64,000 bases of DNA from positions 1,504,581 to 1,568,580 of the forward strand of contig CAJNDT010003779.1 in assembly GCA_905221615.1 (NCBI GenBank), written 5' to 3'. Position numbers and translations under genes: made by a program. Shown here piece by piece: positions 1-64,000 of the stretch; the stretch's first letter is position 1; each line of letters begins with the position of its first letter. The notes below the pieces were generated by a model. It ran no database searches. It was not told the DNA's origin and saw only the letters and a program-made list of their open reading frames with translations. The DNA is from Symbiodinium sp. CCMP2592. Taxonomy: Eukaryota; Sar; Dinophyceae; Suessiales; Symbiodiniaceae.

Positions 1-120
1 GGGGCTTAAGCTTTAAGGTTGGAGCTTTTGATTTTTAAAACGCTTAGCACAAAACGAAGTCTTCGAACGCTTAGCTGAGACATTTCGAACTTATCGGTAC
101 TAGAGGAAGGAAGCTGGTAC

Positions 121-197
121 CGAGCTGCTTTAAGTCCAGCATCTCGGTTGACATAGAGGATTGGGACCTCAATCTGTGAGCGGGCCGTGACCTCGAC
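121..197 (-). CDS. candidate internal exon, unknown protein
   Basis: On the minus strand an AG (CTAG) precedes a 77-nt stretch that reads VEVTARSQIEVPILYVNRDA and onward, with a GT (GTACCAG) at its end. The frame stays open to about position 6. Codons favour G or C at the third position, which suggests coding but was judged by eye. No family is recognised, and a chance open frame cannot be excluded. Confidence 0.28.
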
Positions 198-1118
198 CTA
201 GCGGTGCGTAGGATCCTCTGTCGCGTTTCCCGGTGTCCCAATCTCAACAACAAGCCGGGCCTTCAAACCCAAACCCTCGCCCCTTATCACGCCCAAACAC
301 GACACTGGCAAACCGCTCAGAAAAGTTCTATCGTCCCAAGATATCCATGATTTAGCCCGTTCGATACAAGGTAAACCCAATCAACCTCCTACCGGACCCA
401 AAGATAGCTCTTTTGAGGCGCAGTCTAGAAAGATCAACACCCACGATGACCCCGTGATGTCTTATGTCCATTTGCTAAAGCCCCTTTTCATCCCTTTTCC
501 CATGTCTCAGCTTTAAAGTCGATCCTGTTGCAATCAATCTCAGGACTTTAACCGAGATGATGCAGTACCATATCTCCTTCTCCTGCAAGTCGTGGTGGCG
601 GCTCGACAGCTACTAGCTCGTCTGTTCAGGTGACAGTTCGGAGGATGTGGTCGATGCTTCTGCATTCCTGTCTGCCTACAATCCTTTTTGTGGCTTAGCT
701 TGATGTGTTATGGTTAACCCAGTGTGTGGAGGTTGCAGACTACAGGCATGGCGTTGCTGTGTTCGAATTGTTCATTTCTGTTTCGAGGGGTGAGCGCTTC
801 AGATGTTGCTGCTTCGGGGGGTGCAGGCTCTGGATGTGGGGCGAGCAAAGCAGATTCCTGGAAATGCGATTGAGTGCTCAGCTCTAGGATTCAATGTTGG
901 AGTAAAGCTATGCCTGCGCTCCGTACAGCTCCAGCGGTCTCGAAGCTCTCCCTTGCTTACTATAGAAGCCCGAATAATCATCATTATCAATATTATTCAT
1001 TAAGGTTTCTTAATATAACTAAACCAAAGGAGCCCAAAACCCCATTCAAATTATTAGGCCCTTACTATACTCGTTTGCCTTAGGATGGCCTGAACCAGCG
1101 ATCCATGCTGTCCTTCGC
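198..1118. other. mostly unassigned DNA
   Basis: No gene can be defended here. A short + stretch at about 737-790 (DYRHGVAVFELFISVSR) lies between TTGCAG and GTGAGCGC and could be a small exon. The end of a family N palindromic element (AATTATTAGGCCC) is at about 1016-1075. Confidence 0.4.
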
Positions 1119-1230
1119 AGGTTTCCGAAAATTGGGAGTACCTTATTTGGGCGTCCTTTTAATAAGGATCCTACAATTTAGGGTACTATATTGGGGTCCC
1201 CTATTTTCGAAAACTCCCATATGCTTAGGT
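1119..1230. mobile_element. MITE-like palindrome, family A
   Basis: Imperfect inverted ends (TTTCCGAAAATTGGGAG against CTATTTTCGAAAACTCCC) enclose about 110 bp containing AAGGATCCTAC and ACTATATTGGGGTCCCC. The same layout recurs near 1642, 5930, 18377, 33886, 47521 and 59405. It is non-coding and fits a non-autonomous DNA transposon. Confidence 0.7.
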
Positions 1231-1641
1231 GCTTTCCTTTGGCCTGGGTGCCCTTCTTTCCCGGTGCATGGAATCCCTCCACACAAGGTGCCTTGTGTCT
1301 TAAGATTTTATTATGTTACATCAAGGCTTGTAGGGCGTAGGGTTTAGGACAAAAGGCGATCAGACTTTAGCCTTATTTTGAAGGGTCTGGGGCGCATGGT
1401 TTGGACTTTGGTGCAGAGTTTGGGGTTCTGTAGTTCTGTGGGCAACATAGGGCTATTGTTCATAATCCCAAGCCTCGTGAGCTTGGATAAGCCCCAGGCT
1501 GAAGAGCGTTGGGTTTTTGCCTTCAGGCTAGAAGCACTTACCTTGGTCCTCCGCTCCGCCTCTTAGTTGCTCCGCTACATGCTTCACGGCCTGTAGAAGT
1601 CAACTCGGAAACCCTGAAATGCGTTTTAAGCTTCAGGTATC

Positions 1642-1745
1642 TGGGAGTTTCCGAAAATAGGGGGCCCTAAGATAGTACCCCACATAGTAGGATCCTTATT
1701 ATAAGACACCAAAATAAGGTACCACCTAATTTCGGAAGCTCCCAA
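1642..1745. mobile_element. MITE-like palindrome, family A
   Basis: Ends TGGGAGTTTCCGAAAATAG and CTAATTTCGGAAGCTCCCA are inverted copies. The interior has TAGTAGGATCCTTATTATAAG, as in other family A copies. It is about 104 bp and non-coding. Confidence 0.8.
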
Positions 1746-1858
1746 AAGTGTATATAAGCTTCAGGGATCTAGGGCTCTTCATGCAACTGCAATATCGGCT
1801 CCGAGTCTCTGAAGACATCGGCTCCGGGTCTTTAAAGAGCCCTAGGAGCCTGATGATA

Positions 1859-1986
1859 TGGATGGTTGTCAAAATAATAGTCCCTTTTTTGGGTCCTTCT
1901 TTTTTATTATAATGCGGCACCTAATATTTAGGGCCTAATATTTAGGGTACCCAAATCAGGGACAATAATTTTAACAACTACCCATG
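1859..1986. mobile_element. MITE-like palindrome, family B
   Basis: GGATGGTTGTCAAAAT at the left pairs with TTTTAACAACTACCC at the right. Better-preserved copies lie at 19101, 27138 and 42688. The interior has a duplicated TAATATTTAGGG. Confidence 0.75.
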
Positions 1987-2388
1987 TAGCTCCGTCATGC
2001 ACTTCTCAGGCAGCTCTGAAGCTCTGGGAACCGGAGCCCAGAGGACTAATGAAGGGTCGGGAAGAGCTTATCATAACCTGCGGTAAAAAGTAATTGTTCT
2101 AATTTCCCACCTGCATGTATTGCATGTTTTTACCAAAAACACTCAGATTTACATGGCCCGCTAGTACATGCGTCCATACGTCTGCTTGTTTAGTCTGACT
2201 GTATAGGAAACCTAGCACAAACATCATGCAAACCCTACAAAGTCCGTTCACATGACAGGCGCTATGCGATGGCCAAGGATGCATCACCCGTATCGGATCA
2301 GGACGATGCCTTCAGGCGGTTCAGGGGGTTTAGGGCTCAGCGGGAAAGGACTTACAGCAATTTCAGGCCTCAGTAGCTGAGAGCACAG

Positions 2389-2662
2389 CTACGTTTTTGG
2401 TGAGGGTGTGGGGTGGGGTGTGGCGGCCAGCGAACTTAGAAACTGTGCACCGGACTTCACAGGAATTGAATGTGAAGTGTAACAGCCTACTCTGCCCTGC
2501 TCTACTCCACCGTACGTGCAGGCACCATGACCTGCGCACACGGGTCGCTAACATTAGTCTGGACCCTAAATGAACCGTCCAGACCCCCACTAGCACTTCA
2601 CTTGGTTCCTTTCCTGGAGCATTGCGCATGAATCCTAGAATCGACCCAATCCCGACGAGGAA
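2389..2662 (-). CDS. candidate two-exon gene end, unknown
   Basis: Minus strand. Exon 2662-2602 follows GCCGTTGCAG and reads FLVGIGSILGFMRNAPGKEP, ending before GTGAAG. A 70-nt intron ends in GTGTGCGCAG. Exon 2531-2389 reads HGACTYGGVEQGRVGCYTSH and continues to a TAG. The phases agree (one nucleotide plus two). No family is recognised, and the pairing of splice sites is my choice among several. Confidence 0.28.
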
Positions 2663-2926
2663 CTGCAACGGCACTTCAGTTCCATTCTCCTAAGCTGTAG
2701 GTGTCAAGCCTCGTAAACCTGAAAAAAGGTTTAAGCCCCGTGGAACTGTTACACTGTACACACAAGCACTTATCGAACCCTGGTAAAGCCCTATAGAGCC
2801 CTCCTATAGAGCCTGTCAAACACCGAACCCCAAATAAACATGCTGAATGCAGTGATCCATCCTGGGACTTCAGCATCATTGTAGTTGCGCCTGAGGGCCT
2901 GTTCCAAGCATACCAGCTGAAGGGAT

Positions 2927-2955
2927 AAACCCTAAACCCTAAACCCTAAACCCTG
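2927..2955. repeat. interstitial telomere-like repeat
   Basis: Four to five consecutive CCCTAAA units, the last decaying to CCCTGAA. One of dozens of such tracts in the window. Confidence 0.9.
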
Positions 2956-3101
2956 AACCATAGCCCAGAAGGTGGGTTTTTAGGATTCAGGATAGTTTTC
3001 GGGCTCAGAGGATTTCGGGTTGAGGACCTCTTCCAGTCATCTTAGCCGAAGCGATCTCCATCACAATAGGGTTCAGGGTAGTGACATTAATACAGCTGTA
3101 G

Positions 3102-3257
3102 CGCGTTCGGGACGAAGCTGCATGGAGAATCATAACAAGCAAACCGCTCTCAGATCTGGGTCAGAGCGAGTTCTCTGATGCAATGCCTTCCATCAAAGAC
3201 CCACCAGCCTTAAGCTTTGGTTCATGGGATTCGCTGCACTCTCAGCCAGCCGTTTAA
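3102..3257 (+). CDS. candidate terminal exon, 51 residues
   Basis: After ACAGCTGTAG the frame reads RVRDEAAWRIITSKPLSDLG, continues through FSDAMPSIKDPPALSFGS, and ends at TAA 3255-3257. It is polar with Ser and Pro, as in a flexible C-terminus. No family is recognised. Nothing upstream could be joined to it with confidence. Confidence 0.35.
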   Translation, partial: RVRDEAAWRIITSKPLSDLGQSEFSDAMPSIKDPPALSFGSWDSLHSQPAV

Positions 3258-3508
3258 TCAGGACTACTACACCTGAATAAATGTACACTGAATGTAGACA
3301 GTCTCTTCTTGATCATGCTGTGAAGCTCAATGTGCGGATCTCGCTGTTAGTGAGTTGAGTGTCTGAAGTTCGTTCAGCATCGGAACGAATCATACGAGAA
3401 CGAGTCCTGAACTCAAGCCAAAGCTTTGCAACTAAACTCTTGCAGAACATGCCTAGATCCTCCTTCTACCCTCTATTAGAAACTGAATACCTGCTAGCAG
3501 GGACCACA

Positions 3509-3863
3509 TATATATATATACATACATACACCTCAGTTTGGCTGCATAAAGAGGATCCAGGTAATTACATAGCCCCAGACTCCAAAAGCGCCAGGGGCGT
3601 GGAGATGCAGCCGGAACCTGCCTACTTGGGGGCTTGAGACAAGGACTTCTCTCGGCTCTGTGTAACGTACACGCGGACGTGCATAGGTACATACATGAGC
3701 ACATGCATACATGCACACTATCCTCATACCCTACATACATGCGTACATGTGTGTGTGTGTGTGTGTGTTTGTGCGTGTTTGTGTGTGTTTGTGTGTGTTT
3801 GTGTGTGTGTGTGTGCGTGTGTGCTTGTGTGTTTGTGTGTTTGTATGTTTGTGTGTGTGTGTG
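3509..3863. repeat. TA and GT microsatellites
   Basis: A short TATATA run at 3509-3526 is followed by a GT-rich run at 3750-3863 with interspersed TTT, i.e. GTGTGTTTGTGTG units. Open frames across it (CVCVCV or HTHTHT) are artefacts. A weak + frame at 3361-3460 (SEVRSASERIIRERVL) precedes it. Confidence 0.9.
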
Positions 3864-3880
3864 ATTTTGCCGGAGCTCAG

Positions 3881-4274
3881 ACCTGCGTGAGGAAGCCGGC
3901 GACAAGATTCTGCAGCTGCAGCGAGCAGCCGATACCTGTAGAGATCTGGGAGACCGTGTGTCCCAGCTATTCGAACCTCAAAGTTAAGTTAATGTAGTGT
4001 TAGGTTACGGTTTGTTCCGTTTGTTTTACCGTTTTGGCTTGAAGGTATGCATGCCAGAGCCCCAAGCCAACACGCAGAGGCAACCAGCAGAGTGAGAGAT
4101 AGACAATGCGACCGTGAGAATATGCGGGTGTGTCCAGAAAAAATTTACTGTCGTCACAAGACCTCCGTCCCCACACCAAATGACGTGAGTAAAGAAATCC
4201 CAATAGCATCGCTTTCCCAGCAAAAGAAGGACCGTCTGGAGCAGAAGGAAGCTATCGCCAGGTCCCGGCTCAAG
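3881..4274 (+). CDS. candidate coiled-coil exons
   Basis: Exon 3881-3982 follows GGAGCTCAG and reads LREEAGDKILQLQRAADTCR then DLGDRVSQLFEPQ, with GTTAAG after it. Exon 4221-4274 lies between TTTCCCAG and GTGAGC and reads QKKDRLEQKEAIARSRLK. A GTGAGT at 4185 would give a 36-nt intron before it. Both exons are Glu/Lys/Arg/Leu-rich with heptad character, so a coiled coil is likely. What lies between them (about 4040-4184) is uncertain in frame. These are among the more convincing coding stretches, but no named family is recognised. Confidence 0.45.
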
Positions 4275-4388
4275 GTGAGCCCTTGAATCCCAGATACGCT
4301 TTGATTAGGGACTAGGGTTTAGGGCTTAAGGTTTAGGGTTTAGGATCTGTCTATCTGTTTAGATATCAGCTTCCTCGCTCTCACTTTC

Positions 4389-4437
4389 TCTATCTCTCTG
4401 TGTCTCTCTCTCTCTCTCTCTCTCGCCCCCTCTCGCA
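4389..4437. repeat. CT microsatellite
   Basis: Pyrimidine-rich TCTCTCTCTCTCTCTC run just downstream of the candidate exon at 4221-4274. Confidence 0.9.
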
Positions 4438-4823
4438 TCTCTCCAACTGTTTGTCTGTCTCTTCGCTTCTGCCAGAGTGAGCCATTGAACCCGTGAGCGC
4501 CTGAATCCCAAACCCCTACATAAGCGTCTAAACGCTAGTCTAGACCCCGAGAGTAGCGTTAGAATACTCCTGAAATTACAATATTGAGAGAGTCAGCCTT
4601 AAACGCGAAATTCAGAAGGATCCTGCGTAAGTCCAGACCGTAGGCTCTGAAGCCCTAGACCTCAAGTGTCAGTATCGATCACCAAAACTTGACCTTAGAA
4701 CAGCAGACTCTTAAATTATGTTTGCATCAGGCGCGGATATCTGGATTTCTTCTATCATGGTATGGCATTTTGCTTGCTAAGTCTTTAGAGTTTAGGGTTG
4801 TTTGAGCTGCAAACTGGTTTGTC

Positions 4824-5153
4824 ATGGCTCACATGCGCACCGGGACATCTCAAAGAGAAGGCGCTATCTTCACAAGGAGTGCGGCTGCGCCACGGTTTGG
4901 CGACGCACCACAGTCTCGAAGAGACCCTCGTTTATCTAGCACACGAAATCAGGATTGGCTAGCCCACCTGTTCGTGCCAAGGAAAAAGCAGCTCGGAAAC
5001 AGCGTTGAAACCGTAGACGCCCTAGCTTCCCGCTTCTGCATGATTTTGCTCCGGTTTCGCTGTTTTTCCTTGCTAGAAGGCTGCTGTCATCTAGGGACCT
5101 CACTCCCTAAAACCGGGTGTCAGGGTCTTGTTCAAGCCCTCCTCAAACCCTAA
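4824..5153 (+). CDS. open frame, 109 residues, unknown
   Basis: Open from ATG to TAA, with MAHMRTGTSQREGAIFTR at the start and a plausible middle (QDWLAHLFVPRKKQLGNS). A second frame over 4807-4950 (EKALSSQGVRLRHGLATHHS) also looks protein-like, so the true frame, if any, is undecided. The 3' end runs into telomere-like repeats. Confidence 0.22.
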   Translation: MAHMRTGTSQREGAIFTRSAAAPRFGDAPQSRRDPRLSSTRNQDWLAHLFVPRKKQLGNSVETVDALASRFCMILLRFRCFSLLEGCCHLGTSLPKTGCQGLVQALLKP

Positions 5154-5178
5154 CCCCTATAAACCCTAAACCCCTAGA
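5146..5178. repeat. telomere-like repeat
   Basis: CCCTAACCCCTATAAACCC and neighbouring units, degenerate. The DNA from here to 5455 holds only short decayed repeats and no defensible gene. Confidence 0.7.
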
Positions 5179-5455
5179 GATCTAAGGACTCATATATTAA
5201 GGCTTTTGGGCCCAAAGACCATACTACATAAGGCTTTTGGGCTATTTTGATCCCTAGGGAACTGAAAACTCACCAACTACCCTGCAGTGTACCCCAAACA
5301 GCCGCTAGCAAGGACCATAAGGGATCCATTAAAGGGGCATTCGCGGGGTCCTGGTCCTGGTAAACCTGAAGATACACCGGAAGCCCTGGTCCTCCAGAGG
5401 TCCGTTAAAGGGGTTTAGGGTTTAGGATTGATGCCGGTTTGGGTTTTCAGATTTA

Positions 5456-5566
5456 CTTGGGTTTGGAGTACCATACTTGAATACTTTGTTTTGGTACTTG
5501 TTCCGTAAAGAAGCCAATCTGAAATAAAAGTCTATTCTTTTTTCTCCCTGGTTACTTCAAAATCCA
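5456..5566. mobile_element. dispersed repeat, family Q
   Basis: Shares GAGTACC-TACTTGAATA, TTTGTTCC-TAAAGAA and CTGGTTACTTCAAA-TCCAG in the same order with 26440-26545. It ends in an AG that could act as a splice acceptor. Non-coding. Confidence 0.7.
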
Positions 5567-5683
5567 GTTTAGGATTTAGGATTACAAATCTGCTTCAGGG
5601 GCTGGTTGGGATGCAGGTTTCGTGTACGCTGAAACTTCGAAATCCTGGTGTTCCCTTACCAACCTCACACCTGGAAACCCCAA

Positions 5684-5773
5684 GGGACCATGTACCCAAA
5701 TGGTATATACTTCGGCCTTAACGTACTCCGTATTTAGGTTCCTCGGGCCCAGAGTATAAACTATCTGGGTACG
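5684..5773. mobile_element. MITE-like element, family C
   Basis: ACCATGTACCCAAATGGTA at the left matches the copies at 42243 and 58945 (ATAGTATATAC and GGCC in the interior). The right end carries CTATCTGGGTAC. Degenerate. Confidence 0.55.
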
Positions 5774-5929
5774 CAAACCCTCAAACCCTATACCCCATAG
5801 ACCCTTATAGAACCCTCATGGTGCCCGCAAAGGAACCCTTAAAGGAAACCTATTTGGGCACATTGACCCTTAGGAAACTTTGAACTGACAAGACAAGAGT
5901 CTGCCGGAGCTGTCGGCCGATCCTCTATC

Positions 5930-6020
5930 GGAGTTTCCGAAAATCAGGGGCACCTCAACTTTGGGGGTCCTTATGATAAAGATCCCACCAGAAATGGGTC
6001 CCTATTTCCGGAAACTCCCA
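5930..6020. mobile_element. MITE-like palindrome, family A
   Basis: CGGAGTTTCCGAAAATCAGG and CTATTTCCGGAAACTCCCA form the inverted ends. GGTCCTTATGATAAAGATCC is in the middle. Confidence 0.8.
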
Positions 6021-6056
6021 CATCCCGAAAACCTTGACTTGAATCGAGTCCTTCAG

Positions 6057-6140
6057 CTTCAACTGCAACCCCCACAGCTGCTATAGTTGCCGCTGTAGTG
6101 CCCTATGTCTTTCCTGGAGAAGCCTCAAATTCGCTCCCAG
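6057..6140 (+). CDS. candidate internal exon, Ala/Thr-rich
   Basis: Bounded by CCTTCAG and GTCGAATT. Reads STATPTAAIVAAVVPYVFPG then EASNSLP. It sits directly after the family A element at 5930-6020, so that element would lie inside the preceding intron. No family is recognised. Confidence 0.33.
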
Positions 6141-6580
6141 GTCGAATTGGGAGATCCCTTAAAGGGATCCGTCTTAACCTTACGTCTGGCTGGGGACCCT
6201 ATATCCCCAATGGTCCCCTCAATACTAACTCCCATTCGCTAGCTCAGGCTTGAGAACGAAAGCTCCGAGCCCCGCGCTGCCCTCTTCGCCTGGCCGAATC
6301 CTCAGTGCGGGTTTACAGTCGATCCACTTTTTCTGTTGTTTGTGGATTTTTGCTTTTGGGTTGGGATCTTCATGATTGCGGTTAATTACAGGGTTCAGAA
6401 AAAAGCTTGGATCGCACCCTCAATTCCAACCGTTACACCGGACAATTAGATGTCCATATATAAACGGAGACCTATGTGTGTTGCTCTCGTGTTTACTTGT
6501 GGCATCATTGCTGCCTGTGTCTTGTACGTCTACCGCGGCCTCTTTCATTAGCTTTGTTCTTTGATATTTCTGTTGCGCAG

Positions 6581-6691
6581 GTTCCGTGTGCCGGGCGTCT
6601 ACACTGGACACACGGAGGCGGAAGCCTTACTATCCTATACCTAAACTCCTTATGTGGGATTGGCAACTCCATCACATGCACCTCATGCAAG
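6581..6691 (+). CDS. candidate internal exon, frame ambiguous
   Basis: A strong acceptor (CTTTGATATTTCTGTTGCGCAG) and a donor (CAAG|GTGAAG) define 111 nt. One frame is open throughout (TLDTRRRKPYYPIPKLLMWD). A second reads FRVPGVYTGHTEAEALLSYT and stops at 6644. The borders are better supported than the frame. Confidence 0.35.
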
Positions 6692-6958
6692 GTGAAGGAC
6701 TACTAGCGCGAATCTTGTATGAAACGGTTTCAGGATCCTTGGGAAGGTGTGTCTCTGCAGCTTTCGGGTTTAAGTTAAATCCGTCCTTCAACTCGAGAGT
6801 CCAGAGCCCCCCAGCCCCAGGCCGATAAGGAGCTGAAGTCAAGTTTCAAGCGCACTGTACTTAATTACTAGAGTCTACGATGTGCTGCAAAGCCTAAACG
6901 GTGTAATGTAAGAAGGCACAGTTGGAGCCTCTGGGTAGGACCCTTTCATGACTTACAT

Positions 6959-7234
6959 GTGCATAATAAATTTAGCGGTGAAGGTTTCGAGTTTGTTCAC
7001 GATCTGTGTGCGAATTCCTTTGTGTCATTGAGTAGAGCGCTGAAAAGGCGAGTCGCTCACATGCATAAATTGCTTAAATTCCCAATGTTGAAAGCCCAAA
7101 ACCACAAAACCCCCGAATCCTTATGGATCCTATGCAACCTAAACAATAAAATCCTCTCGGCTGTGAAGTGTATACCTTGGCCGCAAAGTATTCACCTGGC
7201 ATTAGGGAGGCCCCTTAAAGGGGACCCTTCTTAG
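6959..7234 (+). CDS. open frame, 91 residues, unknown
   Basis: Reads SGEGFEFVHDLCANSFVSLS then RALKRRVAHMHKLLKFPM, followed by less convincing sequence that enters a dispersed repeat at about 7202. There is no clear splice border. Confidence 0.2.
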   Translation: MHNKFSGEGFEFVHDLCANSFVSLSRALKRRVAHMHKLLKFPMLKAQNHKTPESLWILCNLNNKILSAVKCIPWPQSIHLALGRPLKGDPS

Positions 7235-7425
7235 CCCTACTTATTATGATGGCTCTCTTAAGAGGGACCGTTGTGAAAGGGTCTACACCCCCAAGGGTCC
7301 CCGTAATCCCAACTCCCACCCCAAGGGTCCAAAGGAGCCCAATAACAAGGCACTTGGGTTTAGGATAGTAGTTATGTAGTTTATACTTGGGAGAGTACAT
7401 GATTTTTCGGTACTTGGACCTTTGG
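7202..7425. mobile_element. two decayed dispersed repeats
   Basis: 7202-7318 resembles 44732-44816 (GGGAGGCCCC, GGCTCTCTTAA, AGGGTCTACA-CCCC in order). 7341-7425 resembles family D in reverse orientation (TAGTTATGTAGTTTATACTTGG, GTACTTGGACC). Confidence 0.5.
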
Positions 7426-7451
7426 TGCTAAAAAGAGGAAGTCGATGCCAG

Positions 7452-7538
7452 GAGAATTTCGGCCCGGAGGGGCTGCGCCGGGCTGACGAGTTCCGTCGCT
7501 ACGTGCGGCCGCGTCTGCGGAAGGCCTCGGGCTTTGGG
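7452..7538 (+). CDS. candidate basic exon, unknown
   Basis: After GATGCCAG the frame reads ENFGPEGLRRADEFRRYVRP then RLRKASGFG, running into TTTAGGG-like repeats with a weak GT. Nearly every codon ends in G or C, the strongest such bias I noticed in the window. The charge pattern suggests a basic helix. No family is recognised. Confidence 0.42.
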
Positions 7539-7985
7539 GTTTTAGGGTTCAGGGTTTCGGGTTAAGGGTTAAAGTTTAGGGTATGGTTACTTAGGGTTTA
7601 GGGTCTTTGAGTCTAGGGTCGAGGAGGGCTTTGGGGCTGAAGAGGGTTTTGGGTTTCGGGGAAGGTAACTACATATCATACATCTATACTTATGACCCTT
7701 ATTTCAAACTAAGGTACCAATAGCCCTACTTACTAAGTGTGAAGGATCTGCGGTTTAGGATGTCGGGTTCAGGGCTTTTAGGGTCCACAAGCGTTCAGGG
7801 GTTTGTTCTTGTTTCCTTTTCGTTTGGTGGGAGGTTTTGTTCAAGCTTAGCGCTCCAGGGTTTAGGGATACGCAATTGCGGCTTGGGGGGTTGTGCGTTG
7901 CAAGTGCGGGGGTTGAAGGTGTTGGCACCGTGGGGTGCAGGGTTTGGGTCGTCAGAGCGGAGCATTCAGCTTAGGAATCGGACCC
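7539..7985. repeat. degenerate TTTAGGG-rich DNA
   Basis: Repeated GGGTTTAGGG, GGGTTCAGGG and GGGTTAAGGG variants. A Gly-rich open frame at 7739-8056 follows this repeat and is probably not a gene. Confidence 0.6.
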
Positions 7986-8083
7986 TTGGAGGAAATAATC
8001 ATATACTCACCCAAATCCTAACCTACATAACTATTATCCCAAAACCGAGTACCTAATTATTGGGTCCTTTGGACCCTTTAAGT
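7986..8083. mobile_element. dispersed element, family D
   Basis: Shares CAAATCCTAACCTACA-AACTA, ATCC-AAAACCGAGTACC and ATTATTGGGTCCTTTGG with 24693-24800. In both places a candidate exon begins 40-60 nt downstream. Confidence 0.75.
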
Positions 8084-8144
8084 CGCACCAAACACCTTCC
8101 TCAATCCTGAACCCAATTCCCCACAGTCAACCCCCCCCCCCCAG

Positions 8145-8252
8145 GTCGCCACGGAGCAGCGCCAAGCTTGTCCGGGCGCATCGGGACCTGTGGCAGAGGA
8201 GCTTTCAGATGCATGGGGTGTTCTTCCTTGTAGTCGAGTAGATAACCTTTAA
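8145..8252 (+). CDS. candidate terminal exon after poly-C acceptor
   Basis: A run of 14 C directly followed by AG precedes VATEQRQACPGASGPVAEEL then SDAWGVLPCSRVDNL and TAA. Codons are GC-ending. The upstream intron would hold the family D element. No family is recognised. Confidence 0.38.
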   Translation, partial: VATEQRQACPGASGPVAEELSDAWGVLPCSRVDNL

Positions 8253-8340
8253 CCTTTTTTGGGTAGTAGTATAGTCCCTATATTATCCCTATATAAACCA
8301 AAAAAGTTAACCTTTAGTTCGCATGATACCCGACAAGCAG
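8253..8340. mobile_element. short palindrome with AACCTTTTTTGG ends
   Basis: TAACCTTTTTTGGGTAG pairs loosely with ACCAAAAAAGTTAACC. The following GTTAACCTTTAGTTC...CGACAAGCAG is shared with 47249-47283. Confidence 0.45.
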
Positions 8341-8358
8341 GTCTTCAGTTCTAACTAT

Positions 8359-8459
8359 TTGGGTTTAGGGTTTAAGGGGTCGTTAACAGCATGGTTTAGA
8401 GTCCATAATTACCAGGGTTTAGGTTTTAAGGGGTCGTTAACAGCATGGATTAGAGTCCA
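8359..8459. repeat. 54-bp direct duplication
   Basis: GGGGTCGTTAACAGCATGG and GAGTCCA occur twice in the same order about 54 bp apart, with one or two differences. Confidence 0.85.
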
Positions 8460-8503
8460 GGTTCTATGCCTCTTGGAAAGGGTGTTTCTCTAAGTGTAGA
8501 CAG

Positions 8504-8623
8504 ATGTCGGAGCAAAGCACCCTCATGCCTGCCCGTAGGTCAAGGGCATGTCCTGTCACCCCAATAGCTACGTATTTAATCTCGAAGCTGGGCATCTGCA
8601 TGACCTGTCGACGAAGCTACTAG
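8504..8623 (+). CDS. candidate short ATG exon, 39 residues
   Basis: After GTGTAGACAG an ATG opens MSEQSTLMPARRSRACPVTP then IATYLISKLGICMTCRRSY and TAG. Reads smoothly but is short. It could also be an internal or terminal exon. Confidence 0.28.
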   Translation: MSEQSTLMPARRSRACPVTPIATYLISKLGICMTCRRSY

Positions 8624-9179
8624 ACCCTAAGACCCTAAAGCCCTAAGTGGCATGGACCTTTAGGGTCTATTTGGCAATCCTGCTGGGCTTTGTACTTAAA
8701 CTGCAACAACACCACGGCGACAAGGACGACGACGACTCGGTTTAGCACGACGATGACTGGGTTCAGCACGGCGACGACAAGGTCTGGCACGACGGTTACA
8801 TCGGGAGGCCAAAGCGTGTACAGTGTCAAGGTCTCGACAGGAGTTTACGGGTCTAGGGTCTTAGCTCCTAACTATGGTTTACCGGGGTCAGTATACTATG
8901 GAAGATCTAAGGTTTGGAGTTTATGAGGATTTAGATGGTTTTACGCTCTCACAACTCGGGCATGCCAGGCGACGTTCTCCGTGCTGGTTTTAGGGTCTAT
9001 CACAATGTCCTCCCGTCCCTCTCGCGCCGGGAACCATCAAGAATCTGTCTTGTGTATCACTCGTCCTGTTTCTTTCTCTCACCGTTCCTCTTCCTGCCTA
9101 TCCACTCTGCCGTTTGTCAAGAAGACACAGAAATTGAAGTCATGACAGAGGAATAGGCATGAAGATGGACGAAGTGAAC
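8624..9179. other. triplet-rich and unassigned DNA
   Basis: 8700-8790 is built of ACGACG/CGACAA-like triplets that translate as Thr runs. The rest shows no gene I can support and becomes pyrimidine-rich near 9060. Confidence 0.5.
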
Positions 9180-9635
9180 TCTTCATTCTCTCGTCTCTCC
9201 CTTCTCTCCTTCCTTTGATTGATCCTTTTTCTGTTTCTTTTCTTGTCGCCTTCTGCTTTCAATGACAGGGGTAACACGAGGGAGGTCTCGCTTCCGCCTC
9301 TCTCTCTCTCTCTCTCTCTCTTTTTCTCGCTCTGTCTTCCTCTCTGCCGTGTCTCGCTCTCTCATCTCTTCTGTCCCCTCTTTCCTTGCTCCGTTGCTGG
9401 AAGGAATCGAAAACAGAAGCGAAGACATAAGATGGAGGAAGATGGTTGGGAGAAGGAAGGTGGATTCCTCCCTCACTCGGCTCTTTGATTTTTTGGCTCT
9501 TGCCTTCTTTTCTCTGCTCCTATCCTTCTTCACAATTAGAAGGAGAAGCGACAAGAACGGAGAGCTCAGGGAGAGCAAGTGATACTGTTCCTCATAATCT
9601 CCTCCTTCCTCGTGTTCATTGCGTTGTCCATCTCC

Positions 9636-9709
<74 letters not shown>

Positions 9710-12560
9710 CTCTCTCTCTCTCTCCCTCCATCCTTTCCTCTCTACTTCTGCACATTTACTTTTCCACTTCTCTCGCCTGCTACATTATGCTTGCTTTGAT
9801 ACTTATCTTTAACTTTCTCTCACTCTCTTTGTCCCATCGCTTGCCCTGTTCCTTCTCCTCCTCCCTTCCCTGCCTCCCGTCCTTCTCCCCTTATCACTCA
9901 GAAGGAAGAAGGAAGACTCACAAGGAGAAAGACAAGGGAGTAAGAAAACAGACAAAACAAACGGAGAGAGAATCCGAGAAAGGAGCCATAAGGGACGAAA
10001 TACAGAAACAAAGAGAGAAACTAAGGGGGAAAGATAATCAAAAAGAGAGACAGAAAGAGGAGGCGATGCATAAAGCAGCCGACAGTGCCTTGACCTCCAC
10101 GTCTATTCATTCTTTGTTCTTGTCCTATCACACTGTCTCCTTGGTGATAAACCAGGAAGAGCTTGTGGAGGGAGACGAGGAAGAAGTGTTCTCCTCTTCA
10201 CTCACCTTGTGCCCTTCCTCTCCCACCGCTCGCCCGCTCTCCTTTCTTTGATTTTCTTGTCTGGCGGAAAAGTGGGAACCAGGAAGGAAAGTGGAGAAGG
10301 GAAAAGACGAGATTGAGAAATGACAGAAAGAAGAGAGATACAGAGAGAGCGAGGGGAGAGCCCAGCAGAGGAAGAAGAGAGAGGAAGATAAGGGAAGGGG
10401 CAAGGGGTGGCCAGAAGAAGCGTAAGCCAAAGCTACGTATTGAAAGGGCGGAAGCCCCTTTCTCCTCTTCTTCCTCTTTGCTCTCTTATTTTTCTCTTAG
10501 CGCAGGGCATGCATGGAGCTAGGAAAGGGAAGGGGTCAAAGCGGATGAGAGAAAGTAACGGAGAGAGCTGTTCTTCGTCCCTTTCACCTCCTCCTCTCAT
10601 TCTTCTGATGCTTACTCATGTCAGAAGGGTTTGGAAAGGAGTGAAGGCTAGGGCATGGACTGAAGCGAGGCAATAGGTGAAAGTGGATAAGAGAAAGTCA
10701 TAGACAGAGAGTGCGGGAAGTCGAGTGCGAAAGAAAGAGAAACGAGGAAGACTAGGAAGAAGGACACAGAAGAGGAAGCCAGAGAGTACCAGTGTTGCCG
10801 TATCTCAAAGGATTCCGGGCCTCGCGAGGGCTTTGAGGAGGCTTGTAGGCGCCTTCAGACACTTCCACAACTTTCTGGAAGCCACCAACTTCCTCCCTAA
10901 GGGGGCCTCCCGAGGACATGAACACCAAACCGAGTATAAAGAAAGCAGGGGGATGTAGAGAAGCAGAGTGTGGTAAGAAGGAGCAAGGAGAATCAGTTCG
11001 CGTCTCCTCCTCTTTTCCTTTTTGAATGACCAGAGGAAAGAAAAGGATAAGGAGGAAAGGCTCTGCGAAGACATAAGGAAAGAAGAGCAGACAACAGAAA
11101 GGAAGCGGTAAGATGCGGGAAGACGGTTCGGAGAAGAAAGGAGAATTCCTCCTTCGCTCGCCTCTCTTACTTCCTTGCCCTTCGCCTTCTTCCTCTTCTC
11201 TTACCCTATTCATCTTCATAAGGAAGGAGAAATGAAAGGAACGGAGAGTTCAGGGCATGCAAAGGGCACTCTTCTCATCACCTCATCCATCCTCCTTTTC
11301 ATTGTTCTCTCCAGATCCCTCTTTCTCCCTCCCTCCCTTCCCGTCTACTTCTGCACATTCCCTTTTCCGCTTCTCTCCGCCTATTATGTTCGCTTGGAAA
11401 GAATCGCTTGCCCCCTATTCCTTCTCCTCCTGCCTTTCCTGCCTCCCGTCGAAGAAGGACAATTCACAAGGAAGAAGACAAGGGAGTAAGAGAAAGACAA
11501 CAGAAGCTGAGAGACAATCCGAGAAGGGCAGAAGAAGAACGAGAGCCATAAGGAAACAAACACAGAAACAAAGAGAGAAAGTAAGAGAGAAAGACCAGCA
11601 AAAACAGAGGCAGAGAGAGAGAGAGAGGAGGGGAGGGGAAGCGATGCAGAAAGCAGTCGAAAGTGCCTTGCTTGTCCTATCTCACCGTCCCATTGGTAAA
11701 AAACCAGGAAGAGGTTGTGGAGGAAGACAAGGAAGAAGTGTTCTCGTCTTCACTCACGTTGTGCCCTTCTTCTCCCACCGCTCGGCCGCTCGACAGAAAG
11801 AAGAGAGTTGCGGAGAGGGCGAGAGAGAGCTTCAAGCCCAGCAGAGGAAGAAGAGAGAGGAAGATACGAGAAGTGTGGAGGAAGTGGCCAAAAGAAATGC
11901 TACGTAATGAAAGAGGGGAAACCAGTTTCTCCTCTGCTCTTCCTCTTTTCTCTCTTATTCTTCTCTTCTCGCAGGGCATGCATGGAGCCAGGAAAGGGAA
12001 GGGGTCAAAGCAGATGAGAGAAAGTAATGGAGAGAGCTGTTCTTCGTCCCTCTGACCTCCTCCTCTCATTTTACTCATATCAGAAGGGTCTGGAAAGGAG
12101 TGAAAGGTAGGGCATGGACTGAAGCGAGGGAATAGGTGAAAGTGGATAAGAAACAATGTTAGACAGCTTGCCGAAGGCGGCCAGCTCGCAGCTTGCCTGC
12201 GGCCTGGCCTGCTGAGCCTGGTGGGCTTTTGAAGGTGGGCAGGGGCCTGCTGAGATCCGCGGCCACCACGCCAGGCTTGCTTTGAGGCAGGGCCAGCTGG
12301 GGAGCCTGGCCGGGCTGAGTGGGTTGGGTGAGTGAGTGGGGAGAGGGTGGAGAGGAACAGGGAGAAGAGGGTGGGTGGAGAGAGGAGGTAGAGGGAGCGA
12401 GGGGTGGGAAGAGGGAGGTAAAGGCAGGTAGGGGCAGGAGAAAGGGGAGCAGAGTGAGATGGCAATCAAGAAGGGTTACGGGTGAATGAAGAAGCGCGGA
12501 TGAGGGGAGGGCGGGTGGACAAAGGGAGGGGAAGAGGAGGGAGTGGGGAGATGGGTGGAG
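9180..12560. repeat. CT/GA-rich block with internal tandem duplication
   Basis: Long CT runs at 9300-9322 and 9643-9724 and GA-rich tracts. About 9420-10680 is repeated at about 11067-12130. The markers GCAGGGCATGCATGGAGC at 10502 and 11972, and ACAAGGGAGTAAGA at 9932 and 11477, are diverged by roughly 10-15 percent plus indels. Open frames of 100-260 residues rich in SL, ER or RE come from the repeats. 10805-10958 (RIPGLARALRRLVGAFRHFH) is less biased and may be a decayed coding fragment. Confidence 0.85.
12159..12314 (-). CDS. candidate terminal exon, Pro/Ala-rich
   Basis: Minus strand, after CAACCCACTCAG. Reads PGQAPQLALPQSKPGVVAAD then LSRPLPTFKSPPGSAGQAAG and ends at TAA. It is a GC-rich island inside purine-rich repeats. 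The composition alone could explain the open frame. No family is recognised. Confidence 0.28.
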   Translation of the reverse strand, partial: PGQAPQLALPQSKPGVVAADLSRPLPTFKSPPGSAGQAAGKLRAGRLRQAV

Positions 12561-12860
12561 AGGTAGAGGGAGTGGAGGGTGGGTGCGTTCTTTGGATTGT
12601 ATAGTCTAAGGGTTTTCTACCAAGGGTTCCATATCAGGGATCTGTACAGAGGATCTATAGATTTCTATAAGGAGTATATAAAGACTGTGTATGAGGGCTC
12701 CATATAATCGATCTTTCAAAGATTTTTTTATAAAGGACTCCATTTGTGGGAAACATAAGCGGTTCCTACAAATTCTTTATCTCGAGGATCTGTAAGGTTT
12801 ACATATCTATGAAGCTTTTCTATATGGGCTCTATAGACCCCATAAGACAAATTAAAAAGT
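12561..12860. other. AT-rich unassigned stretch
   Basis: Degenerate units such as GGATCTGTA, GGCTCCATATA and CTATAGA recur. No gene is supported. Confidence 0.5.
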
Positions 12861-13500
12861 GATGAATGTGATAAGAAGATGATAAGAAGATGAGTGGATG
12901 GGAGAAAAAGTGATGGGAGGTGAGGAGACATGAGATGGGAAGGGAAGGAATGAGTTAGGAGTGGGGGAGGTAGGAGGCAAGTGAGAGGGACAGGGTGGAT
13001 CATTTACAAACGCGTTTAGAGGGACGCTCCTTGCGATGTGTGATTTTTGGCTCTGAGTTCTTACAAAGCCTGAGAGGGGCACACCCCTTGCGATTTGTGA
13101 TTTTTGAACTTACTTGTCATGAAAACCTTTTGGGGACACCCCTTAAGATCTGTGGTTTTGGGATCTGAGTTTTCACAAAACCTTAGGGGGATATTTAAGA
13201 AGGAGAGAAGGGAGGGTGGGGGAGGGTGGAGATTCCAGGAGAGAGAAAGGGGAAGAGGAGAGGTAGAGGGAGTGGAGGTGGGGGAGAGTGAGGAAGGTGA
13301 GGGGAGGGGGTAGTGGGAGGGATAGGGAGAGGGAGGGAGGGGTATGGGAGGAGGACGAGGGATGAGGAGGAGGAAGATAGTGAAGATGATGAGGTGGATG
13401 ATAAAGAGGGAGGGGTGGAGTGAGGTGTGTGGTGGGATGGGACGGGGTGGGTGGGCACGGCTGCCTGCTTCCGCACGCCCAGCCTTCCCTGCCCGAGCCG
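12861..13500. repeat. purine-rich DNA with ~70-bp repeat units
   Basis: GGGA/GGAG-rich on +. Units with CACCCCTTGCGATTTGTGAT at 13030-13190 are in inverse orientation to those at 14228-14455. Confidence 0.7.
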
Positions 13501-13511
13501 CGACCGAGCAG

Positions 13512-14235
13512 AAAGCATGTAAATATCGCGCTATAACAAGGGCTAGGGATTTCACACATCTGCTGGCAAAATCTGGCGGAAGTGACCTGTGGTCCAGCAA
13601 AACACCTGTAAATACCGCATGAAAACAAGGGCTAGGGATTTCACACATCTGCTGGCAAAATCTGGCGGAAGTGACCTGTGCTCGAACAAAACACATGTAA
13701 ATACCGCGTGAAGACAAGGACTAGGGATTTCACACATCTGCTGGCAAAATCTGGCGGAAGTGACCTGTGGTCCAGCAAAACACCTGTAAGTACCAATTGA
13801 AAACAAGGGCTAGGGATTTCACACATCTGCTGGCAAAATCTGGCGGAAGTGACCTGTGCTCGAACAAAACACATGTAAATACCGCGTGAAGACAAGGACT
13901 AGGGATTTCCCACATCTGTTGGCAAAATCTGGCGGAAGTGACCTGTGATCCAGCAAAACACCTGTAAATACCGCGCTAAAACAGGGGCTACGGATTTCAC
14001 ACATCTGCTGGCAAAATCTGGCGGAAGTGACCTGTGCCCGAACAAAACACATGTAAATACCGCGTGAAAACAAGGACTAGGGATTTCACACATCTGCTGG
14101 CAGAATCTGGCGGAAGTGACCTGTGATCCAGCAAAACACCTGTAAATACCGCGCTAAAACAGGGGCCAGGGATTTCACACATCTGCTGGCAAAATCTGGC
14201 GGAAGTGACCTGTGGTCCACCAAAACACCTGTAAC
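13512..14235 (+). repeat. 89-bp satellite, eight copies, 178-bp dimer
   Basis: TTCACACATCTGCTGGCAAA recurs at 13551, 13640, 13729, 13818, 13907, 13996, 14085 and 14174, an 89-bp period. Two subtypes alternate (TCCAGCAAAACACCTG and CGAACAAAACACATG) in the first seven copies, giving a 178-bp higher-order unit. Frames of about 60-85 residues across it are artefacts of a period that is not a multiple of three. Confidence 0.97.
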
Positions 14236-14455
14236 TCAGATCCGAAAACCATAGATCGCAAGGGGTGTCACCCTAAGGGTTTTTGTAATAAATATGTTTC
14301 AAAAACACAAATCGCAAGGGGTGTCCCCCTAATTAATTAAGGTTTTGTAAGAACTCCATTACTAGAATCACAGATCGCAATGAGTGTCCCCCTAAAGGCT
14401 TTTTCAACAAATAGGTTCCAAAATCACAAATCGCAAGGGGTGTCACCGCAAGGCA
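14228..14455. repeat. ~70-bp repeat, inverse of 13010-13195
   Basis: Four units of AATCGCAAGGGGTGTC followed by CCCCTAA and GGTTTTTGT. Together with 13010-13195 they flank the 89-bp array as inverted borders. Confidence 0.8.
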
Positions 14456-14459
14456 GGGT

Positions 14460-14760
14460 GGGAGAAGCGGGGGAGAGGCATGGGGTTAAGGGCAGGGGGC
14501 TGGGGCCCTTTTTCGGGCTTGGGCTGGGGTTGGGCAGGGCTGGTAACTTGGAATTCGTGGCTGCGGCTGGGCCACTGGGGCTGGGGTTGGGCAGGGCTGT
14601 TGGCTGAGATTTTGGGGGCGGCTGTACTCCTACTACTCCGACGAGTCCTACTCCACCTCCACCTCCACCTCCACCTCCACCTCGGGTGGGATTGTGGGGG
14701 CCGGGGTTGGGGCTGGGGCTGAGGGCTGGGGCTGGGGGCTGGAACTGGGGGCTCGCGGAT
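14460..14760. repeat. GGGGCTG-rich low-complexity DNA
   Basis: GGGCTGGGGTTGGGC repeats and a CTCCAC run at 14648-14690. It has strong potential for G-quadruplexes on +. No gene is supported. Confidence 0.8.
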
Positions 14761-14764
14761 TATA

Positions 14765-15108
14765 CAGGCTTTCTGCTCGATCAGAGATCACTTCCGCCAG
14801 ATTTTGCCAGCAGATGTGTGAAATCCTTAGCCTTGGTTTTGACGCGGTATTTCAAGCTTTCTGCGTGATCACCGATCACTTCCGTCAGATTTTGCCAGCG
14901 GATGTGTGAAATCCCGAGCCCTTGTTTTAACGCGGTATTTACAGGCTTTCTGCTCGATCACCGATCACTTCCGCCAGATTTTACCAGCGGATGTGTGAAA
15001 TCCCTAGCCCTTGTTTTAACGCGGTATTTACAGGCTTTCTGCTCGATCACGGATCACTTCCGCCAGATTTTACCAGCGCATGTGTGAAATCCCTAGCCCT
15101 TGTTTTGC
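14765..15108 (-). repeat. inverted copies of the 89-bp satellite
   Basis: CTTCCGCCAGATTTTGCCAG at 14791, 14879, 14968 and 15057 is the reverse complement of the array at 13512-14235. Spacings are 88, 89 and 89. Confidence 0.95.
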
Positions 15109-15109
15109 C

Positions 15110-15305
15110 ACGGAAAGCTGCTAAACCCGTGCTCGGTTTTAGTGTGGTATTTACAGCACTTTGACAAGGTCGCAGCCCGATCGCACCAAATTTTGTCACA
15201 CAAAGTTGCTAAACCCCTGCTCGGTTTTAGTGTGGTATTTACAGCACGTTGACAAGGTCGCAGCCCGATCGCACCAAATTTTGTCACGCAAAGTTGCTAA
15301 ACCTC
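15110..15305. repeat. related 88-bp satellite
   Basis: TCGGTTTTAGTGTGGTATTT occurs at 15133 and 15221. The GTATTTACAG core is shared with the 89-bp satellite, suggesting common origin. Confidence 0.85.
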
Positions 15306-15309
15306 TGCT

Positions 15310-15900
15310 CTTCAACTTAGCGCTTTTCGGATTCGGCTGGGGCGGCTCTTTCTTGGTGGCGGCTTCGGGCGGGCTGGGCCTTGTTCTGGAGTTCTGGAAA
15401 AGAGGGTTGGGGCTGGTGTGGGGTGGGAGTCTTAGCAAAGCTGGTGGTTGAGGCTCTGAGGGGAGCGCTGGGCTGGGGCTGCAGGCTGGGGCTGGAGAAC
15501 TGGGCGGGACAAGGCAAGGCACCGGAAAGCAGCCGCGGGTTGGAGGGCAGGGGCAGGGAGCACAGGCAGAGGCAGGGGGCAGGGGGCAGGGGCAGAGAGG
15601 GAGAGCTGGCTGCGGCTGGGGGTGGAGGCCGGTGGGGGCGGGCGGCTGGGACTGGGCAGGCGGGGCAAAGGCAGGGGCAGGGAGCAGGGCCAGAGAGGAG
15701 AGGTGGTTGGGGCTGGGGTGGAGGCTGGCGGGGGCGGGCGGCTGGGGGCTGGGCTGGGGGTAGAGGGCGGGGAGGCGGGCGGCTGGAGCTGGGCTGGCGG
15801 TAAAGGGAAGGGGCAAAAACCGGTGTAGGGGGTGGGGGTGGAGGCTGGTGGGGGCGGGCGGCTGGGGGTCAGGGGGCTGGAGCTAGAGTGGGGGCTGGGT
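15310..15900. repeat. GGGGCTG/GCAGGGGC low-complexity DNA
   Basis: Very G-rich on +. Open frames rich in Gly/Arg (or Pro/Ser on the minus strand) follow the composition. No gene is supported. Confidence 0.8.
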
Positions 15901-15904
15901 GGAG

Positions 15905-18140
15905 GCCACCGACACCTATTTAAATTTTTAAAAATCTTTAAAATCTTTAAAATCTGAAAAGCTTTGTTTTCAAAAATTAAAGATTTTAAAGATTTTAAAA
16001 GCCTTTAAAATCTTTAAAATCTTTAAAATCTGAAAAGCTTGGTTTTCAAAAATTAAAGATTTTAAAAGCCTTTAAAATCTTTAAAATCTTTAAAATCTTT
16101 AAAATGTGAAAAGCTTGGTTTTCAAAAATTAAAGATTTTAAAGATTTTAAAGATTTTTAAAATTTTAAATCGTTAGGTCTGGGCTCCAGGCCACCGACAC
16201 CTATTTAAAATTTTAAAAATCTTTAAAATCTTTAAAATCTTTAAAATCTGAAAAGCTTGGTTTTCAAAAACTAAAGATTTTAAAGATTTTAAAAGCCTTT
16301 AAAATCTTTAAAATCTTTAAAATCTGAAAAGCTTGGTTTTCAAAAATTAAAGATTTTAAAGATTTTTAAAATTTTAAATAGGTGTCGGTGGCCTGGAACC
16401 CAGACCTAACGATTTAAAATTTTAAAAATCTTTAAAACCTTTAAAATCTTTAAAATCTGAAAAGCTTGGTTTTCAAAAATTAAAGATTTTAAAGATTTTA
16501 AAAGCTTTTAAAATCTTTAAAATCTTTAAAATCTGAAAAGCTTGGTTTTCAAAAATTAAAGATTTTAAAGTTTTTAAAGATTTTTAAAATTTTAAATCGT
16601 TAGGTCTGGGCTCCAGGCCACCGACACCCATTTAAAATTTTAAAAATCTTTAAAATCTTTAAAATCTTTAAAATCTGAAAAGCTTGGTTTTCAAAAATTA
16701 AAGATTTTAAAGATTTTAAAAGCCTTTAAAATCTTTAAAATCTTTAAAATCTGAAAAGCTGGTTTTCAAAAATTAAAGATTTTAAAGATTTTAAAGATTT
16801 TTAAAATTTTAAATCGTTAGGTCTGGGCTCCAGGACACCGACACCTATTTAAAATTTTAAAAATCTATAAAATCTATAAAATCTTTAAAATCTTTAAAAT
16901 CTGAAAAGCTTGGTTTTCAAAAATTAAAGATTTTAAAAGCTTTTAAAATCTTTAAAATCTGAAAAGCTTGGTTTTCAAAAATTAAAGATTTTAAAGATTT
17001 TCAAGATTTTTAAAATTTTAAATAGGTGTCGGTGGCCTGGAACCCAGACCTAACGATTTAAAATTTTAAAAATCTTTAAAATCTTTAAAATCTTTAAAAT
17101 CTGAAAAGCTTGGTTTTCAAAAATTAAAGATTTTAAAGATTTTAAAAGCCTTTAAAATCTTTAAAATCTGAAAAGCTTGGTTTTCAAAAATTAAAGATTT
17201 TAAAGATTTTAAAAGATTTTTAAGAGAGTCAGACCTGAAACAACCGTCTTCGGTCAGTAGTGAAAAGGAAAGACGCATCACACTTACGGCGATAAGCGTC
17301 AAGGCAGCATCAGGCTCAGGAATCTTCAGAAAGCCATCGCTGCAGGTGACACACAGAAGCTACAAAATGCACATGAGCTGCAATCGAAGATCGAGAATTA
17401 AGCGGATGTTGTGGCATAAAGACCAACCGCAAGAAATTCTCGTTTGAGAGCTGGGCAACATCGATCACATAACTTCGCATACGACTCTGCCAGATCTGAC
17501 GCTGCTCATCAAATAAGGGACACTCTCGCAACCCATGCAGAAGACTGCAGCTTGGATTGCCACACAAACACATATGCTGCACGAAAGCGTCCCCTGCACG
17601 GTGACGTGCACTGCGCCCATCCGGGAATGGATGATGCCCACCAAAATCTTTAAAAATCTTTAAAATCTGAAAAGCTTGGTTTTCAAAAATTAAAGATTTT
17701 AAAGATTTTTAAAATTTTAAATCGTTAGGTCTGGGCTCCAGGCCACCGGCACCTATTTAAAATTTTAAAAATCTTTAAAACCTTTAAAATCTTTAAAATC
17801 TGAAAAGCTTGGTTTTCAAAAATTAAAGATTTTAAAAGCCTTTAAAATCTTTAAAATCTTTAAAATCTGAAAAGCTTGGTTTTCAAAAATTAAAGATTTT
17901 AAAGATTTTAAAGATTTTTAAAATTTTAAATCGTTAGGTCTGGGCTCCAGGCCACCGACACCTATTTAAAATTTTAAAAATCTTTAAAATCTTTAAAATA
18001 TGAAAAGCTTGGTTTTCAAAAATTAAAGATTTTAAAGATTGCAAAAGCCTTTAAAATCTTTAAAATTTGAAAAGCTTGGTTTTCAAAAATAAAAGATTTT
18101 AAAAGCATCTGAAATCTTTAAAATCCTTAAAATCTGAAAA
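15905..18140. repeat. AT-rich ~215-bp satellite with flipped units
   Basis: Built of TTTAAAATCTTTAAAATC and AAAGCTTGGTTTTCAAAAAT. A GC-richer marker (GGGCTCCAGGCCACCGACAC) occurs at about 16187, 16598, 16814, 17723 and 17932, and in inverse orientation near 16378 and 17018. It is interrupted at 17226-17641 by unrelated sequence. Confidence 0.93.
17226..17641 (-). pseudogene. non-LTR retrotransposon RT C-terminus, decayed
   Basis: Minus strand. The frame 17582-17316 (extending a little upstream) contains MCLCGNPSCSLLHGLRECPL followed by FDEQRQIWQSRM. The C-x-C-G...H-x-L-x-x-C-P pattern is typical of the zinc-knuckle-like end of LINE reverse-transcriptase proteins. The frame stops at TGA after HLQRWLSEDS. 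The polymerase and endonuclease parts are missing and AT-rich satellite flanks both sides, so this is a 5'-truncated relic. The family assignment comes from memory of the motif, not from a search. Confidence 0.6.
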
Positions 18141-18179
18141 GCCTGAATTGATATAGTATTGATAAACAAAGCAAAGCCA

Positions 18180-18620
18180 TACGTCAAATAGACCCTAAAG
18201 GTCCTACGTACAAAGCCCTAAAGCCTGAAACCCTAAAACCCTGAAACCCTAGACCCTAAAGCCCTCAAGCCCTATAGACCCTAAAAGCCCTCATTGCACA
18301 TTGCAGTTGTAGTGCTGAGTCTGAAGGAAGCCTGGGGCTTCTCCCAAGGCCAGCAGCTGTGGGGCTGTTAGCTTGGGGTTCCTTAAAATAAGGATCCTAC
18401 TATTTGGGCTACTATATTAGGGTCCCCTATTTTGGGAAACTCCCATTAATATAAAGCTTAAAGGCTTACGGATGTAGGGGTTTAGGATTTAGGGTTGTAG
18501 GATTTAGGGTTTTGGGGTCGTAGGGTTTGGGGTTTAGGGTCTGGGATCGAGGGTTTAGGGTTGTAGGATTTAGGGTTTGGTTTAGGGTTTTCGGCTTTTA
18601 AAGCTTTAGGGTCTAGGCTC
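18180..18620. repeat. degenerate telomere-like repeats, both orientations
   Basis: CCCTAAAGCC/CCCTGAAACC units at 18190-18290 and GGATTTAGGGTTGTAG-like units at 18478-18620, facing each other around a half family A element (18377-18446, ending GGGAAACTCCCA). Confidence 0.8.
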
Positions 18621-18715
18621 GAGGGCTCTGTACCGCAATCTTTCTTGTTCCATCATCCAGGGGATCATCCAGGGAAATGTATGGTCCTGATGACAATGTA
18701 CCCCCCCCCCAACAG

Positions 18716-18835
18716 AATGCTGTTCGGGTTGTTTCAAGTTACGGTTTCTCAAAGGATTTTTTAAGAGGTCGTGATGGCAGGGATTCAGTCATAGGGAGAT
18801 TAAGCGGCTGTCGCGGGGTTTTAGAAGGTGTCTAG
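18716..18835 (+). CDS. alternative exon after poly-C acceptor
   Basis: TGTA followed by ten C and AACAG precedes NAVRVVSSYGFSKDFLRGRD then GRDSVIGRLSGCRGVLEGV and TAG. It overlaps the start of the gene model at 18825. Both cannot be right as drawn unless they are alternative ends. Confidence 0.3.
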   Translation, partial: NAVRVVSSYGFSKDFLRGRDGRDSVIGRLSGCRGVLEGV

Positions 18836-19675
18836 GGTTCAGTGCGGTTTTCGGGTGTCACTTACTACTACGGCCACCACCGCTACCACGACCACCATCA
18901 CTAACACTACCACCACTTCTACTTCTACTTCGTCTACTTCTACTTTTTCTACTGCTACTACGACTACTGCTACTGCTACTCTTACTGCTTCTCCTCCTCC
19001 TTATTCTTCTTGCCCAGCTGCTGCTACTACTACGACGGGGACTGCGACCACTACCACCGCGACTACTTCCGATCATGTAGACCACCAAATACTTACCATA
19101 CATGGGTGGTTGTCAAAATTATGGTTCCTTTTTGGGGTCCCCTAAATATTAGGTGCCGTACTATAGTAAGGGCCCAAAAAGGGACCCTAATTTTGACAAC
19201 CACCCACATGTTGACAGAAACCTCCGTAGCTGGATACATAAATGCACAGACCAACAGGCGGCTTGGTGTTTTTTAATATTCACGACTGTATATATAAGTA
19301 AATCCAGATTCCACTGTTTCCTTGTCTATGCATACCATCTTTCGAACACAGTTCTGTATCTTGACAATGGAAGCATGTATGCGGAGATGGCAGTTGATCC
19401 TGTTAAGTATACATGTATACCCAGAAGCTCCATAGTAGTTCTTTTTTGGGATTACCTTCTAATTCTAGGATCCTAACTATAAAGCACAAAAAGGAACTGC
19501 AATGGAGCCTATGGGTACACCCCCCCAGATTCGGAGCTGGTGCCCTGGACCCGAAATTGGGGAGAAGAGCGCTGCTGCTTTCGCCCCCTGGCTATGCTTG
19601 GAGACAGTTCGCAAGCTTTTCTACGCTTGTGGCTTGAAGGTTTCAGGGGCTCCATCGGACTCTATTTTTGTTTAG
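18825..19675 (+). CDS. candidate three-exon gene with two palindromic-element introns
   Basis: Exons 18825-19105, 19218-19434 and 19529-19675 join in one frame. Exon 1 is a Thr/Ser-rich low-complexity stretch ending TSDHVDHQILTIHG. Exon 2 reads NLRSWIHKCTDQQAAWCFLI and later LYLDNGSMYAEMAVDPVK. Exon 3 reads IRSWCPGPEIGEKSAAAFAP to DSIFV and TAG. Intron 1 (112 nt) is the family B element, with GTGGTT inside its end. Intron 2 (94 nt) is the family F element, with GTAGTT inside its end and a poly-C AG. Phases 2 and 0 agree. The 5' end is undefined. No family is recognised. The Thr-rich part could be a simple repeat. Confidence 0.45.
19101..19210. mobile_element. MITE-like palindrome, family B, possible intron
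   Basis: GGGTGGTTGTCAAAATTATGG pairs with CATAATTTTGACAACCACCC on the opposite strand except for small changes. ACATG lies on both sides, a possible 5-bp target duplication. It coincides with the proposed intron 19106-19217. Confidence 0.85.
19425..19520. mobile_element. MITE-like palindrome, family F, possible intron
   Basis: CTCCATAGTAGTTCTTTTT and AAAAAGGAACTGCAATGGAG are inverted ends. It coincides with proposed intron 19435-19528. Other copies are at 32611, 42874, 50008 and 54031. Confidence 0.8.
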
Positions 19676-19729
19676 GTTTCAGGCTTTTGAGTGTCTGGTA
19701 ACATTTCTCTGTTTAACCAATGTAAAAAA

Positions 19730-20039
19730 GAGATCCCACATTAAAACCAATACATACCGAGGCCACTACAGCAAACTACATAAAGTTGCAAACCGAACTA
19801 AGGCCAGATAGCACTGGGATTCCCTATACATTACTCGTAGGGGTTGGGTAGATTGAGGGGGCTGGTCGATTGCTTTTGAGGGGAAAGGGGGGCCCAGAGA
19901 CGAGCTCTTGTAGCATCGGGTTTATGGCTTTCAGGGTTTAGGTTTAGGGTTTATGGCTCTCATCAGGGTTTAGGGTTTAGGGTTTATGGCTTTCAGGGTT
20001 TAGGGTTAAGGGTTTATGGGTCACGTTTCCGGGAAGTGT
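19730..20039. other. unassigned, with TTTAGGG-like repeats
   Basis: GGGTTTATGGCTTTCAGGG-like units recur at 19920-20010. No gene is supported. Confidence 0.5.
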
Positions 20040-20235
20040 AGTGTTGGAGTTCTGGCGGAATTTAAGAGACAAAAACGACTTTGTACGTTCTTTAAGGGCT
20101 GCCGGGTTTTACAGCTTGTGGTTTTGTGGCTTACTTGGCCCAGCGCTTGCAGGGCTCATGAGGACTAGTGGTACAGGAAGGGCTGCAGGTTTGCAGCTCG
20201 AACATTCGAGTTTGGGTTTCTTGTATTTGTGTTGA
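20040..20235 (+). CDS. candidate terminal exon, 64 residues
   Basis: After GGGAAGTGTAG the frame reads LEFWRNLRDKNDFVRSLRAA then GFYSLWFCGLLGPALAGLMR and ends in TGA. A basic segment is followed by a hydrophobic one that could span a membrane. No family is recognised. Confidence 0.33.
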
Positions 20236-20324
20236 GGGGAGAAGAGCACTCAACAACGGAAGCCGGGCTAGGCTAGGCTCGACTGATCACGGGGCCCTGC
20301 CTCAGTTCATGGATCGTTACCAAT

Positions 20325-20369
20325 GTTACCCTAAACCCCAAACCCTAAACCCTAAACCCTAAACCCTAT
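20325..20369. repeat. telomere-like repeat
   Basis: Five CCCTAAA-type units, nearly perfect. Confidence 0.9.
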
Positions 20370-20582
20370 GTCATGGGCATTCTTACCGTCGTAGTGACCA
20401 GGGATCCGGCAATCCTATGGTCCTATGATCTTTGTAATGGCGTGTAAGCCTAGAGAATCGCTTTTTCGACATGGAGTATGCATTAAGGGAGTTTTGCAAC
20501 TACCCGATCATGAACTTGGGAGCAGTACCGTGCTGTGGTCACAGGCAGCCTAAGCCGTCTAATTTGAGTCCTCAGTGTTTAC

Positions 20583-20692
20583 CGGCAAGTTGATGAGCAC
20601 CATCTGGAAAAGTCCGCATTCCAGACGGCCCGGTTGTTGAACGCGCGCCACCGGAATGGTCCTCGAAGGTTGATTGTTCATGCATGCCACAG
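20583..20692 (-). CDS. candidate internal exon
   Basis: Minus strand. An AG (TACGTAG) and a GTAAAC donor bound 110 nt reading VACMNNQPSRTIPVARVQQP then GRLECGLFQMVLINLP. Third positions are mostly G or C. No family is recognised. Confidence 0.33.
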
Positions 20693-20859
20693 CTACGTAG
20701 TGTAAACCGCTGCAATGCCGAACGACCGGACTGACCCGACCGGGCGACCGATACTCCACCAAGCTTTTCGCAAAAGTTCATGATAACAAGCCCAACAACT
20801 CGGATCCCCCTCGTAATCAATCTTAGCAAGAGGCCCTTAAAGCCCACATGCGCCAGACC

Positions 20860-21207
20860 GTGAAGCCCTCAACAAAAGCCTAATATTCTTTAAGCAAGGC
20901 TCCTCATAATTATAGTTATAGTATGATACACCCCAGAACCCTATTCTAATTATTAGACAGTGGTACTGCACCCTTGAGTAACTTCAAAAAATCCCACATC
21001 GTACCTCTTGTATATAAGCAGTACTTTGAAGGAACCATACTCTAAGTATGAAGCACCCCACATTAAACACATATCCCGTGAAGCCCCCTAAACCTTAAAC
21101 CCTAAAACCCCAAACCCTAAACCCTAAAGCCCAGCGCCGAAGGCTGTAACTGCACGGCGCTGAAGGGGTGGCCCGCACCCCCGGCGCCAGGTGCAGCAGG
21201 CCGGTGG
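20860..21207. other. family N remnant and telomere-like repeats
   Basis: 20884-20950 carries a family N half (AACCCTATTCTAATTATTAG). 21082-21135 has CCCTAAA units. 21140-21190 is GC-rich without a clear frame. Confidence 0.55.
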
Positions 21208-21420
21208 GTTCCCAGAGAGCCCAATATCCCTTTATCAAGGCATACCTAGGGTGCCTTTAAAGGGATCTATAGGGTCCCTTCAAGGGATCTCTACGGCATC
21301 TATAGGGTTTAGGGTTTAGCCAATATTCCTTAATTAAGGAATATAGCTTAAATCATAATATGAAGCCCCTAATCATTTATTTATTCCTTAATTAAGGGGT
21401 ATTGGGCTCTCGGGGTTCCC
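21208..21420. mobile_element. palindromic element, family H, with insertion
   Basis: Ends CCCAGAGAGCCCAATA and TATTGGGCTCTCGGG face each other, with TTCCTTAATTAAGGAATA-type inner palindromes. It is longer than the 116-bp copy at 21646, so it probably contains another repeat. Confidence 0.75.
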
Positions 21421-21645
21421 AGGGGTCTAAGAAGGTTTAGGGCGCGGTTTATCAGGTTCAGGGTTTCAATGCTTAGGAAGTTTAAGGTTAAGGGTTCGAG
21501 GTTTAGGAAGATTAGGGTTTAAGGCTTAGGCTTTAGGGCTTAAGTTTGTGGAAATTGAGGGTTTAGGGAAGGTTTGGGAGTTAAGAGGTCGTGGCAGGGA
21601 GCTTCCTGAGCTTGCTGGGAGCGATCAAGAAGATATCTCTCGGCA

Positions 21646-21761
21646 TACCCAGAGAGCCCAATACCCCTTCATTCAGGAATATACCTTAAATCACTAGGAA
21701 ATATTGTGATTTACGCTATATATATTCCTTCATTGAAGGATATTGGGCTCTCTGGGTATCG
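21646..21761. mobile_element. palindromic element, family H, near-perfect ends
   Basis: ACCCAGAGAGCCCAATA and TATTGGGCTCTCTGGGT are exact inverted copies. CTCGGCAT on the left and ATCGGCAT on the right may be an 8-bp target duplication, which would fit hAT-type elements. Confidence 0.85.
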
Positions 21762-21867
21762 GCATAGGTAAAGGGCACTGGGCTTTTTGGCTTCGTGAGG
21801 TTGGGTTTAGCTTAAATCTCGGTTGGCCTGAGCAACATTGGGTGTGAGGGTGTATGTGACGGTTTAG

Positions 21868-22215
21868 GGACCCTAAACCCTAAACCCTAAACCCTAAAGC
21901 CTAAACCCTAAACCCTAAAGCCTAAACCCTAAACCCTAAACCGCCCAAAATTATAAACCCTAAACACCCCAAGCACTGATCCCCAAACCCCAAACCCCAA
22001 GCCCACACGGCCCTTACGAAGGGGTGCTCGGGGAGGGCCTTGGTGGGTTTGAGTCTCCAGGATTGTGGGTCCTTGGAGCTCAGAATTCTATTGGGGTTTA
22101 GGTATTAGGGTTTTGGGTGTATGGCTTAGGGTGCTTAGCGTTTAGGGCTTAGATGCAGTGTTCTGGGCTTAGGGTTTGGTATGGGGTTTAGGGTTTTGAG
22201 CGTGCAGGGTTTAGG
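21868..22215. repeat. interstitial telomere-like tract
   Basis: 21868-21965 has about ten CCCTAAA units with GCCTAAA variants. 22083-22215 has decayed TTTAGGG units in the other orientation. There is no gene between them. Confidence 0.85.
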
Positions 22216-22311
22216 GTGCCAGAGAGTGTGGGTTTTCAAGAGCGACAGTTGAAGATTCCTTGCTTTGCCTGCACAGCATTGGAGTTCTGGGGCTTTCAGG
22301 GTTTACTATTG

Positions 22312-22403
22312 TAGGGCCTAAATAATTGCCAAAACTACTTCGGAGACTCCTTATAGCATAATGGGCCCAAAAAACTTATTCTAATTTGTAAGGCCCCTAT
22401 ATT
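22312..22403. mobile_element. MITE-like element, family N
   Basis: TAGGGCCTAAATAATT at one end and TTGTAAGGCCCCTATA at the other, with TTATAGCATAATGGGCCC inside. Related copies lie at 31126, 33474, 50837 and 57194. Confidence 0.7.
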
Positions 22404-22904
22404 ATTGGGTGGATTTCCTGACTTTCAGGTGTGTGTTGGTCGGGGACTAGGAGCATGCCGGTAATGAAGCTGAACGCTGTCGTTGCTGCCAAGGTGGTCG
22501 AGAACTTCGAAACGAATGGTGCGCCGAAGACTTCTGGAAACCCTCAACCCTAAACCCTAAACCCTGGCTTTGAAGTGGCCGAGTGTTGCACTGGGCGCTG
22601 TATCTTCCAAGGGTATACGGCATACCCATAGGGTGCGCTGTAGTTCCTTTGTGTGGCTCATGTCCGGGATCTTATAAGGCAATCCCTTGAAAGGAGCCTA
22701 AGGGTATAATTAGCGTGGAAGACCAAAGTGGTTGCGTCTTCGGGAATCGAGCGGCTAGGCAAACTACCGGGGTTCGGGGCTTAGCGCTGCGAAGGGACCC
22801 CGGGCCGTTTAGTGAGGGGTTTTGACATGAAGTCAGGCCTGTATCAACCGTTCGCTTATCATCGCATAGGGTCGTCAGAGTTTCCGGTCCGTTCCAGCTT
22901 TACC
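22404..22904. other. unassigned stretch
   Basis: A short CCCTAAACCCTAAA tract at about 22549. No gene is supported. Confidence 0.45.
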
Positions 22905-23261
22905 CTAAAGCGCGACATCCTGCACCAGATTCGGGTTTAACACGAAAAGTCCTGAAGCAAAAGAAATCCAAAAGCCCAAAACAGCCCAAAACCTCAACCG
23001 CAAACCCTGAAGCTCAAGCCCCTGACTACTGTATTCTTCAAGCCCAAACTCCACAGGCCTTGAACCGTAAATCTTCGTTTCTGCAACCCTTTCCTGATCA
23101 GCCCACAAAGGGGCCCCTAAAGGAGCCCTGCAATGCAGCAGGTACTGTTCCAATTGCTGGGAAGAGCCTGGTCCTTTGGATTGTGCCTGTTGCAAGGGGC
23201 CTTTAAGGGGGGGGGGCTTGACCTGGTCGTTCCTGTTAGAGAGCACCGTTTCAGCTGCCAT
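22905..23261 (-). CDS. open frame with possible first exon, 118 residues
   Basis: Minus strand. Begins MAAETVLSNRNDQ before a GT and a run of ten C, then a CAACAG acceptor and GPGSSQQLEQYLLHCRAPLG. Two other frames after the acceptor are also plausible, so the downstream frame is uncertain. Confidence 0.25.
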   Translation of the reverse strand: MAAETVLSNRNDQVKPPPLKGPLQQAQSKGPGSSQQLEQYLLHCRAPLGAPLWADQERVAETKIYGSRPVEFGLEEYSSQGLELQGLRLRFWAVLGFWISFASGLFVLNPNLVQDVAL

Positions 23262-23820
23262 ACCTTGTTATAAAGAAAGAAAGTGAGACCTTGCTTGGGA
23301 GTCGGAGCTAGAGGTGTATAGGGTTTCGGAAGTTCTACTGGCCATTATATCCTCTGGTTGTGATATTGTTGGGTTGCCAAGATTGAGGCATCTGTGGGTC
23401 CAGGGTGGTTGAAGGTTCTAGTGTTCGTAAGTAGCTGGCTACACGTGTGGCTGTCTGTTTGCGCTACTTGAGGAAATTTCTGTTTGCTACCTGGTGCCGG
23501 CAAGCTTGTCAGACAGCTTTGATATCCTGTAAGCCCGTGTACAGTCGCCATCCTGACATAATCATCTGTGATACACCATCGAGATGCTGAGACCTAAACC
23601 TAGCATTGTGCCTTCATGCCACAGCCATTGACTTAAACTCAAGGCCCTTCACCAAAGCAAGGTATTCAAGCCCAATCAGGTTTACTTCAAGCCTTGAAAT
23701 TAAGTTAAAGCCAACAAGGGCCTCACTTCAAACCCTTAAAGCCCGCGTAGCTTAGGACCGAAGCCATCAAAGCCCTCTTTCCTAACCCCTGAACTCTAAT
23801 TACATGACAACACGTTATAC
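23262..23820. other. unassigned stretch
   Basis: No splice-bounded coding stretch stands out. CAAGCCC/AAGCCCT-like short repeats lie at 23640-23790. Confidence 0.4.
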
Positions 23821-23829
23821 AGTTCTACA

Positions 23830-23833
23830 AACC

Positions 23834-23868
<35 letters not shown>

Positions 23869-23892
23869 CATACATATATATATATATATATG
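23830..23892. repeat. TA microsatellite
   Basis: ATATATATACATATATATAT-type run. Confidence 0.95.
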
Positions 23893-24261
23893 TATCGAAA
23901 GAACCTTAAAGAAAACAGTAAAACAACCACAGCAATCTCAACACAGAATCGTAATTTCTCCACAGGGCGCGCGCACTCCGCGGCGAAGGCGCAGCGCCCG
24001 AACCCTGGCCCGGGTCAGTGGCACCGCCCTGGGATCAGCCCGGACCTTAGAAATCCGAAGAGGAAATGTTACATACCCGTTCCATGATTACTAATTAGTT
24101 ATCGTTGTTATTGTTGTTTTTATTTTTTACTTTTCGTCCGTTCTAGTAATTCCTTTTATAGACATCCTACATTTATTATATAGGTATGCGACTCCCTAAG
24201 CCCTGAACCCCCAAATCCGAAGACCCCGAACCCTGAACTCCAAACCCTGTCGACTGTGGAC

Positions 24262-24425
24262 CGTGAAAAGAACCCTTGGAGTACTCTTAAAGGAACCCTC
24301 GTAGTACCCTCAAAGGGAACCCTATTATAGAACCCTACAATGCCATATAAAGAGGTTTATTGCAGAACCCTATAGTACCCTTCAAGGGAACCCTACAATA
24401 GAACCCTCATACTACCCTTTAAAGG
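24262..24425. repeat. short tandem GAACCCT repeats
   Basis: Units of GGGAACCCTA, TAGAACCCTA and TAGTACCCT recur about every 15-30 bp. Similar to 35512-35596. Confidence 0.75.
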
Positions 24426-24462
24426 GAGGCGCGCTTTCCTAAACCCTAAACCCCCAACCTAA

Positions 24463-24557
24463 CTAACCATTGATATTGCCAAGGAGCCAGGGATGAGCAT
24501 AATCCCTATTAAACAAGGAGCTAAAGAGCCAAGGGAACCCCCAAAACCACTGGTTAG
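24463..24557. mobile_element. small transposon-like element, family M
   Basis: CTAACCATTG and CCACTGGTTAG ends, flanked by CTAA on both sides (24459-24462 and 24558-24561). It is about 90 percent identical to 28704-28804, which has TCAG on both sides. The two different 4-bp duplications show real insertions. Confidence 0.9.
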
Positions 24558-24692
24558 CTAAACCTGTTATAGTGTAAAGGGAGGTCCTTAGGACCCCTTT
24601 GGGGCGTTAAACGCCCTGATCCCGAGGCCCAGAACTCCACGACAGATCCCTGATAGACCCCAGGAAGGAAGCCTAGTCTGATTCTTAAGGCC

Positions 24693-24800
24693 CTTCCCCA
24701 AGGGTCCAAGTACCCAATAATGGTATACTCTCGCAAATCCTAACCTACACAACTACTATCCTAAAACCGAGTACCCGATTATTGGGTCCTTTGGACTCTT
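24693..24800. mobile_element. palindromic element, family D
   Basis: GGTCCAAGTACCCAATAAT pairs with ATTATTGGGTCCTTTGGAC. It is the best-preserved copy of the family. An overlapping minus frame at 24554-24736 (GFLPGVYQGSVVEFWASGSG) is a weak coding candidate. Confidence 0.8.
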
Positions 24801-24835
24801 GGGGCTTATAGTAAACACCCTGATCCAAATCCGAG

Positions 24836-24905
24836 GCCCGACCGAGTCAGTGAGGAGCGACTCCTCCAGTTGCAGGTCGAAGCCTCCGCGGTTTCAGGAT
24901 TTTAG
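24836..24905 (+). CDS. candidate terminal exon, 22 residues
   Basis: After AATCCGAG the frame reads PDRVSEERLLQLQVEASAVS then GF and TAG. The acidic/Leu pattern suggests a helix or short coiled coil. It starts just downstream of the family D element, as the exon at 8145 does. Confidence 0.35.
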
Positions 24906-25200
24906 GAGCTTAGAGTTTAGTTTAGGGCTTATATGAGTTTAATTCAACCTTTAGGATTAGAGTTTACCTTAGGGTTTATGAAAAGGGTTTAGAGTTTAGT
25001 TAACGTTTATGAATTTGGTTTAGAGTCTAGTTTACGGTTTATGAATGTAGTCCAGAGTTTACGTTCGGGTTTATGAATATGTTTTAGAGTTTAGTTCAGG
25101 GTTTATGAATGCAATTCAGAGTTTAGTTTAGGGCTCATAAATTTCATTTAGAGCTTAGTTTAGGGTTTATGAGTTTAGTTCGGACTTTAGGGTTTAGGAG
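24906..25200. repeat. ~36-bp tandem repeat, decayed
   Basis: About seven units of TTTAGAGTTTAGTTTAGGG followed by TTTATGAAT. It looks like an expanded variant of TTTAGGG. Confidence 0.85.
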
Positions 25201-25735
25201 TTCAGGGCAAGTTTGGGAATGTGGTTAGCGGTTTTGTTGCAGACGGGGATGTCTTTATACAGACTTGTAGGATTGCTGTCGGGTTTGCTGTATTGGGTGT
25301 AGGGTTTACAGAGTTGAGGGAACCCCCGATCGACTGCTTCAGCCCCGAACCCTACATTTGAAGCTGATGCAGCCCCTACAACAAAAATCCCTGGCGCTGG
25401 TTCCCAACTTCGTACAGGAGTTGTCAAGGCTCCCACTGCCTTAACCCTGTAAGCCCCTCGTCAGGGGTGGGATAGGGTGTCCTCGAACTGTTGTCCTTTT
25501 CGAGAGCCTCACAGGTCCTCTTTGGTGTCGCTTCAGGGGATCCCCATCAACCACCGAGGTCTACCTAGAGGCCGAATCCTTCACAAGGGAAGCTGCATTG
25601 CTGCCATGATACCTGAGATCCCGATACCCCTGCCATGCAGTTCAGTTGACAACGAATTACGCCAAGGATCCCCTAATAATCGATCTTGAGGAACATTCCT
25701 TAACAGCGTTGTAGGCCTTCGGGGTACGTGTGCAG
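25201..25735. other. unassigned, two weak overlapping frames
   Basis: Frames on both strands at 25477-25847 are open but conflict. I cannot choose between them. Confidence 0.35.
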
Positions 25736-25857
25736 AGCAACTGAGAGAGCACTTGGCCCGCGCGACTCGTGCTGCTCCAGACCACGTATCACCTGTTGCA
25801 TGTAGCACCAGTGGCAAATTCGCGCAAATAGGCGGATTCGAGCCCATACCTGCAAAA
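25736..25857 (+). CDS. candidate exon, unknown
   Basis: After GTACGTGTGCAG the frame reads QLREHLARATRAAPDHVSPV then ACSTSGKFAQIGGF. GT at 25786 could end a 50-nt exon. The basic/Leu start is helix-like. No family is recognised. Confidence 0.33.
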
Positions 25858-26350
25858 GTTAACCAGGAAAGTCGGGCCCTGAATGTATTGGGGTGTACAG
25901 GGTTTAGGAAGTGTCCGGGTAAGAGTGCTTGGCGCGAGAGCCTCTGCTCGAATTTGCCTCACTCTGCCTCAAACTAGTCAACTTCAACCCTAGAAGCGGA
26001 ATTGAATCTTGAGACTCTCGACCCAAACACCCTAAACCCTAAACCCCTAAACCCTAAGTTCAATCTTGCAGTGATGAAGCTTCTGATAGCCTGAACCGAA
26101 ACTTTTGCCGGTGTTACGGCCTAAGGCCTTGAGGTTGATCGGAAGCCGCCGGCAGCAGAAGAGAATAACCCATTCGCCTGCTCCCCACGGCCTTCAAAGG
26201 CTTTTCTACCCCGGCCCCCAAAGCCTGCCACCTTACACTTTCAGCCCAAACCACCTAACCCCCTGGAGCTCAACCCCACCCTAAACCCTATACCCCAAAC
26301 CCTATACCCTAAACATAGCTCTGCTTGGACCAATCTCCTTACGTAGCGCC
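25858..26350. other. unassigned with short telomere-like tracts
   Basis: CCCTAAA units at 26027-26058 and CCCTATA/CCCTAAA at 26278-26312. No gene is supported. Confidence 0.45.
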
Positions 26351-26434
26351 ATGACATCGTCCTATGGCGCCCAGCGGCTGCGTGTCGATACGTCGGAGGC
26401 ACCGGACTTCTTGCCGGGTTCAGATTGGGGATAG
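26351..26434 (+). CDS. candidate first exon with ATG
   Basis: ATG opens MTSSYGAQRLRVDTSEAPDF then LPGSDWG and TAG. A GT at LPG|GTTCAG could end the exon earlier. Family Q follows at once. It may be the start of the gene at 26.7-27.3 kb, but the joins between them are not settled. Confidence 0.33.
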   Translation: MTSSYGAQRLRVDTSEAPDFLPGSDWG

Positions 26435-26439
26435 GTACC

Positions 26440-26545
26440 CCTGAGTTTAGAGTACCGTACTTGAATATGTGTTTGGCATTTGTTCCTTTAAAGAACCATG
26501 AAATATACGTCTATACTTTGTATCACTGGTTACTTCAAAGTCCAG
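26440..26545. mobile_element. dispersed repeat, family Q
   Basis: Second copy of the 5456-5566 element. It again ends in TTCAAAGTCCAG, a possible acceptor. Confidence 0.7.
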
Positions 26546-26565
26546 GGGAACGAATCCAGAGGATC

Positions 26566-26648
26566 CATATAACCATTATGTAATCAGATCCCCAAAACCA
26601 TCATAGGCATGGTCTTTTGGGACCTAATTCCATGATAGTGTATGGACC
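26566..26648. mobile_element. MITE-like element, family P
   Basis: CCCCAAAACCATCATAGG inside, TAATTCCATGATAGTGTATGG at the right. The copy at 56996-57085 has the same plan in near-inverse symmetry. Confidence 0.65.
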
Positions 26649-26706
26649 CTGTGGGTAATCAAGGATTCAGACAGTGTTTAGCATAGTAAGTAGATCTGAA
26701 TTTCAG

Positions 26707-27347
26707 GTGGCTTTTGGATGTGGGGAGGACAGCAGTTCTTTCTTGCCGGGAAGTGGGCATCACAACATCCTCTACTTGCAGGTTCCAGGGGCAGTTATAA
26801 GTGGGGTTATACGTCCTGTATTACGGGTCATAAGCATAGTTACCTTACTGCCAACCGTTTTTGCCTACTTATAACCCGTCAACCTCCAAGTAACCCGAAC
26901 CCCCCCAACTCCAAACTCGGAACCCAAAACCGACAGGGCAACCAGAGAAAGCGCATCAATGTAAAGCTCTTGCCGAACCCTCGGACTCCAGTTGCAGTGA
27001 ACCCCAGAAAGTTGGAACATGGTCTTAGGATGAAAAGTGCTGGGATCCCCTCTACTTTGCCTTAAGAGCATGAGGATAACAATGTTCCAACTTTCTGGCT
27101 TCTTCTACTGTACATGAGTAGTAGGTTTCTGGGCTACCTGTGGGTGGTTGTCAAAAACTATGGTCCCTTTTTGGTTATCCCTAAAGGCCCTAAACGATAG
27201 GTGCCATATTATAATAGGGATCCAAAAAGGGATCAACATTTTGACAACCACCCATATTATATAAGAAAAATCCAATCCACTGCAGGTCATCGGAGTGACT
27301 TAGCTTGTGCCCTTCTTCTCGCCAGATTTGGGGCGGTGAAGTTTTAA
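26707..27347 (+). CDS. candidate four-exon gene with three element introns
   Basis: Exons 26707-26781, 26891-27021, 27122-27139 and 27286-27347 join in one frame. They read WLLDVGRTAVLSCREVGITT; NPNPPNSKLGTQNRQGNQRK to PRKLEH; VGFWAT (an 18-nt exon); and HRSDLACALLLARFGAVKF then TAA. The introns are elements of families I (109 nt), L (100 nt) and B (146 nt). Phases agree at all three junctions, but a different frame for exon 1 (FGCGEDSSSFLPGSG) is also open and would stop just after the first junction. Part of exon 2 lies in the family L end. No protein family is recognised. Confidence 0.38.
26772..26893. mobile_element. palindromic element, family I, possible intron
   Basis: TACTTGCAGGTTCCAGG and CAACCTCCAAGTA ends, with ATAAGTGGGGTTATACGTCC inside. 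This is a diverged copy of the family best seen at 51386. Confidence 0.75.
27003..27108. mobile_element. palindromic element, family L, possible intron
   Basis: CAGAAAGTTGGAACATGG pairs with ATGTTCCAACTTTCTGG. Copies are at 28018, 44386 and 63586. A downstream GAGTAG could serve as acceptor. Confidence 0.8.
27138..27256. mobile_element. palindromic element, family B, possible intron
   Basis: GTGGGTGGTTGTCAAAA pairs with TTTTGACAACCACCC. A CACTGCAG lies 20 nt downstream. Confidence 0.85.
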
Positions 27348-27641
27348 CTCCAGAGACTATGGCTTCTTCGTGTTCCAAGCTAAACTCTGAAATACAAACC
27401 TACCTGCGACCCCAAACCCTACAAAATAGCAGCTTGTGACATCTCAATTAGAGGGTCGAATCCTGAAAGCGGTTGGTTTTGATCCCTCAACCCTACACCC
27501 GAAACCCAAACCTAAACCCTACAAGCCCGAAACCTCAGTCCGCTGAGAGGTCCCAAGCTCTTCACCCTGCCTCTCAACCGCGGGTTTCATGCTAAGCCCT
27601 AGGTCCTAAACCTTAAACCTGATTCCTAAACCTCAAATCCC

Positions 27642-28693
27642 TTGTACAAAACGGCACATGTATGTACGACGCTCACTCCTGAGGATAACCCTACTATAAT
27701 AGACTACGTTTTGCGTCCCTTGCTCCGCCAAGTAGACTTCACCCCCTCAACCCTTATTGAACCCTTCCAGATTTCGTCGTCCCAAACAAACTGCACCAAG
27801 AAAGCCCGGGAGGTTGAAGTCGCAGTGCCAGCGGCGAATACGTCACCCTCCGGCGTTCCCCCATCGCCATCCGGCGCCCGCGGGACCGACTCCACTGCAC
27901 TCGTTGAACCTAAGCGGTGCTTGTCGAAGCCTCCCTCCCCTCAAACAAGCTTAAAGCCGAAACCCCGTAAACCTTCAGCTGTGAATGCCCTACACACCTT
28001 ATAACCTTAAAGGGAACTCCAGAAAGTGGGAATATGGTTTCAGGGTAGGATACCTTATAATTTACCATAAAGGGTTTAGGGTAATCATATTCCAACTTTC
28101 TGGCTTTTACTGTAAGTAGGATCTAAACGACTGCCAGGAAGCAACTTGCTGATCGAACTGAAGCATGACAACCGGCAGTTGCTTTTCGTACGCAGAATCG
28201 GAACCTCGCCCTGGCAACCGGTCTGCGCGCACAGTAGCAGCAGCAGTGGAGTATGTATGTGTGTATATATATATATGTATGTGTATATGTGTGTGTGTAT
28301 ATATATTTATAAATATTCACATAGCCTTTTTGGGTACTTCACGCCGCACCTTAACCTACCAGAACCTTTTCTGTGTCGGCTTTTGTGGTCAGTCTTCATA
28401 GAAGACTCACTGAACCTCATGAGAAAAGGTAGGTTTTGGTAGGCTAGGTTGTTCGATGGGTCAACCTTTAGATTCCTGAGGGAACTGGACAAGTAGGGCA
28501 CAGGGTCATGATGGAAATGTCTTATTTGGCTTTGCAGGGTTCTGGTGTGATATTTTATAGGGCTGAGGAGGATCTTCAGGATTTGTCCTTCATTGCATGG
28601 GTTGTGGCCTTACATCCTATACCCTCACGGTTAAGGATTGCAGCGGTGCAGGGTTGTCCAGTACGCGGCGCACTGCTCGACGGGGTTCAGTGA
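27642..28693 (+). CDS. candidate multi-exon gene, unknown
   Basis: A first exon 27642-27967 (…AREVEVAVPAANTSPSGVPP…TSLKPKP) with GTAAAC donor, or instead an ATG exon 27985-28036 (MPYTPYNLKGNSRKWEY), joins exon 28120-28250 in frame. That exon reads RLPGSNLLIELKHDNRQLLF then VRRIGTSPWQPVCAH and ends before GTATGT. The family L element lies in this intron. 28393-28428 is bounded by TGGTCAG and GTAGGT. Exon 28538-28693 follows GGCTTTGCAG and reads GSGVIFYRAEEDLQDLSFIA to a TGA; its phase does not fit the preceding exon. The disordered N-terminus and amphipathic middle are inferred. An overlapping minus frame (27704-27935, ending TWRSKGRKT) competes. Confidence 0.42.
28018..28110. mobile_element. 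palindromic element, family L, possible intron
   Basis: CAGAAAGTGGGAATATGG pairs with CATATTCCAACTTTCTGG. TGTAAGTAG follows as possible acceptor, as at 27103-27121. Confidence 0.85.
28255..28312. repeat. TA/TG microsatellite
   Basis: GTGTATATATATATATGTAT-type run, inside the proposed intron after exon 28120-28250. Confidence 0.95.
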
Positions 28694-28703
28694 GCAGCAT
28701 CAG

Positions 28704-28804
28704 CTAACCATTGATATTGGAGGAGCTAAGGAGCCAGGGATGAGCATAATCAATATTTAACAAGGAGCTAAAGAGCCAAGGGAACCCCCAAAACCACTGG
28801 TTAG
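28704..28804. mobile_element. small transposon-like element, family M
   Basis: CTAACCATTG...CCACTGGTTAG, flanked by TCAG at 28700-28703 and 28805-28808. It lies ten bases after the TGA of the candidate gene at 27.6-28.7 kb. Confidence 0.92.
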
Positions 28805-28977
28805 TCAGGTGCCAATCGGAAAGCACAGTCCTCGACCTGGGCCCGTTAGCAACCCTCTGAGTTTGGCCTTGCCCCTCATTCCTTCGTTCCTTAGGTACTT
28901 AGAAATAATGTTTACTTTTTGGTTATCGTAATCCCTAAGAAACAGCTTAAATTGTAATTTTTGCTAGGGTTCTAAGT

Positions 28978-29160
28978 TCAGTATAGGTTCCTGATCTTAG
29001 ACTTGGCTGCTTGCGACTCTTTGCGTGCGCGGGATTTATCTGGGAATGCTGTTCCAACAGAGGTTACCGTAACAGAGGCACACTTGAAGCAGGTTTTCCG
29101 GATCTGATGCCTAGCAGATGGTAGCCCACATTGCATCGATCCCTGCCAGAACGTTTGCAC
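28978..29160 (-). CDS. open frame, 60 residues, basic
   Basis: Reads QIRKTCFKCASVTVTSVGTA then FPDKSRARKESQAAKSKIRN. The Lys/Arg-rich tail and GC-ending codons suggest coding. No splice border was identified. Confidence 0.28.
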   Translation of the reverse strand: MQTFWQGSMQCGLPSARHQIRKTCFKCASVTVTSVGTAFPDKSRARKESQAAKSKIRNLY

Positions 29161-30008
29161 TTAACCCACCAACTAATTACATGGCGAGAGTTCCTGCTTT
29201 GTGAAAGGCCCAGCCCGAACCCCCAGCCTGCGAAACTTATGAAGCCCTAAACCTTACCTTGCCTCGCAAGGGTTGACCGGTTGCGTGGTGAGGAACCGCA
29301 ATTTTGAGACGGTTTCTAAACTCAACTAGTGAACGAAGCTGGCAGCCTCGTGTGCTCGCCCGTTAGCACTTAACAGTAAACCCTTACTAGGCCCTGAACC
29401 GAGAGGACTGTGAGGAAGCGGCCCCCGCGGAAAAACTCCAGCTTGGTCGGAGTCCTAGTTGGTTTACGGTGTCGGGTTTAGGGTTAAGATCGGATGTTTG
29501 AGGGCATGCTGGGTCTTACTTAAACTCGCCCCTGCCCATCCTTGCTTTACGATTAGCTGTTTTTGTGGTATTTGATCTGACAATATATGGACAGGAGGTA
29601 GGCGAATCGTAGGCTTGAGTGTGCAGAGGTCAGGACTGTCTTCAAGGCTTTATGTGGGGTTCTAGTGTTCACTCTGTGAACGGCTACAACAGTCCCCAAT
29701 CTGTCTTTCGGTCTTCGCCCCAATGCTGCTTTATTTCTGGTTTTTCGGTGGCCCTGCCAAGCGCAGGTTGTTGTTTGTTATCTGTCTGGTGCTTAGTAGG
29801 GAATGGGGGAACGGATCCCGATAGTAGTCCCTATATAATCCCCAATAATAGTCCCCAATATCCATGCCCCCAATTCCCGACCAAGAACCAGACAGTTATT
29901 ATGTTAGCGGTTAGATGTTTAGAGTTCGAGAGGGCCGTCTCGGGGACTTGCCACAAACTACCTTCCGGGCCCACTAGTACTGACAAAGGTGAGATTCCAA
30001 AATAGGAA
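29161..30008. other. mostly unassigned
   Basis: A 128-residue + frame (29619-30005) crosses AT-rich TAGTCCCTATATAATCCCC-type repeats and is probably not coding. No better candidate was found. Confidence 0.4.
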
Positions 30009-30290
30009 TTGAACAGATGTTTTGCTGCTGCCAGTATTTCTGAGTCTGGAGGTCCTGATCAAGCGGGGTTTCTGAGGAGTCTTGATTGTAGCTCAGAGCC
30101 AGCAAGAACATATAAAATCTGTAGAAAACCTAATGCAAAACCCCATATCGAAGTCATAGGGACCCTGCAGCACAATATGTTAGGTTACAGGGCACCCTAT
30201 AAGAGGATGGAATCGAAGGTTACATGCAGGATATCGTTTGCATTTGGTAAGCCAGCCTCTTGGTCAGCGCATGGATACAGGTCTTCGTAG
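30009..30290 (+). CDS. open frame, 93 residues
   Basis: Reads AAASISESGGPDQAGFLRSL then PARTYKICRKPNAKPHIEVI and stops at TAG. No splice borders or family. Confidence 0.25.
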   Translation: MNRCFAAASISESGGPDQAGFLRSLDCSSEPARTYKICRKPNAKPHIEVIGTLQHNMLGYRAPYKRMESKVTCRISFAFGKPASWSAHGYRSS

Positions 30291-30495
30291 ACCTTCAACC
30301 CAAATGATCCTACCCTCTTAAGGACTTGTATAAGAAAATCCGAATAAGTAGCCCTAAAAGGCAGGCTCTAGGATAACGCCACCATAGGCAATGCAGCTCA
30401 GCGCGATACTGCGGTCGGTTTAGAGTTTAGGTCATTGCAGGGTTTAGGGTTTGGGTGGGCCCGACGGACGGCAGAGGATCGAGCAGTCTTTGCAG

Positions 30496-30696
30496 GTGGC
30501 TCCGGCGAAAAAGAGCCCATCATCGGTCGCGCCATCCCAGAAGGCGACCATGTTCAACAGGTCATTTTGCACAGACGCAGAGGCGAGCCTACACACGAAG
30601 GCCGACCCAGTAGCCGCCCGCCCGGTCATGGCTTCCACCCTGCGCCGCCTACAAGGAGATCATCTGCGCAACGATGGTCGGGGGATACACACTTAG
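30496..30696 (+). CDS. candidate terminal exon, 66 residues
   Basis: After TCTTTGCAG the frame reads VAPAKKSPSSVAPSQKATMF then NRSFCTDAEASLHTKADPVA and ends in TAG. The codons are strongly GC-ending. The Ser/Ala/Lys-rich start looks disordered. A second + frame and a minus frame over the same bases are also open. Confidence 0.38.
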   Translation: MAPAKKSPSSVAPSQKATMFNRSFCTDAEASLHTKADPVAARPVMASTLRRLQGDHLRNDGRGIHT

Positions 30697-31597
30697 CAGA
30701 GGCGGGGAAACACCTCGTCAGAAACAAACTTGTTGAGTTTACATTTGGATGTTAGTATTGGGCCAATACTCAAAAGCAACTCTGCAAGTAAGTCGCATAA
30801 CTTCAAAACAATAATTAATGTAAGTCGAATGGCGGTAACTAATTAATGTTACCTCTAAGCCCACTCAAGCCTCAAAACCCTAAACACACAACCCTAACCC
30901 CTAAGCCAAAACCCAACACCCCAAACCTTAAACCCAAAGCCCACCTGCTGCAGACCCGGCGCGGGACCAAAGCCCTCAATGCCAACAGAGCAGGTGGGTT
31001 TAGGGTGTAGGGTTTAGGGTGTAAGGTGTAGGGTTTAGGGTGGCAGGGTTTAGGGTTTAGGATTTGAAGCTTGTCAGAGTTTCAAGGGTTTCAGCTTTCG
31101 AAACCCTATAAGCCTTAAACGAAAGGGGCCTGAATAATTGACCTATAGTATTTAGGTGTTCCTGTTTACAGTGATAGTATGATATGCCCCAAAACCTTAT
31201 TCTAATCATTCAGGCCCCTTATATTACCCCCATGATTCTCATAAACATGTTCAACAATTCGGGAGGCTTAAACCCAAAGCCCCTATAGAATTTTAGGGTT
31301 ACGGTCTAGAGTATATCTTTTGTCTCTGCTTTAGCTTCTCATGATTCGCCAGCTTATGGTTCGGACCCTGAAATAAAGAGGTATCCAGAAAACGGACTGC
31401 AACCAAGCCAAAACGTAGAGTGTCGGGGTGCAGTAACAAGCCTACTCTCTGGTTCTCCCGTACGTGTCTACTTGGACGGGAGACTTGGCAAGTTGGTAAG
31501 ATATAGGGTTATAAGCACCCTAGATCGACTCTATAAAAGAACTAGTTACTAAGTCCCCCGGCCGTCCAAGTAAGGACCCACGTAGTACGTAGAACTA
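30697..31597. repeat. telomere-like tracts and a family N element
   Basis: 30880-31065 has CCCTAA-like then TTTAGGG-like units, converging. 31126-31222 is a family N element (GGGGCCTGAATAATT ... AATCATTCAGGCCCC). 31400-31580 is unassigned. Confidence 0.65.
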
Positions 31598-31810
31598 TTG
31601 GGGTCTTACATAGCAGGCGACTTCCAGGCTCTCGAGCTCTTGGACTATTGGGTTTTAGGTTTGAGGCTACTGAGAGTTCACCGATCTACACGCGATAGCT
31701 GCCTGCAGTGCTGCTTTGCCCCGATTTTATACTATACTCGATACATGTCTTGCACGTGGACTTCAATAAATGCAGGTTTCCTTGGGTTGGGGCAGGGGGT
31801 GAGTCCGTAA
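31598..31810 (+). CDS. open frame, 70 residues
   Basis: Reads AGDFQALELLDYWVLGLRLL then RVHRSTRDSCLQCCFAPILY. A GT after NAG (GTTTCC) could end an exon. No family is recognised. Confidence 0.3.
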   Translation: MGSYIAGDFQALELLDYWVLGLRLLRVHRSTRDSCLQCCFAPILYYTRYMSCTWTSINAGFLGLGQGVSP

Positions 31811-31904
31811 GCCTTGAGGTTTCACGGATTCAGCAGCTTGTTTCAGACGGATGCAGGCTGATGTCGGGCTTCAGGGTCGGGGTCATAGTGCTTGAAATCT
31901 AGCT

Positions 31905-32099
31905 ATGGTTTACCCATGCCTAAATCGTAAAGGGCCAAACCTGTCAGAGTATTCTCAGCTGAGCCCAAAACGGAACTCTACCTTCACTCTTCATTGCAGC
32001 TGTTTTTTTTTGTGTCGGCCAGCTTTTGGAGCAGAAACCCACAGTGAGAAAACAAGAGGACTGACAAGACAGCAACTTACAACTCCAACCCTACATTGA
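31905..32099 (+). CDS. open frame, 64 residues
   Basis: ATG start, MVYPCLNRKGPNLSEYSQLS then PKRNSTFTLHC. A CATTGCAG inside could instead be an acceptor. Two other frames near 32045-32120 also look usable and lead to GTACCTC at 32121. Confidence 0.27.
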   Translation: MVYPCLNRKGPNLSEYSQLSPKRNSTFTLHCSCFFLCRPAFGAETHSEKTRGLTRQQLTTPTLH

Positions 32100-32174
32100 C
32101 GGCAGAATTTGGGAAGATCAGGTACCTCTCCACCTAACACTTTTCGATCAATCTTCTGACTTCAATGCCTGCAG

Positions 32175-32294
32175 GAAGGTCTTTCCAAAAGCGAACAGGC
32201 TACGAACTCAAGCAACTCCTTGTCTACAAGACAGACTGACGACGGCCAATTATGCGAACCCCTCCCGAGAATGAAGAGCAGCACGTTTGATTAA
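32175..32294 (+). CDS. candidate terminal exon, 39 residues
   Basis: TTCAATGCCTGCAG precedes EGLSKSEQATNSSNSLSTRQ then TDDGQLCEPLPRMKSSTFD and TAA. An alternative frame (KVFPKANRLRTQATPCLQDR) also fits an upstream exon. The acceptor is good; the frame is not settled. Confidence 0.38.
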   Translation, partial: EGLSKSEQATNSSNSLSTRQTDDGQLCEPLPRMKSSTFD

Positions 32295-32565
32295 CACTGT
32301 CCCGATAGGAAGCCTAATCTAACGCTCCCCACAACCTGAATCCTACACCATCCTAAACCCTAAACCCTGAAACCCTCAACTGTAAACCCTAAGACCCTGA
32401 AGTCAGAAAGCCTTTCCTCGTGTCGCAGACCACGTCGACAACCTGTCCGACACCAGTGCACCCACGACGGTGGAAAGTGTGTGAAGCTCAGCGCCTGTGT
32501 ATAGTGGCTGCCCCTGAAGTCATGAGTTCCTGGGGTTTAGGGTCTAAGGTCTTAACACCCTACAG
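32295..32565. other. unassigned, short telomere-like tract
   Basis: CCTAAACCCTAAACCCTGAA at about 32350. No gene is supported. Confidence 0.5.
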
Positions 32566-32812
32566 CCCTCAACAATGGACTTCGGGATTTATGGATTAGG
32601 GTTTTAGGCCATACCTATAGTCTCCATTGTAGTTCCTTTTTTTGGTTAACCAGTTTTATGGTTAGGACCCTATAATAGAGATTTTGGTTAACCAAAAAAA
32701 GGAACTACAATGGAGACTATAGGTAGGGTCTTCAGGTCGTAGGGCCTTGGCTTTTAGGCTCTTCGGGTTTGGTGCTTTGCAAGGCATGCAGCCACGAGGT
32801 CGGAGAGTTTAG
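32566..32812 (+). CDS. candidate two-exon gene end around family F element
   Basis: Exon 32566-32619 (after CCCTACAG) reads LNNGLRDLWIRVLGHTY. Exon 32736-32812 (after GTCTTCAG) reads SRRALAFRLFGFGALQGMQP then RGRRV and TAG. The 116-nt intron starts with GTCTCC inside the family F end. Phases agree. No family is recognised. Confidence 0.37.
32611..32728. mobile_element. near-perfect palindrome, family F
   Basis: CCTATAGTCTCCATTGTAG, TTCC and TTTTGGTTAACCA at the left are exactly mirrored at the right over about 40 bp. It is the most intact hairpin in the window and so probably a recent insertion. Confidence 0.93.
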
Positions 32813-32829
32813 GGTTTCGAGGTTTGGGG

Positions 32830-32855
32830 TTTAGGGTTTAGGGTTTAGGGGTTTA
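32830..32855. repeat. telomere-like repeat
   Basis: GGGTTTAGGGTTTAGGG units, nearly perfect. Confidence 0.85.
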
Positions 32856-33146
32856 GGGAGATGTTAGAGGGATATAAGATAACCTAACTGACTTAGAGAT
32901 GTATAGTAACTTGCATGCTTCCCTTGTTGTGGTATCTCGAACTAGCTTGCTTCACGCTAATACAGATAAACATATAGGAAGCAGGAGCTCCTTCTGAAGT
33001 TTTGTGTCGTTCTCTAACTTAGGGCGCCTTGCTGCATACCCGAAAGAGTATGCCACTCCTGCGAGAAAGGAACCAAAAAGTGGTACCCTGACTCAGAGAA
33101 CTTCCAGAATACTGCGACATCCCACCTGAAGCCACAAGCCTAGCAG

Positions 33147-33383
33147 ATGCAGTTCTTTTCCTACAAGTCCCACACAGAAAGAAACTCCGAAAGCCTCAAC
33201 CCCATTCCTCAGTTCTTCGTGCGGATATGGAAGGCAATTCAGGCCTGTCTCTGGTTCCATCACCGAGACTTCTGTTTAGAGGTTTCGGGCAAAAGCTCAG
33301 GGTTTAGGGTGCATGACTTTGAGAGTTCAGTGTTAAGTGTAGGATTCAGCGTGTGCAAAACGGGTGTGTCAGATGACATCTGA
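33147..33383 (+). CDS. candidate exon or small gene with ATG, 78 residues
   Basis: CCTAGCAG then ATG opens MQFFSYKSHTERNSESLNPI, continues IPQFFVRIWKAIQACLWFHH and ends at TGA after KTGVSDDI. Codon choice looks coding across the whole length. A hydrophobic/aromatic middle is flanked by polar ends. No family is recognised. Confidence 0.42.
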   Translation: MQFFSYKSHTERNSESLNPIPQFFVRIWKAIQACLWFHHRDFCLEVSGKSSGFRVHDFESSVLSVGFSVCKTGVSDDI

Positions 33384-33473
33384 ACTTTGGGAGTAGGACC
33401 TCTGCTTGCGATTCCAGGGGAGCTTCCGTCACTTCATTGAGCATCCTTGCCTAATGTAGGGGCTTAAGAACTA

Positions 33474-33553
33474 GAACAGGGATTCGGGGTATATTATACT
33501 ATGGTTATGATAAGGAACCCCAGAAGCCTATTCTAATGATTAAGGCCACTGCA
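33474..33553. mobile_element. family N remnant
   Basis: CCCAGAAGCCTATTCTAATGATTAAGGCC matches the right half of the other copies in order. The left half is poorly kept. Confidence 0.55.
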
Positions 33554-33672
33554 TTATGCCCTAAGCTTCTGTCCTGAAGGCCACAGACTGATATAATGCA
33601 CATTGCAGTCCATGTGCTTAACCCATCCAAAGTTGCCATCTCCCTGATGGCTACATTAAGGAACTGTAGTAT

Positions 33673-33784
33673 CTAGGATGCCCAGTAATACCCTTATTCC
33701 CTTTTTGTAGTCCTAGGTTCCTTATAAAGTTACCCAATACCAAAAAGAGGGGCCTTTATATTCTTAGGTTACTGGGTATCCTAG
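33673..33784. mobile_element. palindromic element, family J
   Basis: CTAGGATGCCCAGTAATACC and GGTTACTGGGTATCCTAG are inverted ends. It is flanked by a 17-bp direct repeat, TTAAGGAACTGTAGTAT, at 33656-33672 and 33785-33801. The other copies have only 4-bp duplications. Confidence 0.93.
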
Positions 33785-33844
33785 TTAAGGAACTGTAGTA
33801 TGGCTGCCGATGATCCATTGCACTGGGCTTCCCGCAATTTAACC

Positions 33845-34065
33845 CAGGCCGGAGACTCCGATATTCCCTGATTAAGAAATATATGGGGCTTTCCGAAAAT
33901 GGGGGACCCATATATAGGACCCTAAATAGTAGGATCCATATTATAAGGACCCCCAAATAAGGTACCCCTATTTTCGGAAACCCCCATATACCTTAAATTA
34001 TAGTAGGACCCCTACTATGATTTAAGGGTTATTCCTTAATCAATGGATATGGGAGTCTCTCTGAA
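33845..34065. mobile_element. family A element nested in family H element
   Basis: Decayed family H ends (GGAGACTCCGATATTCCC and GATATGGGAGTCTCTC) enclose a family A element at 33886-33991 with ends CTTTCCGAAAATGGGGG and CCCTATTTTCGGAAACCCCC. Confidence 0.85.
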
Positions 34066-35132
34066 ATGCTCCAATCCAGGGGGAAGCCTCGGCCCTAAAG
34101 CCTAAACCCCCGAAGACCCCAAGCCCCTAAAACCGAAACCCTTAAATCTTAAGCCCTAAAAGCCTAAGCCCTATAGATTCTGAAAAAAAAAGGGGCATGA
34201 CCCCTAATTACATCCTAAAGCCTACCTGGACCCCAAGAGCCTGCCTCTGAAAGGCCTCATGTAAAAGCATCCATAAACTTTAAACCCCTAGACCTTAAAC
34301 CCTAAACCGATAAAGCCTAAACCCTAAACCACCGAATCCCTAAACCCCCAAATCCCGAACCCTAAACCCTTATTGGGATCTTTGGACCATCCTCGGATCT
34401 ACAATAGCCCACAGCAGGGTCTATGGGTATTGGGGTTTAGGGTTTGAGGTTATAGGTCTTAGGGCCAAGCAGGTAATATTTGTAGACTTCTGTCTTCGTG
34501 CAGGTAGGTCGAGTTTAGCGTTTGGGCTCCAGACTGTCGCGCTTGCCTAGCTTGCTTTGGGTTTGGGACGAGGCAGTTTTGTAAGATGATGTCAGGAATG
34601 AGTGACCAATCGGATGTAGCCCTGGCATCTCAACCCGAAGTCACCGCCAAACCTAGAGCATGTGCTTGAAAATGCTGGTCAGCCTCATTATAGAATCCCT
34701 ATGGATTCCTTTAAAGTGACCCTTAAAGGAACACGTAAAACTACCCCTAAACCCTCCAAGTCGGAGTACATCATGCACCCCTAAACCGACCCTTAAACCT
34801 TCAACCCTAAACCCTGAACCTTCAAGCCCTAAACCCTGAAAACCTTGAAAGTGATGGGCAGGAGTACATTATGTACCACTTCTGGCTACCGTTGACCGGT
34901 CTCGTGGCTACGGGTGCCTTGGGGATAGGATGCCGGGAAGTTTAGGGTTGATCGAGAGTTTAGAGAGATCTTAGGGTTAGACGGTTTAGGGGGGTTTAGG
35001 GTTTGACAGTGTATGGGTTTCATGGTTTAGGCTTTAGGGTTTCTTACAGTAGGGACGTAAATTAAAAGTCTGAGGTTTTCTAGGCCGAGCTTGAGGATTT
35101 AGGGTGAGCACATCAGGGTTCGAGTTTGGCGG
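34066..35132. repeat. telomere-like and AAACCC-rich DNA
   Basis: CCCTAAA variants at 34080-34190, 34250-34370 and 34770-34850, and TTTAGGG variants at 34930-35110. No gene is supported between. Confidence 0.7.
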
Positions 35133-35369
35133 TTAGTGTGTGGGGTCGGGCAGGGTGAACAAACGACGTTTCTGGGTGCGTGCGATCTTGTACAGAGCAT
35201 CGCCCACTTTCGCTTCGTCTCCGGCTGAGTGAAGACAATTACTATGGTTATAGCCGGGGGGGAGAAATGTCAGTGTTCGTCTAGGCGTGGACGATCCTTC
35301 TGCATCCTGTCCGCCCCAGGCACTTATCGGTTCCAACTTTGGGCTTTCATCTTCAACCCCTACGCCCAT
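35133..35369 (-). CDS. candidate gene end, 78 residues
   Basis: Minus strand. MGVGVEDESPKLEPISAWGG then QDAEGSSTPRRTLTFLPP. After a possible acceptor (GTCTTCACTCAG) it reads GDEAKVGDALYKIARTQKRR then LFTLPDPTH and TAA. The last part is the better-supported exon. Codons are GC-ending. No family is recognised. Confidence 0.4.
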   Translation of the reverse strand: MGVGVEDESPKLEPISAWGGQDAEGSSTPRRTLTFLPPGYNHSNCLHSAGDEAKVGDALYKIARTQKRRLFTLPDPTH

Positions 35370-35511
35370 CGTACAGCTAGACCCTAAACCCGTAGGTAGT
35401 TATAGTGTTGTTGTCGGGCCTAATGGCATCTAGCACGTCGGGTTCCAAAGAGACTCCAGCATCCCTTATGACCCCAAGGGTCCCCGCCCTTAAAGTCGTC
35501 AGTAGTCTCTG

Positions 35512-35596
35512 TAGCGGAACCCTCAAAGGAACCCTTAGAGGGGCCCTTAAAGCAACCCTTACAGGAACCCTTAAAAGGAACCCTCAAAGCAAGCCT
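35512..35596. repeat. ~15-bp tandem GGAACCCTTAAA repeats
   Basis: Six units such as GGAACCCTTAGAG, GCAACCCTTACAG and GGAACCCTTAAAA. A 95-residue frame across it (GTLKGTLRGALKATLTGTLK) is the translated repeat. Confidence 0.85.
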
Positions 35597-35721
35597 TGCA
35601 GATCCTTTAGGGTCGGAGCACATGCAGCAACATTATATGGGTACATGGAGCACAGCATACCCGTATTACCTGGAACCCCTAAACCCCCGTAGTAATTACC
35701 TGGTATACCGGGCAAAACGCA

Positions 35722-36078
35722 TTGACTGCAATTGCCACTGACTGGAACTGTTTCTGCGAGATGGTCGTCGCGAAGGCAGGCCCGCATGTTGGCCCTGGGA
35801 GCGCAAATTGCCTTTTTGACCCTGTCGGCGGTGTGTACGTCGGACCTACACCAGGACCACCTCGGCTGCCCTCAGCCCAGCTACTCTCCAGAGGAAGCCA
35901 AACGGATCCTGAAGCAGCAGAAGAGAGCAACCCCGGCCTCGGCCTTTTCCTAGGCTGTGCAGCACCGCCGTGTCATGGAGACCGGAGTGCGCTTGAAAGG
36001 TCACGCAAGCAAGGTGGCTCAGCATCAGAAGAGCGAGCAGAGGACGCAGAGGAATCGGACTCTGATTTCCATATCAGT
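35722..36078 (+). CDS. candidate long exon with acidic tail
   Basis: Open frame with KAGPHVGPGSANCLFDPVGG, then PPRLPSAQLLSRGSQTDPEA, ending SASEERAEDAEESDSDFHIS before a GT (GTGCGCC). A CGAAGGCAG at about 35771-35779 could be the acceptor. The Ser/Glu/Asp-rich C-part looks disordered. A second frame (MLALGAQIAFLTLSAVCTS) from 35786 resembles a signal peptide but stops at 35951-35953. Confidence 0.42.
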
Positions 36079-36249
36079 GTGCGCCAGCGCATTCATTGAG
36101 GAGCAGTGCAGCCTGTTTCGTGCAGGCTCTGCAGAAGACCAGTGCTCAGCGCAGTACTCTTCTCAAGCCCAGCAAAGTTTCTTGAAGTTCTTCGGGTTGT
36201 AGGTGCGACACAGAGATTTCCTTGCTGCGAAGCTTGTTTTCCTTGTCAG

Positions 36250-36525
36250 GTTCGGTGGACCCTTAGGGTGATGAAATCCAAGGGTAAAGGGAGGGACCCT
36301 CAATAAGGACCCCTAGGTATATACCCTTATTATATTATAGCAATTATGTAGCCATTACATAGCCCATTATAGGTAGGGGTCCCCATTAAGGGTCCCTCCT
36401 TTTCCTCTTTGATGAAAGCCAGCAAGATGGAAGTTCGCTCAGACCGGGGCTTTGGAAACGCTGGGTTCGCAAGCCTATGGTTTCGGAGTTTACATGGGCT
36501 AAGGGTTCAGGGATTAGGGGTCTAG
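36250..36525 (+). CDS. candidate exon split by a transposon-like intron
   Basis: Exon 36250-36283, after TTTTCCTTGTCAG, reads VRWTLRVMKSK. Exon 36419-36525 reads ASKMEVRSDRGFGNAGFASL and ends at TAG. The 135-nt intron between them is the element at 36277-36409 plus its duplication. Without the element the DNA reads VRWTLRVMKASKMEVRSDRG, so the insertion adds two residues after splicing and keeps the frame. How this joins the exon at 35722-36078 is unclear. Confidence 0.42.
36277..36409. mobile_element. palindromic element with 8-bp target duplication
   Basis: TGATGAAA at 36269-36276 is repeated at 36410-36417. The ends AAAGGGAGGGACCCTCAATA and AGGGTCCCTCCTTTTCCTCT are inverted over about 40 bp. 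8-bp duplications are typical of hAT-type elements. No transposase. It is the only copy of this family in the window. Confidence 0.93.
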
Positions 36526-36572
36526 GTTTCAGGGGTTTAGGGTTTAGGGCTTGGGATTTTCGGGTGTTAGGT

Positions 36573-36746
36573 TTAGGGTGATGACCGAAACCTCGAAACT
36601 GGCGAAGGCAGCGCTTTCACTGTCCCGCCGTGGCTCGCAATACCCGACTTAGTGGTCCGCAGCTCAGTCCCGACGCGGGGTTTAGGGTTTAGGGTTGAGG
36701 GGTCTACCAGGACCCCCCAACGGCCCTCTACAGAACCCTTCTGATA
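36573..36746 (-). CDS. candidate terminal exon, 57 residues
   Basis: Minus strand, after GAGCAGTAG at the end of the family O element. Reads YQKGSVEGRWGVLVDPSTLN then PRVGTELRTTKSGIASHGGT and ends in TAA. The second half is strongly GC-ending. The exon passes through a short CCCTAAA stretch, which is unusual. No matching upstream exon was found. Confidence 0.33.
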   Translation of the reverse strand, partial: YQKGSVEGRWGVLVDPSTLNPKPRVGTELRTTKSGIASHGGTVKALPSPVSRFRSSP

Positions 36747-36856
36747 CTACTGCTCATGGACAAAATCCTGCATTACCCATTATAAGGAAAATACCATAGT
36801 TCCCATAGTTTAGAGTCCTTAGGGTCATGCAGGATTTTGTCCATCAACAGTAGCAA
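36747..36856. mobile_element. palindromic element, family O
   Basis: TACTGCTCATGGACAAAATC pairs with GATTTTGTCCATCAACAGTA. The second copy is at 45622-45735. Confidence 0.88.
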
Positions 36857-36916
36857 TGGGTATTTTGTGGTATCATAGAGGGCAGGTGAGGTTGCAGGTG
36901 GGGTTCAGGCCAGGCT

Positions 36917-37123
36917 TTAGAGTTTTAATTTAGTTTTGGCGAAAAAATCCCAAACCTCGCGAGGTAAAGCTTCGTGCTGAAGAGGTTCAGGCATGTGTAA
37001 GCTTAAGTTGGTCCGGCCTCTTGGATGGTAGAGCATCGGGTTGGGTATAGCAAGATCAGGTATAGCAAGATGACGGGCCAATAGGTTCAACTTGCCCTTA
37101 TAACCCAGCAGTGTTGCTGAAAA
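36917..37123 (-). CDS. candidate terminal exon, 68 residues
   Basis: Minus strand, after CGTGAGCCAG. Reads FSATLLGYKGKLNLLARHLA and ends HMPEPLQHEALPREVWDFFA then KTKLKL and TAA. The C-terminal part reads convincingly as protein. A run of eight C lies about 40 nt upstream. No family is recognised. Confidence 0.38.
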   Translation of the reverse strand, partial: FSATLLGYKGKLNLLARHLAIPDLAIPNPMLYHPRGRTNLSLHMPEPLQHEALPREVWDFFAKTKLKL

Positions 37124-38028
37124 CTGGCTCACGATAAGTCCGTGTGTGCCATGAGGTTGGAGGGGGGGGGTCAGTGGAGGGCGTTTTGCCTTCAAGTATT
37201 TTCAGGTTTCAGGTATAAAGACTCAGTGAAGTTTGTGTTGAGTACGCGCGCTGTCTCTCCTGCCGCCATGTTCGTGGTCCCTGTGACGATGATGCACCTC
37301 TCTCTCTCTCTCTCTCTCTCTCCGAAATGTGTCTCTGGGACTCTAGGAAGCATCAGTAGTGTTGCCACAGTTGCCTCCTCCCCGAAGATCCGCCGACAAC
37401 CCTAAACCCAAAACCAAACCCTTGCCGAGCCCTCAAGGGGCCCTATTATAGAGCCCTACTGTAGTACCATTTGAGTACCGGAACCCTATTGAAGAACTTT
37501 GTTATCGAACCCTAATTTATACCTTAGAGTTGGTGTCTTGCACCCAGGTCGGCATCGTGCTAATTCACTCCAAGCTGCTTCAGGCAAGGGTTCCCCTGGG
37601 GTTTAGCTTCTTGTTAAGGGTTTAGGGTTCTACAATTTGGGTTTTAGGATGTAGGGTTGCTTTTTGTATGCTTCAGTGACTTTAGTGTTTGCAGGGTTTG
37701 GGCTTAGAGTTTCATGTCGTTCCTCTGGAATGTTTTGTAATTCTCCCTATTGGGCTTGAGAGGTTTCTGCGGCTTTAAATAGCCAACGTGGATAAAGAAG
37801 GCAGGGGACTTCATGGTCTTGACCCGCTTCCATGACGCCCTAAACACTAATCAAACGATTCCTTCAACGACGTGCATAGGGAGGCTTTCGTGGTTTGTTC
37901 GAGATTTGGGGCTGGGGGGTTTGGGTTTGAGGATTTGGGTTTAGGCTATAGGTTTCACGTTGGATGTCGACATGTCTGGGGGTGAGTCGGCGCAAGATTG
38001 GTCTGGATAGGGTTTGCTGTAGCTGCAG
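37124..38028. other. unassigned, with CT microsatellite
   Basis: CT run at 37299-37322, short GAACCCTA repeats at 37440-37510, TTTAGGG-like units at 37615-37660 and 37915-37955. No supported gene. Confidence 0.55.
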
Positions 38029-38256
38029 AAAGTTCCCAAGCCCATAGTTACTATTTCCTCAACCGTGTACCCCTCGACTCACAAGCCTAAGTGCAGTCAG
38101 AAGCATGGTTATCCATACCCTTTGCCAACTTATACCTGCACTCATGGTGCAGGCGCTTGTGAAGAATCGAGTGGCTTTCCGAGCAGCTTTCGTCCAGGCA
38201 AGAGCCAACAGCTTCGCGTTCAGCGTGTAGGGAATGCCAACCGAAACCTACTTTGA
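38029..38256 (+). CDS. candidate terminal exon, 75 residues
   Basis: After GCTGTAGCTGCAG the frame reads KVPKPIVTISSTVYPSTHKP, continues CSQKHGYPYPLPTYTCTHGA and ends NANRNLL then TGA. It is Cys/Tyr/Pro/Ser-rich. No family is recognised. Confidence 0.4.
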   Translation, partial: KVPKPIVTISSTVYPSTHKPKCSQKHGYPYPLPTYTCTHGAGACEESSGFPSSFRPGKSQQLRVQRVGNANRNLL

Positions 38257-38269
38257 TATGGGGCTCTCA

Positions 38270-38377
38270 TGTAGGAACCTGATTTAAAAAAAAAAAACCT
38301 GGCCCTTTAACCCCAAAATAGTAGGATTCAACTAAGGAACCCTAATAAAGGCACAAGGTGAATCAGGTTCCTACATT
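38270..38377. mobile_element. palindromic element, family R
   Basis: ATGTAGGAACCTGATT and AATCAGGTTCCTACAT are exact inverted ends. There is an internal run of 12 A. Only one copy in the window. Confidence 0.9.
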
Positions 38378-38504
38378 ATGAATTCTATATGAAGGCTTAT
38401 GATCAGGTCTTAGACTTGAAATCTGCATGTGGATCCATAAGATCGGGGATCCGAGCTTGGGATTTGGGGGGTGGTCGTGCTTAGGGGTTCAGGGTATACC
38501 TGGC

Positions 38505-38585
38505 CCCTCTAGAACCTACCGTTTAAGGTCTCCATATTATGACTTCCTTGTATAAGTTCTTCAACAGGTGGGTTATTCGGGGTTA
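38505..38585. repeat. dispersed repeat, family S
   Basis: ATTATGACTTCCTTGTATAAG and CTTCAACAGGT match 48975-49020 (ATTATGATTTCCTTATACAAG). A candidate exon follows each copy. Confidence 0.65.
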
Positions 38586-38598
38586 GGGTAGGATGTAG

Positions 38599-38825
38599 GG
38601 TTTATTGCTGTGAGCTGGCTGCCCCAGACCGTAGGTAGTTTTATCGAAGTGTCTTCCCGGTTCACGCGGTGTCAGGTTGCCTGGGGGTACAGAGGCCTGG
38701 ATCTTGAGCAACACAACTGCTTAGGGTTCCCCAGTATAGCTACAAACTCTGACAAATGTTCCTTGCACATCCGGTTAGCACGGTATCGTTTGAGGGTTCC
38801 AGTGTGTAGAGTGTTGGAAACATGA
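38599..38825 (+). CDS. candidate terminal exon, 74 residues
   Basis: After GTAGGATGTAG the frame reads SWLPQTVGSFIEVSSRFTRC then QVAWGYRGLDLEQHNCLGFP and ends in TGA after RVLET. Reads as a globular protein fragment. No family is recognised. Confidence 0.38.
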
Positions 38826-39473
38826 GGGTTTAGTAAGGCTCGTATGGTTTGTGCTGGAATCAGGAATTGTCGGTGAGATTCCTTTCGTCTATATAATTCT
38901 GAAAGGGAGCGGGCGAGCGAAAGAGAGGGAGAGGGAGCCAGAGAGACTGAACTGTCAAACCTTTAAAGACCGTGAACTCGACTTCCTAAACCGTCCTAAA
39001 CCCTGAAGCCTAAACCCTTTAAATCCTTAACCCGACCCTACGGCCCTAAGAGGTTCGAGGTTTTGGGAAGAGTAGGCGAGTCGGAAAAACCGTGAGTAGG
39101 TATGAGGGACCTGTGGCACGGTTTTGTTACCTTAAGGGTTCATAGGGTTTATGGGTTTAGGGTTTAGTAGTTCAGGCCTTCTGCGTTTAGGGCTTAGTCT
39201 TTGGGGCCTAGGGCTAGGTGTAGTGTTCAGGCCGTTGGGCCTAGGGTATTATGTCGAGATTGTTATGATGCAGGGCTTCTGGGAGTGTGATAGTACTTTC
39301 GCTTGAGAAGTGGTCATGGAGCGTGGCTCAGAAAGACGTGCTTTCCGTTCTGTTTTTTTCCTGTGTGCATCCTTGAAACCAGCTCCAAAGCATAAATCGC
39401 AAGGTTCGGGACATAGCCAGCCGGACGTTGGCTGGCTTAAGATGTTCTTCGATTTCAGGGTTTGTGTTTGTAG
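38826..39473. other. unassigned with telomere-like units
   Basis: Purine-rich GGGAGAGGGAGCCAG near 38920, CCTAAACCCT at 38990-39030, TTTAGGG variants at 39125-39245. No supported gene. Confidence 0.5.
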
Positions 39474-39936
39474 CGATTAGACAAGGCAATCCTTGAACGT
39501 GTGGAGCAGAAGGCGGCAGAGAACCGCCGAAAGGAAAGCAGCTTCAACAGGAAATCAGGGTCTTTGTCGAGTATGGCCAGTGCTACGAACTCAACTTTGC
39601 CACGAAAAGACAGCATGGACAGGACGTGACTTGCCCTACAAGCACCACAACAGACAAGGCAGAGAGAAGGAGCTGAGGCGGAGAAGTTCCGGCTGCTCTC
39701 CATGCAGATGAACGCGGTCCTCAGAGAAAACGGTACACAACCTCACGGTTCCTAAATCATAGGCGCCGAAGCCAAAAATCCATCGAACGCTGAATCTTGA
39801 AGCCTCACCGTGCAAGAACAACTTTATCTGATGACCCAACACCCTAGCTAGTCCCCTCGCAGCTGGTTCCACTGTCAGCCTCCAACAAGAGCTCTACAAC
39901 CCTCAACCCTCAGCAAAGCCTTATTCGACAGGCTGA
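39474..39936 (+). CDS. candidate coiled-coil gene end
   Basis: After TTTGTGTTTGTAG, exon 39474-39625 reads RLDKAILERVEQKAAENRRK then ESSFNRKSGSLSSMASATNS. A TGA lies in frame at 39627, but removing 33 nt from GTGACTTG to ACAAG keeps the frame into QREGAEAEKFRLLSMQMNAV (39659-39732). A 130-nt intron (GTACAC...CCCTCGCAG) leads in phase to GSTVSLQQELYNPQPSAKPY (39863-39936) and TGA. Heptad-like Leu/Glu/Lys pattern with a Ser-rich linker. If the 33-nt intron is not real, the TGA makes this a broken gene. Confidence 0.45.
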
Positions 39937-40130
39937 AAAAGCCTTGTGTGCGATATCCTTCCTTCTTTCTCTCATGACGCTGGTGGTCCGGACCTCAGTT
40001 TTTACTAATTACTAGATTCTAGACACAAAAGGAACCCTAGAGACTCCATTTCTGCACCGGCTTGGATACACAGCCACCTGAATTGTGACTGAGACTAGAG
40101 ATTGTTACAGGCAGTCGTAGGTTTCGGGCT

Positions 40131-40370
40131 TTGACACAAGCTATCACGATAACAATAAGGAAAGCATCTTCGACCTACTGCATGCTCGACCGGCTCACTG
40201 AGTATTCCCGGTTTAGGGATTACGGGCTTACCCATAGAGCCCTTGGCTGCGACCTTGTGTTAGAGATTTATTCTGGAGGGCTTCAGGGGTTAAGGGCTTT
40301 AGGGCTTTTGGGTTTAAAGGTCGTAGAGTTTGGACGGAGGCCCTCAGGCAAATCACAAGACCATTTGTAG
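40131..40370 (+). CDS. open frame, 79 residues
   Basis: Reads ITITIRKASSTYCMLDRLTE then YSRFRDYGLTHRALGCDLVL and ends at TAG. TTTGACACAAG at its start may be an acceptor. The second half drifts into Gly/Leu repeats from TTTAGGG-like DNA. Confidence 0.33.
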   Translation: MTQAITITIRKASSTYCMLDRLTEYSRFRDYGLTHRALGCDLVLEIYSGGLQGLRALGLLGLKVVEFGRRPSGKSQDHL

Positions 40371-40798
40371 CGGAGGCATCATCGAAGCCGGAGTGGTCAC
40401 GCCTATATCAACCGAAGTCCCTCAGCACACATCAACCAACATGCCGCTAATGTGTTGGTTGAAGTAGCTTCCTGGTTTTATCAGAGGTGGAATTGCTTTA
40501 TGTACACCTCACACCCCGTAAGCTTCAAGACCCAAACGATCCCGAGATATTGGAATCTATCTTGTCCTAAATAAACCCCAACTCTCTGATGCTAAACTAT
40601 AACATCCTACACAGCGACCCCTTATCCATGGTTTGTTCCCCCCCGATGCCTAAATAGTAAGTTGGAATACCCTGAGTTTCCTATGTCATGTTCTGCAGAA
40701 GTATCTAGACTGCTATTGGTGTCCTTCGACACGAAACAGATCCCTAAACCCCTTATACCTTAAACCGCATACCAACTGACCCAAGGTTCGAATTGCAG

Positions 40799-40872
40799 AG
40801 ACCAACGGAGATGTTTGGATCTTCGACGGCGTCTTTGCCCCTCGGTTCATATGGGAGCTCCGGTGCTTTCTA
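40799..40872 (+). CDS. candidate internal exon
   Basis: Between TTCGAATTGCAG and GTATGTGG. Reads TNGDVWIFDGVFAPRFIWEL then RCFL, almost all codons GC-ending. Good borders and composition. No family is recognised. Confidence 0.43.
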
Positions 40873-41302
40873 GTATGTGGGACTCGGAGTGGGGGCTGAG
40901 GGATCTAAGGGCTCGGGGGGGCTTAGGGTTGAAGGATTTGTTGGTTCCTATCTTGATTGGGAAGTTGATGCGCAAGGGCCTTATTGTGTTATGGTAAGAG
41001 CTTGATAGGTTTAAGTGTAGATGTTCAGTAAGCTAGTTTATGTTCTTCGAGTTATTATGATGGGGATATATGGCCAGCCAAAAATTTAATTTCAACTCCG
41101 AGAGGGGTTGGGTTTGGAGCGTAGAGTTTCAGATTTACGCCCTGGGATGAAGGGAGCGGCCCCGCAACAGTGCTCAGGCTTTTGCTTTTCGATATCTAAG
41201 CTTTCGAAAAGTTCAGTTGTTGTAAGACCCAATCCCAATCTCGCAATCTCAACTTAAGTTGAAAGCTTCAAATCTCAGTCCTAAGCCGTGAGTCTGGATC
41301 AG
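40873..41302. other. unassigned stretch
   Basis: Weak TTTAGGG-like units near 40915-40950. No supported gene. Confidence 0.4.
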
Positions 41303-41533
41303 GGATTGTCTAGGGAAGTGGGGAAGCGAAGAGACAAGTCCATTCGCAATGACTCCGAGATGCAGGGCATCCAGAGTATTTTGGGGCTCTTGGTCGTTGA
41401 TTACGAACGCGCCTACATTGGGAAGTTGGGGTTGAGGGCATGTGACACCACAGACTGGTGTTGGGACAGTACGGAAGTTAATTTGGCTTCGATTTATGAC
41501 GTCGTGACTCTTCCCATCAGGCAGGACGATTAA
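41303..41533 (+). CDS. candidate terminal exon, 76 residues
   Basis: After GTCTGGATCAG the frame reads GLSREVGKRRDKSIRNDSEM then QGIQSILGLLVVDYERAYIG and ends VTLPIRQDD and TAA. Charged first part, mixed second part, coherent codon choice. No family is recognised. Confidence 0.42.
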   Translation, partial: GLSREVGKRRDKSIRNDSEMQGIQSILGLLVVDYERAYIGKLGLRACDTTDWCWDSTEVNLASIYDVVTLPIRQDD

Positions 41534-42242
41534 AGTCTCAGCAGGGCTTTTACCAAGAGAGTCTTCCTATAGTTAGGAAAAAGACCTGAGGTTGGCGTGT
41601 CGCTTTTGGGTGCAATCTGCGCTGGGGCCAGGCGGGCGGAACTTTGTGTATAAGATCGATATTCGAGTTATTAGCAGTCATCGCACGATATAGTCAGCTA
41701 CCATATGCCACCGAAACCTACTCAACGAATCCCGAAGGCGCGAAGCCCTGGGCTCTTGAGCAGTAAAGCTACAGAGGTCGTAAAGCAACGGGGTGTTGGT
41801 GGATTTAGGGAGGGATCTTTGACATCTGAAGTACTCAAGAGTTCAACCTAGAAGCCTGAACTATTGGTAATGCCGCTCTGTCGGGTTCCTCGTTTAACAT
41901 ATGGTAGAACATGCCGCAATGATTTGTTCTGAATAGCCTAATCTAATCATTAAGGCAACTCTCGTGAAGATGACCTGGTTGCAAACCGGGCATCCTGTGT
42001 AATAGAGATTTCATCCCACAGTAGCTTGAAACCCGGGTTTGGGGTGACAGGGGCTGCTGTCTGACTGAATTGCAAGGTGGATGCATTTAAATGTTCGATA
42101 GCTCCAACAAGCTTTTCCCGATAGTCGAGAAAAGCTCGACAAAATCTATAATGTCCTACGTATTTGCATCCCTGTCAGGCCCTACAACTCCTACGAAACT
42201 CACGGATCCAACTGACGTCCCCGACAATGCAAGCCCGAACGG
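41534..42242. other. unassigned stretch
   Basis: A family N-like fragment (GCCTAATCTAATCATTAAGGC) at 41935-41960. Otherwise no supported gene. Confidence 0.4.
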
Positions 42243-42335
42243 TCCATGAATGTACCCAACTAGTATATACTTTGGCCCTAAAGTGCCTATACTGGGCCAA
42301 CTTTGGGCCATAATATGTACTAGGGTACAAGGATC
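42243..42335. mobile_element. palindromic element, family C
   Basis: GAATGTACCCAACTAGTATAT pairs loosely with ATATGTACTAGGGTAC. The centre is GGCC-rich. Confidence 0.65.
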
Positions 42336-42361
42336 CTTTGGAAAGGTAAGCCAGAATAAAG

Positions 42362-43060
42362 GTTTGTTAAGAATTATTTTGCGTCGACCTGGTGTACTAC
42401 GCTTATCTTACCTTGCGGGACATGGTTACCCTGTAGAAGCAACGACAGACAGACTAAACTTTCGCTGGCGCTCCGACTGTCTCAAAGCAGACTCTGTATG
42501 TTGAAAGACATTAGGCCTCAACTTAGGTACTGCTTGTATACTTGGAGCCTTGGATCCTACGGAGTCCAGCACTATTACCCTGAACTTCCCTAAGCCCGAT
42601 TGCCTTAATGCCTTGGTGTCGACCTTGGAACGCAGGCATCCTGACAACGTCAAGTTCGCTGATCTTCATCAGGCTGCCATGACCTGCCATGTGGGTGGTT
42701 GTCAAAATTGTGGTCCCCTTTTTGGGTCCTTATTATAGTACGGCACCTATTATTTAGGGTATAAGGGACCCCTATTTTGACAACTACCCATGTGACGAGG
42801 GGAATAGGGTGGAGGACATGGCATTGGAAAGGCTGACTTCCGGTGTACAGTTTGGAAGCAAAGAGTCTGGGGTTCCACCTATAGTCTCCATTGTAGTTCC
42901 TTCTTTTGGTTACCCGATTTTATGGTTAGGATCCTAGAAGAGAGAGATTCTGGTTAACCGAACAGAGGAACTACAATGGAGACTACAGGCAGGCTTCATG
43001 GTGAAAAGGCTTCAGCGTGTTCGGATTCGCGCATGGGTGTTGGGGAATTTTCAGCATTGT
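42362..43060 (+). CDS. candidate multi-exon gene with element introns
   Basis: A first segment to about 42499 reads RRPGVLRLSYLAGHGYPVEA then TTDRLNFRWRSDCLKADS. Exon 42527-42690 reads TLNFPKPDCLNALVSTLERR then HPDNVKFADLHQAAMTCH and ends before GTGGGT. Exon 42800-42842 reads GNRVEDMALERLTS. The next segment from 42989 reads RLHGEKASACSDSRMGVGEF. The family B element fills intron 42691-42799 in phase. The family F element fills intron 42843-42988 in phase. The first junction would need a 27-nt intron and is doubtful. No family is recognised. Confidence 0.4.
42688..42794. mobile_element. palindromic element, family B, possible intron
   Basis: GGGTGGTTGTCAAAATTG pairs with TTTTGACAACTACCC. ATGT flanks both sides. 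GTGGGT lies at its left edge and GACGAG just outside its right edge. Confidence 0.87.
42874..42990. mobile_element. palindromic element, family F, possible intron
   Basis: CCTATAGTCTCCATTGTAG is mirrored by CTACAATGGAGACTACAGG. About 85-90 percent identical to 32611-32728. Confidence 0.9.
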
Positions 43061-43260
43061 TCGGTTTAGGGTTTAGGGTTGTAGGTGCAAAGATTCCGCA
43101 GCGACGGGTGGAGGTTCAGTTAATACGAAGATCTTGTCAAAGCTCATTGCCGGGTCGCCTCTTTTTGACGAGGGGCCCTAGAAGGGTCCACATACTCACA
43201 TACTCCCCAAAATTCCCACTAGTTATCCTAAACCCAGTGCGTTATTATTGTTGAATCCAT

Positions 43261-43728
43261 TAAACCATTAGGGTATTGCTCAGGGTTCCAAGACCATGGG
43301 GCACTGTTAGGCTGTTACAATAAGTATTGCCCTCGCAAATGCGCAGTATGATCTCAATCAGCTAACTTGCCGAAGCATGCATGCAGTGCTGATTAATTAT
43401 GCAGGGTCATGAAATAGGCGCCCCATCCCGTTCAAGTGCTGACGCAGCAAGCCTAAACGTTACAATCGAATTCTGACTCCCTTTTGGGGTTGAGGGGTTT
43501 AGGGTCTTGCGGGGTTAAGGGTGTTGATTACCGGCTTTAGCGTACCATAAGTAATATCAAACGCTCGCCTTTGACCTCTACCCAACCCTAAACCCAAAAC
43601 CCAACCTCAGAAGCTGAAGATTGCGAGAAACCGCAGGTCCCTGCAACTCCAGTCTTGCATCTGGGCTGCAAGTTCCTACCCAGACCCCCGGGGAGGATCC
43701 AAAAATTAGGTCCCTGAATGGGGGGTTC
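43261..43728. other. unassigned stretch
   Basis: Short TTTAGGG- and CCCTAAA-like units at 43495-43525 and 43580-43605. No supported gene. Confidence 0.4.
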
Positions 43729-44109
43729 CTATAAAGTACCCTTAGTCGTATAGGGCCCCAAACTAGGGGATCTACTTTTCAGATCCTTCCGGGGGTCTGG
43801 GATGCTATGGGTGGCGCAGATCAGAGTGTGCCTAAGCTGGCCTGGACCTATGAAACACAACCCTACACCCTCAACAGTTGAACTCCGAACCCATGGCAGC
43901 AAGCTTGAGTTCGAAGGTCTTAGGGATTCGGGTTCAGGGCTCACCCTTCTACCGTAAACTTCGAGCTCTAGATCACAAACCCTGGAACTACTTGTCTTGG
44001 AACGTTGGTCCTGGTTGCCTCTGAGCCAGCATTGAATCAATGTCGTTGCTACAGTGGTGGTGTTGAGTGTTTCGGGTTTACTAAGCGCAGCACAAGGGCC
44101 GCTTGACAA
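43729..44109 (-). CDS. open frame, 126 residues
   Basis: Minus strand. Includes SSSRVCDLELEVYGRRVSPE then ESLRPSNSSLLPWVRSSTVE. One of the longer frames outside repeats, but chance frames of this length are expected a few times in 64 kb. No family or clear splice borders. Confidence 0.28.
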   Translation of the reverse strand: MSSGPCAALSKPETLNTTTVATTLIQCWLRGNQDQRSKTSSSRVCDLELEVYGRRVSPEPESLRPSNSSLLPWVRSSTVEGVGLCFIGPGQLRHTLICATHSIPDPRKDLKSRSPSLGPYTTKGTL

Positions 44110-44385
44110 CAGCCGCCACAGTATTGCTGTTCTTCTGCGGCTAAGTTCTCGGGGCTCTGCTGCGCCTTTAAGAGATACCCAAACCCGCGGCCCCTAAACC
44201 CACTAAAAGCCTGAGCCTCGAGCTGACGACCCCCAACTACACCTCATATCCAACTGCCCAATATCAAGAAGCATCATAAATCTTCGATACATCGGGGGTC
44301 CCATCATCCTTTATCTGAGCGGTACAGGGCTTGCTTTCATACCCAAACCAATCCCCGAACCCTGAGCTCCCCTCTTGGACACCAG

Positions 44386-44440
44386 AAACGTTGGAACATG
44401 GGCACAGTGATGTGCCAATTTTCCTGCTTTTACTTCAGTC
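44386..44440. mobile_element. shortened family L element
   Basis: CCAGAAACGTTGGAACATGG and a degraded right end (CCAATTTTCCTGCTTTTAC). About half the usual length. CCCTAAA variants follow at 44452-44515. Confidence 0.6.
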
Positions 44441-44731
44441 AGCAGCGAACCACTAAAACCCCAAACCGTAAACCCCTAAACCCCAAATCCTAAAACCCTA
44501 AGGGACCCTAAACCCCAGAAAAGGAGCTCAAGCAAAACAGAAAAAACAAAGCCCTACATATAAAAAAACCTGTCTGATCCCAGGCTTTTGTCCGGCACGG
44601 CAGCCACGCTGGTTCCAACGCCGCCTCTTGCTTGAATTTGGGGTGACAGGGTGTTTTTTATTGACACTTCCAACAACAGAACAGCACAGACAGGGCGCTT
44701 TGTCGCGTCGAAGTTTATGCATCCTAGCTGT

Positions 44732-44816
44732 AGGGAGGCCCCCTGCTCGGCTCTCTTAAAAGGAACCTTATTGAGAGGGTCTACATCCCCAAATATCCCC
44801 CTAATCCTAACTCCGA
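44732..44816. repeat. dispersed repeat shared with 7202-7318
   Basis: GGGAGGCCCC, GGCTCTCTTAAAAGG, GAGAGGGTCTACATCCCC and CCTAATCCTAACTCC occur in the same order. Confidence 0.65.
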
Positions 44817-44926
44817 ATGCAGGGTTCTATCAGGGTGTCTATTGGATTCTGTCCTAAACCCTGACCCTAAAATGCTGAAGCATTGCGCTGGTGTTCAGTC
44901 GTTTCGGGTCCAGCAGTTCCAGGTTC

Positions 44927-45112
44927 AGAGAGAGCCAATACCCCTTAATTAGGGAATATACCTTGAATCAGAATATGAAGCCCCTAATTAGGGAATATAC
45001 CTTAAATCAGAATTTGAAGCCCCCAATTAGGGAATCTACCTTAAATCAGAATATGAAGCCGCTGATGGTTTAAGGTCTATTCCTTAATTAACGGGTATTG
45101 GGCTCTCTGGGT
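44927..45112. mobile_element. family H element with internal triplication
   Basis: AGAGAGCCAATACCCC and GGGTATTGGGCTCTCTGG ends. Inside, TTAGGGAATATACCTT with AATCAGAATATGAAGCCCC is repeated three times at a ~48-bp period, so the element has expanded internally. Confidence 0.88.
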
Positions 45113-45239
45113 TCATGCCCTGGGGATCTTTTCACACTTTGCTCGTTGGGACGCTGCGGGTGGGGGGGGGGGGGACATGGCACTGGCTGCAGCTAGTGAC
45201 CCGACGTAGGGGAGCCTTCTGACCCTTAAAGAGCCAAAG

Positions 45240-45477
45240 TGTCCCTAAACCCTAACCGAGCCGAAGTATCCCTAAACCCCTAAACCCTAATCACTTATCA
45301 TATCTCTGTAAAATATACCCCTGACATCCCATGATAAGGTCTTTACTCGAGTAACTCAAAACACACCCAGTCCTTGAACCCCGCAGCTCAGCAGTATTCC
45401 CTAAACCCTCAACCTTAACCCCCAAACCCTAACCCTACCCACCACACTTAACCAACAAAAACCCTAAACCCTAAACC
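45240..45477. repeat. telomere-like repeats
   Basis: CCCTAAACC, CCCTAACC and CCCCTAAACC units at 45245-45290 and 45400-45477, mixed with unassigned DNA. Confidence 0.75.
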
Positions 45478-45750
45478 TTAGAAAGTAAAAGCCCTATCCC
45501 TACAGAGCAGGTCCGCTGCGACTCTGCCATATCTCCTTTTCTTCTTGACGCAGTTGGACGCTGTGCCGGGGCCCCGGCTCGCGGCAGCAGTCTCCCCGGG
45601 GCTCCAAATAGCCCAAAGTAGGTCCTACTGCTGATGGTATAAATCCTGCATGGAGCATAAGAAGGAATATACCATAATTCCCATAGTTTAGGGTCATTAT
45701 GATAATGCAGGATTTATATCATCAACTGTAGTTATATAGACTTTAGAGCC
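45478..45750 (-). CDS. candidate gene end with family O intron
   Basis: Minus strand. A 24-nt exon (45750-45727, GSKVYITT), bounded by CGACTTAG and GTTGATG, joins in phase to exon 45624-45478 reading DLLWAIWSPGETAAASRGPG then TASNCVKKKRRYGRVAADLL and TAA. The 102-nt intron is exactly the family O element, whose end supplies CAGTAG. The main exon is strongly GC-ending. A second frame over it (CREPGPRHSVQLRQEEKEIW) is also open. Confidence 0.42.
45625..45735. mobile_element. palindromic element, family O, possible intron
   Basis: CTACTGCTGATGGTATAAATC pairs with GATTTATATCATCAACTGTAG. CCATAATTCCCATAGTTTAG inside is shared with 36747-36856. Confidence 0.9.
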
Positions 45751-45811
45751 CTAAGTCGGTATATACTGCCTGTATACTTGGAGCCCTAGGGTCTCTGTCT
45801 GCACAGTCTAG

Positions 45812-45918
45812 AGTACTGGATATTTGTCAGATTATGTGGAAAATCTCCAGATCTTCCAGATTTCCTGATTTCCATGTTTGTTAGAATGCTGGATATTTGT
45901 CAGATTATGTGAAACAGG
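45812..45918. repeat. direct repeat pair, ~25 bp
   Basis: CTGGATATTTGTCAGATTAT followed by GTG occurs at 45816 and 45892. Confidence 0.9.
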
Positions 45919-46103
45919 TTAGATCCTGGTAGCATCATGCTACGAGGAGTAGGCTCCTGATCACGAGGACACTACCAATGCACAAGGGATGCCTGAACAA
46001 CCTACTCCTAGTTTTAACACCCGAAATTGCTAACCCCTCCCAGTACTGGGTCTGGGGTGTGGAGTTCAGGGTGTCTACATACAAAACTTTATGCAGCTAT
46101 GTA

Positions 46104-46205
46104 TATGTGTACATACATACATACATACATACTTACATACATAGATATAGACATATGTATCTATACATATAGTTACATACTTACATATATACATACTTAC
46201 AAACA
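46104..46205. repeat. CATA microsatellite
   Basis: CATACATACATACATAC-type run with TATA variants. Confidence 0.95.
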
Positions 46206-46224
46206 TACTTCTGTGTCTCCTTAC

Positions 46225-46446
46225 TTATGGGTTTACACTCGTTTGATTTTCCTTTAGTTGTTTATCCAGGCCTTTCCTAAACTTACTTTCGTTCTCATTC
46301 TCGACCCTTCTGCTCTCTGGCTCTCTCTCTCTGGCGGCTCTCGCTCTAGATTTCCTCAGTATGTGCCGCACTCGACCCCTCCGCTGAGGTCGAAGTATTC
46401 TTGGAGGCGTCGCTCGATAGCACCTGCAGGAAAAGGATAAAGGCAT
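46225..46446 (-). CDS. candidate exon, highly charged
   Basis: Minus strand. ILRKSRARAAREREPESRRV then ENENESKFRKGLDKQLKENQ and TAA after TSVNP. An Arg/Glu-rich helix is likely. The start overlaps CT/GA-rich DNA, which could mimic such a composition. Confidence 0.35.
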   Translation of the reverse strand: MPLSFSCRCYRATPPRILRPQRRGRVRHILRKSRARAAREREPESRRVENENESKFRKGLDKQLKENQTSVNP

Positions 46447-46522
46447 TTGGGATTCAGCCGGTTAGGAAGACCACACCTGATGTCACGCACTGTGGCAAGG
46501 CTTGCATGTAGGGTTTAGTCTT

Positions 46523-46810
46523 CTATCGGGGAGCGAGTACGCAATCACAAGTTATATCCGTATTTGCCCGATCCCAGACACTGTATAATCGTTTAGCTAT
46601 ACTTGGAGGTTCATGGGTAGTTGCAAGTGGATTTATGAGTCCTGTAATATGGGTTATAAGTATGGTTACCCTACTTATAGCCCTACTTATAACTACCCAG
46701 GAACCTCCAAGTATGCCCTCTTCAAGCATAGGGGTCCTTAACAGAAAGGTCTCGGAGTAACTGGTACCAAGAGCCCTTACAGAACATGTTTCGACACAAC
46801 GCAAGCCCAA
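46523..46810 (-). CDS. open frame crossing a family I element
   Basis: Minus strand. ALGTSYSETFLLRTPMLEEG before the element and AKRLYSVWDRANTDITCDCV then LAPR and TAG after it. The frame stays open through the element itself, so this may be an unspliced or broken gene. The + strand at 46510-46600 also has an open frame (STQSQVISVFARSQTLYN). Confidence 0.28.
   Translation of the reverse strand: MGLRCVETCSVRALGTSYSETFLLRTPMLEEGILGGSWVVISRAISRVTILITHITGLINPLATTHEPPSIAKRLYSVWDRANTDITCDCVLAPR
46599..46712. mobile_element. palindromic element, family I
   Basis: TACTTGGAGGTTCATGGGTA and AACTACCCAGGAACCTCCAA are inverted ends, TA on both sides. Confidence 0.92.
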
Positions 46811-46818
46811 AACCCTAC

Positions 46819-46956
46819 TTAAACCCTAAGCCCCGAAGCCCCAAGCCATGAAACCCTAAACCCCACAAATCCTACAAAACTTACGAAGTTTACAAATTTT
46901 GCGAAACCAGAATGCAAAAGGCCCCCTCTAGACTTGGGAGTTACTGGATCAGACAT
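46819..46956 (-). CDS. open frame with ATG after poly-C tract
   Basis: Minus strand. Ten C and CAACTAG precede MSDPVTPKSRGGLLHSGFAK then FVNFVSFVGF, with the last part being translated telomere-like DNA. The first 20 residues may be a real exon. Confidence 0.25.
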   Translation of the reverse strand: MSDPVTPKSRGGLLHSGFAKFVNFVSFVGFVGFRVSWLGASGLRV

Positions 46957-47036
46957 GCTAGTTGGGGGGGGGGGTTGGCTAAGGCCTAAGCCAGAAAGAT
47001 GAGGATATAGGCCTTCCGTAGTGCTCTAGAAGGCTT

Positions 47037-47234
47037 TTACAGGGTTCTAGAAGGGTTGTGTAGGGTTGTTATAGCGTTCTTGTTCAAGGTTCTCCATCGC
47101 ACTTGTTCTTTATTCGGAGCCCCTGCTTGAACATCAAAAACTCGACACAGAAGGCCCTTCTTGTTCAGGGGGACTAGGTGACCAGGGACCCGAGCAGACC
47201 TTCTCGGGGTGCTATACTCCCTATATAGCCCCAA
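47037..47234 (-). CDS. candidate exon, 65 residues
   Basis: Minus strand. EYSTPRRSARVPGHLVPLNK then KGLLCRVFDVQAGAPNKEQV and RWRTLNKNAITTLHNPSRTL, ending TAA. Coherent codon choice through the whole length. No family is recognised. Confidence 0.4.
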   Translation of the reverse strand: MGLYREYSTPRRSARVPGHLVPLNKKGLLCRVFDVQAGAPNKEQVRWRTLNKNAITTLHNPSRTL

Positions 47235-47307
47235 TGTACTCTCAACGGTTAACCTTTAGTTCTCCAGTATTCTGGACAAGCAGGGGAAAGCAACGACCCT
47301 GTACGAC

Positions 47308-47368
47308 TTCCATAACCCCTAAACCCTAAACCCTAAACCCTAAACCCTAAACCCTAAACCCTAAACCG
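47308..47368. repeat. telomere-like repeat, nearly perfect
   Basis: Eight consecutive CCCTAAA units. Confidence 0.95.
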
Positions 47369-48122
47369 ACCTTTTGTTTTAACCCAGGGCCTTATCTGCA
47401 GAACAACCTTCAAGAACTTCCATGAACACCTTCATTATCCTAAACCCTGAAGACCCCAAACCGTAGCCCTAGACCTTAAACCCTAAATCATAGTCCAACA
47501 CCTTCAACCATAAACCCACAAAACAGGGGACCCTAATATAGTACCCTACATAGTAAGGACCTTCGGAAACTCCCAAACTCCAAAACGGAATAAGCATCTG
47601 AGGCCTCCTCACATTCCCAATGCGTCTGATGCTGCTCATATTGACGACTCTGAACCTGTGCTGTCTGCCACATGGCCTTGTTTTGGGGGAGGGATCGTTC
47701 CAGGGTTAGGGCTTAGGAGTTGAGGCTTCGGGGGTTTGGGGTCGAGGGTAGGGCTTTTTCGGGCGAGTCAGGACGAAGAGTAAGTTAGGTAAACATATGC
47801 AGCTGAAGCCTTTTTCCCTCAATGTGTTCAGGGATGTTACCGAAACCGTACACCGCTGAAACCTACCACTTTAGTGATCTTTAGTGCATTGGTCTTAGCT
47901 CAGCTACAAGTGCTTCTTTGGGGAGGTCGACCAGCCTCGTGTTCGCTCGCAGAGCTCTTAAAAACCCTAAACCCTCATCCCTAAGCTCTTCTACGGCTTG
48001 AGGTTGGTGCTTAAAGCCCTAGGGCTCTGGGATGTAGGGCCTTGGATTCAGGGCCTCTGTAGGGCCCTGGCTGTAGGGATTTATGGGGACGTTTTGTAAG
48101 TCACGGGCTTGGGGCTGTAAAT
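47369..48122. other. unassigned, with half family A element
   Basis: 47521-47573 has GGGGACCCTAATATAGTACCC and CGGAAACTCCC of family A. Otherwise only short repeats. Confidence 0.45.
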
Positions 48123-48347
48123 TCACCTTGGTGGCCTTAGTGTTTGTCTAGGGCTTGAACTCTTCTGGGCTCTGGCCCGGGAGTTTGCATGCCCAGGCCT
48201 TTGCGGGTCGGCTTCTAGGTTTGCGACAGTTTTTACAGCCCAAACGGCTTGGGGCACTAAACCAAGAAGGTACCTTGAACCCTCACAGCAACTGGGGTTC
48301 AGGAAAATGTAAAGTCTAAGCCCCACGGGCCCTCTAATAGAGCCCCT

Positions 48348-48539
48348 ATGCTCCTGAATAGTCGGTGCTTCGGGGGTATAAGGGTAGTTGGGAGGTCTAG
48401 GTATAGTCCTTTCTTGCGAAGGTTTCTAGCGAACTTCCCGTCTACTGTAAGGCTGACGCTGAACTTCCTGGGCTGGGCAGGCTACGAGATCCCCGCGATA
48501 ATGATCGGAGCCTCGCCGGAAAGCGGGTTTTATGTTTAG
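48348..48539 (+). CDS. open frame, 63 residues
   Basis: Reads VGRSRYSPFLRRFLANFPST then VRLTLNFLGWAGYEIPAIMI and ends ESGFYV and TAG. Amphipathic. No splice borders or family. A minus frame at 48123-48326 is a weaker candidate. Confidence 0.33.
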   Translation: MLLNSRCFGGIRVVGRSRYSPFLRRFLANFPSTVRLTLNFLGWAGYEIPAIMIGASPESGFYV

Positions 48540-48797
48540 GTTCCCCAGTAGTATGCTTTTGCCCGTTTTCCTTTTGGCTCCTTTATCCAGCCAAAATCGA
48601 AGGAAAAAGGGTACCCTTTTTATGATGTGGATGCCCGTGAACCTAGACGTATGTGGTGCTATGCATGTGTTGCAGAAAGGCTGACAAGATTTATGCGAGC
48701 TCTATACAACGTAGTTTGCCCTACACAACAGGGATGTATAAGTATAGCATATGATGAAAAGGTTTCCCGAGCATTTAAATCTCAGGCTCACTGAGGT

Positions 48798-48992
48798 TTG
48801 GCTGTTGTTTGTTTCGCTGGGGTGTTCCATTTATTCCTTTGCCAGTGTTTTGGGGGGGCTTTAAGGTTCACCGTCCCTGAACAACAAGTCTGCACCGTAA
48901 ACCTTGCAGGCTCCAAACCAAAATCGCCAGATTATTCTGCAGTTCATACCTGGACCCTGAAGAACCCACCTTTTTTGGGTTCCTTATTATGA
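48798..48992 (+). CDS. open frame before family S repeat
   Basis: Reads FTVPEQQVCTVNLAGSKPKS then PDYSAVHTWTLKNPP up to about 48968, where the family S repeat begins. The start (VCFAGVFHLFLCQCFGGAL) is hydrophobic. Confidence 0.3.
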   Translation: MAVVCFAGVFHLFLCQCFGGALRFTVPEQQVCTVNLAGSKPKSPDYSAVHTWTLKNPPFLGSLL

Positions 48993-49022
48993 TTTCCTTA
49001 TACAAGTCCTTAACAAGGTAGC

Positions 49023-49340
49023 TTGTTCCGGGCTAAGGTAGGTCCTCGGTTTAGGGTTTCGGGTTTAGAGGCTTTAGTGCTCAGGCTTCCGAATGCCGCA
49101 CACTCAAAGCGGCTTCCACGTAGTGTCGTTGGCGAGTTGGAACAGTTGAAAAAGAAGGCCGTGCCGCAAGAACCCCCAAATAGCAGTACACTCATCAGAG
49201 CATACGTTTACGCTCTTCGACTTTCATTCGGTTGTATGTTTATAGCCAGCAGTGTTGCATGTAGTCGCCAGAATTCTATGAACCAGGAGCTTGCGACACT
49301 TATGCCTGCGCCCCCCAAAACCCCTATAATTAGGCCCTAA
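49023..49340 (+). CDS. candidate exon, up to 105 residues
   Basis: LRLPNAAHSKRLPRSVVGEL then EQLKKKAVPQEPPNSSTLIR, a hydrophobic YVYALRLSFGCMFIASSVAC, and a Pro-rich end with TAA. It may be a helix followed by one membrane span. It begins right after family S, as 38599 does. No family is recognised. Confidence 0.38.
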   Translation: MFRAKVGPRFRVSGLEALVLRLPNAAHSKRLPRSVVGELEQLKKKAVPQEPPNSSTLIRAYVYALRLSFGCMFIASSVACSRQNSMNQELATLMPAPPKTPIIRP

Positions 49341-49542
49341 ATGTCCGACAATGCTACACCCTGTTTGACTCCTCAACACACTAAAACTTGAAAGCCACGA
49401 AGGTCCGAACCCGAAAGCCTGATATTATCTATGCTTCCCTCCGTAAACCTTAAGCCCCAAACCAAAGTTGAACACTTCAAACAAAGACCAAAGTTAAGCA
49501 CGGACTCCTGCTTGGGCGTTTCATTGCGGGTGTAGGTCTTAC

Positions 49543-49610
49543 GGCCTTAGGTTGAGGTTGGTCGACGGTCATGTTCTTAGGTGCCACGCGCTCTTGGGGA
49601 TTACTGCAAC
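49543..49610 (-). CDS. candidate internal exon
   Basis: Minus strand, between GCTTTCTATGCAG and GTAAGACC. Reads CSNPQERVAPKNMTVDQPQP then KA. Good borders at both ends and GC-ending codons. A family H element lies 85 bp upstream in the reading direction. Confidence 0.4.
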
Positions 49611-49693
49611 CTGCATAGAAAGCTGGTATCCAATGGAATGGCAAAAGTTCCCACGACCCAATGCCGCACCCGCAGCCGAAAGATAACAAGCGG

Positions 49694-49915
49694 ATTTCCA
49701 GAGAGCCCAATGGATCCCAAACAGGCCTGTCATCAAGATTTAAGATACCTTCCTTAGCTTCAGAAGATGCAGTAAACCATATAAGACTCTTCTTTCAGGC
49801 CTCCTATTCTGATTATTTCAAGCATACATACTTCAAACCATATATAAGAAAATTTAAGGCTTCCTGCTCTGATTTCAGAGCTGCTCCTTCATTCAGGGCT
49901 CCGGGCTCTCTGGGT
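49694..49915. mobile_element. family H element, long variant
   Basis: CCAGAGAGCCCAATGGATCC and CTCCGGGCTCTCTGG ends. The interior has a duplicated AAGATTTAAG/AAATTTAAGGCTTCC theme. The minus-strand sequence beyond it (TKVLDNSSPHWSKDSSALGH) is a weak coding candidate. Confidence 0.75.
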
Positions 49916-50007
49916 TCGTGGCCCAAAGCCGAGGAGTCTTTGGACCAGTGGGGCGAACTGTTGTCCAGCACCTTTGTCTGCCTTAAACCCTGAAGCCCTA
50001 CCCTAAG

Positions 50008-50100
50008 GCTCCATAGTAGTTCCTTTTGTTTTTTGCGGTTCATATTTAGAATCCTATAAGGTAATCCCAAAAAGGAGCTACTTTGGGGCCTATGGGTAAA
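50008..50100. mobile_element. palindromic element, family F
   Basis: GGCTCCATAGTAGTTCCTTT and AGGAGCTACTTTGGGGCC ends. TAGAATCCTATAAGGTAATCCC is shared with 54031-54120. Confidence 0.85.
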
Positions 50101-50324
50101 CCCTCAGGCCCTAAACCACTGATTCCCTAGGCCATAATAACAATGTTCGCATGTCCTCGTGGTTTTAGGTCCAAGACGTGTCTTATATACCACCTGGAGT
50201 TGGGCAGCTTGGGATGATGATGCTTGTGTGTGTGTGCATGTTTGTAATTTGCGCGTTGGGAAGTCTGGTGCCAATACAGAGGTCGGAACAACTAGGTATA
50301 CTCCTTTTTTTATTTAGTGTGAAA

Positions 50325-50425
50325 TTATGAAACCCCCTTTTTCATAAGTCTCGATGATTTTGAGAGTCTTGGGTTCAGGGATGTGCCGCTGGGCTTTCTC
50401 GAGAAGCTATCCGCCAAGCAGCTAA
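50325..50425 (-). CDS. candidate terminal exon
   Basis: Minus strand. After TTGGCGGATAG it reads FSRKPSGTSLNPRLSKSSRL then MKKGVS and TAA. Ser/Lys-rich tail. Confidence 0.33.
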
Positions 50426-50516
50426 TCTGAGTGCTTAAAGGGAGTACCTGAATCTCAAGACCTGCAAGCCCTAATCCTGAAAACCAAATTGCCACCCAGC
50501 AGCAACAGCGCCAGTG

Positions 50517-50655
50517 GGTTGCCCCCAAGAGTGTGCTCGAAGTAGTCTTGCTCAGTGGACTTTCGGGGTTGCCCCCAAAGAGTGTGCTCGAAGTAGTCTT
50601 GCTCAATGGACTTTCGGGGTTGCCCCCAAGAGTGTGCTCGAAGTAGTCTTGTTCC
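50517..50655. repeat. 50-bp tandem repeat, three copies
   Basis: GCCCCCAAGAGTGTGCTCGA at 50521, 50571 and 50622. The frame through it gives SSLAQWTFGVAP repeats on + and NPESPLSKTTSSTL on minus. The 50/51-bp spacing does not preserve one frame. Confidence 0.95.
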
Positions 50656-50798
50656 AAGTTTCGGGACATGAAACTGTCGTGAATAATTTCATGTTTGATG
50701 GCACCTCGCAGATGGTCTTTAGCATGCATGACCAGGATTCGGACAAGTGCACATGCAAAGACAGAAGCCTCACAAGCTGGCTAGAACTCCCTTCATGA
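50651..50798 (+). CDS. candidate terminal exon after tandem repeat
   Basis: Reads VSGHETVVNNFMFDGTSQMV then FSMHDQDSDKCTCKDRSLTS and ends WLELPS and TGA. Reads as a globular fragment. No family is recognised. Confidence 0.35.
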
Positions 50799-50836
50799 TC
50801 AAACCCTCAACCATCGGACAAAGCCCACAGTACTAT

Positions 50837-50938
50837 AGGGGCCATAATAACTACCAATACTATTTTGGGGGCTCCTTATTGTAATTATAGTATAATGGGC
50901 CCCAAAACCGTATTCTAATGATATTAAGGCCCCTACAT
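50837..50938. mobile_element. palindromic element, family N, best copy
   Basis: TAGGGGCCATAATAACTACC and GATATTAAGGCCCCTA ends. TATTTTGGGGGCTCC and GGGCCCCAAAACCG face each other inside. Confidence 0.82.
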
Positions 50939-51247
50939 CCCTCAGTCCCTTCTATTACTCTTCTTGAACCCTTTAAAAGGAACCCTTTAAAGGAACCCTA
51001 TTCTAATTATTTAGGCCCCTATACTACAGTGGTTGTGAGTGGCCCAGACGAGGTTCCGAGAGTCGATCACGCGCTGCAGCTGGGCTGCGGCAAAATGCTG
51101 TTTGGGGCTTCTTGGGTTTGGGGTTTTTGGGGTTTAGGGTTTAGGGCTTCTTGGGTTTTGGGTTTTAGGGTTTAGGACTTCAAAAATGCTGCTTAGGGCA
51201 AGGTTAGGGCTTCTTGGGTTTTGGGTTTAGGGCTTCTTTGGTTTCAG

Positions 51248-51510
51248 TTGTTGTTTCATTGTGTGTTGCTGTTCCTTTGTCTGCCCGTGAGTGTTGTGAT
51301 ATGCTTCAGATTGCTAGAGGGTGTCTTTGGGAGGTGGGCACGATGGGGCAATGGGTTTTGGCTTTCGGCCTCATTGGCTAGGGGGTACTTGGAGGTTCAT
51401 GGGTAGTTATAAGTAGGCTAACTATACTTGTAACCCATATGGACTTATAACCCTACTGATACTACCCATGAACATCCAAGTATGTGACGGGCTTCCGGCG
51501 TAGGCCTTAA
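51248..51510 (+). CDS. candidate gene end with family I intron
   Basis: Exon 51248-51394, after TTTGGTTTCAG, reads LLFHCVLLFLCLPVSVVICF (a possible membrane span) then RLLEGVFGRWARWGNGFWLS and ARGYLE. Exon 51481-51510 reads YVTGFRRRP and TAA. The 86-nt intron is the family I element from GTTCATGG to CATCCAAG. Phase 0 on both sides. Pre-insertion DNA would read ARGYVTGFRRRP. Confidence 0.45.
51386..51483. mobile_element. palindromic element, family I, possible intron
   Basis: TACTTGGAGGTTCATGGGTA and TACCCATGAACATCCAAGTA are inverted ends, with GGAG|GTTCAT and CCAAG| as splice-like borders. Confidence 0.93.
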
Positions 51511-51935
51511 ATTGGTACAGATAGTTCGAAGGGCTCATGTTCTAGTTCATCGGGATCTGCAGGGTCTAGAGCTTACCTAAATCCCCACATGTAAGTAAAG
51601 TAAAATACTGGGCCAACACCTATCAAAAGGCTATTGTTCTACATACCTTTGGGGTCTAGGTAGGGTTTAGATTCAGGTGGTGAGTGGGGGCGAATGCTCT
51701 GGCACCTCAGAGTAGCCGAGGCAAATAGACGTGACATCGAGCCCAAGTGTTTTCGGATCGTTAGTATAAGAGAGCCAAGCCGAATATGTTGCAGACATTC
51801 CGTATTGGTGCGGGGAGCGGGGATTGTGGATCAGGAGTTCGCATATTTATGAATGAAGCCTCACAGAATGGTTTTCAAAAGGGACAACTCTGAAAGTCAT
51901 GGGGTTCTCACAAGGTTTAGGGTTCAGGCTGGCTG

Positions 51936-52385
51936 TTGAATCACAAACCCAAAGCACCCAACCTCCCACCCCTGAAGTGGACTTCAAGACACAACAGTCA
52001 CAACACCCAGCTTTTATTATGTAAGAACATGCTCAGATCAGCACACCGTCAATCCGAAGCCCTTCACTTCAACACTGCACGACTTGCTTGTGAGTCGATG
52101 GGCAGTCTCCGACATAAATGTCGACTTCTGCCCACGCACTTCCGAAGGGAAAGCCCCAAGCCTTTACATGGTGCAGTCTTACAATGCTCTTACTTTTCTG
52201 CGGCCCAGGCGTTCAGCCAAATCCGCCGCAAGGGCTGTGGTGCCCTAGCCGCGAGGCCACCCAAGGGACAGGCCGAAGGTATGCAGGCCTCAGCTGTAAC
52301 TGTTGCTTGCTGGTTGCAGCCCCATAGTTGCACTTTACCTTACTGCCGTGGATGTTCGACAAGTAGGTTCCGCCGTCTCAGGTAG
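51936..52385 (+). CDS. longest clean open frame on +, 149 residues
   Basis: Includes NMLRSAHRQSEALHFNTARL, KCRLLPTHFRRESPKPLHGA and AAQAFSQIRRKGCGALAARP, ending in TAG. Basic and Cys-containing. A second frame (52118-52327, LLLFCGPGVQPNPPQG) recalls the start of some LINE proteins but too loosely to call. No family is recognised. Chance is possible at this length. Confidence 0.35.
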   Translation: MNHKPKAPNLPPLKWTSRHNSHNTQLLLCKNMLRSAHRQSEALHFNTARLACESMGSLRHKCRLLPTHFRRESPKPLHGAVLQCSYFSAAQAFSQIRRKGCGALAARPPKGQAEGMQASAVTVACWLQPHSCTLPYCRGCSTSRFRRLR

Positions 52386-52859
52386 ATCTCGCGTTTGGAG
52401 CTCACAGTGGCTAAGCCCTTAAAACCTCTAAACCCTTACCCCTAAACCCTAAGCCCGAAACTGCAAGAAGGCACTGGAACAGGAAAGAGGAGGGGAGACT
52501 CCAGATTCGGAATCTGATATATCATAATTTCAGCAGGGTTCCCTTAAAGGGCTCCTTTAAGGGATGCTATCAGGGCACTATACGGGCTGAGTGCAGGGGC
52601 CTCAATATTTAGGTTGGGGTTTTGTGGGTAGATTGTACCAAAAATATGATAGGGAATCCACAAAATAGTATTGGTGACTGGCAAGGCCAGTATATTAACA
52701 AATCCACCTATACCCCCCTGTTTCAAAAAAGGCACCCTAAACCGTAGTGTAGAGTAAGATCCGGACCTAGCGCAGGAGAGCTTGTGGCCTGGCATCCATC
52801 TCGGTGCTGCCATTCGGCCCAAAAGTTTAGGGTTTAGAGTTTAGGGTTTAGGGTTTGAC
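52386..52859. other. unassigned with telomere-like units
   Basis: CCCTAAACC units at 52425-52455 and TTTAGGG units at 52825-52855. 52540-52650 is AT-rich without a supported gene. Confidence 0.5.
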
Positions 52860-53093
52860 TTGGTCATAGATTTTGTTACGCTAGTGTGCAAGTTGTTACT
52901 GTTTTGCTTTTTGTTGGTGTGCACGTGCTATTTTTGGTTTGTGCCGGAGGTGTGTATGCGGTTTAGCTTTTTTGAAGTTTTGGCTTTTGATCCTTTTGTA
53001 CTGGTCTGGATTCTGGATGTTTTGGAACTTGAGGAGGTCCAAGGCTTTTTAGGGTTGAGTGTACTCTTCCTTCATATCGGGGTCCCTATCTGA
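52860..53093 (+). CDS. open frame, hydrophobic, 77 residues
   Basis: LVCKLLLFCFLLVCTCYFWF then VPEVCMRFSFFEVLAFDPFV. If real it would be a membrane protein. T-rich DNA alone gives such frames. Confidence 0.25.
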   Translation: MVIDFVTLVCKLLLFCFLLVCTCYFWFVPEVCMRFSFFEVLAFDPFVLVWILDVLELEEVQGFLGLSVLFLHIGVPI

Positions 53094-53580
53094 AGGATGC
53101 TTAAGGCTGACTACCGGCTCAATCAACAAGTGTAGTGTAGTTCTCTAAACTAGGGCCAGGATACCTTTTAGGGTCGTTTTGTGTGGGGTGCCGTATTGTT
53201 TCGTGGGTTTAGAAAGGGCCCCTAATGGAGAGAAATACCCACTTTTTTTGCAGCCTTCAAGTGTGTCCGGGTGTGTGGGGTTTGGTAGTCCGAGTCTGCA
53301 TACTGGCCTGACACCGGTAGCTACGGCGAGCATGCAGTGATCACTAAAAAGAGATGCCTTTCGAGGTGATGCTGATGCATTTTGTGTTGACCAACGTCGA
53401 CGAAGGCGCTTGGGGTTTTGGCCAGAAGATCAGAGCTTCACTTGCGAACGGAAGGGTGTTGTGTCATGGTGCAGCCCTCTGGAGGCTCCACTCACCCCCC
53501 AACTAAACGCTAAGCAACCCCTAAACCCCAAACCCTACAAGCAACTTCCTAGCTGTACAAGCCTCTCGCAGACCCTACAG

Positions 53581-53697
53581 GTAGTGCAGAAAAGAGCTGA
53601 TCAAATAAAACAAGAAACTTACAAGCGGTTTCGGTGTTCCTTCGTCGTCAAGAGCAAGGTCTTCCTCAGCTGCAGGATGCGTGCACCCGAAGGGTGA
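53581..53697 (+). CDS. candidate terminal exon, 38 residues
   Basis: After CAGACCCTACAG the frame reads VVQKRADQIKQETYKRFRCS then FVVKSKVFLSCRMRAPEG and TGA. Basic, helix-like start. No family is recognised. Confidence 0.38.
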   Translation, partial: VVQKRADQIKQETYKRFRCSFVVKSKVFLSCRMRAPEG

Positions 53698-53926
53698 CAA
53701 GCTTGACGGCGGCCCCGTGAACGCTCAAACGCCCTGAAGCCCGATCATGTCCCCGAAACCCTAGCAGGTCACCGTCACAGGTCCCAAGAGTGCTAAGGCC
53801 GGAAAGCCCAAAACCCCTAAACCCTAAACCACTGAGTTCAAAGGCCATAAAAGCTTGATGCAAATCAAACACATGCCCTTAGATACGGACCCCTTCATCC
53901 TAAACCTTAAACCCTGGATGCCTTAA

Positions 53927-54290
53927 TCCCGCCAGGCCACTTCACGCCCTGGTTTCAAAACCCCTAAACTCCTAAGCCCCTAGACCCTGAAACCCTAACC
54001 CCTGAACCCCTAATACCCCGAAACCCAAGGCCCCAAAGTAGTTCCTTCTTGGGGTTCATTATGTAGAATCCTACAAGGTAATCCCCAAAAGGAACTACTT
54101 TGGGGCCTATGGGTAAACCACTCCTGCCAGGCCACTTCACTCCCTGGTTTCCCTAAACCCAAACCCCTAAACTCCTAAACCCCTAAACCCCTAAATCCTG
54201 AAACCCCAAACCTCTGTAGCCTTAAAACCCCGAAACCCTAGAAACCCTAAACCACTCCTGCCAGGCCACTTCACTCCCTGGTTTCAGATT
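53927..54290. repeat. triplicated acceptor-like segment
   Basis: TGCCAGGCCACTTCACTCCC with CTGGTTT occurs at about 53927 (slightly changed), 54122 and 54257, separated by CCCTAAA-rich DNA and, in the first interval, a family F element (54031-54120). Confidence 0.9.
54031..54120. mobile_element. palindromic element, family F
   Basis: GGCCCCAAAGTAGTTCCTT and AAGGAACTACTTTGGGGCC are exact inverted ends. Confidence 0.92.
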
Positions 54291-54371
54291 CTGCCGGCAA
54301 GAGGATCTAGACTTCTGCACAAGTCTTCCTCAGCCGGGCTCTCGAATCTTGAGGCTTCCTTCTACCTGGAG
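54265..54371 (+). CDS. candidate internal exon
   Basis: After CACTCCTGCCAG the frame reads ATSLPGFRFCRQEDLDFCTS then LPQPGSRILRLPSTW and ends at the GGAG|GTTC of a family I end. Its first 23 bp exist in two further upstream copies. No continuation could be assigned. Confidence 0.35.
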
Positions 54372-54440
54372 GTTCTTATAGGTAGTTATAAGTGGGCTTA
54401 AAAGTCTGCTACTATGGGTTATAAGTATAGTTATCCTGCT
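54363..54440. mobile_element. family I element cut by a family H element
   Basis: TACCTGGAGGTTCTTATAGG begins a family I copy that stops at about 54440, where family H starts. Confidence 0.75.
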
Positions 54441-54443
54441 TCC

Positions 54444-54557
54444 TTCCCCAGAGAGCCCTACATCCCTTAATTCAGGAATATAGCTTAAATCATAATATGA
54501 AGCCCCTAACAATTTAAGGTATACTCCTTAATTAAGGGGTATTGGGCTCTCTGGGTC
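54444..54557. mobile_element. palindromic element, family H
   Basis: CCCAGAGAGCCCTACATCCC and GGGTATTGGGCTCTCTGGG ends, with CTTAAATCATAATATGAAGC inside. Confidence 0.88.
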
Positions 54558-54632
54558 TTGGGTTCCTATTAAGGGTTGTATGAGGGGTTTGGGGATTACA
54601 GGGTTGAGGGTCTAGGGTTTAGTTCCGTTTTG

Positions 54633-54744
54633 CTAGGATGCCCAGTAGTACCCTTATTCCCTTTTTGTAGTCCTAGGTTCCTTATACAGTTACCCAATAC
54701 CAAAAAGAGAGGCCTTTTTTTTCTTAGGTTACTGGGTATCCTAG
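54633..54744. mobile_element. palindromic element, family J
   Basis: CTAGGATGCCCAGTAGTACC and GTTACTGGGTATCCTAG ends. TTTG on both sides (54629-54632 and 54745-54748). Over 90 percent identical to 59965 and 33673. Confidence 0.95.
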
Positions 54745-54819
54745 TTTGGGTTGCTATAAGGGTTTGTTTCAAGGGTTCTACACGGAATCTTGGGTTCTGT
54801 TTAGGGCCTTGAAGGTTGC

Positions 54820-55125
54820 ACCGGGTTTAGGGCTTAGGATCGTCTTGGGATCGGTCGGGTGGTAGTAAAGAAATTGGGGGGCTTTAATGAGCTCCATAAG
54901 GCTGCGTCTACGGTTTTGTGCCGGATATACGAAGAGGCTTGAGCTTCGGGATCAGTTCTGTTCTTGCGTTGTAAGAAACGCTATGTTTTGGGGCTTCCCT
55001 GAACCGCTCCAAAGTCCTACCTTTTTAAAGGCAGACGTCTACTTCTTTGAGGACTTGTAGATTGAAGTCATTATGCGGAACCCCAAAAATTAAAAAGGCA
55101 GGCAGTGCAGGTCCTTCTACTTGGA
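54820..55125. other. unassigned stretch
   Basis: No splice-bounded coding stretch stands out. Confidence 0.4.
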
Positions 55126-55228
55126 GGTTCATGGGTAGTTACAGGTGGGGTTGTACGTCGACTAATATGGGTCATAAGTGTAGTTACCCTACTTATAACC
55201 CTACCTATAACTACCCATGAACCTCCGT
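55126..55228. mobile_element. palindromic element, family I
   Basis: TACTTGGAGGTTCATGGGTA and TACCCATGAACCTCCGTAAG ends. GT/AG-like borders are present but no frame-compatible exons were found on either side. Confidence 0.9.
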
Positions 55229-55269
55229 AAGGTTCATAGGGTTTAAGGGAATATATGGTGCAGCGCTGC

Positions 55270-55345
55270 TAGGCCCCCCCTCCCCCCCCCACCCCATGGT
55301 ATCCCCCCCCTTTCCCCCTGTGGTTCCCTGTGGTGCGGGTTCCCC
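55270..55345. repeat. poly-C-rich tract
   Basis: Runs of 7-10 C separated by single bases. CCCTGTGGTTCCCTGTG motifs recur at 55315-55365 and again near 55845-55905. Confidence 0.85.
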
Positions 55346-55460
55346 CTGCCCCTCCCCCCTGTGGTTGCGGTCGGCTGCGCCCCCGTCCATGGCTATGCGT
55401 CCCGTTGCTAAGGGTTTGGACCGTAGGATGTGATACAGTTCTATTGAACTCCGACCGGCC

Positions 55461-55994
55461 TTGAGCTCCAAAGCCAATGATAGTGATGAATATGATGGTG
55501 ATGATAATGACGAAGATGGTGCTCATGATCCCCATCCGCACTCTCATCAGGTCCCTTGCTCAAAAGTCCCGAATGAAACCCATTCAAATACGTGCTCAAG
55601 CTTACTTGTAGCGAACCCAACCGAAACTTGGCTTGGAATGACAACGGTCGATATGGTTTTCGCAAGAACATCACAAGCCAAGCACGGTTTTCAACTAGAT
55701 AAAGCGATGAACATGCGGTGCCGAAGCCCAGAGCAACATAATAGCAAAGGTATCACCAATAGCCACACTGGGACTAGCACATCAACATCATTGCGCACAA
55801 CATTCTCATTTGTGCTCGAAGAGAGGGGAAGGGAAGGGGCCCGGTGGTTCCCTGTGTTGATTATCCTTCCCCACCCCGCCCCTGTGGTTCGCCGTCTTGT
55901 GGTTCCACTATTGTGGGTTATCCCTCCCGCACCCACCCCCGATTGCCAAGGCGAGAGGCGAGGCCTGGCTTGCAGGGGGGAGTTACGCGGATGA
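55461..55994 (+). CDS. open frame, 177 residues, contested
   Basis: Starts with an acidic GAT-rich stretch (NDSDEYDGDDNDEDGAHDPH) then CSKVPNETHSNTCSSLLVAN. The middle part could be coding, but the minus strand is also open over most of the region and the start is simple repeat. Confidence 0.28.
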   Translation: MSSKANDSDEYDGDDNDEDGAHDPHPHSHQVPCSKVPNETHSNTCSSLLVANPTETWLGMTTVDMVFARTSQAKHGFQLDKAMNMRCRSPEQHNSKGITNSHTGTSTSTSLRTTFSFVLEERGREGARWFPVLIILPHPAPVVRRLVVPLLWVIPPAPTPDCQGERRGLACRGELRG

Positions 55995-56022
55995 CGTGTG
56001 ACTGTTCGATTGGACGAGACGC
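55937..56022 (-). CDS. candidate exon after poly-C acceptor
   Basis: Minus strand. About twelve C then GAAGCCAG precede VSSNRTVTRHPRNSPLQARP then RLSPWQS, with GTGGGT after it. Same acceptor style as 8145 and 18716. Confidence 0.33.
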
Positions 56023-56460
56023 CTGGCTTCGGGGGGGGGGGGCATACCATTGGGGGGTGGGGGCCTGCGACGCGGCGACGCAGCACCATATATGGTCTGG
56101 GAGCTTGGGGTCTCTAGGTGTCAGGTCTTGGGTTATATACGGCATAGAGTTTCGAATCTGGGGTGGGGGTTTCGTGCAAAGTTTACAGAGGTTCAGTGTC
56201 GATGGTTGAGGGCTACCTAGAGTGTAGGATTTCGTGTTGCATCCCTGTTACTGGACGACTCGGGTCTCCTAAATGACCGAAAGCCAAGCCCTACAAGCTT
56301 GGGTCCTAGAATCCTTTATAAATCCTAACACACTCTGTCCGAAACCCGCACCTTCTCATCGCACAGACAAGCACGAGCCCCAAGCGCGCACAAGTTGAAT
56401 TAGAACCCAAACCCTCCACATTAAGGCCCTCAACCCCGCTTTACACCCTAAACCTAGAGC

Positions 56461-56664
56461 TTGGAACGATACCTAGACCCCCAACTACCTACCCTTTGGT
56501 ATGTAGTGCATCCTAAATACCCGCTATTACGGACCGTAGTTGCTCTATTACACTGCCCTCGGGGGTGCCTGGCAGAGCTTGTGACCCCAAAACCCGGGAC
56601 CAAAGAGCCCCTCCAGCACAAACCCCGAAAGCTCCGCCAAGAACTCCTCCATGTCCTCCCCTAA
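56461..56664 (+). CDS. open frame, 67 residues
   Basis: Reads ALLHCPRGCLAELVTPKPGT then KEPLQHKPRKLRQELLHVLP and TAA. The end lies in a segment that is copied on the other side of a family I element. Confidence 0.3.
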   Translation: MERYLDPQLPTLWYVVHPKYPLLRTVVALLHCPRGCLAELVTPKPGTKEPLQHKPRKLRQELLHVLP

Positions 56665-56860
56665 ACTCTATACGCCGTGCTTGGAGGTTCATGGGTAGTT
56701 ATAAGTAGGTTATAGGAGGGTATCTATACTTAACCACGTCCATTTATACCTACCCCTGATCCTCCAAGTATATACTGCTACTAGCCCTGTAAGCGCTATA
56801 AACCCCAAAAACGTGGCCAAGAACACCTCCATGTCCTCCCTGACGGATGAGACTCAGGCT
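56605..56860. repeat. ~45-bp duplication flanking a family I element
   Basis: AAACCCCGAAAGCTCCGCCA with CCTCCATGTCCTCCC at 56622-56660 resembles AAACCCCAAAAACGTGGCCA with the same tail at 56801-56840. The element (56679-56772, ends GCTTGGAGGTTCATGGG and CCTCCAAGTA) lies between. Confidence 0.75.
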
Positions 56861-56995
56861 CCCTGGGTCGATCTTGTTCCTTTTGCATTCATAACCCTAT
56901 GCCTCCAAGGACCTTATGGTTAGGGCCCTAGACCCCTTGAGGACCCAATAATAAGGTCCCTGGAAACCTTGGGTAAAAGAAGGTTGCCCAGAGGG

Positions 56996-57297
56996 TCCAT
57001 GTAAACTACAACTATGGAATTAGGTGCCCCAAAACCATGATTAGGATTGTCTTTCGGGGCCTCATTCCATAATGGTAGGGGTATAGCCCGCTTGGTTGAT
57101 GTTTTGTCAAATGCTCTAACAGTAGGGATGAGAGGGCGTAGGGTTCAGGATTTAGTGTTTAGGGTTCAGGGTTTAGCTAGGTTGGGGAAGAATATAGGGG
57201 CCTTAATATTCGAATAGGGTTTTGGGTCCCATTATATTATAATTATTCTGAGGAGCCCCCAAAATAGTAGAAGGTAGTTAGTAAAGGTCCCTATACT
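56996..57297. mobile_element. family P element and family N element
   Basis: 56996-57085: TATGGAATTAGGTGCCCC and GGGGCCTCATTCCATAATGG. 57194-57297: ATAGGGGCCTTAATATTCG and GGTCCCTATACT with TTGGGTCCC/GGAGCCCCC inside. TTTAGGG-like units lie between and beyond. Confidence 0.7.
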
Positions 57298-57339
57298 AGT
57301 GCTCAGGTCTCGGTTGTTGTGTCAACTTGCTGTTCGTTT

Positions 57340-57480
57340 TTTCGGTGTTCCGGATTTTGATGGATTTGGGGTCTAGGGTTTAGGGCTCTTGTCCAGAGTT
57401 TTAGGGTTTAGGGTTTAGGGGATTTTGATAGATTTTGGGGTTTAGGGTTTTGGGCTTTAGTCCAGAGTTTTAGGATCTGG
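57340..57480. repeat. TTTAGGG-like repeats
   Basis: GGGGTCTAGGGTTTAGGGC and similar, including a duplicated GTCCAGAGTTTTAGG. Confidence 0.75.
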
Positions 57481-57837
57481 GAACGGGAGCTTGGGCGTCT
57501 GAGACGCAAGGCTCGGGTTCAGGATTGGACTTCAGGTTAAACTTGTAGGTAGGTCAGTCAGGGTCCAGGTAGAGCTTGGGTCCTGGTTGCGAGGATAGCG
57601 CTTGGGAATATTAGGAACTACCCCCGACTAGGGTAGTTACTGAGCCCTATAGCCCCCAAACCTAACTATTAGGCCCAGACATCAGGGCTGGAGTTTTGAG
57701 GTCCTTGCCCGGATCAGATGGGGCGTAGTTATTGGGTTTGTGGGTCCATACGCCAATGTTATGGTTTACAGGGTTTTGGGTGTGGCATTTAGGGCTTGTT
57801 ATTAGGTTTGTGGGTTTAGGGGTTTTGGAGCTTGGGG

Positions 57838-57952
57838 CCACTTGGAGGCCCTTTTGACTTAGTAAGTAGGGTTAGTAAGGTGGGTTATGGGGCTTATAAT
57901 AGGGTTTCTAGGGGATACTAAGTAGACTTACTAAGTCAAAAGGGCCTCCAAG
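57838..57952. mobile_element. palindromic element, family I variant
   Basis: ACTTGGAGGCCCTTTTGACTT and AGTCAAAAGGGCCTCCAAG are exact inverted ends. GC, not GT, at the left border. A second member of this subtype is at 59522. Confidence 0.92.
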
Positions 57953-58253
57953 CAGGGGCCTCGAGTCTTTCGTTTTTGTTGCGCATGAGCTGGTGGAGGT
58001 GTCGAACCACAACCCTTCACTTGTACCCCCACAATACCCTCCGCATGTTGCATCTGGTAGACCCTATATAGACCCTAAACCTCAGCCAAAACCGCCAGAC
58101 ATTGCGGCCCGTATCAGGGCTAACGGCTCGGATAGCGCCACTTGCCAGCATCGTCAGGAGACAGTCTCGCACACTCCCTCGTCTGCATCCTATCGGGCGA
58201 TGAGGCTGGCGCATCCCTCAACGCACAAATCAACAAGGAAGATTTCCTATTGA
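57953..58253 (+). CDS. candidate terminal exon, 99 residues
   Basis: Starts directly at the AG ending the element at 57838-57952. Reads RGLESFVFVAHELVEVSNHN, SLVPPQYPPHVASGRPYIDP and ANGSDSATCQHRQETVSHTP, ending in TGA after KSTRKISY. Pro/Ser-rich, looks disordered. Codon choice is coherent over about 100 codons. No upstream exon was assigned. No family is recognised. Confidence 0.42.
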
Positions 58254-58271
58254 GGCTTTCAATTCTTGGGT

Positions 58272-58490
58272 TCTAAACCCTAAACCCTAAACCCTAAACC
58301 CTAAACCCCTAAACCCTAAACCCCTAAACCCTAAACCCCTAAACCCCTAAACCCTAAACCCTAAACCCTAAACCCTAAACCCTAAACCCCTAAACCCTAA
58401 ACCCCTAAACCCCTAAACCCTAAACCCTAAACCCTGAACCCTAAACCCTAAACCCCTAAACCCTAAACCCTAAACCCTAAACCCCAAAAC
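58272..58490. repeat. long interstitial telomere-like array
   Basis: About 30 CCCTAAA and CCCCTAAA units in a row with one CCCTGAA. The longest such tract in the window. Confidence 0.97.
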
Positions 58491-58944
58491 AGGTTCAGAG
58501 TCGGGCTATTCCTTCTTATGCGAGGCGAGTCTTCAGCTGATTCATTGTCCACTTCTGCATTGAGGGCCGCAGGGCTCTTTGTGAGTTCAGGCTGGTTTGA
58601 CTTAGGGCTTTCATATGAGGCCAAACGGGGTTTTAGCACATGGGGGTTTAGTAGGGATTAGGGTTCCCATAATAGGGTTCATTTTAAGGAATCCCTACCC
58701 CAAGAATCTTAAACCCCCCCTTTGGCCTCCCATCAGGCTTCGACTTCGGGATATCAAAACTAGGGTGTTTAGGCAAGGGGGGATAGTTTAGGGCTTCGGG
58801 TATACGGATGGGGCTTGGGGTTAAGGGTTTCGAGTTCTGGGTTAAGGGTTCTGCAGGTATTTAAACTGTTAGGGTTTGGGTTTCAGTGCTTGTTGAAGGG
58901 TACTGCGAAACCCCTGCGGCCACTCAACCCAATCCCAACTCCCT
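58491..58944. other. unassigned, weak exon at 58740
   Basis: CTCCCATCAG at 58730-58739 precedes LRLRDIKTRVFRQGGIV and TAG. The rest has TTTAGGG-like units. Confidence 0.35.
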
Positions 58945-59044
58945 AATGGTCCATGTACTCGTATAGTATATACATTGGCCTTTATGTAGTCCCTATATAG
59001 CTACTTTGGGGCTCATGTATCTCTATATGGGTGCATGGACCCTT
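58945..59044. mobile_element. palindromic element, family C
   Basis: GGTCCATGTACTCGTATAG and ATGGGTGCATGGACC ends. A possible exon (ATQPNPNSLMVH) stops at its GTACTCG. Confidence 0.75.
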
Positions 59045-59719
59045 GGGGACTCCTACTCTGCTGAAAACCACCGCTGTGTCTTTCAATCAATCTTTGTGTC
59101 TAAGATCGAGATCTGAAACTTATTCACGAGGAGAGCTTATGAACCTCTGTAGTAGCTGTAGTATAATATACACATACATATATATCTACATGTACATACA
59201 GAAACACGCTCTAGCTATATACATTTGTGCCCCAAAAAACCTTGTTCAAATTATTCATATCCCTGTCTTGGATACTCTGGTTCTGCTCGAGCCCGAAATC
59301 ACTGCTTTTTCATTTTCAATCAATGAAGACCCCGACAGAACGCCCAAACAGGACCCCTTCACGGAGGACCCATGCAGCGTAACATATGACTCAGAATATC
59401 CCTCAATGAAGAGGTATAGTACCCTAAACATAAGTAGGATCCTCATTACAAGGACCCCCAAAGAAGGTACCCCCTACTTTTCGGAAGCTCCCCTTTCGGA
59501 CCTTATTATAACTGGGATCGTTACTTGAAGGCCCATGGGACTTAGTAAGTAAGCTTATAAGTAGGTTATAATTAGGATAACCCCACTTAGGGGACTTATA
59601 ACCCCAATTATAACCTACTTAAGTCCCATGATCCTCTAAGTAAGGACAGCTCGAAATCTGAACAGCAGTCGAAGCGGCGATCGGCTGCAGGTTCATCGAA
59701 GGAGCATTCCATCTCGTAG
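59031..59719 (+). CDS. candidate multi-exon gene
   Basis: A first segment from 59031 reads TTAVSFNQSLCLRSRSETYS then RGELMNLC. Exon 59292-59413 reads PEITAFSFSINEDPDRTPKQ then CSVTYDSEYPSMK and ends before GTATAG. Exon 59641-59719, after CCTCTAAG, reads KDSSKSEQQSKRRSAAGSSK then EHSIS and TAG. The 227-nt intron holds part of a family A element and a family I variant; phases agree. The join between the first two segments is unsettled. An acidic middle and a Ser/Lys-rich tail are seen. No family is recognised. Confidence 0.4.
59405..59490. mobile_element. partial family A element
   Basis: TATAGTACCCTAAACATAAG, CATTACAAGGACCCCCAAAG and TTTTCGGAAGCTCCCC in family A order. The left end is missing. 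Confidence 0.65.
59522..59643. mobile_element. palindromic element, family I variant
   Basis: TTACTTGAAGGCCCATGGGA and TCCCATGATCCTCTAAGTAA ends. The interior palindrome is TTATAAGTAGGTTATAATTA. Confidence 0.88.
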
Positions 59720-59964
59720 CCTGGCCAAAGAAGGGCTAAATAAGGGCAAAACAAGGCTCTACGGTTATAGTAGATTATAGTATACTATAGGAACAAGTAG
59801 TAGAGATACTATCTACTACAAGCTAAAGCCAAATGAAGGCCAAATAAGGGCTACATAAGCGCCGCAGATGGGATGAGCGGAGGGAAGCTGCCTCTTCGAC
59901 AGGGTCTTGCTGGGTTGATTCCGACTTTGTCCTGGGACCTAGGAAACCCTAAACCCTTCATTTA
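59720..59964. other. unassigned, TATAGTA palindromes
   Basis: GGCTAAATAAGGGC and GGCCAAATAAGGGC bracket a TATAGTAGATTATAGTATAC stretch at 59731-59850. Possibly another decayed element. Confidence 0.4.
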
Positions 59965-60076
59965 CTAGGATGCCCAGTAGTACCCTTATTCCCTTTTTGT
60001 AGTCCTGGGTTCCTTATAAAGTTACCCAATACGAAAAAGAGAGGCCTTTTTATTCCTACGTTACTGGGTATCCTAG
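59965..60076. mobile_element. palindromic element, family J
   Basis: CTAGGATGCCCAGTAGTACC and ACGTTACTGGGTATCCTAG ends, flanked by TTTA at 59961-59964 and 60077-60080. Confidence 0.95.
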
Positions 60077-60141
60077 TTTATGGTTTGCACAAGGAAATTA
60101 TCATAAGGAGCCGCAAAACATGCAGTTGTTTTGTAATCCAG

Positions 60142-60507
60142 ACGGCAGTTATACAGCTGCAGTTCGCTGTGTCAGATCTTTCCCGAGCAGATCAGAACCC
60201 CGCTCGAAACATATACACACCTTTTGTAAGTGGCACTTTGGGGAACATTGTAGTTTCCACTTATGGTTCCGATAGAAGTAATGATTCATAAATACGTTTC
60301 AGGGGCCAAGAGCTACGGGGATGGTCATGGGTAGTTATAAGTATGGCTCCAAGTCCCCTGAGATGGCTGCTTATACCCCATACTTGTAACTACCCATGAA
60401 CCTCCAAGTACCCAGCTGTTCGCAACTCTGCTTCAGACGTCTTGCTTCGATGGATCTCAGAACGTCGGTCGTTCGGAATGTGGAGTTGGAGACACGTGGG
60501 CAGCTAA
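60142..60507 (+). CDS. candidate three-exon gene end with family I intron
   Basis: Exon 60142-60225, between GTAATCCAG and a perfect GTAAGT, reads TAVIQLQFAVSDLSRADQNP then ARNIYTPF. A 77-nt intron ends ACGTTTCAG. A 21-nt exon (60303-60323) reads GPRATGM. The family I element is intron 60324-60408 (GTCATGG to CTCCAAG). Exon 60409-60507 reads YPAVRNSASDVLLRWISERR then SFGMWSWRHVGS and TAA. All phases are 0. No family is recognised. Confidence 0.45.
60311..60411. mobile_element. palindromic element, family I, possible intron
   Basis: GGTCATGGGTAGTTATAAGT and GTAACTACCCATGAACCTCC ends. The left tip is decayed (GGGGATGG for TTGGAGG) yet still holds a GT. Confidence 0.9.
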
Positions 60508-60618
60508 CCCTGAACTCTAAGCCTTGGTTCAGGGTTAAGGGTTAAGGGTTTAGGGTTTATCCCCACTCTGTAACAGTTGGTGAATATTTCTAGTTGTGAT
60601 TATTGTCTGTAGTCTTGA

Positions 60619-61038
60619 TTATGACCCCTGATACAGACTGTGACAGGGCGGGCAGTACCATTTTGTACAGAGAGCCCAGTGAGCCCTTGTATATGCAGCG
60701 CGCTGTATAATCATACCAAATACGGCGCAACTACGGCGTCTGGATCGACCCAAAAGCCCTAGTGATGTTCTTTTGAGCTTCTTTCGATTTTCTGCTTCGT
60801 TGCGAACCAACTCAACCGAGGTGCTGCTCATCTTCGCCCTATCCTTCCCTTCCATACTCACGCTGCCCCTGCTTTTCCAGTGCCTCGGTGGCAAGAATAA
60901 GCACGAGAGGCTACGCACGGGTCCCCTTGACCCTAAATCCTCTAGCTGTACTTTGCCTTGGTCTGGGTGAAAGACTATTTGCAGGATTACGGCAATTAGG
61001 GAGAGATTTCGGAAGCATGTAATTCGTGACATATGCAT
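60619..61038 (-). CDS. candidate exon or gene, up to 139 residues
   Basis: Minus strand. GKVQLEDLGSRGPVRSLSCL, then SVSMEGKDRAKMSSTSVELV, RNEAENRKKLKRTSLGLLGR and RSRRRSCAVFG, ending TAA. The basic middle looks coding. A GTGAGT and ATGAGCAG inside would allow a 38-nt intron. No family is recognised. Confidence 0.38.
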   Translation of the reverse strand: MHMSRITCFRNLSLIAVILQIVFHPDQGKVQLEDLGSRGPVRSLSCLFLPPRHWKSRGSVSMEGKDRAKMSSTSVELVRNEAENRKKLKRTSLGLLGRSRRRSCAVFGMIIQRAAYTRAHWALCTKWYCPPCHSLYQGS

Positions 61039-61469
61039 TGCTCAGGTACCCGTTGATCTCGCTTTGAGCTATACTAGAGAATCCAAGGACACCACACTCC
61101 TGTAAGTCTTTTCAATCCTGATCCCCCGATCCCCAAACTCTTAAAGTTCTTAGTCTTAAACCCTAACAAATCCTCCCTTCCCGTCGAGCCCGAAACCCAG
61201 CACAACCATGCACAATCCTTGCCCTCACTGGTGAAACCGAACATGTGATGTTGCATGCGTAGATTTATGCTTTCGTTGGCTTCCGGTCATTGAGGTTTAG
61301 ATTGTTCTTTAGCGTTGGCCCCAACCGTCTGCAAGGTTCGTCCGCGTTACTTTCACATCCTCCAGCGCCGCAGAATACGCCGTGAGCTGCTGTGCGCAGG
61401 CAAGAGCTCATGGCTCTTCATGAAGTTGATAAGGGTGTTATTAAACCTTTAGTACTTTAGTGTGTGCAG
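61039..61469. other. unassigned stretch
   Basis: No splice-bounded coding stretch stands out. A weak minus frame lies at 61074-61256. Confidence 0.4.
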
Positions 61470-61777
61470 GTATAGGGTTCCTTTTGAGACTAGAGGGCTC
61501 ACTATGTGGATACTGTAACCGGGAACCAATTTCTTATAACGTCTTGAACTGGGCAGATCCCCAGAGCATGAAAGCTGGAACTCTCCTCCGTAGTTTATTA
61601 ATTTTGCTATTTGGCGGGGGTCACCTTGCTGCGGCTATCATCCGAAGCGAACCTTTCAAGAGGTCAAGGAAAGGAAGGAACTCCCTTGGAATTTATAGGC
61701 AGCGCATCTTGAGCTTGGGACGCTGTACACATAAGCCCCAAATTCGGAGCCCAAAATCCAACCATGCAGGAGATTAA
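61470..61777 (+). CDS. candidate terminal exon, 102 residues
   Basis: After TTTAGTGTGTGCAG the frame reads IGFLLRLEGSLCGYCNREPI, then AGTLLRSLLILLFGGGHLAA (hydrophobic, possible membrane span) and RSEPFKRSRKGRNSLGIYRQ (basic), ending in TAA. A basic tail after a membrane span is plausible. No family is recognised. Confidence 0.38.
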
Positions 61778-62268
61778 ACCCTAAACCGCAAAATCCAGAG
61801 AAGCTGGACCTCCCAACCCTATGCTGTCACCATCTGTCGCACTAAGCACATGATGAAGTTTTCAATGCGCATTTAAGGCAGGATGCTCCTTCAGTCGAAA
61901 AAGTGTGGTTTTAGGGTTTAGGGCCTATTAGGGTCTGTCGACAGGTTTGTTTTGCTCCTAACATTGTGCGACTGGTTCATAGAGTTCATAGAGTAATCTC
62001 GACTACGCTACCTTCAGCCACACGGAATCCAGAATGGCTCAAACGGACAATCGTCCGTTTTGTCCTTAGCAAGCTGTGAAGCACTAAATCCTAAACCGTA
62101 TCCTAAGAAATCTATACACATGTACTTTTAGAGTTCCTTGTATTCTTGCATCCTGCACGATATCCTTAAATAGTGCCTGCCAAGGCAAGTCGTAGTTTTT
62201 CCACAAACAACCACTCTAAACCCTAACCGCATAAACGTTAGATCAAGCTCCATCCCTGAACCCGGCAG
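61778..62268. other. unassigned stretch
   Basis: GGCTCAAACGGACAAT and TCGTCCGTTTTGTCC form a short palindrome at 62035-62065. No supported gene. Confidence 0.45.
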
Positions 62269-62479
62269 AAGGCCTCAAACGGTGTTCAGCTGTCGAGGAT
62301 GTGTCAACATTCCAGACAGTGAAACCTCACCACATGGTGTCAGTGCCCAGACTAATCATATACTCGCCATAATTATACTGAGATACATTCCTACTAGCCC
62401 AAACCAAGCAGCTTATCATTGTATACCTCTGACCCCGAAGCAACTAATTAGGCTTACATGTCTACATAGCTCGCGGTAG
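62269..62479 (+). CDS. candidate terminal exon, 69 residues
   Basis: After AACCCGGCAG the frame reads RPQTVFSCRGCVNIPDSETS then PHGVSAQTNHILAIIILRYI and ends LTCLHSSR and TAG. A second frame (62281-62370, VEDVSTFQTVKPHHMVSVPR) also looks usable. Confidence 0.32.
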
Positions 62480-63429
62480 ACATACAAAGCAACGAAAGCC
62501 TGGGTTCGGATTAACTGCAGTGGTCTCGAGACTAAAGTCTAAACCTCAAACCCTAAACCCCCGCCTCCAGCAAGCAGGCGGGCTGGTGAGACCTCAAAGT
62601 CCGATGCACTTTAACGAAAAGCTCAAACGCTGAACCCTAAAGCCTTCAGCTGCTAGCTGCTGAGGCGCGGTGCATTCGAGATCGCTTGTGCTGCAGACGC
62701 TGCTGTGCTAGTCCATGGCCCAGTCGTTCATGGCAACAAGATCTATGACTAGGGTTGAGGGTTTAGGGTTGGGATTTTAACTTTTGCCGTTGGACATTTC
62801 CAGCACATGTTTGCTGTTGGTCCTTGCGAGCTCCGAAAGATACATCGAGAGCGACTCGTATACCAGAACTCCGAAGTTTAGGCCTTTACCTGACCTACTA
62901 TACGCCCAAAGCCCTTTGCAAGGAATATGCCTTATCTCCAAGGTAGGTAAGATGCCATAGTTTCCACAGAGTAGGAGTCTGATATCCTCCAGAGAAATAT
63001 GCAATACTTACGCGCTTAAACCCCGAACCTTGTTGAGAGTGATGTTGCGCCGACTCCCATAGTTCAGTGTGATTGCAAAAACCTGGTCTGCATAGGCCAA
63101 CCCCCGAGAATCCACAACAACCCTAGTACTCTATAGACGCCTTCATCCAGTCTGTCTGAGGCGCTACCAACTAGTTCATTATAATCCCGAAGACTACAAG
63201 CACAGCCAAAGCCCTCAACCCTAAAACCTTAAACTCTGAGCCTTTTACCGTATACCTTGGCCAGCACCAAGCAACTACTCTCGTTTGCGCCCTAAAGACC
63301 CACTATTAAGGACCATGAGGCTCTGTTACAGGGTACTTGGAGGGGGGGGTGCTGGAACACTGGCAAAATTACCTAAATATGCACAAACCCTAAATCTTAA
63401 ACCCCTCCCCGAAACCCCTAAACCCCTAG
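62480..63429. other. mostly unassigned
   Basis: CCCTAAA-like units at 62545-62560 and 63215-63235, TTTAGGG at 62758-62775. A weak minus frame lies at 62777-63004 (LGVYESLSMYLSELARTNSK-like). G8 run at 63347. Confidence 0.4.
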
Positions 63430-63504
63430 TTTCTTGGCTTGCTTTGGAAGATCGGTGGCTTCGTAAGGGAAATGAAAATTGCCGCTGACAAGAAGAAGCT
63501 TTAA
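63430..63504 (+). CDS. candidate terminal exon, 24 residues
   Basis: After AAACCCCTAG the frame reads FLGLLWKIGGFVREMKIAAD then KKKL and TAA. The Lys-rich end is typical of a C-terminus. Short, so weak. Confidence 0.33.
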   Translation, partial: FLGLLWKIGGFVREMKIAADKKKL

Positions 63505-63539
63505 ATGAATGCTGCAAGGCTAACTAGATAGTGTTTGGG

Positions 63540-63575
63540 GGTTACGGTTTAGGGGTTTAGGGTTCAGGGTTTGGG
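63540..63575. repeat. TTTAGGG-like repeat
   Basis: TTTAGGGGTTTAGGGTTCAGGG. Confidence 0.8.
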
Positions 63576-63585
63576 GTCTGTAGTG

Positions 63586-63692
63586 CACCCTAGAAAGTTG
63601 GAAGATGGGTTTAGCATGAATAGTGCGGGGATTCATTATACTTTAACTTCAGGGGCATGAGGATAATCAGGTTCCAACTTTCGGGCTTCTAC
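63586..63692. mobile_element. palindromic element, family L
   Basis: CTAGAAAGTTGGAAGATGG and CAGGTTCCAACTTTCGGG ends, GCATGAGGATAATCAGG as in the copy at 27003. Confidence 0.85.
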
Positions 63693-64000
63693 CGTGTCGT
63701 ACCTCGCTCTCCGATGTTTTTACCTGCAGCCCTGAACCCTACGTCCCCCCGCCGCATCGACAGCCCAACACATTGTTGAAGGACGGCGGCATGAAACTGA
63801 CCCCGATTCCGACATTTCTCGGGCCTCCGGCTACGAGGAGCCCGAGTTTAGGACTTTAGAGCTTGCCGGTTCAGTTTGTGCTTTATGCCGTGAATACGTA
63901 TAGCTATCTATCTGTATATATACACAGGTACATAGGCACATACATGCAAAGTATGAATGCAATATTAACTGTTCATTCCGCAGTTCTTGCGTTCTTTCAC
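63693..64000. other. unassigned, short TA/CA repeat
   Basis: TATCTGTATATATACACAGG at about 63907-63930. No supported gene to the window end. Confidence 0.5.

Follow-up and report, generated by a model that had tools for sequence, protein, structure and literature searches.

The window analysed in this study is a stretch of 64,000 nucleotides from the genome of Symbiodinium sp. CCMP2592. The sequence TGATGAAA is present in it at positions 36269-36276, with a second copy at 36410-36417, and the two copies bracket an imperfect palindrome. The arms of the palindrome (left, 36276-36321; right, 36368-36413; plus strand) are 46 nt long and 80% complementary to one another, and the stability of its computed RNA fold exceeded that of 200 out of 200 shuffled sequences (z=-4.6). 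In the initial annotation, which was made from the letters of the sequence, this arrangement was described as a 133-bp insertion flanked by an 8-bp target duplication, the right-hand copy of which supplied a splice acceptor, i.e. as the birth of an intron by transposition.

The surroundings of the palindrome are rich in repeats. Degenerate TTTAGGG arrays occur on both strands throughout the window (2926-63569), and a 14-mer of that repeat, allowing no more than one mismatch, gave 122 matches in the window vs 0.19 expected. Satellite blocks are situated at 13505-15310 and 15903-18142, with units of approximately 89 bp and AT-rich units of 67/209 bp; the G+C content of positions 16001-18000 is 0.28. 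Two further dispersed repeats were observed, one represented by two copies (36747-36853 and 45625-45731, 79% identical, the latter itself palindromic) and the other by three (33673-33786, 54633-54746 and 59965-60078, 94-96% identical). The window gave no matches when scanned for Rfam families and tRNAs, nor did searches for spliced-leader relics in it or searches against a phage collection and viral contigs. For the ORF at 17319-17708, a structure-database search returned five matches, with a best E value of 0.35.

The genome (1,098,105,373 bases in 5383 contigs) was searched with the palindromic element. There were 1953 first-look candidates, 40 of which were scored, and among those scored were at least 39 other near full-length copies with identities of 87-91%. 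These 39 genomic copies and the copy in the window make up the 40 rows of the alignment to which the following counts refer. It is apparent from that alignment that the element is conserved at its left end, TCCAAGGGTA, as well as at its right end, CCCCTTTGA; its terminal inverted repeats are of the TCMAAGGGKAAAAGGAGGGACCC type. The three bases of the TGA at 36410-36412 are kept in 39, 39 and 40 of the 40 rows, respectively, whereas position 36413 is occupied by T in 21 rows, A in nine, G in seven and C in three. Because conservation extends to 36412 and is lost at 36413, the TGA represents the right end of the element, and the target site duplication is therefore 5 bp in length, TGAAA, with its left copy at 36272-36276 and its right copy at 36413-36417. 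The host TGA at 36269-36271 is by chance identical to the last three bases of the element, and it is this identity that is the source of the apparent 8 bp. Thus, while TGATGAAA does occur twice, as had been stated, a duplication of 8 bp is ruled out, since part of its right-hand copy is conserved family sequence. The element itself, as delimited by conservation among the 40 rows, occupies positions 36277-36412 of the plus strand and is 136 bp long, rather than 133 bp. A duplication of 11 bp containing a single mismatch (TGATGAAATCC / TGATGAAAGCC) was considered before the other copies were known, and was dropped.

When three copies with common flanks were merged, 38 distinct sites, including that of the window copy, were available for comparison. 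A 5-bp duplication was exact at 22 of these sites, as compared with a mean of 1.24 for shuffled pairings, and it was present with one mismatch at nine more. Duplications of 2-4 and 6-12 bp showed no enrichment, with from zero to two exact cases for each length. The targets of the family are TTNAA-like, represented here by TGAAA. The family consensus is approximately 132 bp in length. Identity to the consensus of the 40 rows is 93.9% for the window copy and averages 97.9% for the others, and the former is therefore not among the youngest. At 132-136 bp, and with stop codons inside it in all three plus-strand frames, the element does not encode a transposase of its own. Like MITEs, the family consists of short elements in high copy number that end in inverted repeats, generate target duplications of fixed length and have no long reading frame; particular to it are the 5 bp of the duplication and the TTNAA-like target.

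Several other observations were made on the family. Genome-wide, NNNNAG was found directly after an exact right end in 956 cases, as against none for a reversed-pattern control; the figure is a count, not a frequency. The duplication was exact in 11 of 17 parsed rows (two of which represent the same copy) from 30 such loci, but no weight was given to this rough check because the loci had been chosen for the AG. Three copies of the family, L013, L017 and L043, have longer flanking direct repeats of approximately 12-15 bp, although a 12-bp repeat is exact only in L013. Paired right ends with a spacing of 115-117 bp were found on the same strand at G000:C86:195269 and 195384, and on opposite strands at G000:C291:681473 and 681590; these pairs are nested or rearranged copies.

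The splice-like reading of the site was reproduced by translation. With the insertion omitted, the flanks read RVMKASKMEV, which includes the VMKASKM of the initial annotation, and removal of 36284-36418 leaves the frame intact to give RVMKSKASKMEV (VMKSKASKM), two codons longer, as had also been claimed. The putative donor, GT at 36284-36285 on the plus strand, lies inside the element. The putative acceptor, AG at 36417-36418 on the same strand, derives its A from the right duplication, of which it is the final base, and its G from the next base of the host, and is preceded by a pyrimidine-rich stretch at the right end of the element.

The significance of that reading depends on whether the flanking DNA is an exon, as the initial annotation implied. 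With the insertion omitted, there is an open frame of 94 codons at 36100-36522 (plus strand). Its period-3 signal, 1.29, is matched by 26% of random segments, and its GC3, 0.48, is the lowest value of the three codon positions. In a large protein collection, there was no candidate that had three words in common with the 94-aa peptide of the empty site. No Pfam domain was found in the claimed exon frame, and a six-frame Pfam scan of 18501-58500, which was run without a positive control, returned nothing at E<=0.01. The last 16-17 codons of the frame are located inside a dispersed, degenerate telomere-like repeat at 36473-36579 (plus strand), for which 70 rows were scored of 385 genome candidates. 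Two short partial matches aside, the left flank occurs once in the genome, and no genome matches were obtained over 36413-36472; for these reasons, an empty-site paralogue was not found. One locus, L050, is a partial genomic relative of the region of 36219-36243 and of sequence upstream, with gaps of 36 nt and 1 nt, and in a two-sequence search its translation matched the claimed frame with an E value of 0.005 and another frame with an E value of 0.001. No homologue, Pfam domain or coding periodicity was detected for the 94-codon frame, and its designation as an exon was dropped for lack of coding evidence. The copy in the window apparently interrupts no coding sequence, a statement that represents absence of evidence at the sensitivity of these searches rather than proof. 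The intron reading is unsupported at this site because no homology, domain or periodicity was detected in the frame, and because an in-frame reading is to be expected by chance in an appreciable fraction of insertions (see below).

Some coding potential may exist further upstream. A 138-aa frame upstream of the insertion has mild period-3, matched by 4% of random segments, and GC3 in that stretch would be highest in the frame neighbouring the 138-aa one. On account of these two observations, a real exon may be situated upstream, and might have ended before the insertion, which is a guess. The 138-aa sequence had 56 candidates in the large protein collection, none of them with E<=1. Between 35700 and 35990 the G+C content rises to 0.58-0.61, with period-3, and within that region the second plus-strand frame at 35787-35953 is GC-rich, would have a GC3 of 0.67 and has a stop codon at 35951; a gene located upstream of the insertion may terminate there. 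These features lend some weight to the possibility that the copy lies within an existing intron or an untranslated region of a gene encoded elsewhere in the window, and that it is removed with that intron or is silent. The putative exons nearby have neither a Pfam nor a protein match, however, and we regard such a setting as conceivable but improbable.

It was also of interest to consider the family as a whole, as its ends might have been shaped by splicing even if the copy studied here was not. If that were so, the family would be one of introners, copies of which become in-frame introns upon landing in exons, with most of them, including that of the window, residing outside exons. The GT corresponding to 36284-36285 is kept in all 40 rows, and the right arm has no GT at the mirrored position. 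At 22 of 38 sites the base after the right duplication is G, vs 27% expected after AA (p=6e-5), and C precedes the left duplication at 12 of 38, a lower figure (Fisher p=0.037). AG, composed of the fifth base of the duplication and the base after it, is found at 17 of the 38 sites vs eight of 38 for its mirror image on the left (Fisher p=0.0497), and excision to the first AG is in frame at 24 of 38. An asymmetric choice of targets by the transposase would, of course, yield an equal excess of AG.

The surroundings of the 38 sites argue against such a role. Telomere-like heptamers lie within 200 bp at 34 of them; the corresponding figures are 80% for random 400-bp pieces of the window, 131 of 180 for pieces around 30 other copies and 13 of 54 for 400-bp pieces of loci for genes of the peridinin-chlorophyll protein (PCP). 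This suggests that the flanks resemble non-coding background. Frames open across the empty site for 60 nt were observed at 18 of 38 sites (18 and 21 in two frame-shifted controls; 16.7 for shuffled pairings). For 90 nt the number was 12 (controls nine and nine; shuffled 7.0), for 120 nt it was seven (five and three; 2.7), for 150 nt three (three and zero; 1.0), and for 180 nt none (two and zero; 0.2). Relative to shuffled pairings these numbers represent a mild excess, one that is largely seen in the frame-shifted controls as well. When the ten longest plus-strand empty-site peptides of the copies were compared with Pfam, none gave a match above the cut-off, and one gave a sub-threshold match with an E value of 0.18.

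Introns bounded by direct repeats do occur elsewhere in this genome. The PCP family gave 143 matches in it, as compared with none in 14 control genomes, which identifies the host as a peridinin dinoflagellate. In one PCP gene, L069, two copies of the 15-bp repeat CATATGCGGACAGGA, separated by 62 nt, flank an insertion that neither L068, a close paralogue, nor the intronless L063 possesses. The insertion, which is intron-like and 62 nt long (165-241 of L069; G000:C5001:417000-417900), contains an inner inverted repeat, noted by eye (AGTGGCtAGGA / TCCTGCCACT). To judge from the sequences, it is a candidate for intron gain with an empty site, and as such it is a better candidate than 36250-36525. 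It supports the existence of direct-repeat-bounded introns in the genome, although its sequence differs from that of the element described here. The second intron of L068 and L069 is bounded by a AGGCCATC-type repeat, and if it is read as GC-AG, the frame seen in the intronless gene would be regained.

Known introners include ones that have terminal inverted repeats together with target duplications, and passages of one report describe some that bring one splice site and co-opt the other, and some that add codons (PMC9860276). Introner elements have been described in Amoebophrya and Suessiales, according to the portions of the literature consulted (PMC7789003, PMC10522408, PMC11114475), and for Polarella glacialis a figure of 12,253 recent introner introns is cited in a section of a review (PMC11453091). 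The introners of Symbiodinium microadriaticum, as portrayed in parts of PMC9860276, have in common with the present family a dinoflagellate host, inverted terminal repeats, a target duplication and a similar order of length. They differ from it in having duplications of 4 bp instead of 5 bp, and in carrying the 3′ splice site while co-opting the 5′ one, roles that are putatively reversed here. Other introners, in the same partial accounts, have their own GT, a borrowed AG and extra in-frame codons, as was proposed for the copy in the window, but those elements sit in genes, whereas the flanks of the window copy give no coding signal. The elements of Amoebophrya, a relative among the dinoflagellates, have inverted repeats of 8-20 nt and direct repeats of 3-5 nt, and, in contrast to the window copy, they are described in passages of the report on them as RNA-supported introns with non-canonical boundaries (PMC7789003). 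Since introners with such features have been described, at least in the passages cited (PMC9860276), the mechanism put forward in the initial annotation, even if right, would be of a known kind.

The conserved GT, the excess of AG, the in-frame excisions, the introns of the PCP genes and the dinoflagellate introners reported in parts of the literature (PMC7789003, PMC9860276, PMC10522408, PMC11453091) are consistent with an introner family. In view of the resemblance of the flanks to non-coding background, the heptamers, the behaviour of the frame-shifted controls and the ten peptides lacking a Pfam family, it is nevertheless unlikely that the family is one. The more specific proposal, that this is an undescribed introner in the making, which retains a GT donor and a pyrimidine tract of its own, favours targets where an AG is completed immediately after the 5-bp TTNAA-like duplication and adds exactly two codons on each landing in an exon, is likewise unlikely. 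If it were true, the copies, at least 1000 in one genome, would be potential seeds of introns.

The frequency with which such a reading would arise by chance was estimated. When the satellite region was left aside, stop-to-stop frames with a minimum length of 94 codons covered 30.9% of the positions of the window if either strand was allowed, and 22.7% if the plus strand alone was considered. In simulated insertions (n=1500), excision from GT to AG was in frame with at least 96 open codons in 7.9% of cases for a given strand and 13.3% for either strand; for 60 open codons the values were 22% and 38%, respectively. When the donor was kept constant and the acceptor was taken to be the first AG encountered within 12 nt, 558 of 3000 simulations were in frame, 110 of the 3000 with at least 94 open codons. 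Simulated random insertions give an in-frame reading frequently enough for coincidence to suffice at 36250-36525, and coincidence is the most likely source of the resemblance to a newborn intron. A window so rich in repeats would offer such cases without any intron. That the copy is a spliceosomal intron of a coding gene, with GTAAAG as donor, an acceptor made of the target and the next base and two codons added, is thus very improbable: its arithmetic is correct, the 94-codon frame is open, a pyrimidine-rich stretch precedes the AG and partial accounts of introners offer precedents for one carried and one co-opted splice site and for added codons (PMC9860276), but no homology or domain was detected in the flanks, the frame has no notable period-3 and runs out in a dispersed repeat, and the expectation by chance is 8-13%.

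Taken together, the data indicate that positions 36277-36412 are very probably one copy of a high-copy, non-autonomous DNA transposon with terminal inverted repeats (MITE), situated in apparently non-coding DNA rich in telomere repeats. The ends of the element, the length of its duplication, its copy number and the lack of a coding signal in its flanks are matters of observation. The copy would have been inserted into a TTNAA-like target, in this case TGAAA, by way of a cut staggered by 5 bp, most likely through the action of a transposase encoded elsewhere, and would then have drifted to approximately 94% of the consensus. Its splice-like pair would consist of the GT of the left end and the pyrimidine-rich right end, together with an AG to which the target and the base after it each contribute, and splicing is presumably absent at this site. 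Of the birth of an intron by transposition, then, the insertion of an element and the duplication of its target hold, and the status of that element as an intron is unsupported for the copy in the window and unlikely for the family.

A tempting misreading is thereby corrected, in which three chance bases made a duplication of 5 bp seem to be one of 8 bp, and a MITE whose surroundings are apparently non-coding mimicked a newborn intron. If members of the family were spliced where they reside in exons, they would provide many natural insertions, both inside and outside genes, in which the conversion of a transposon to an intron could be tested.
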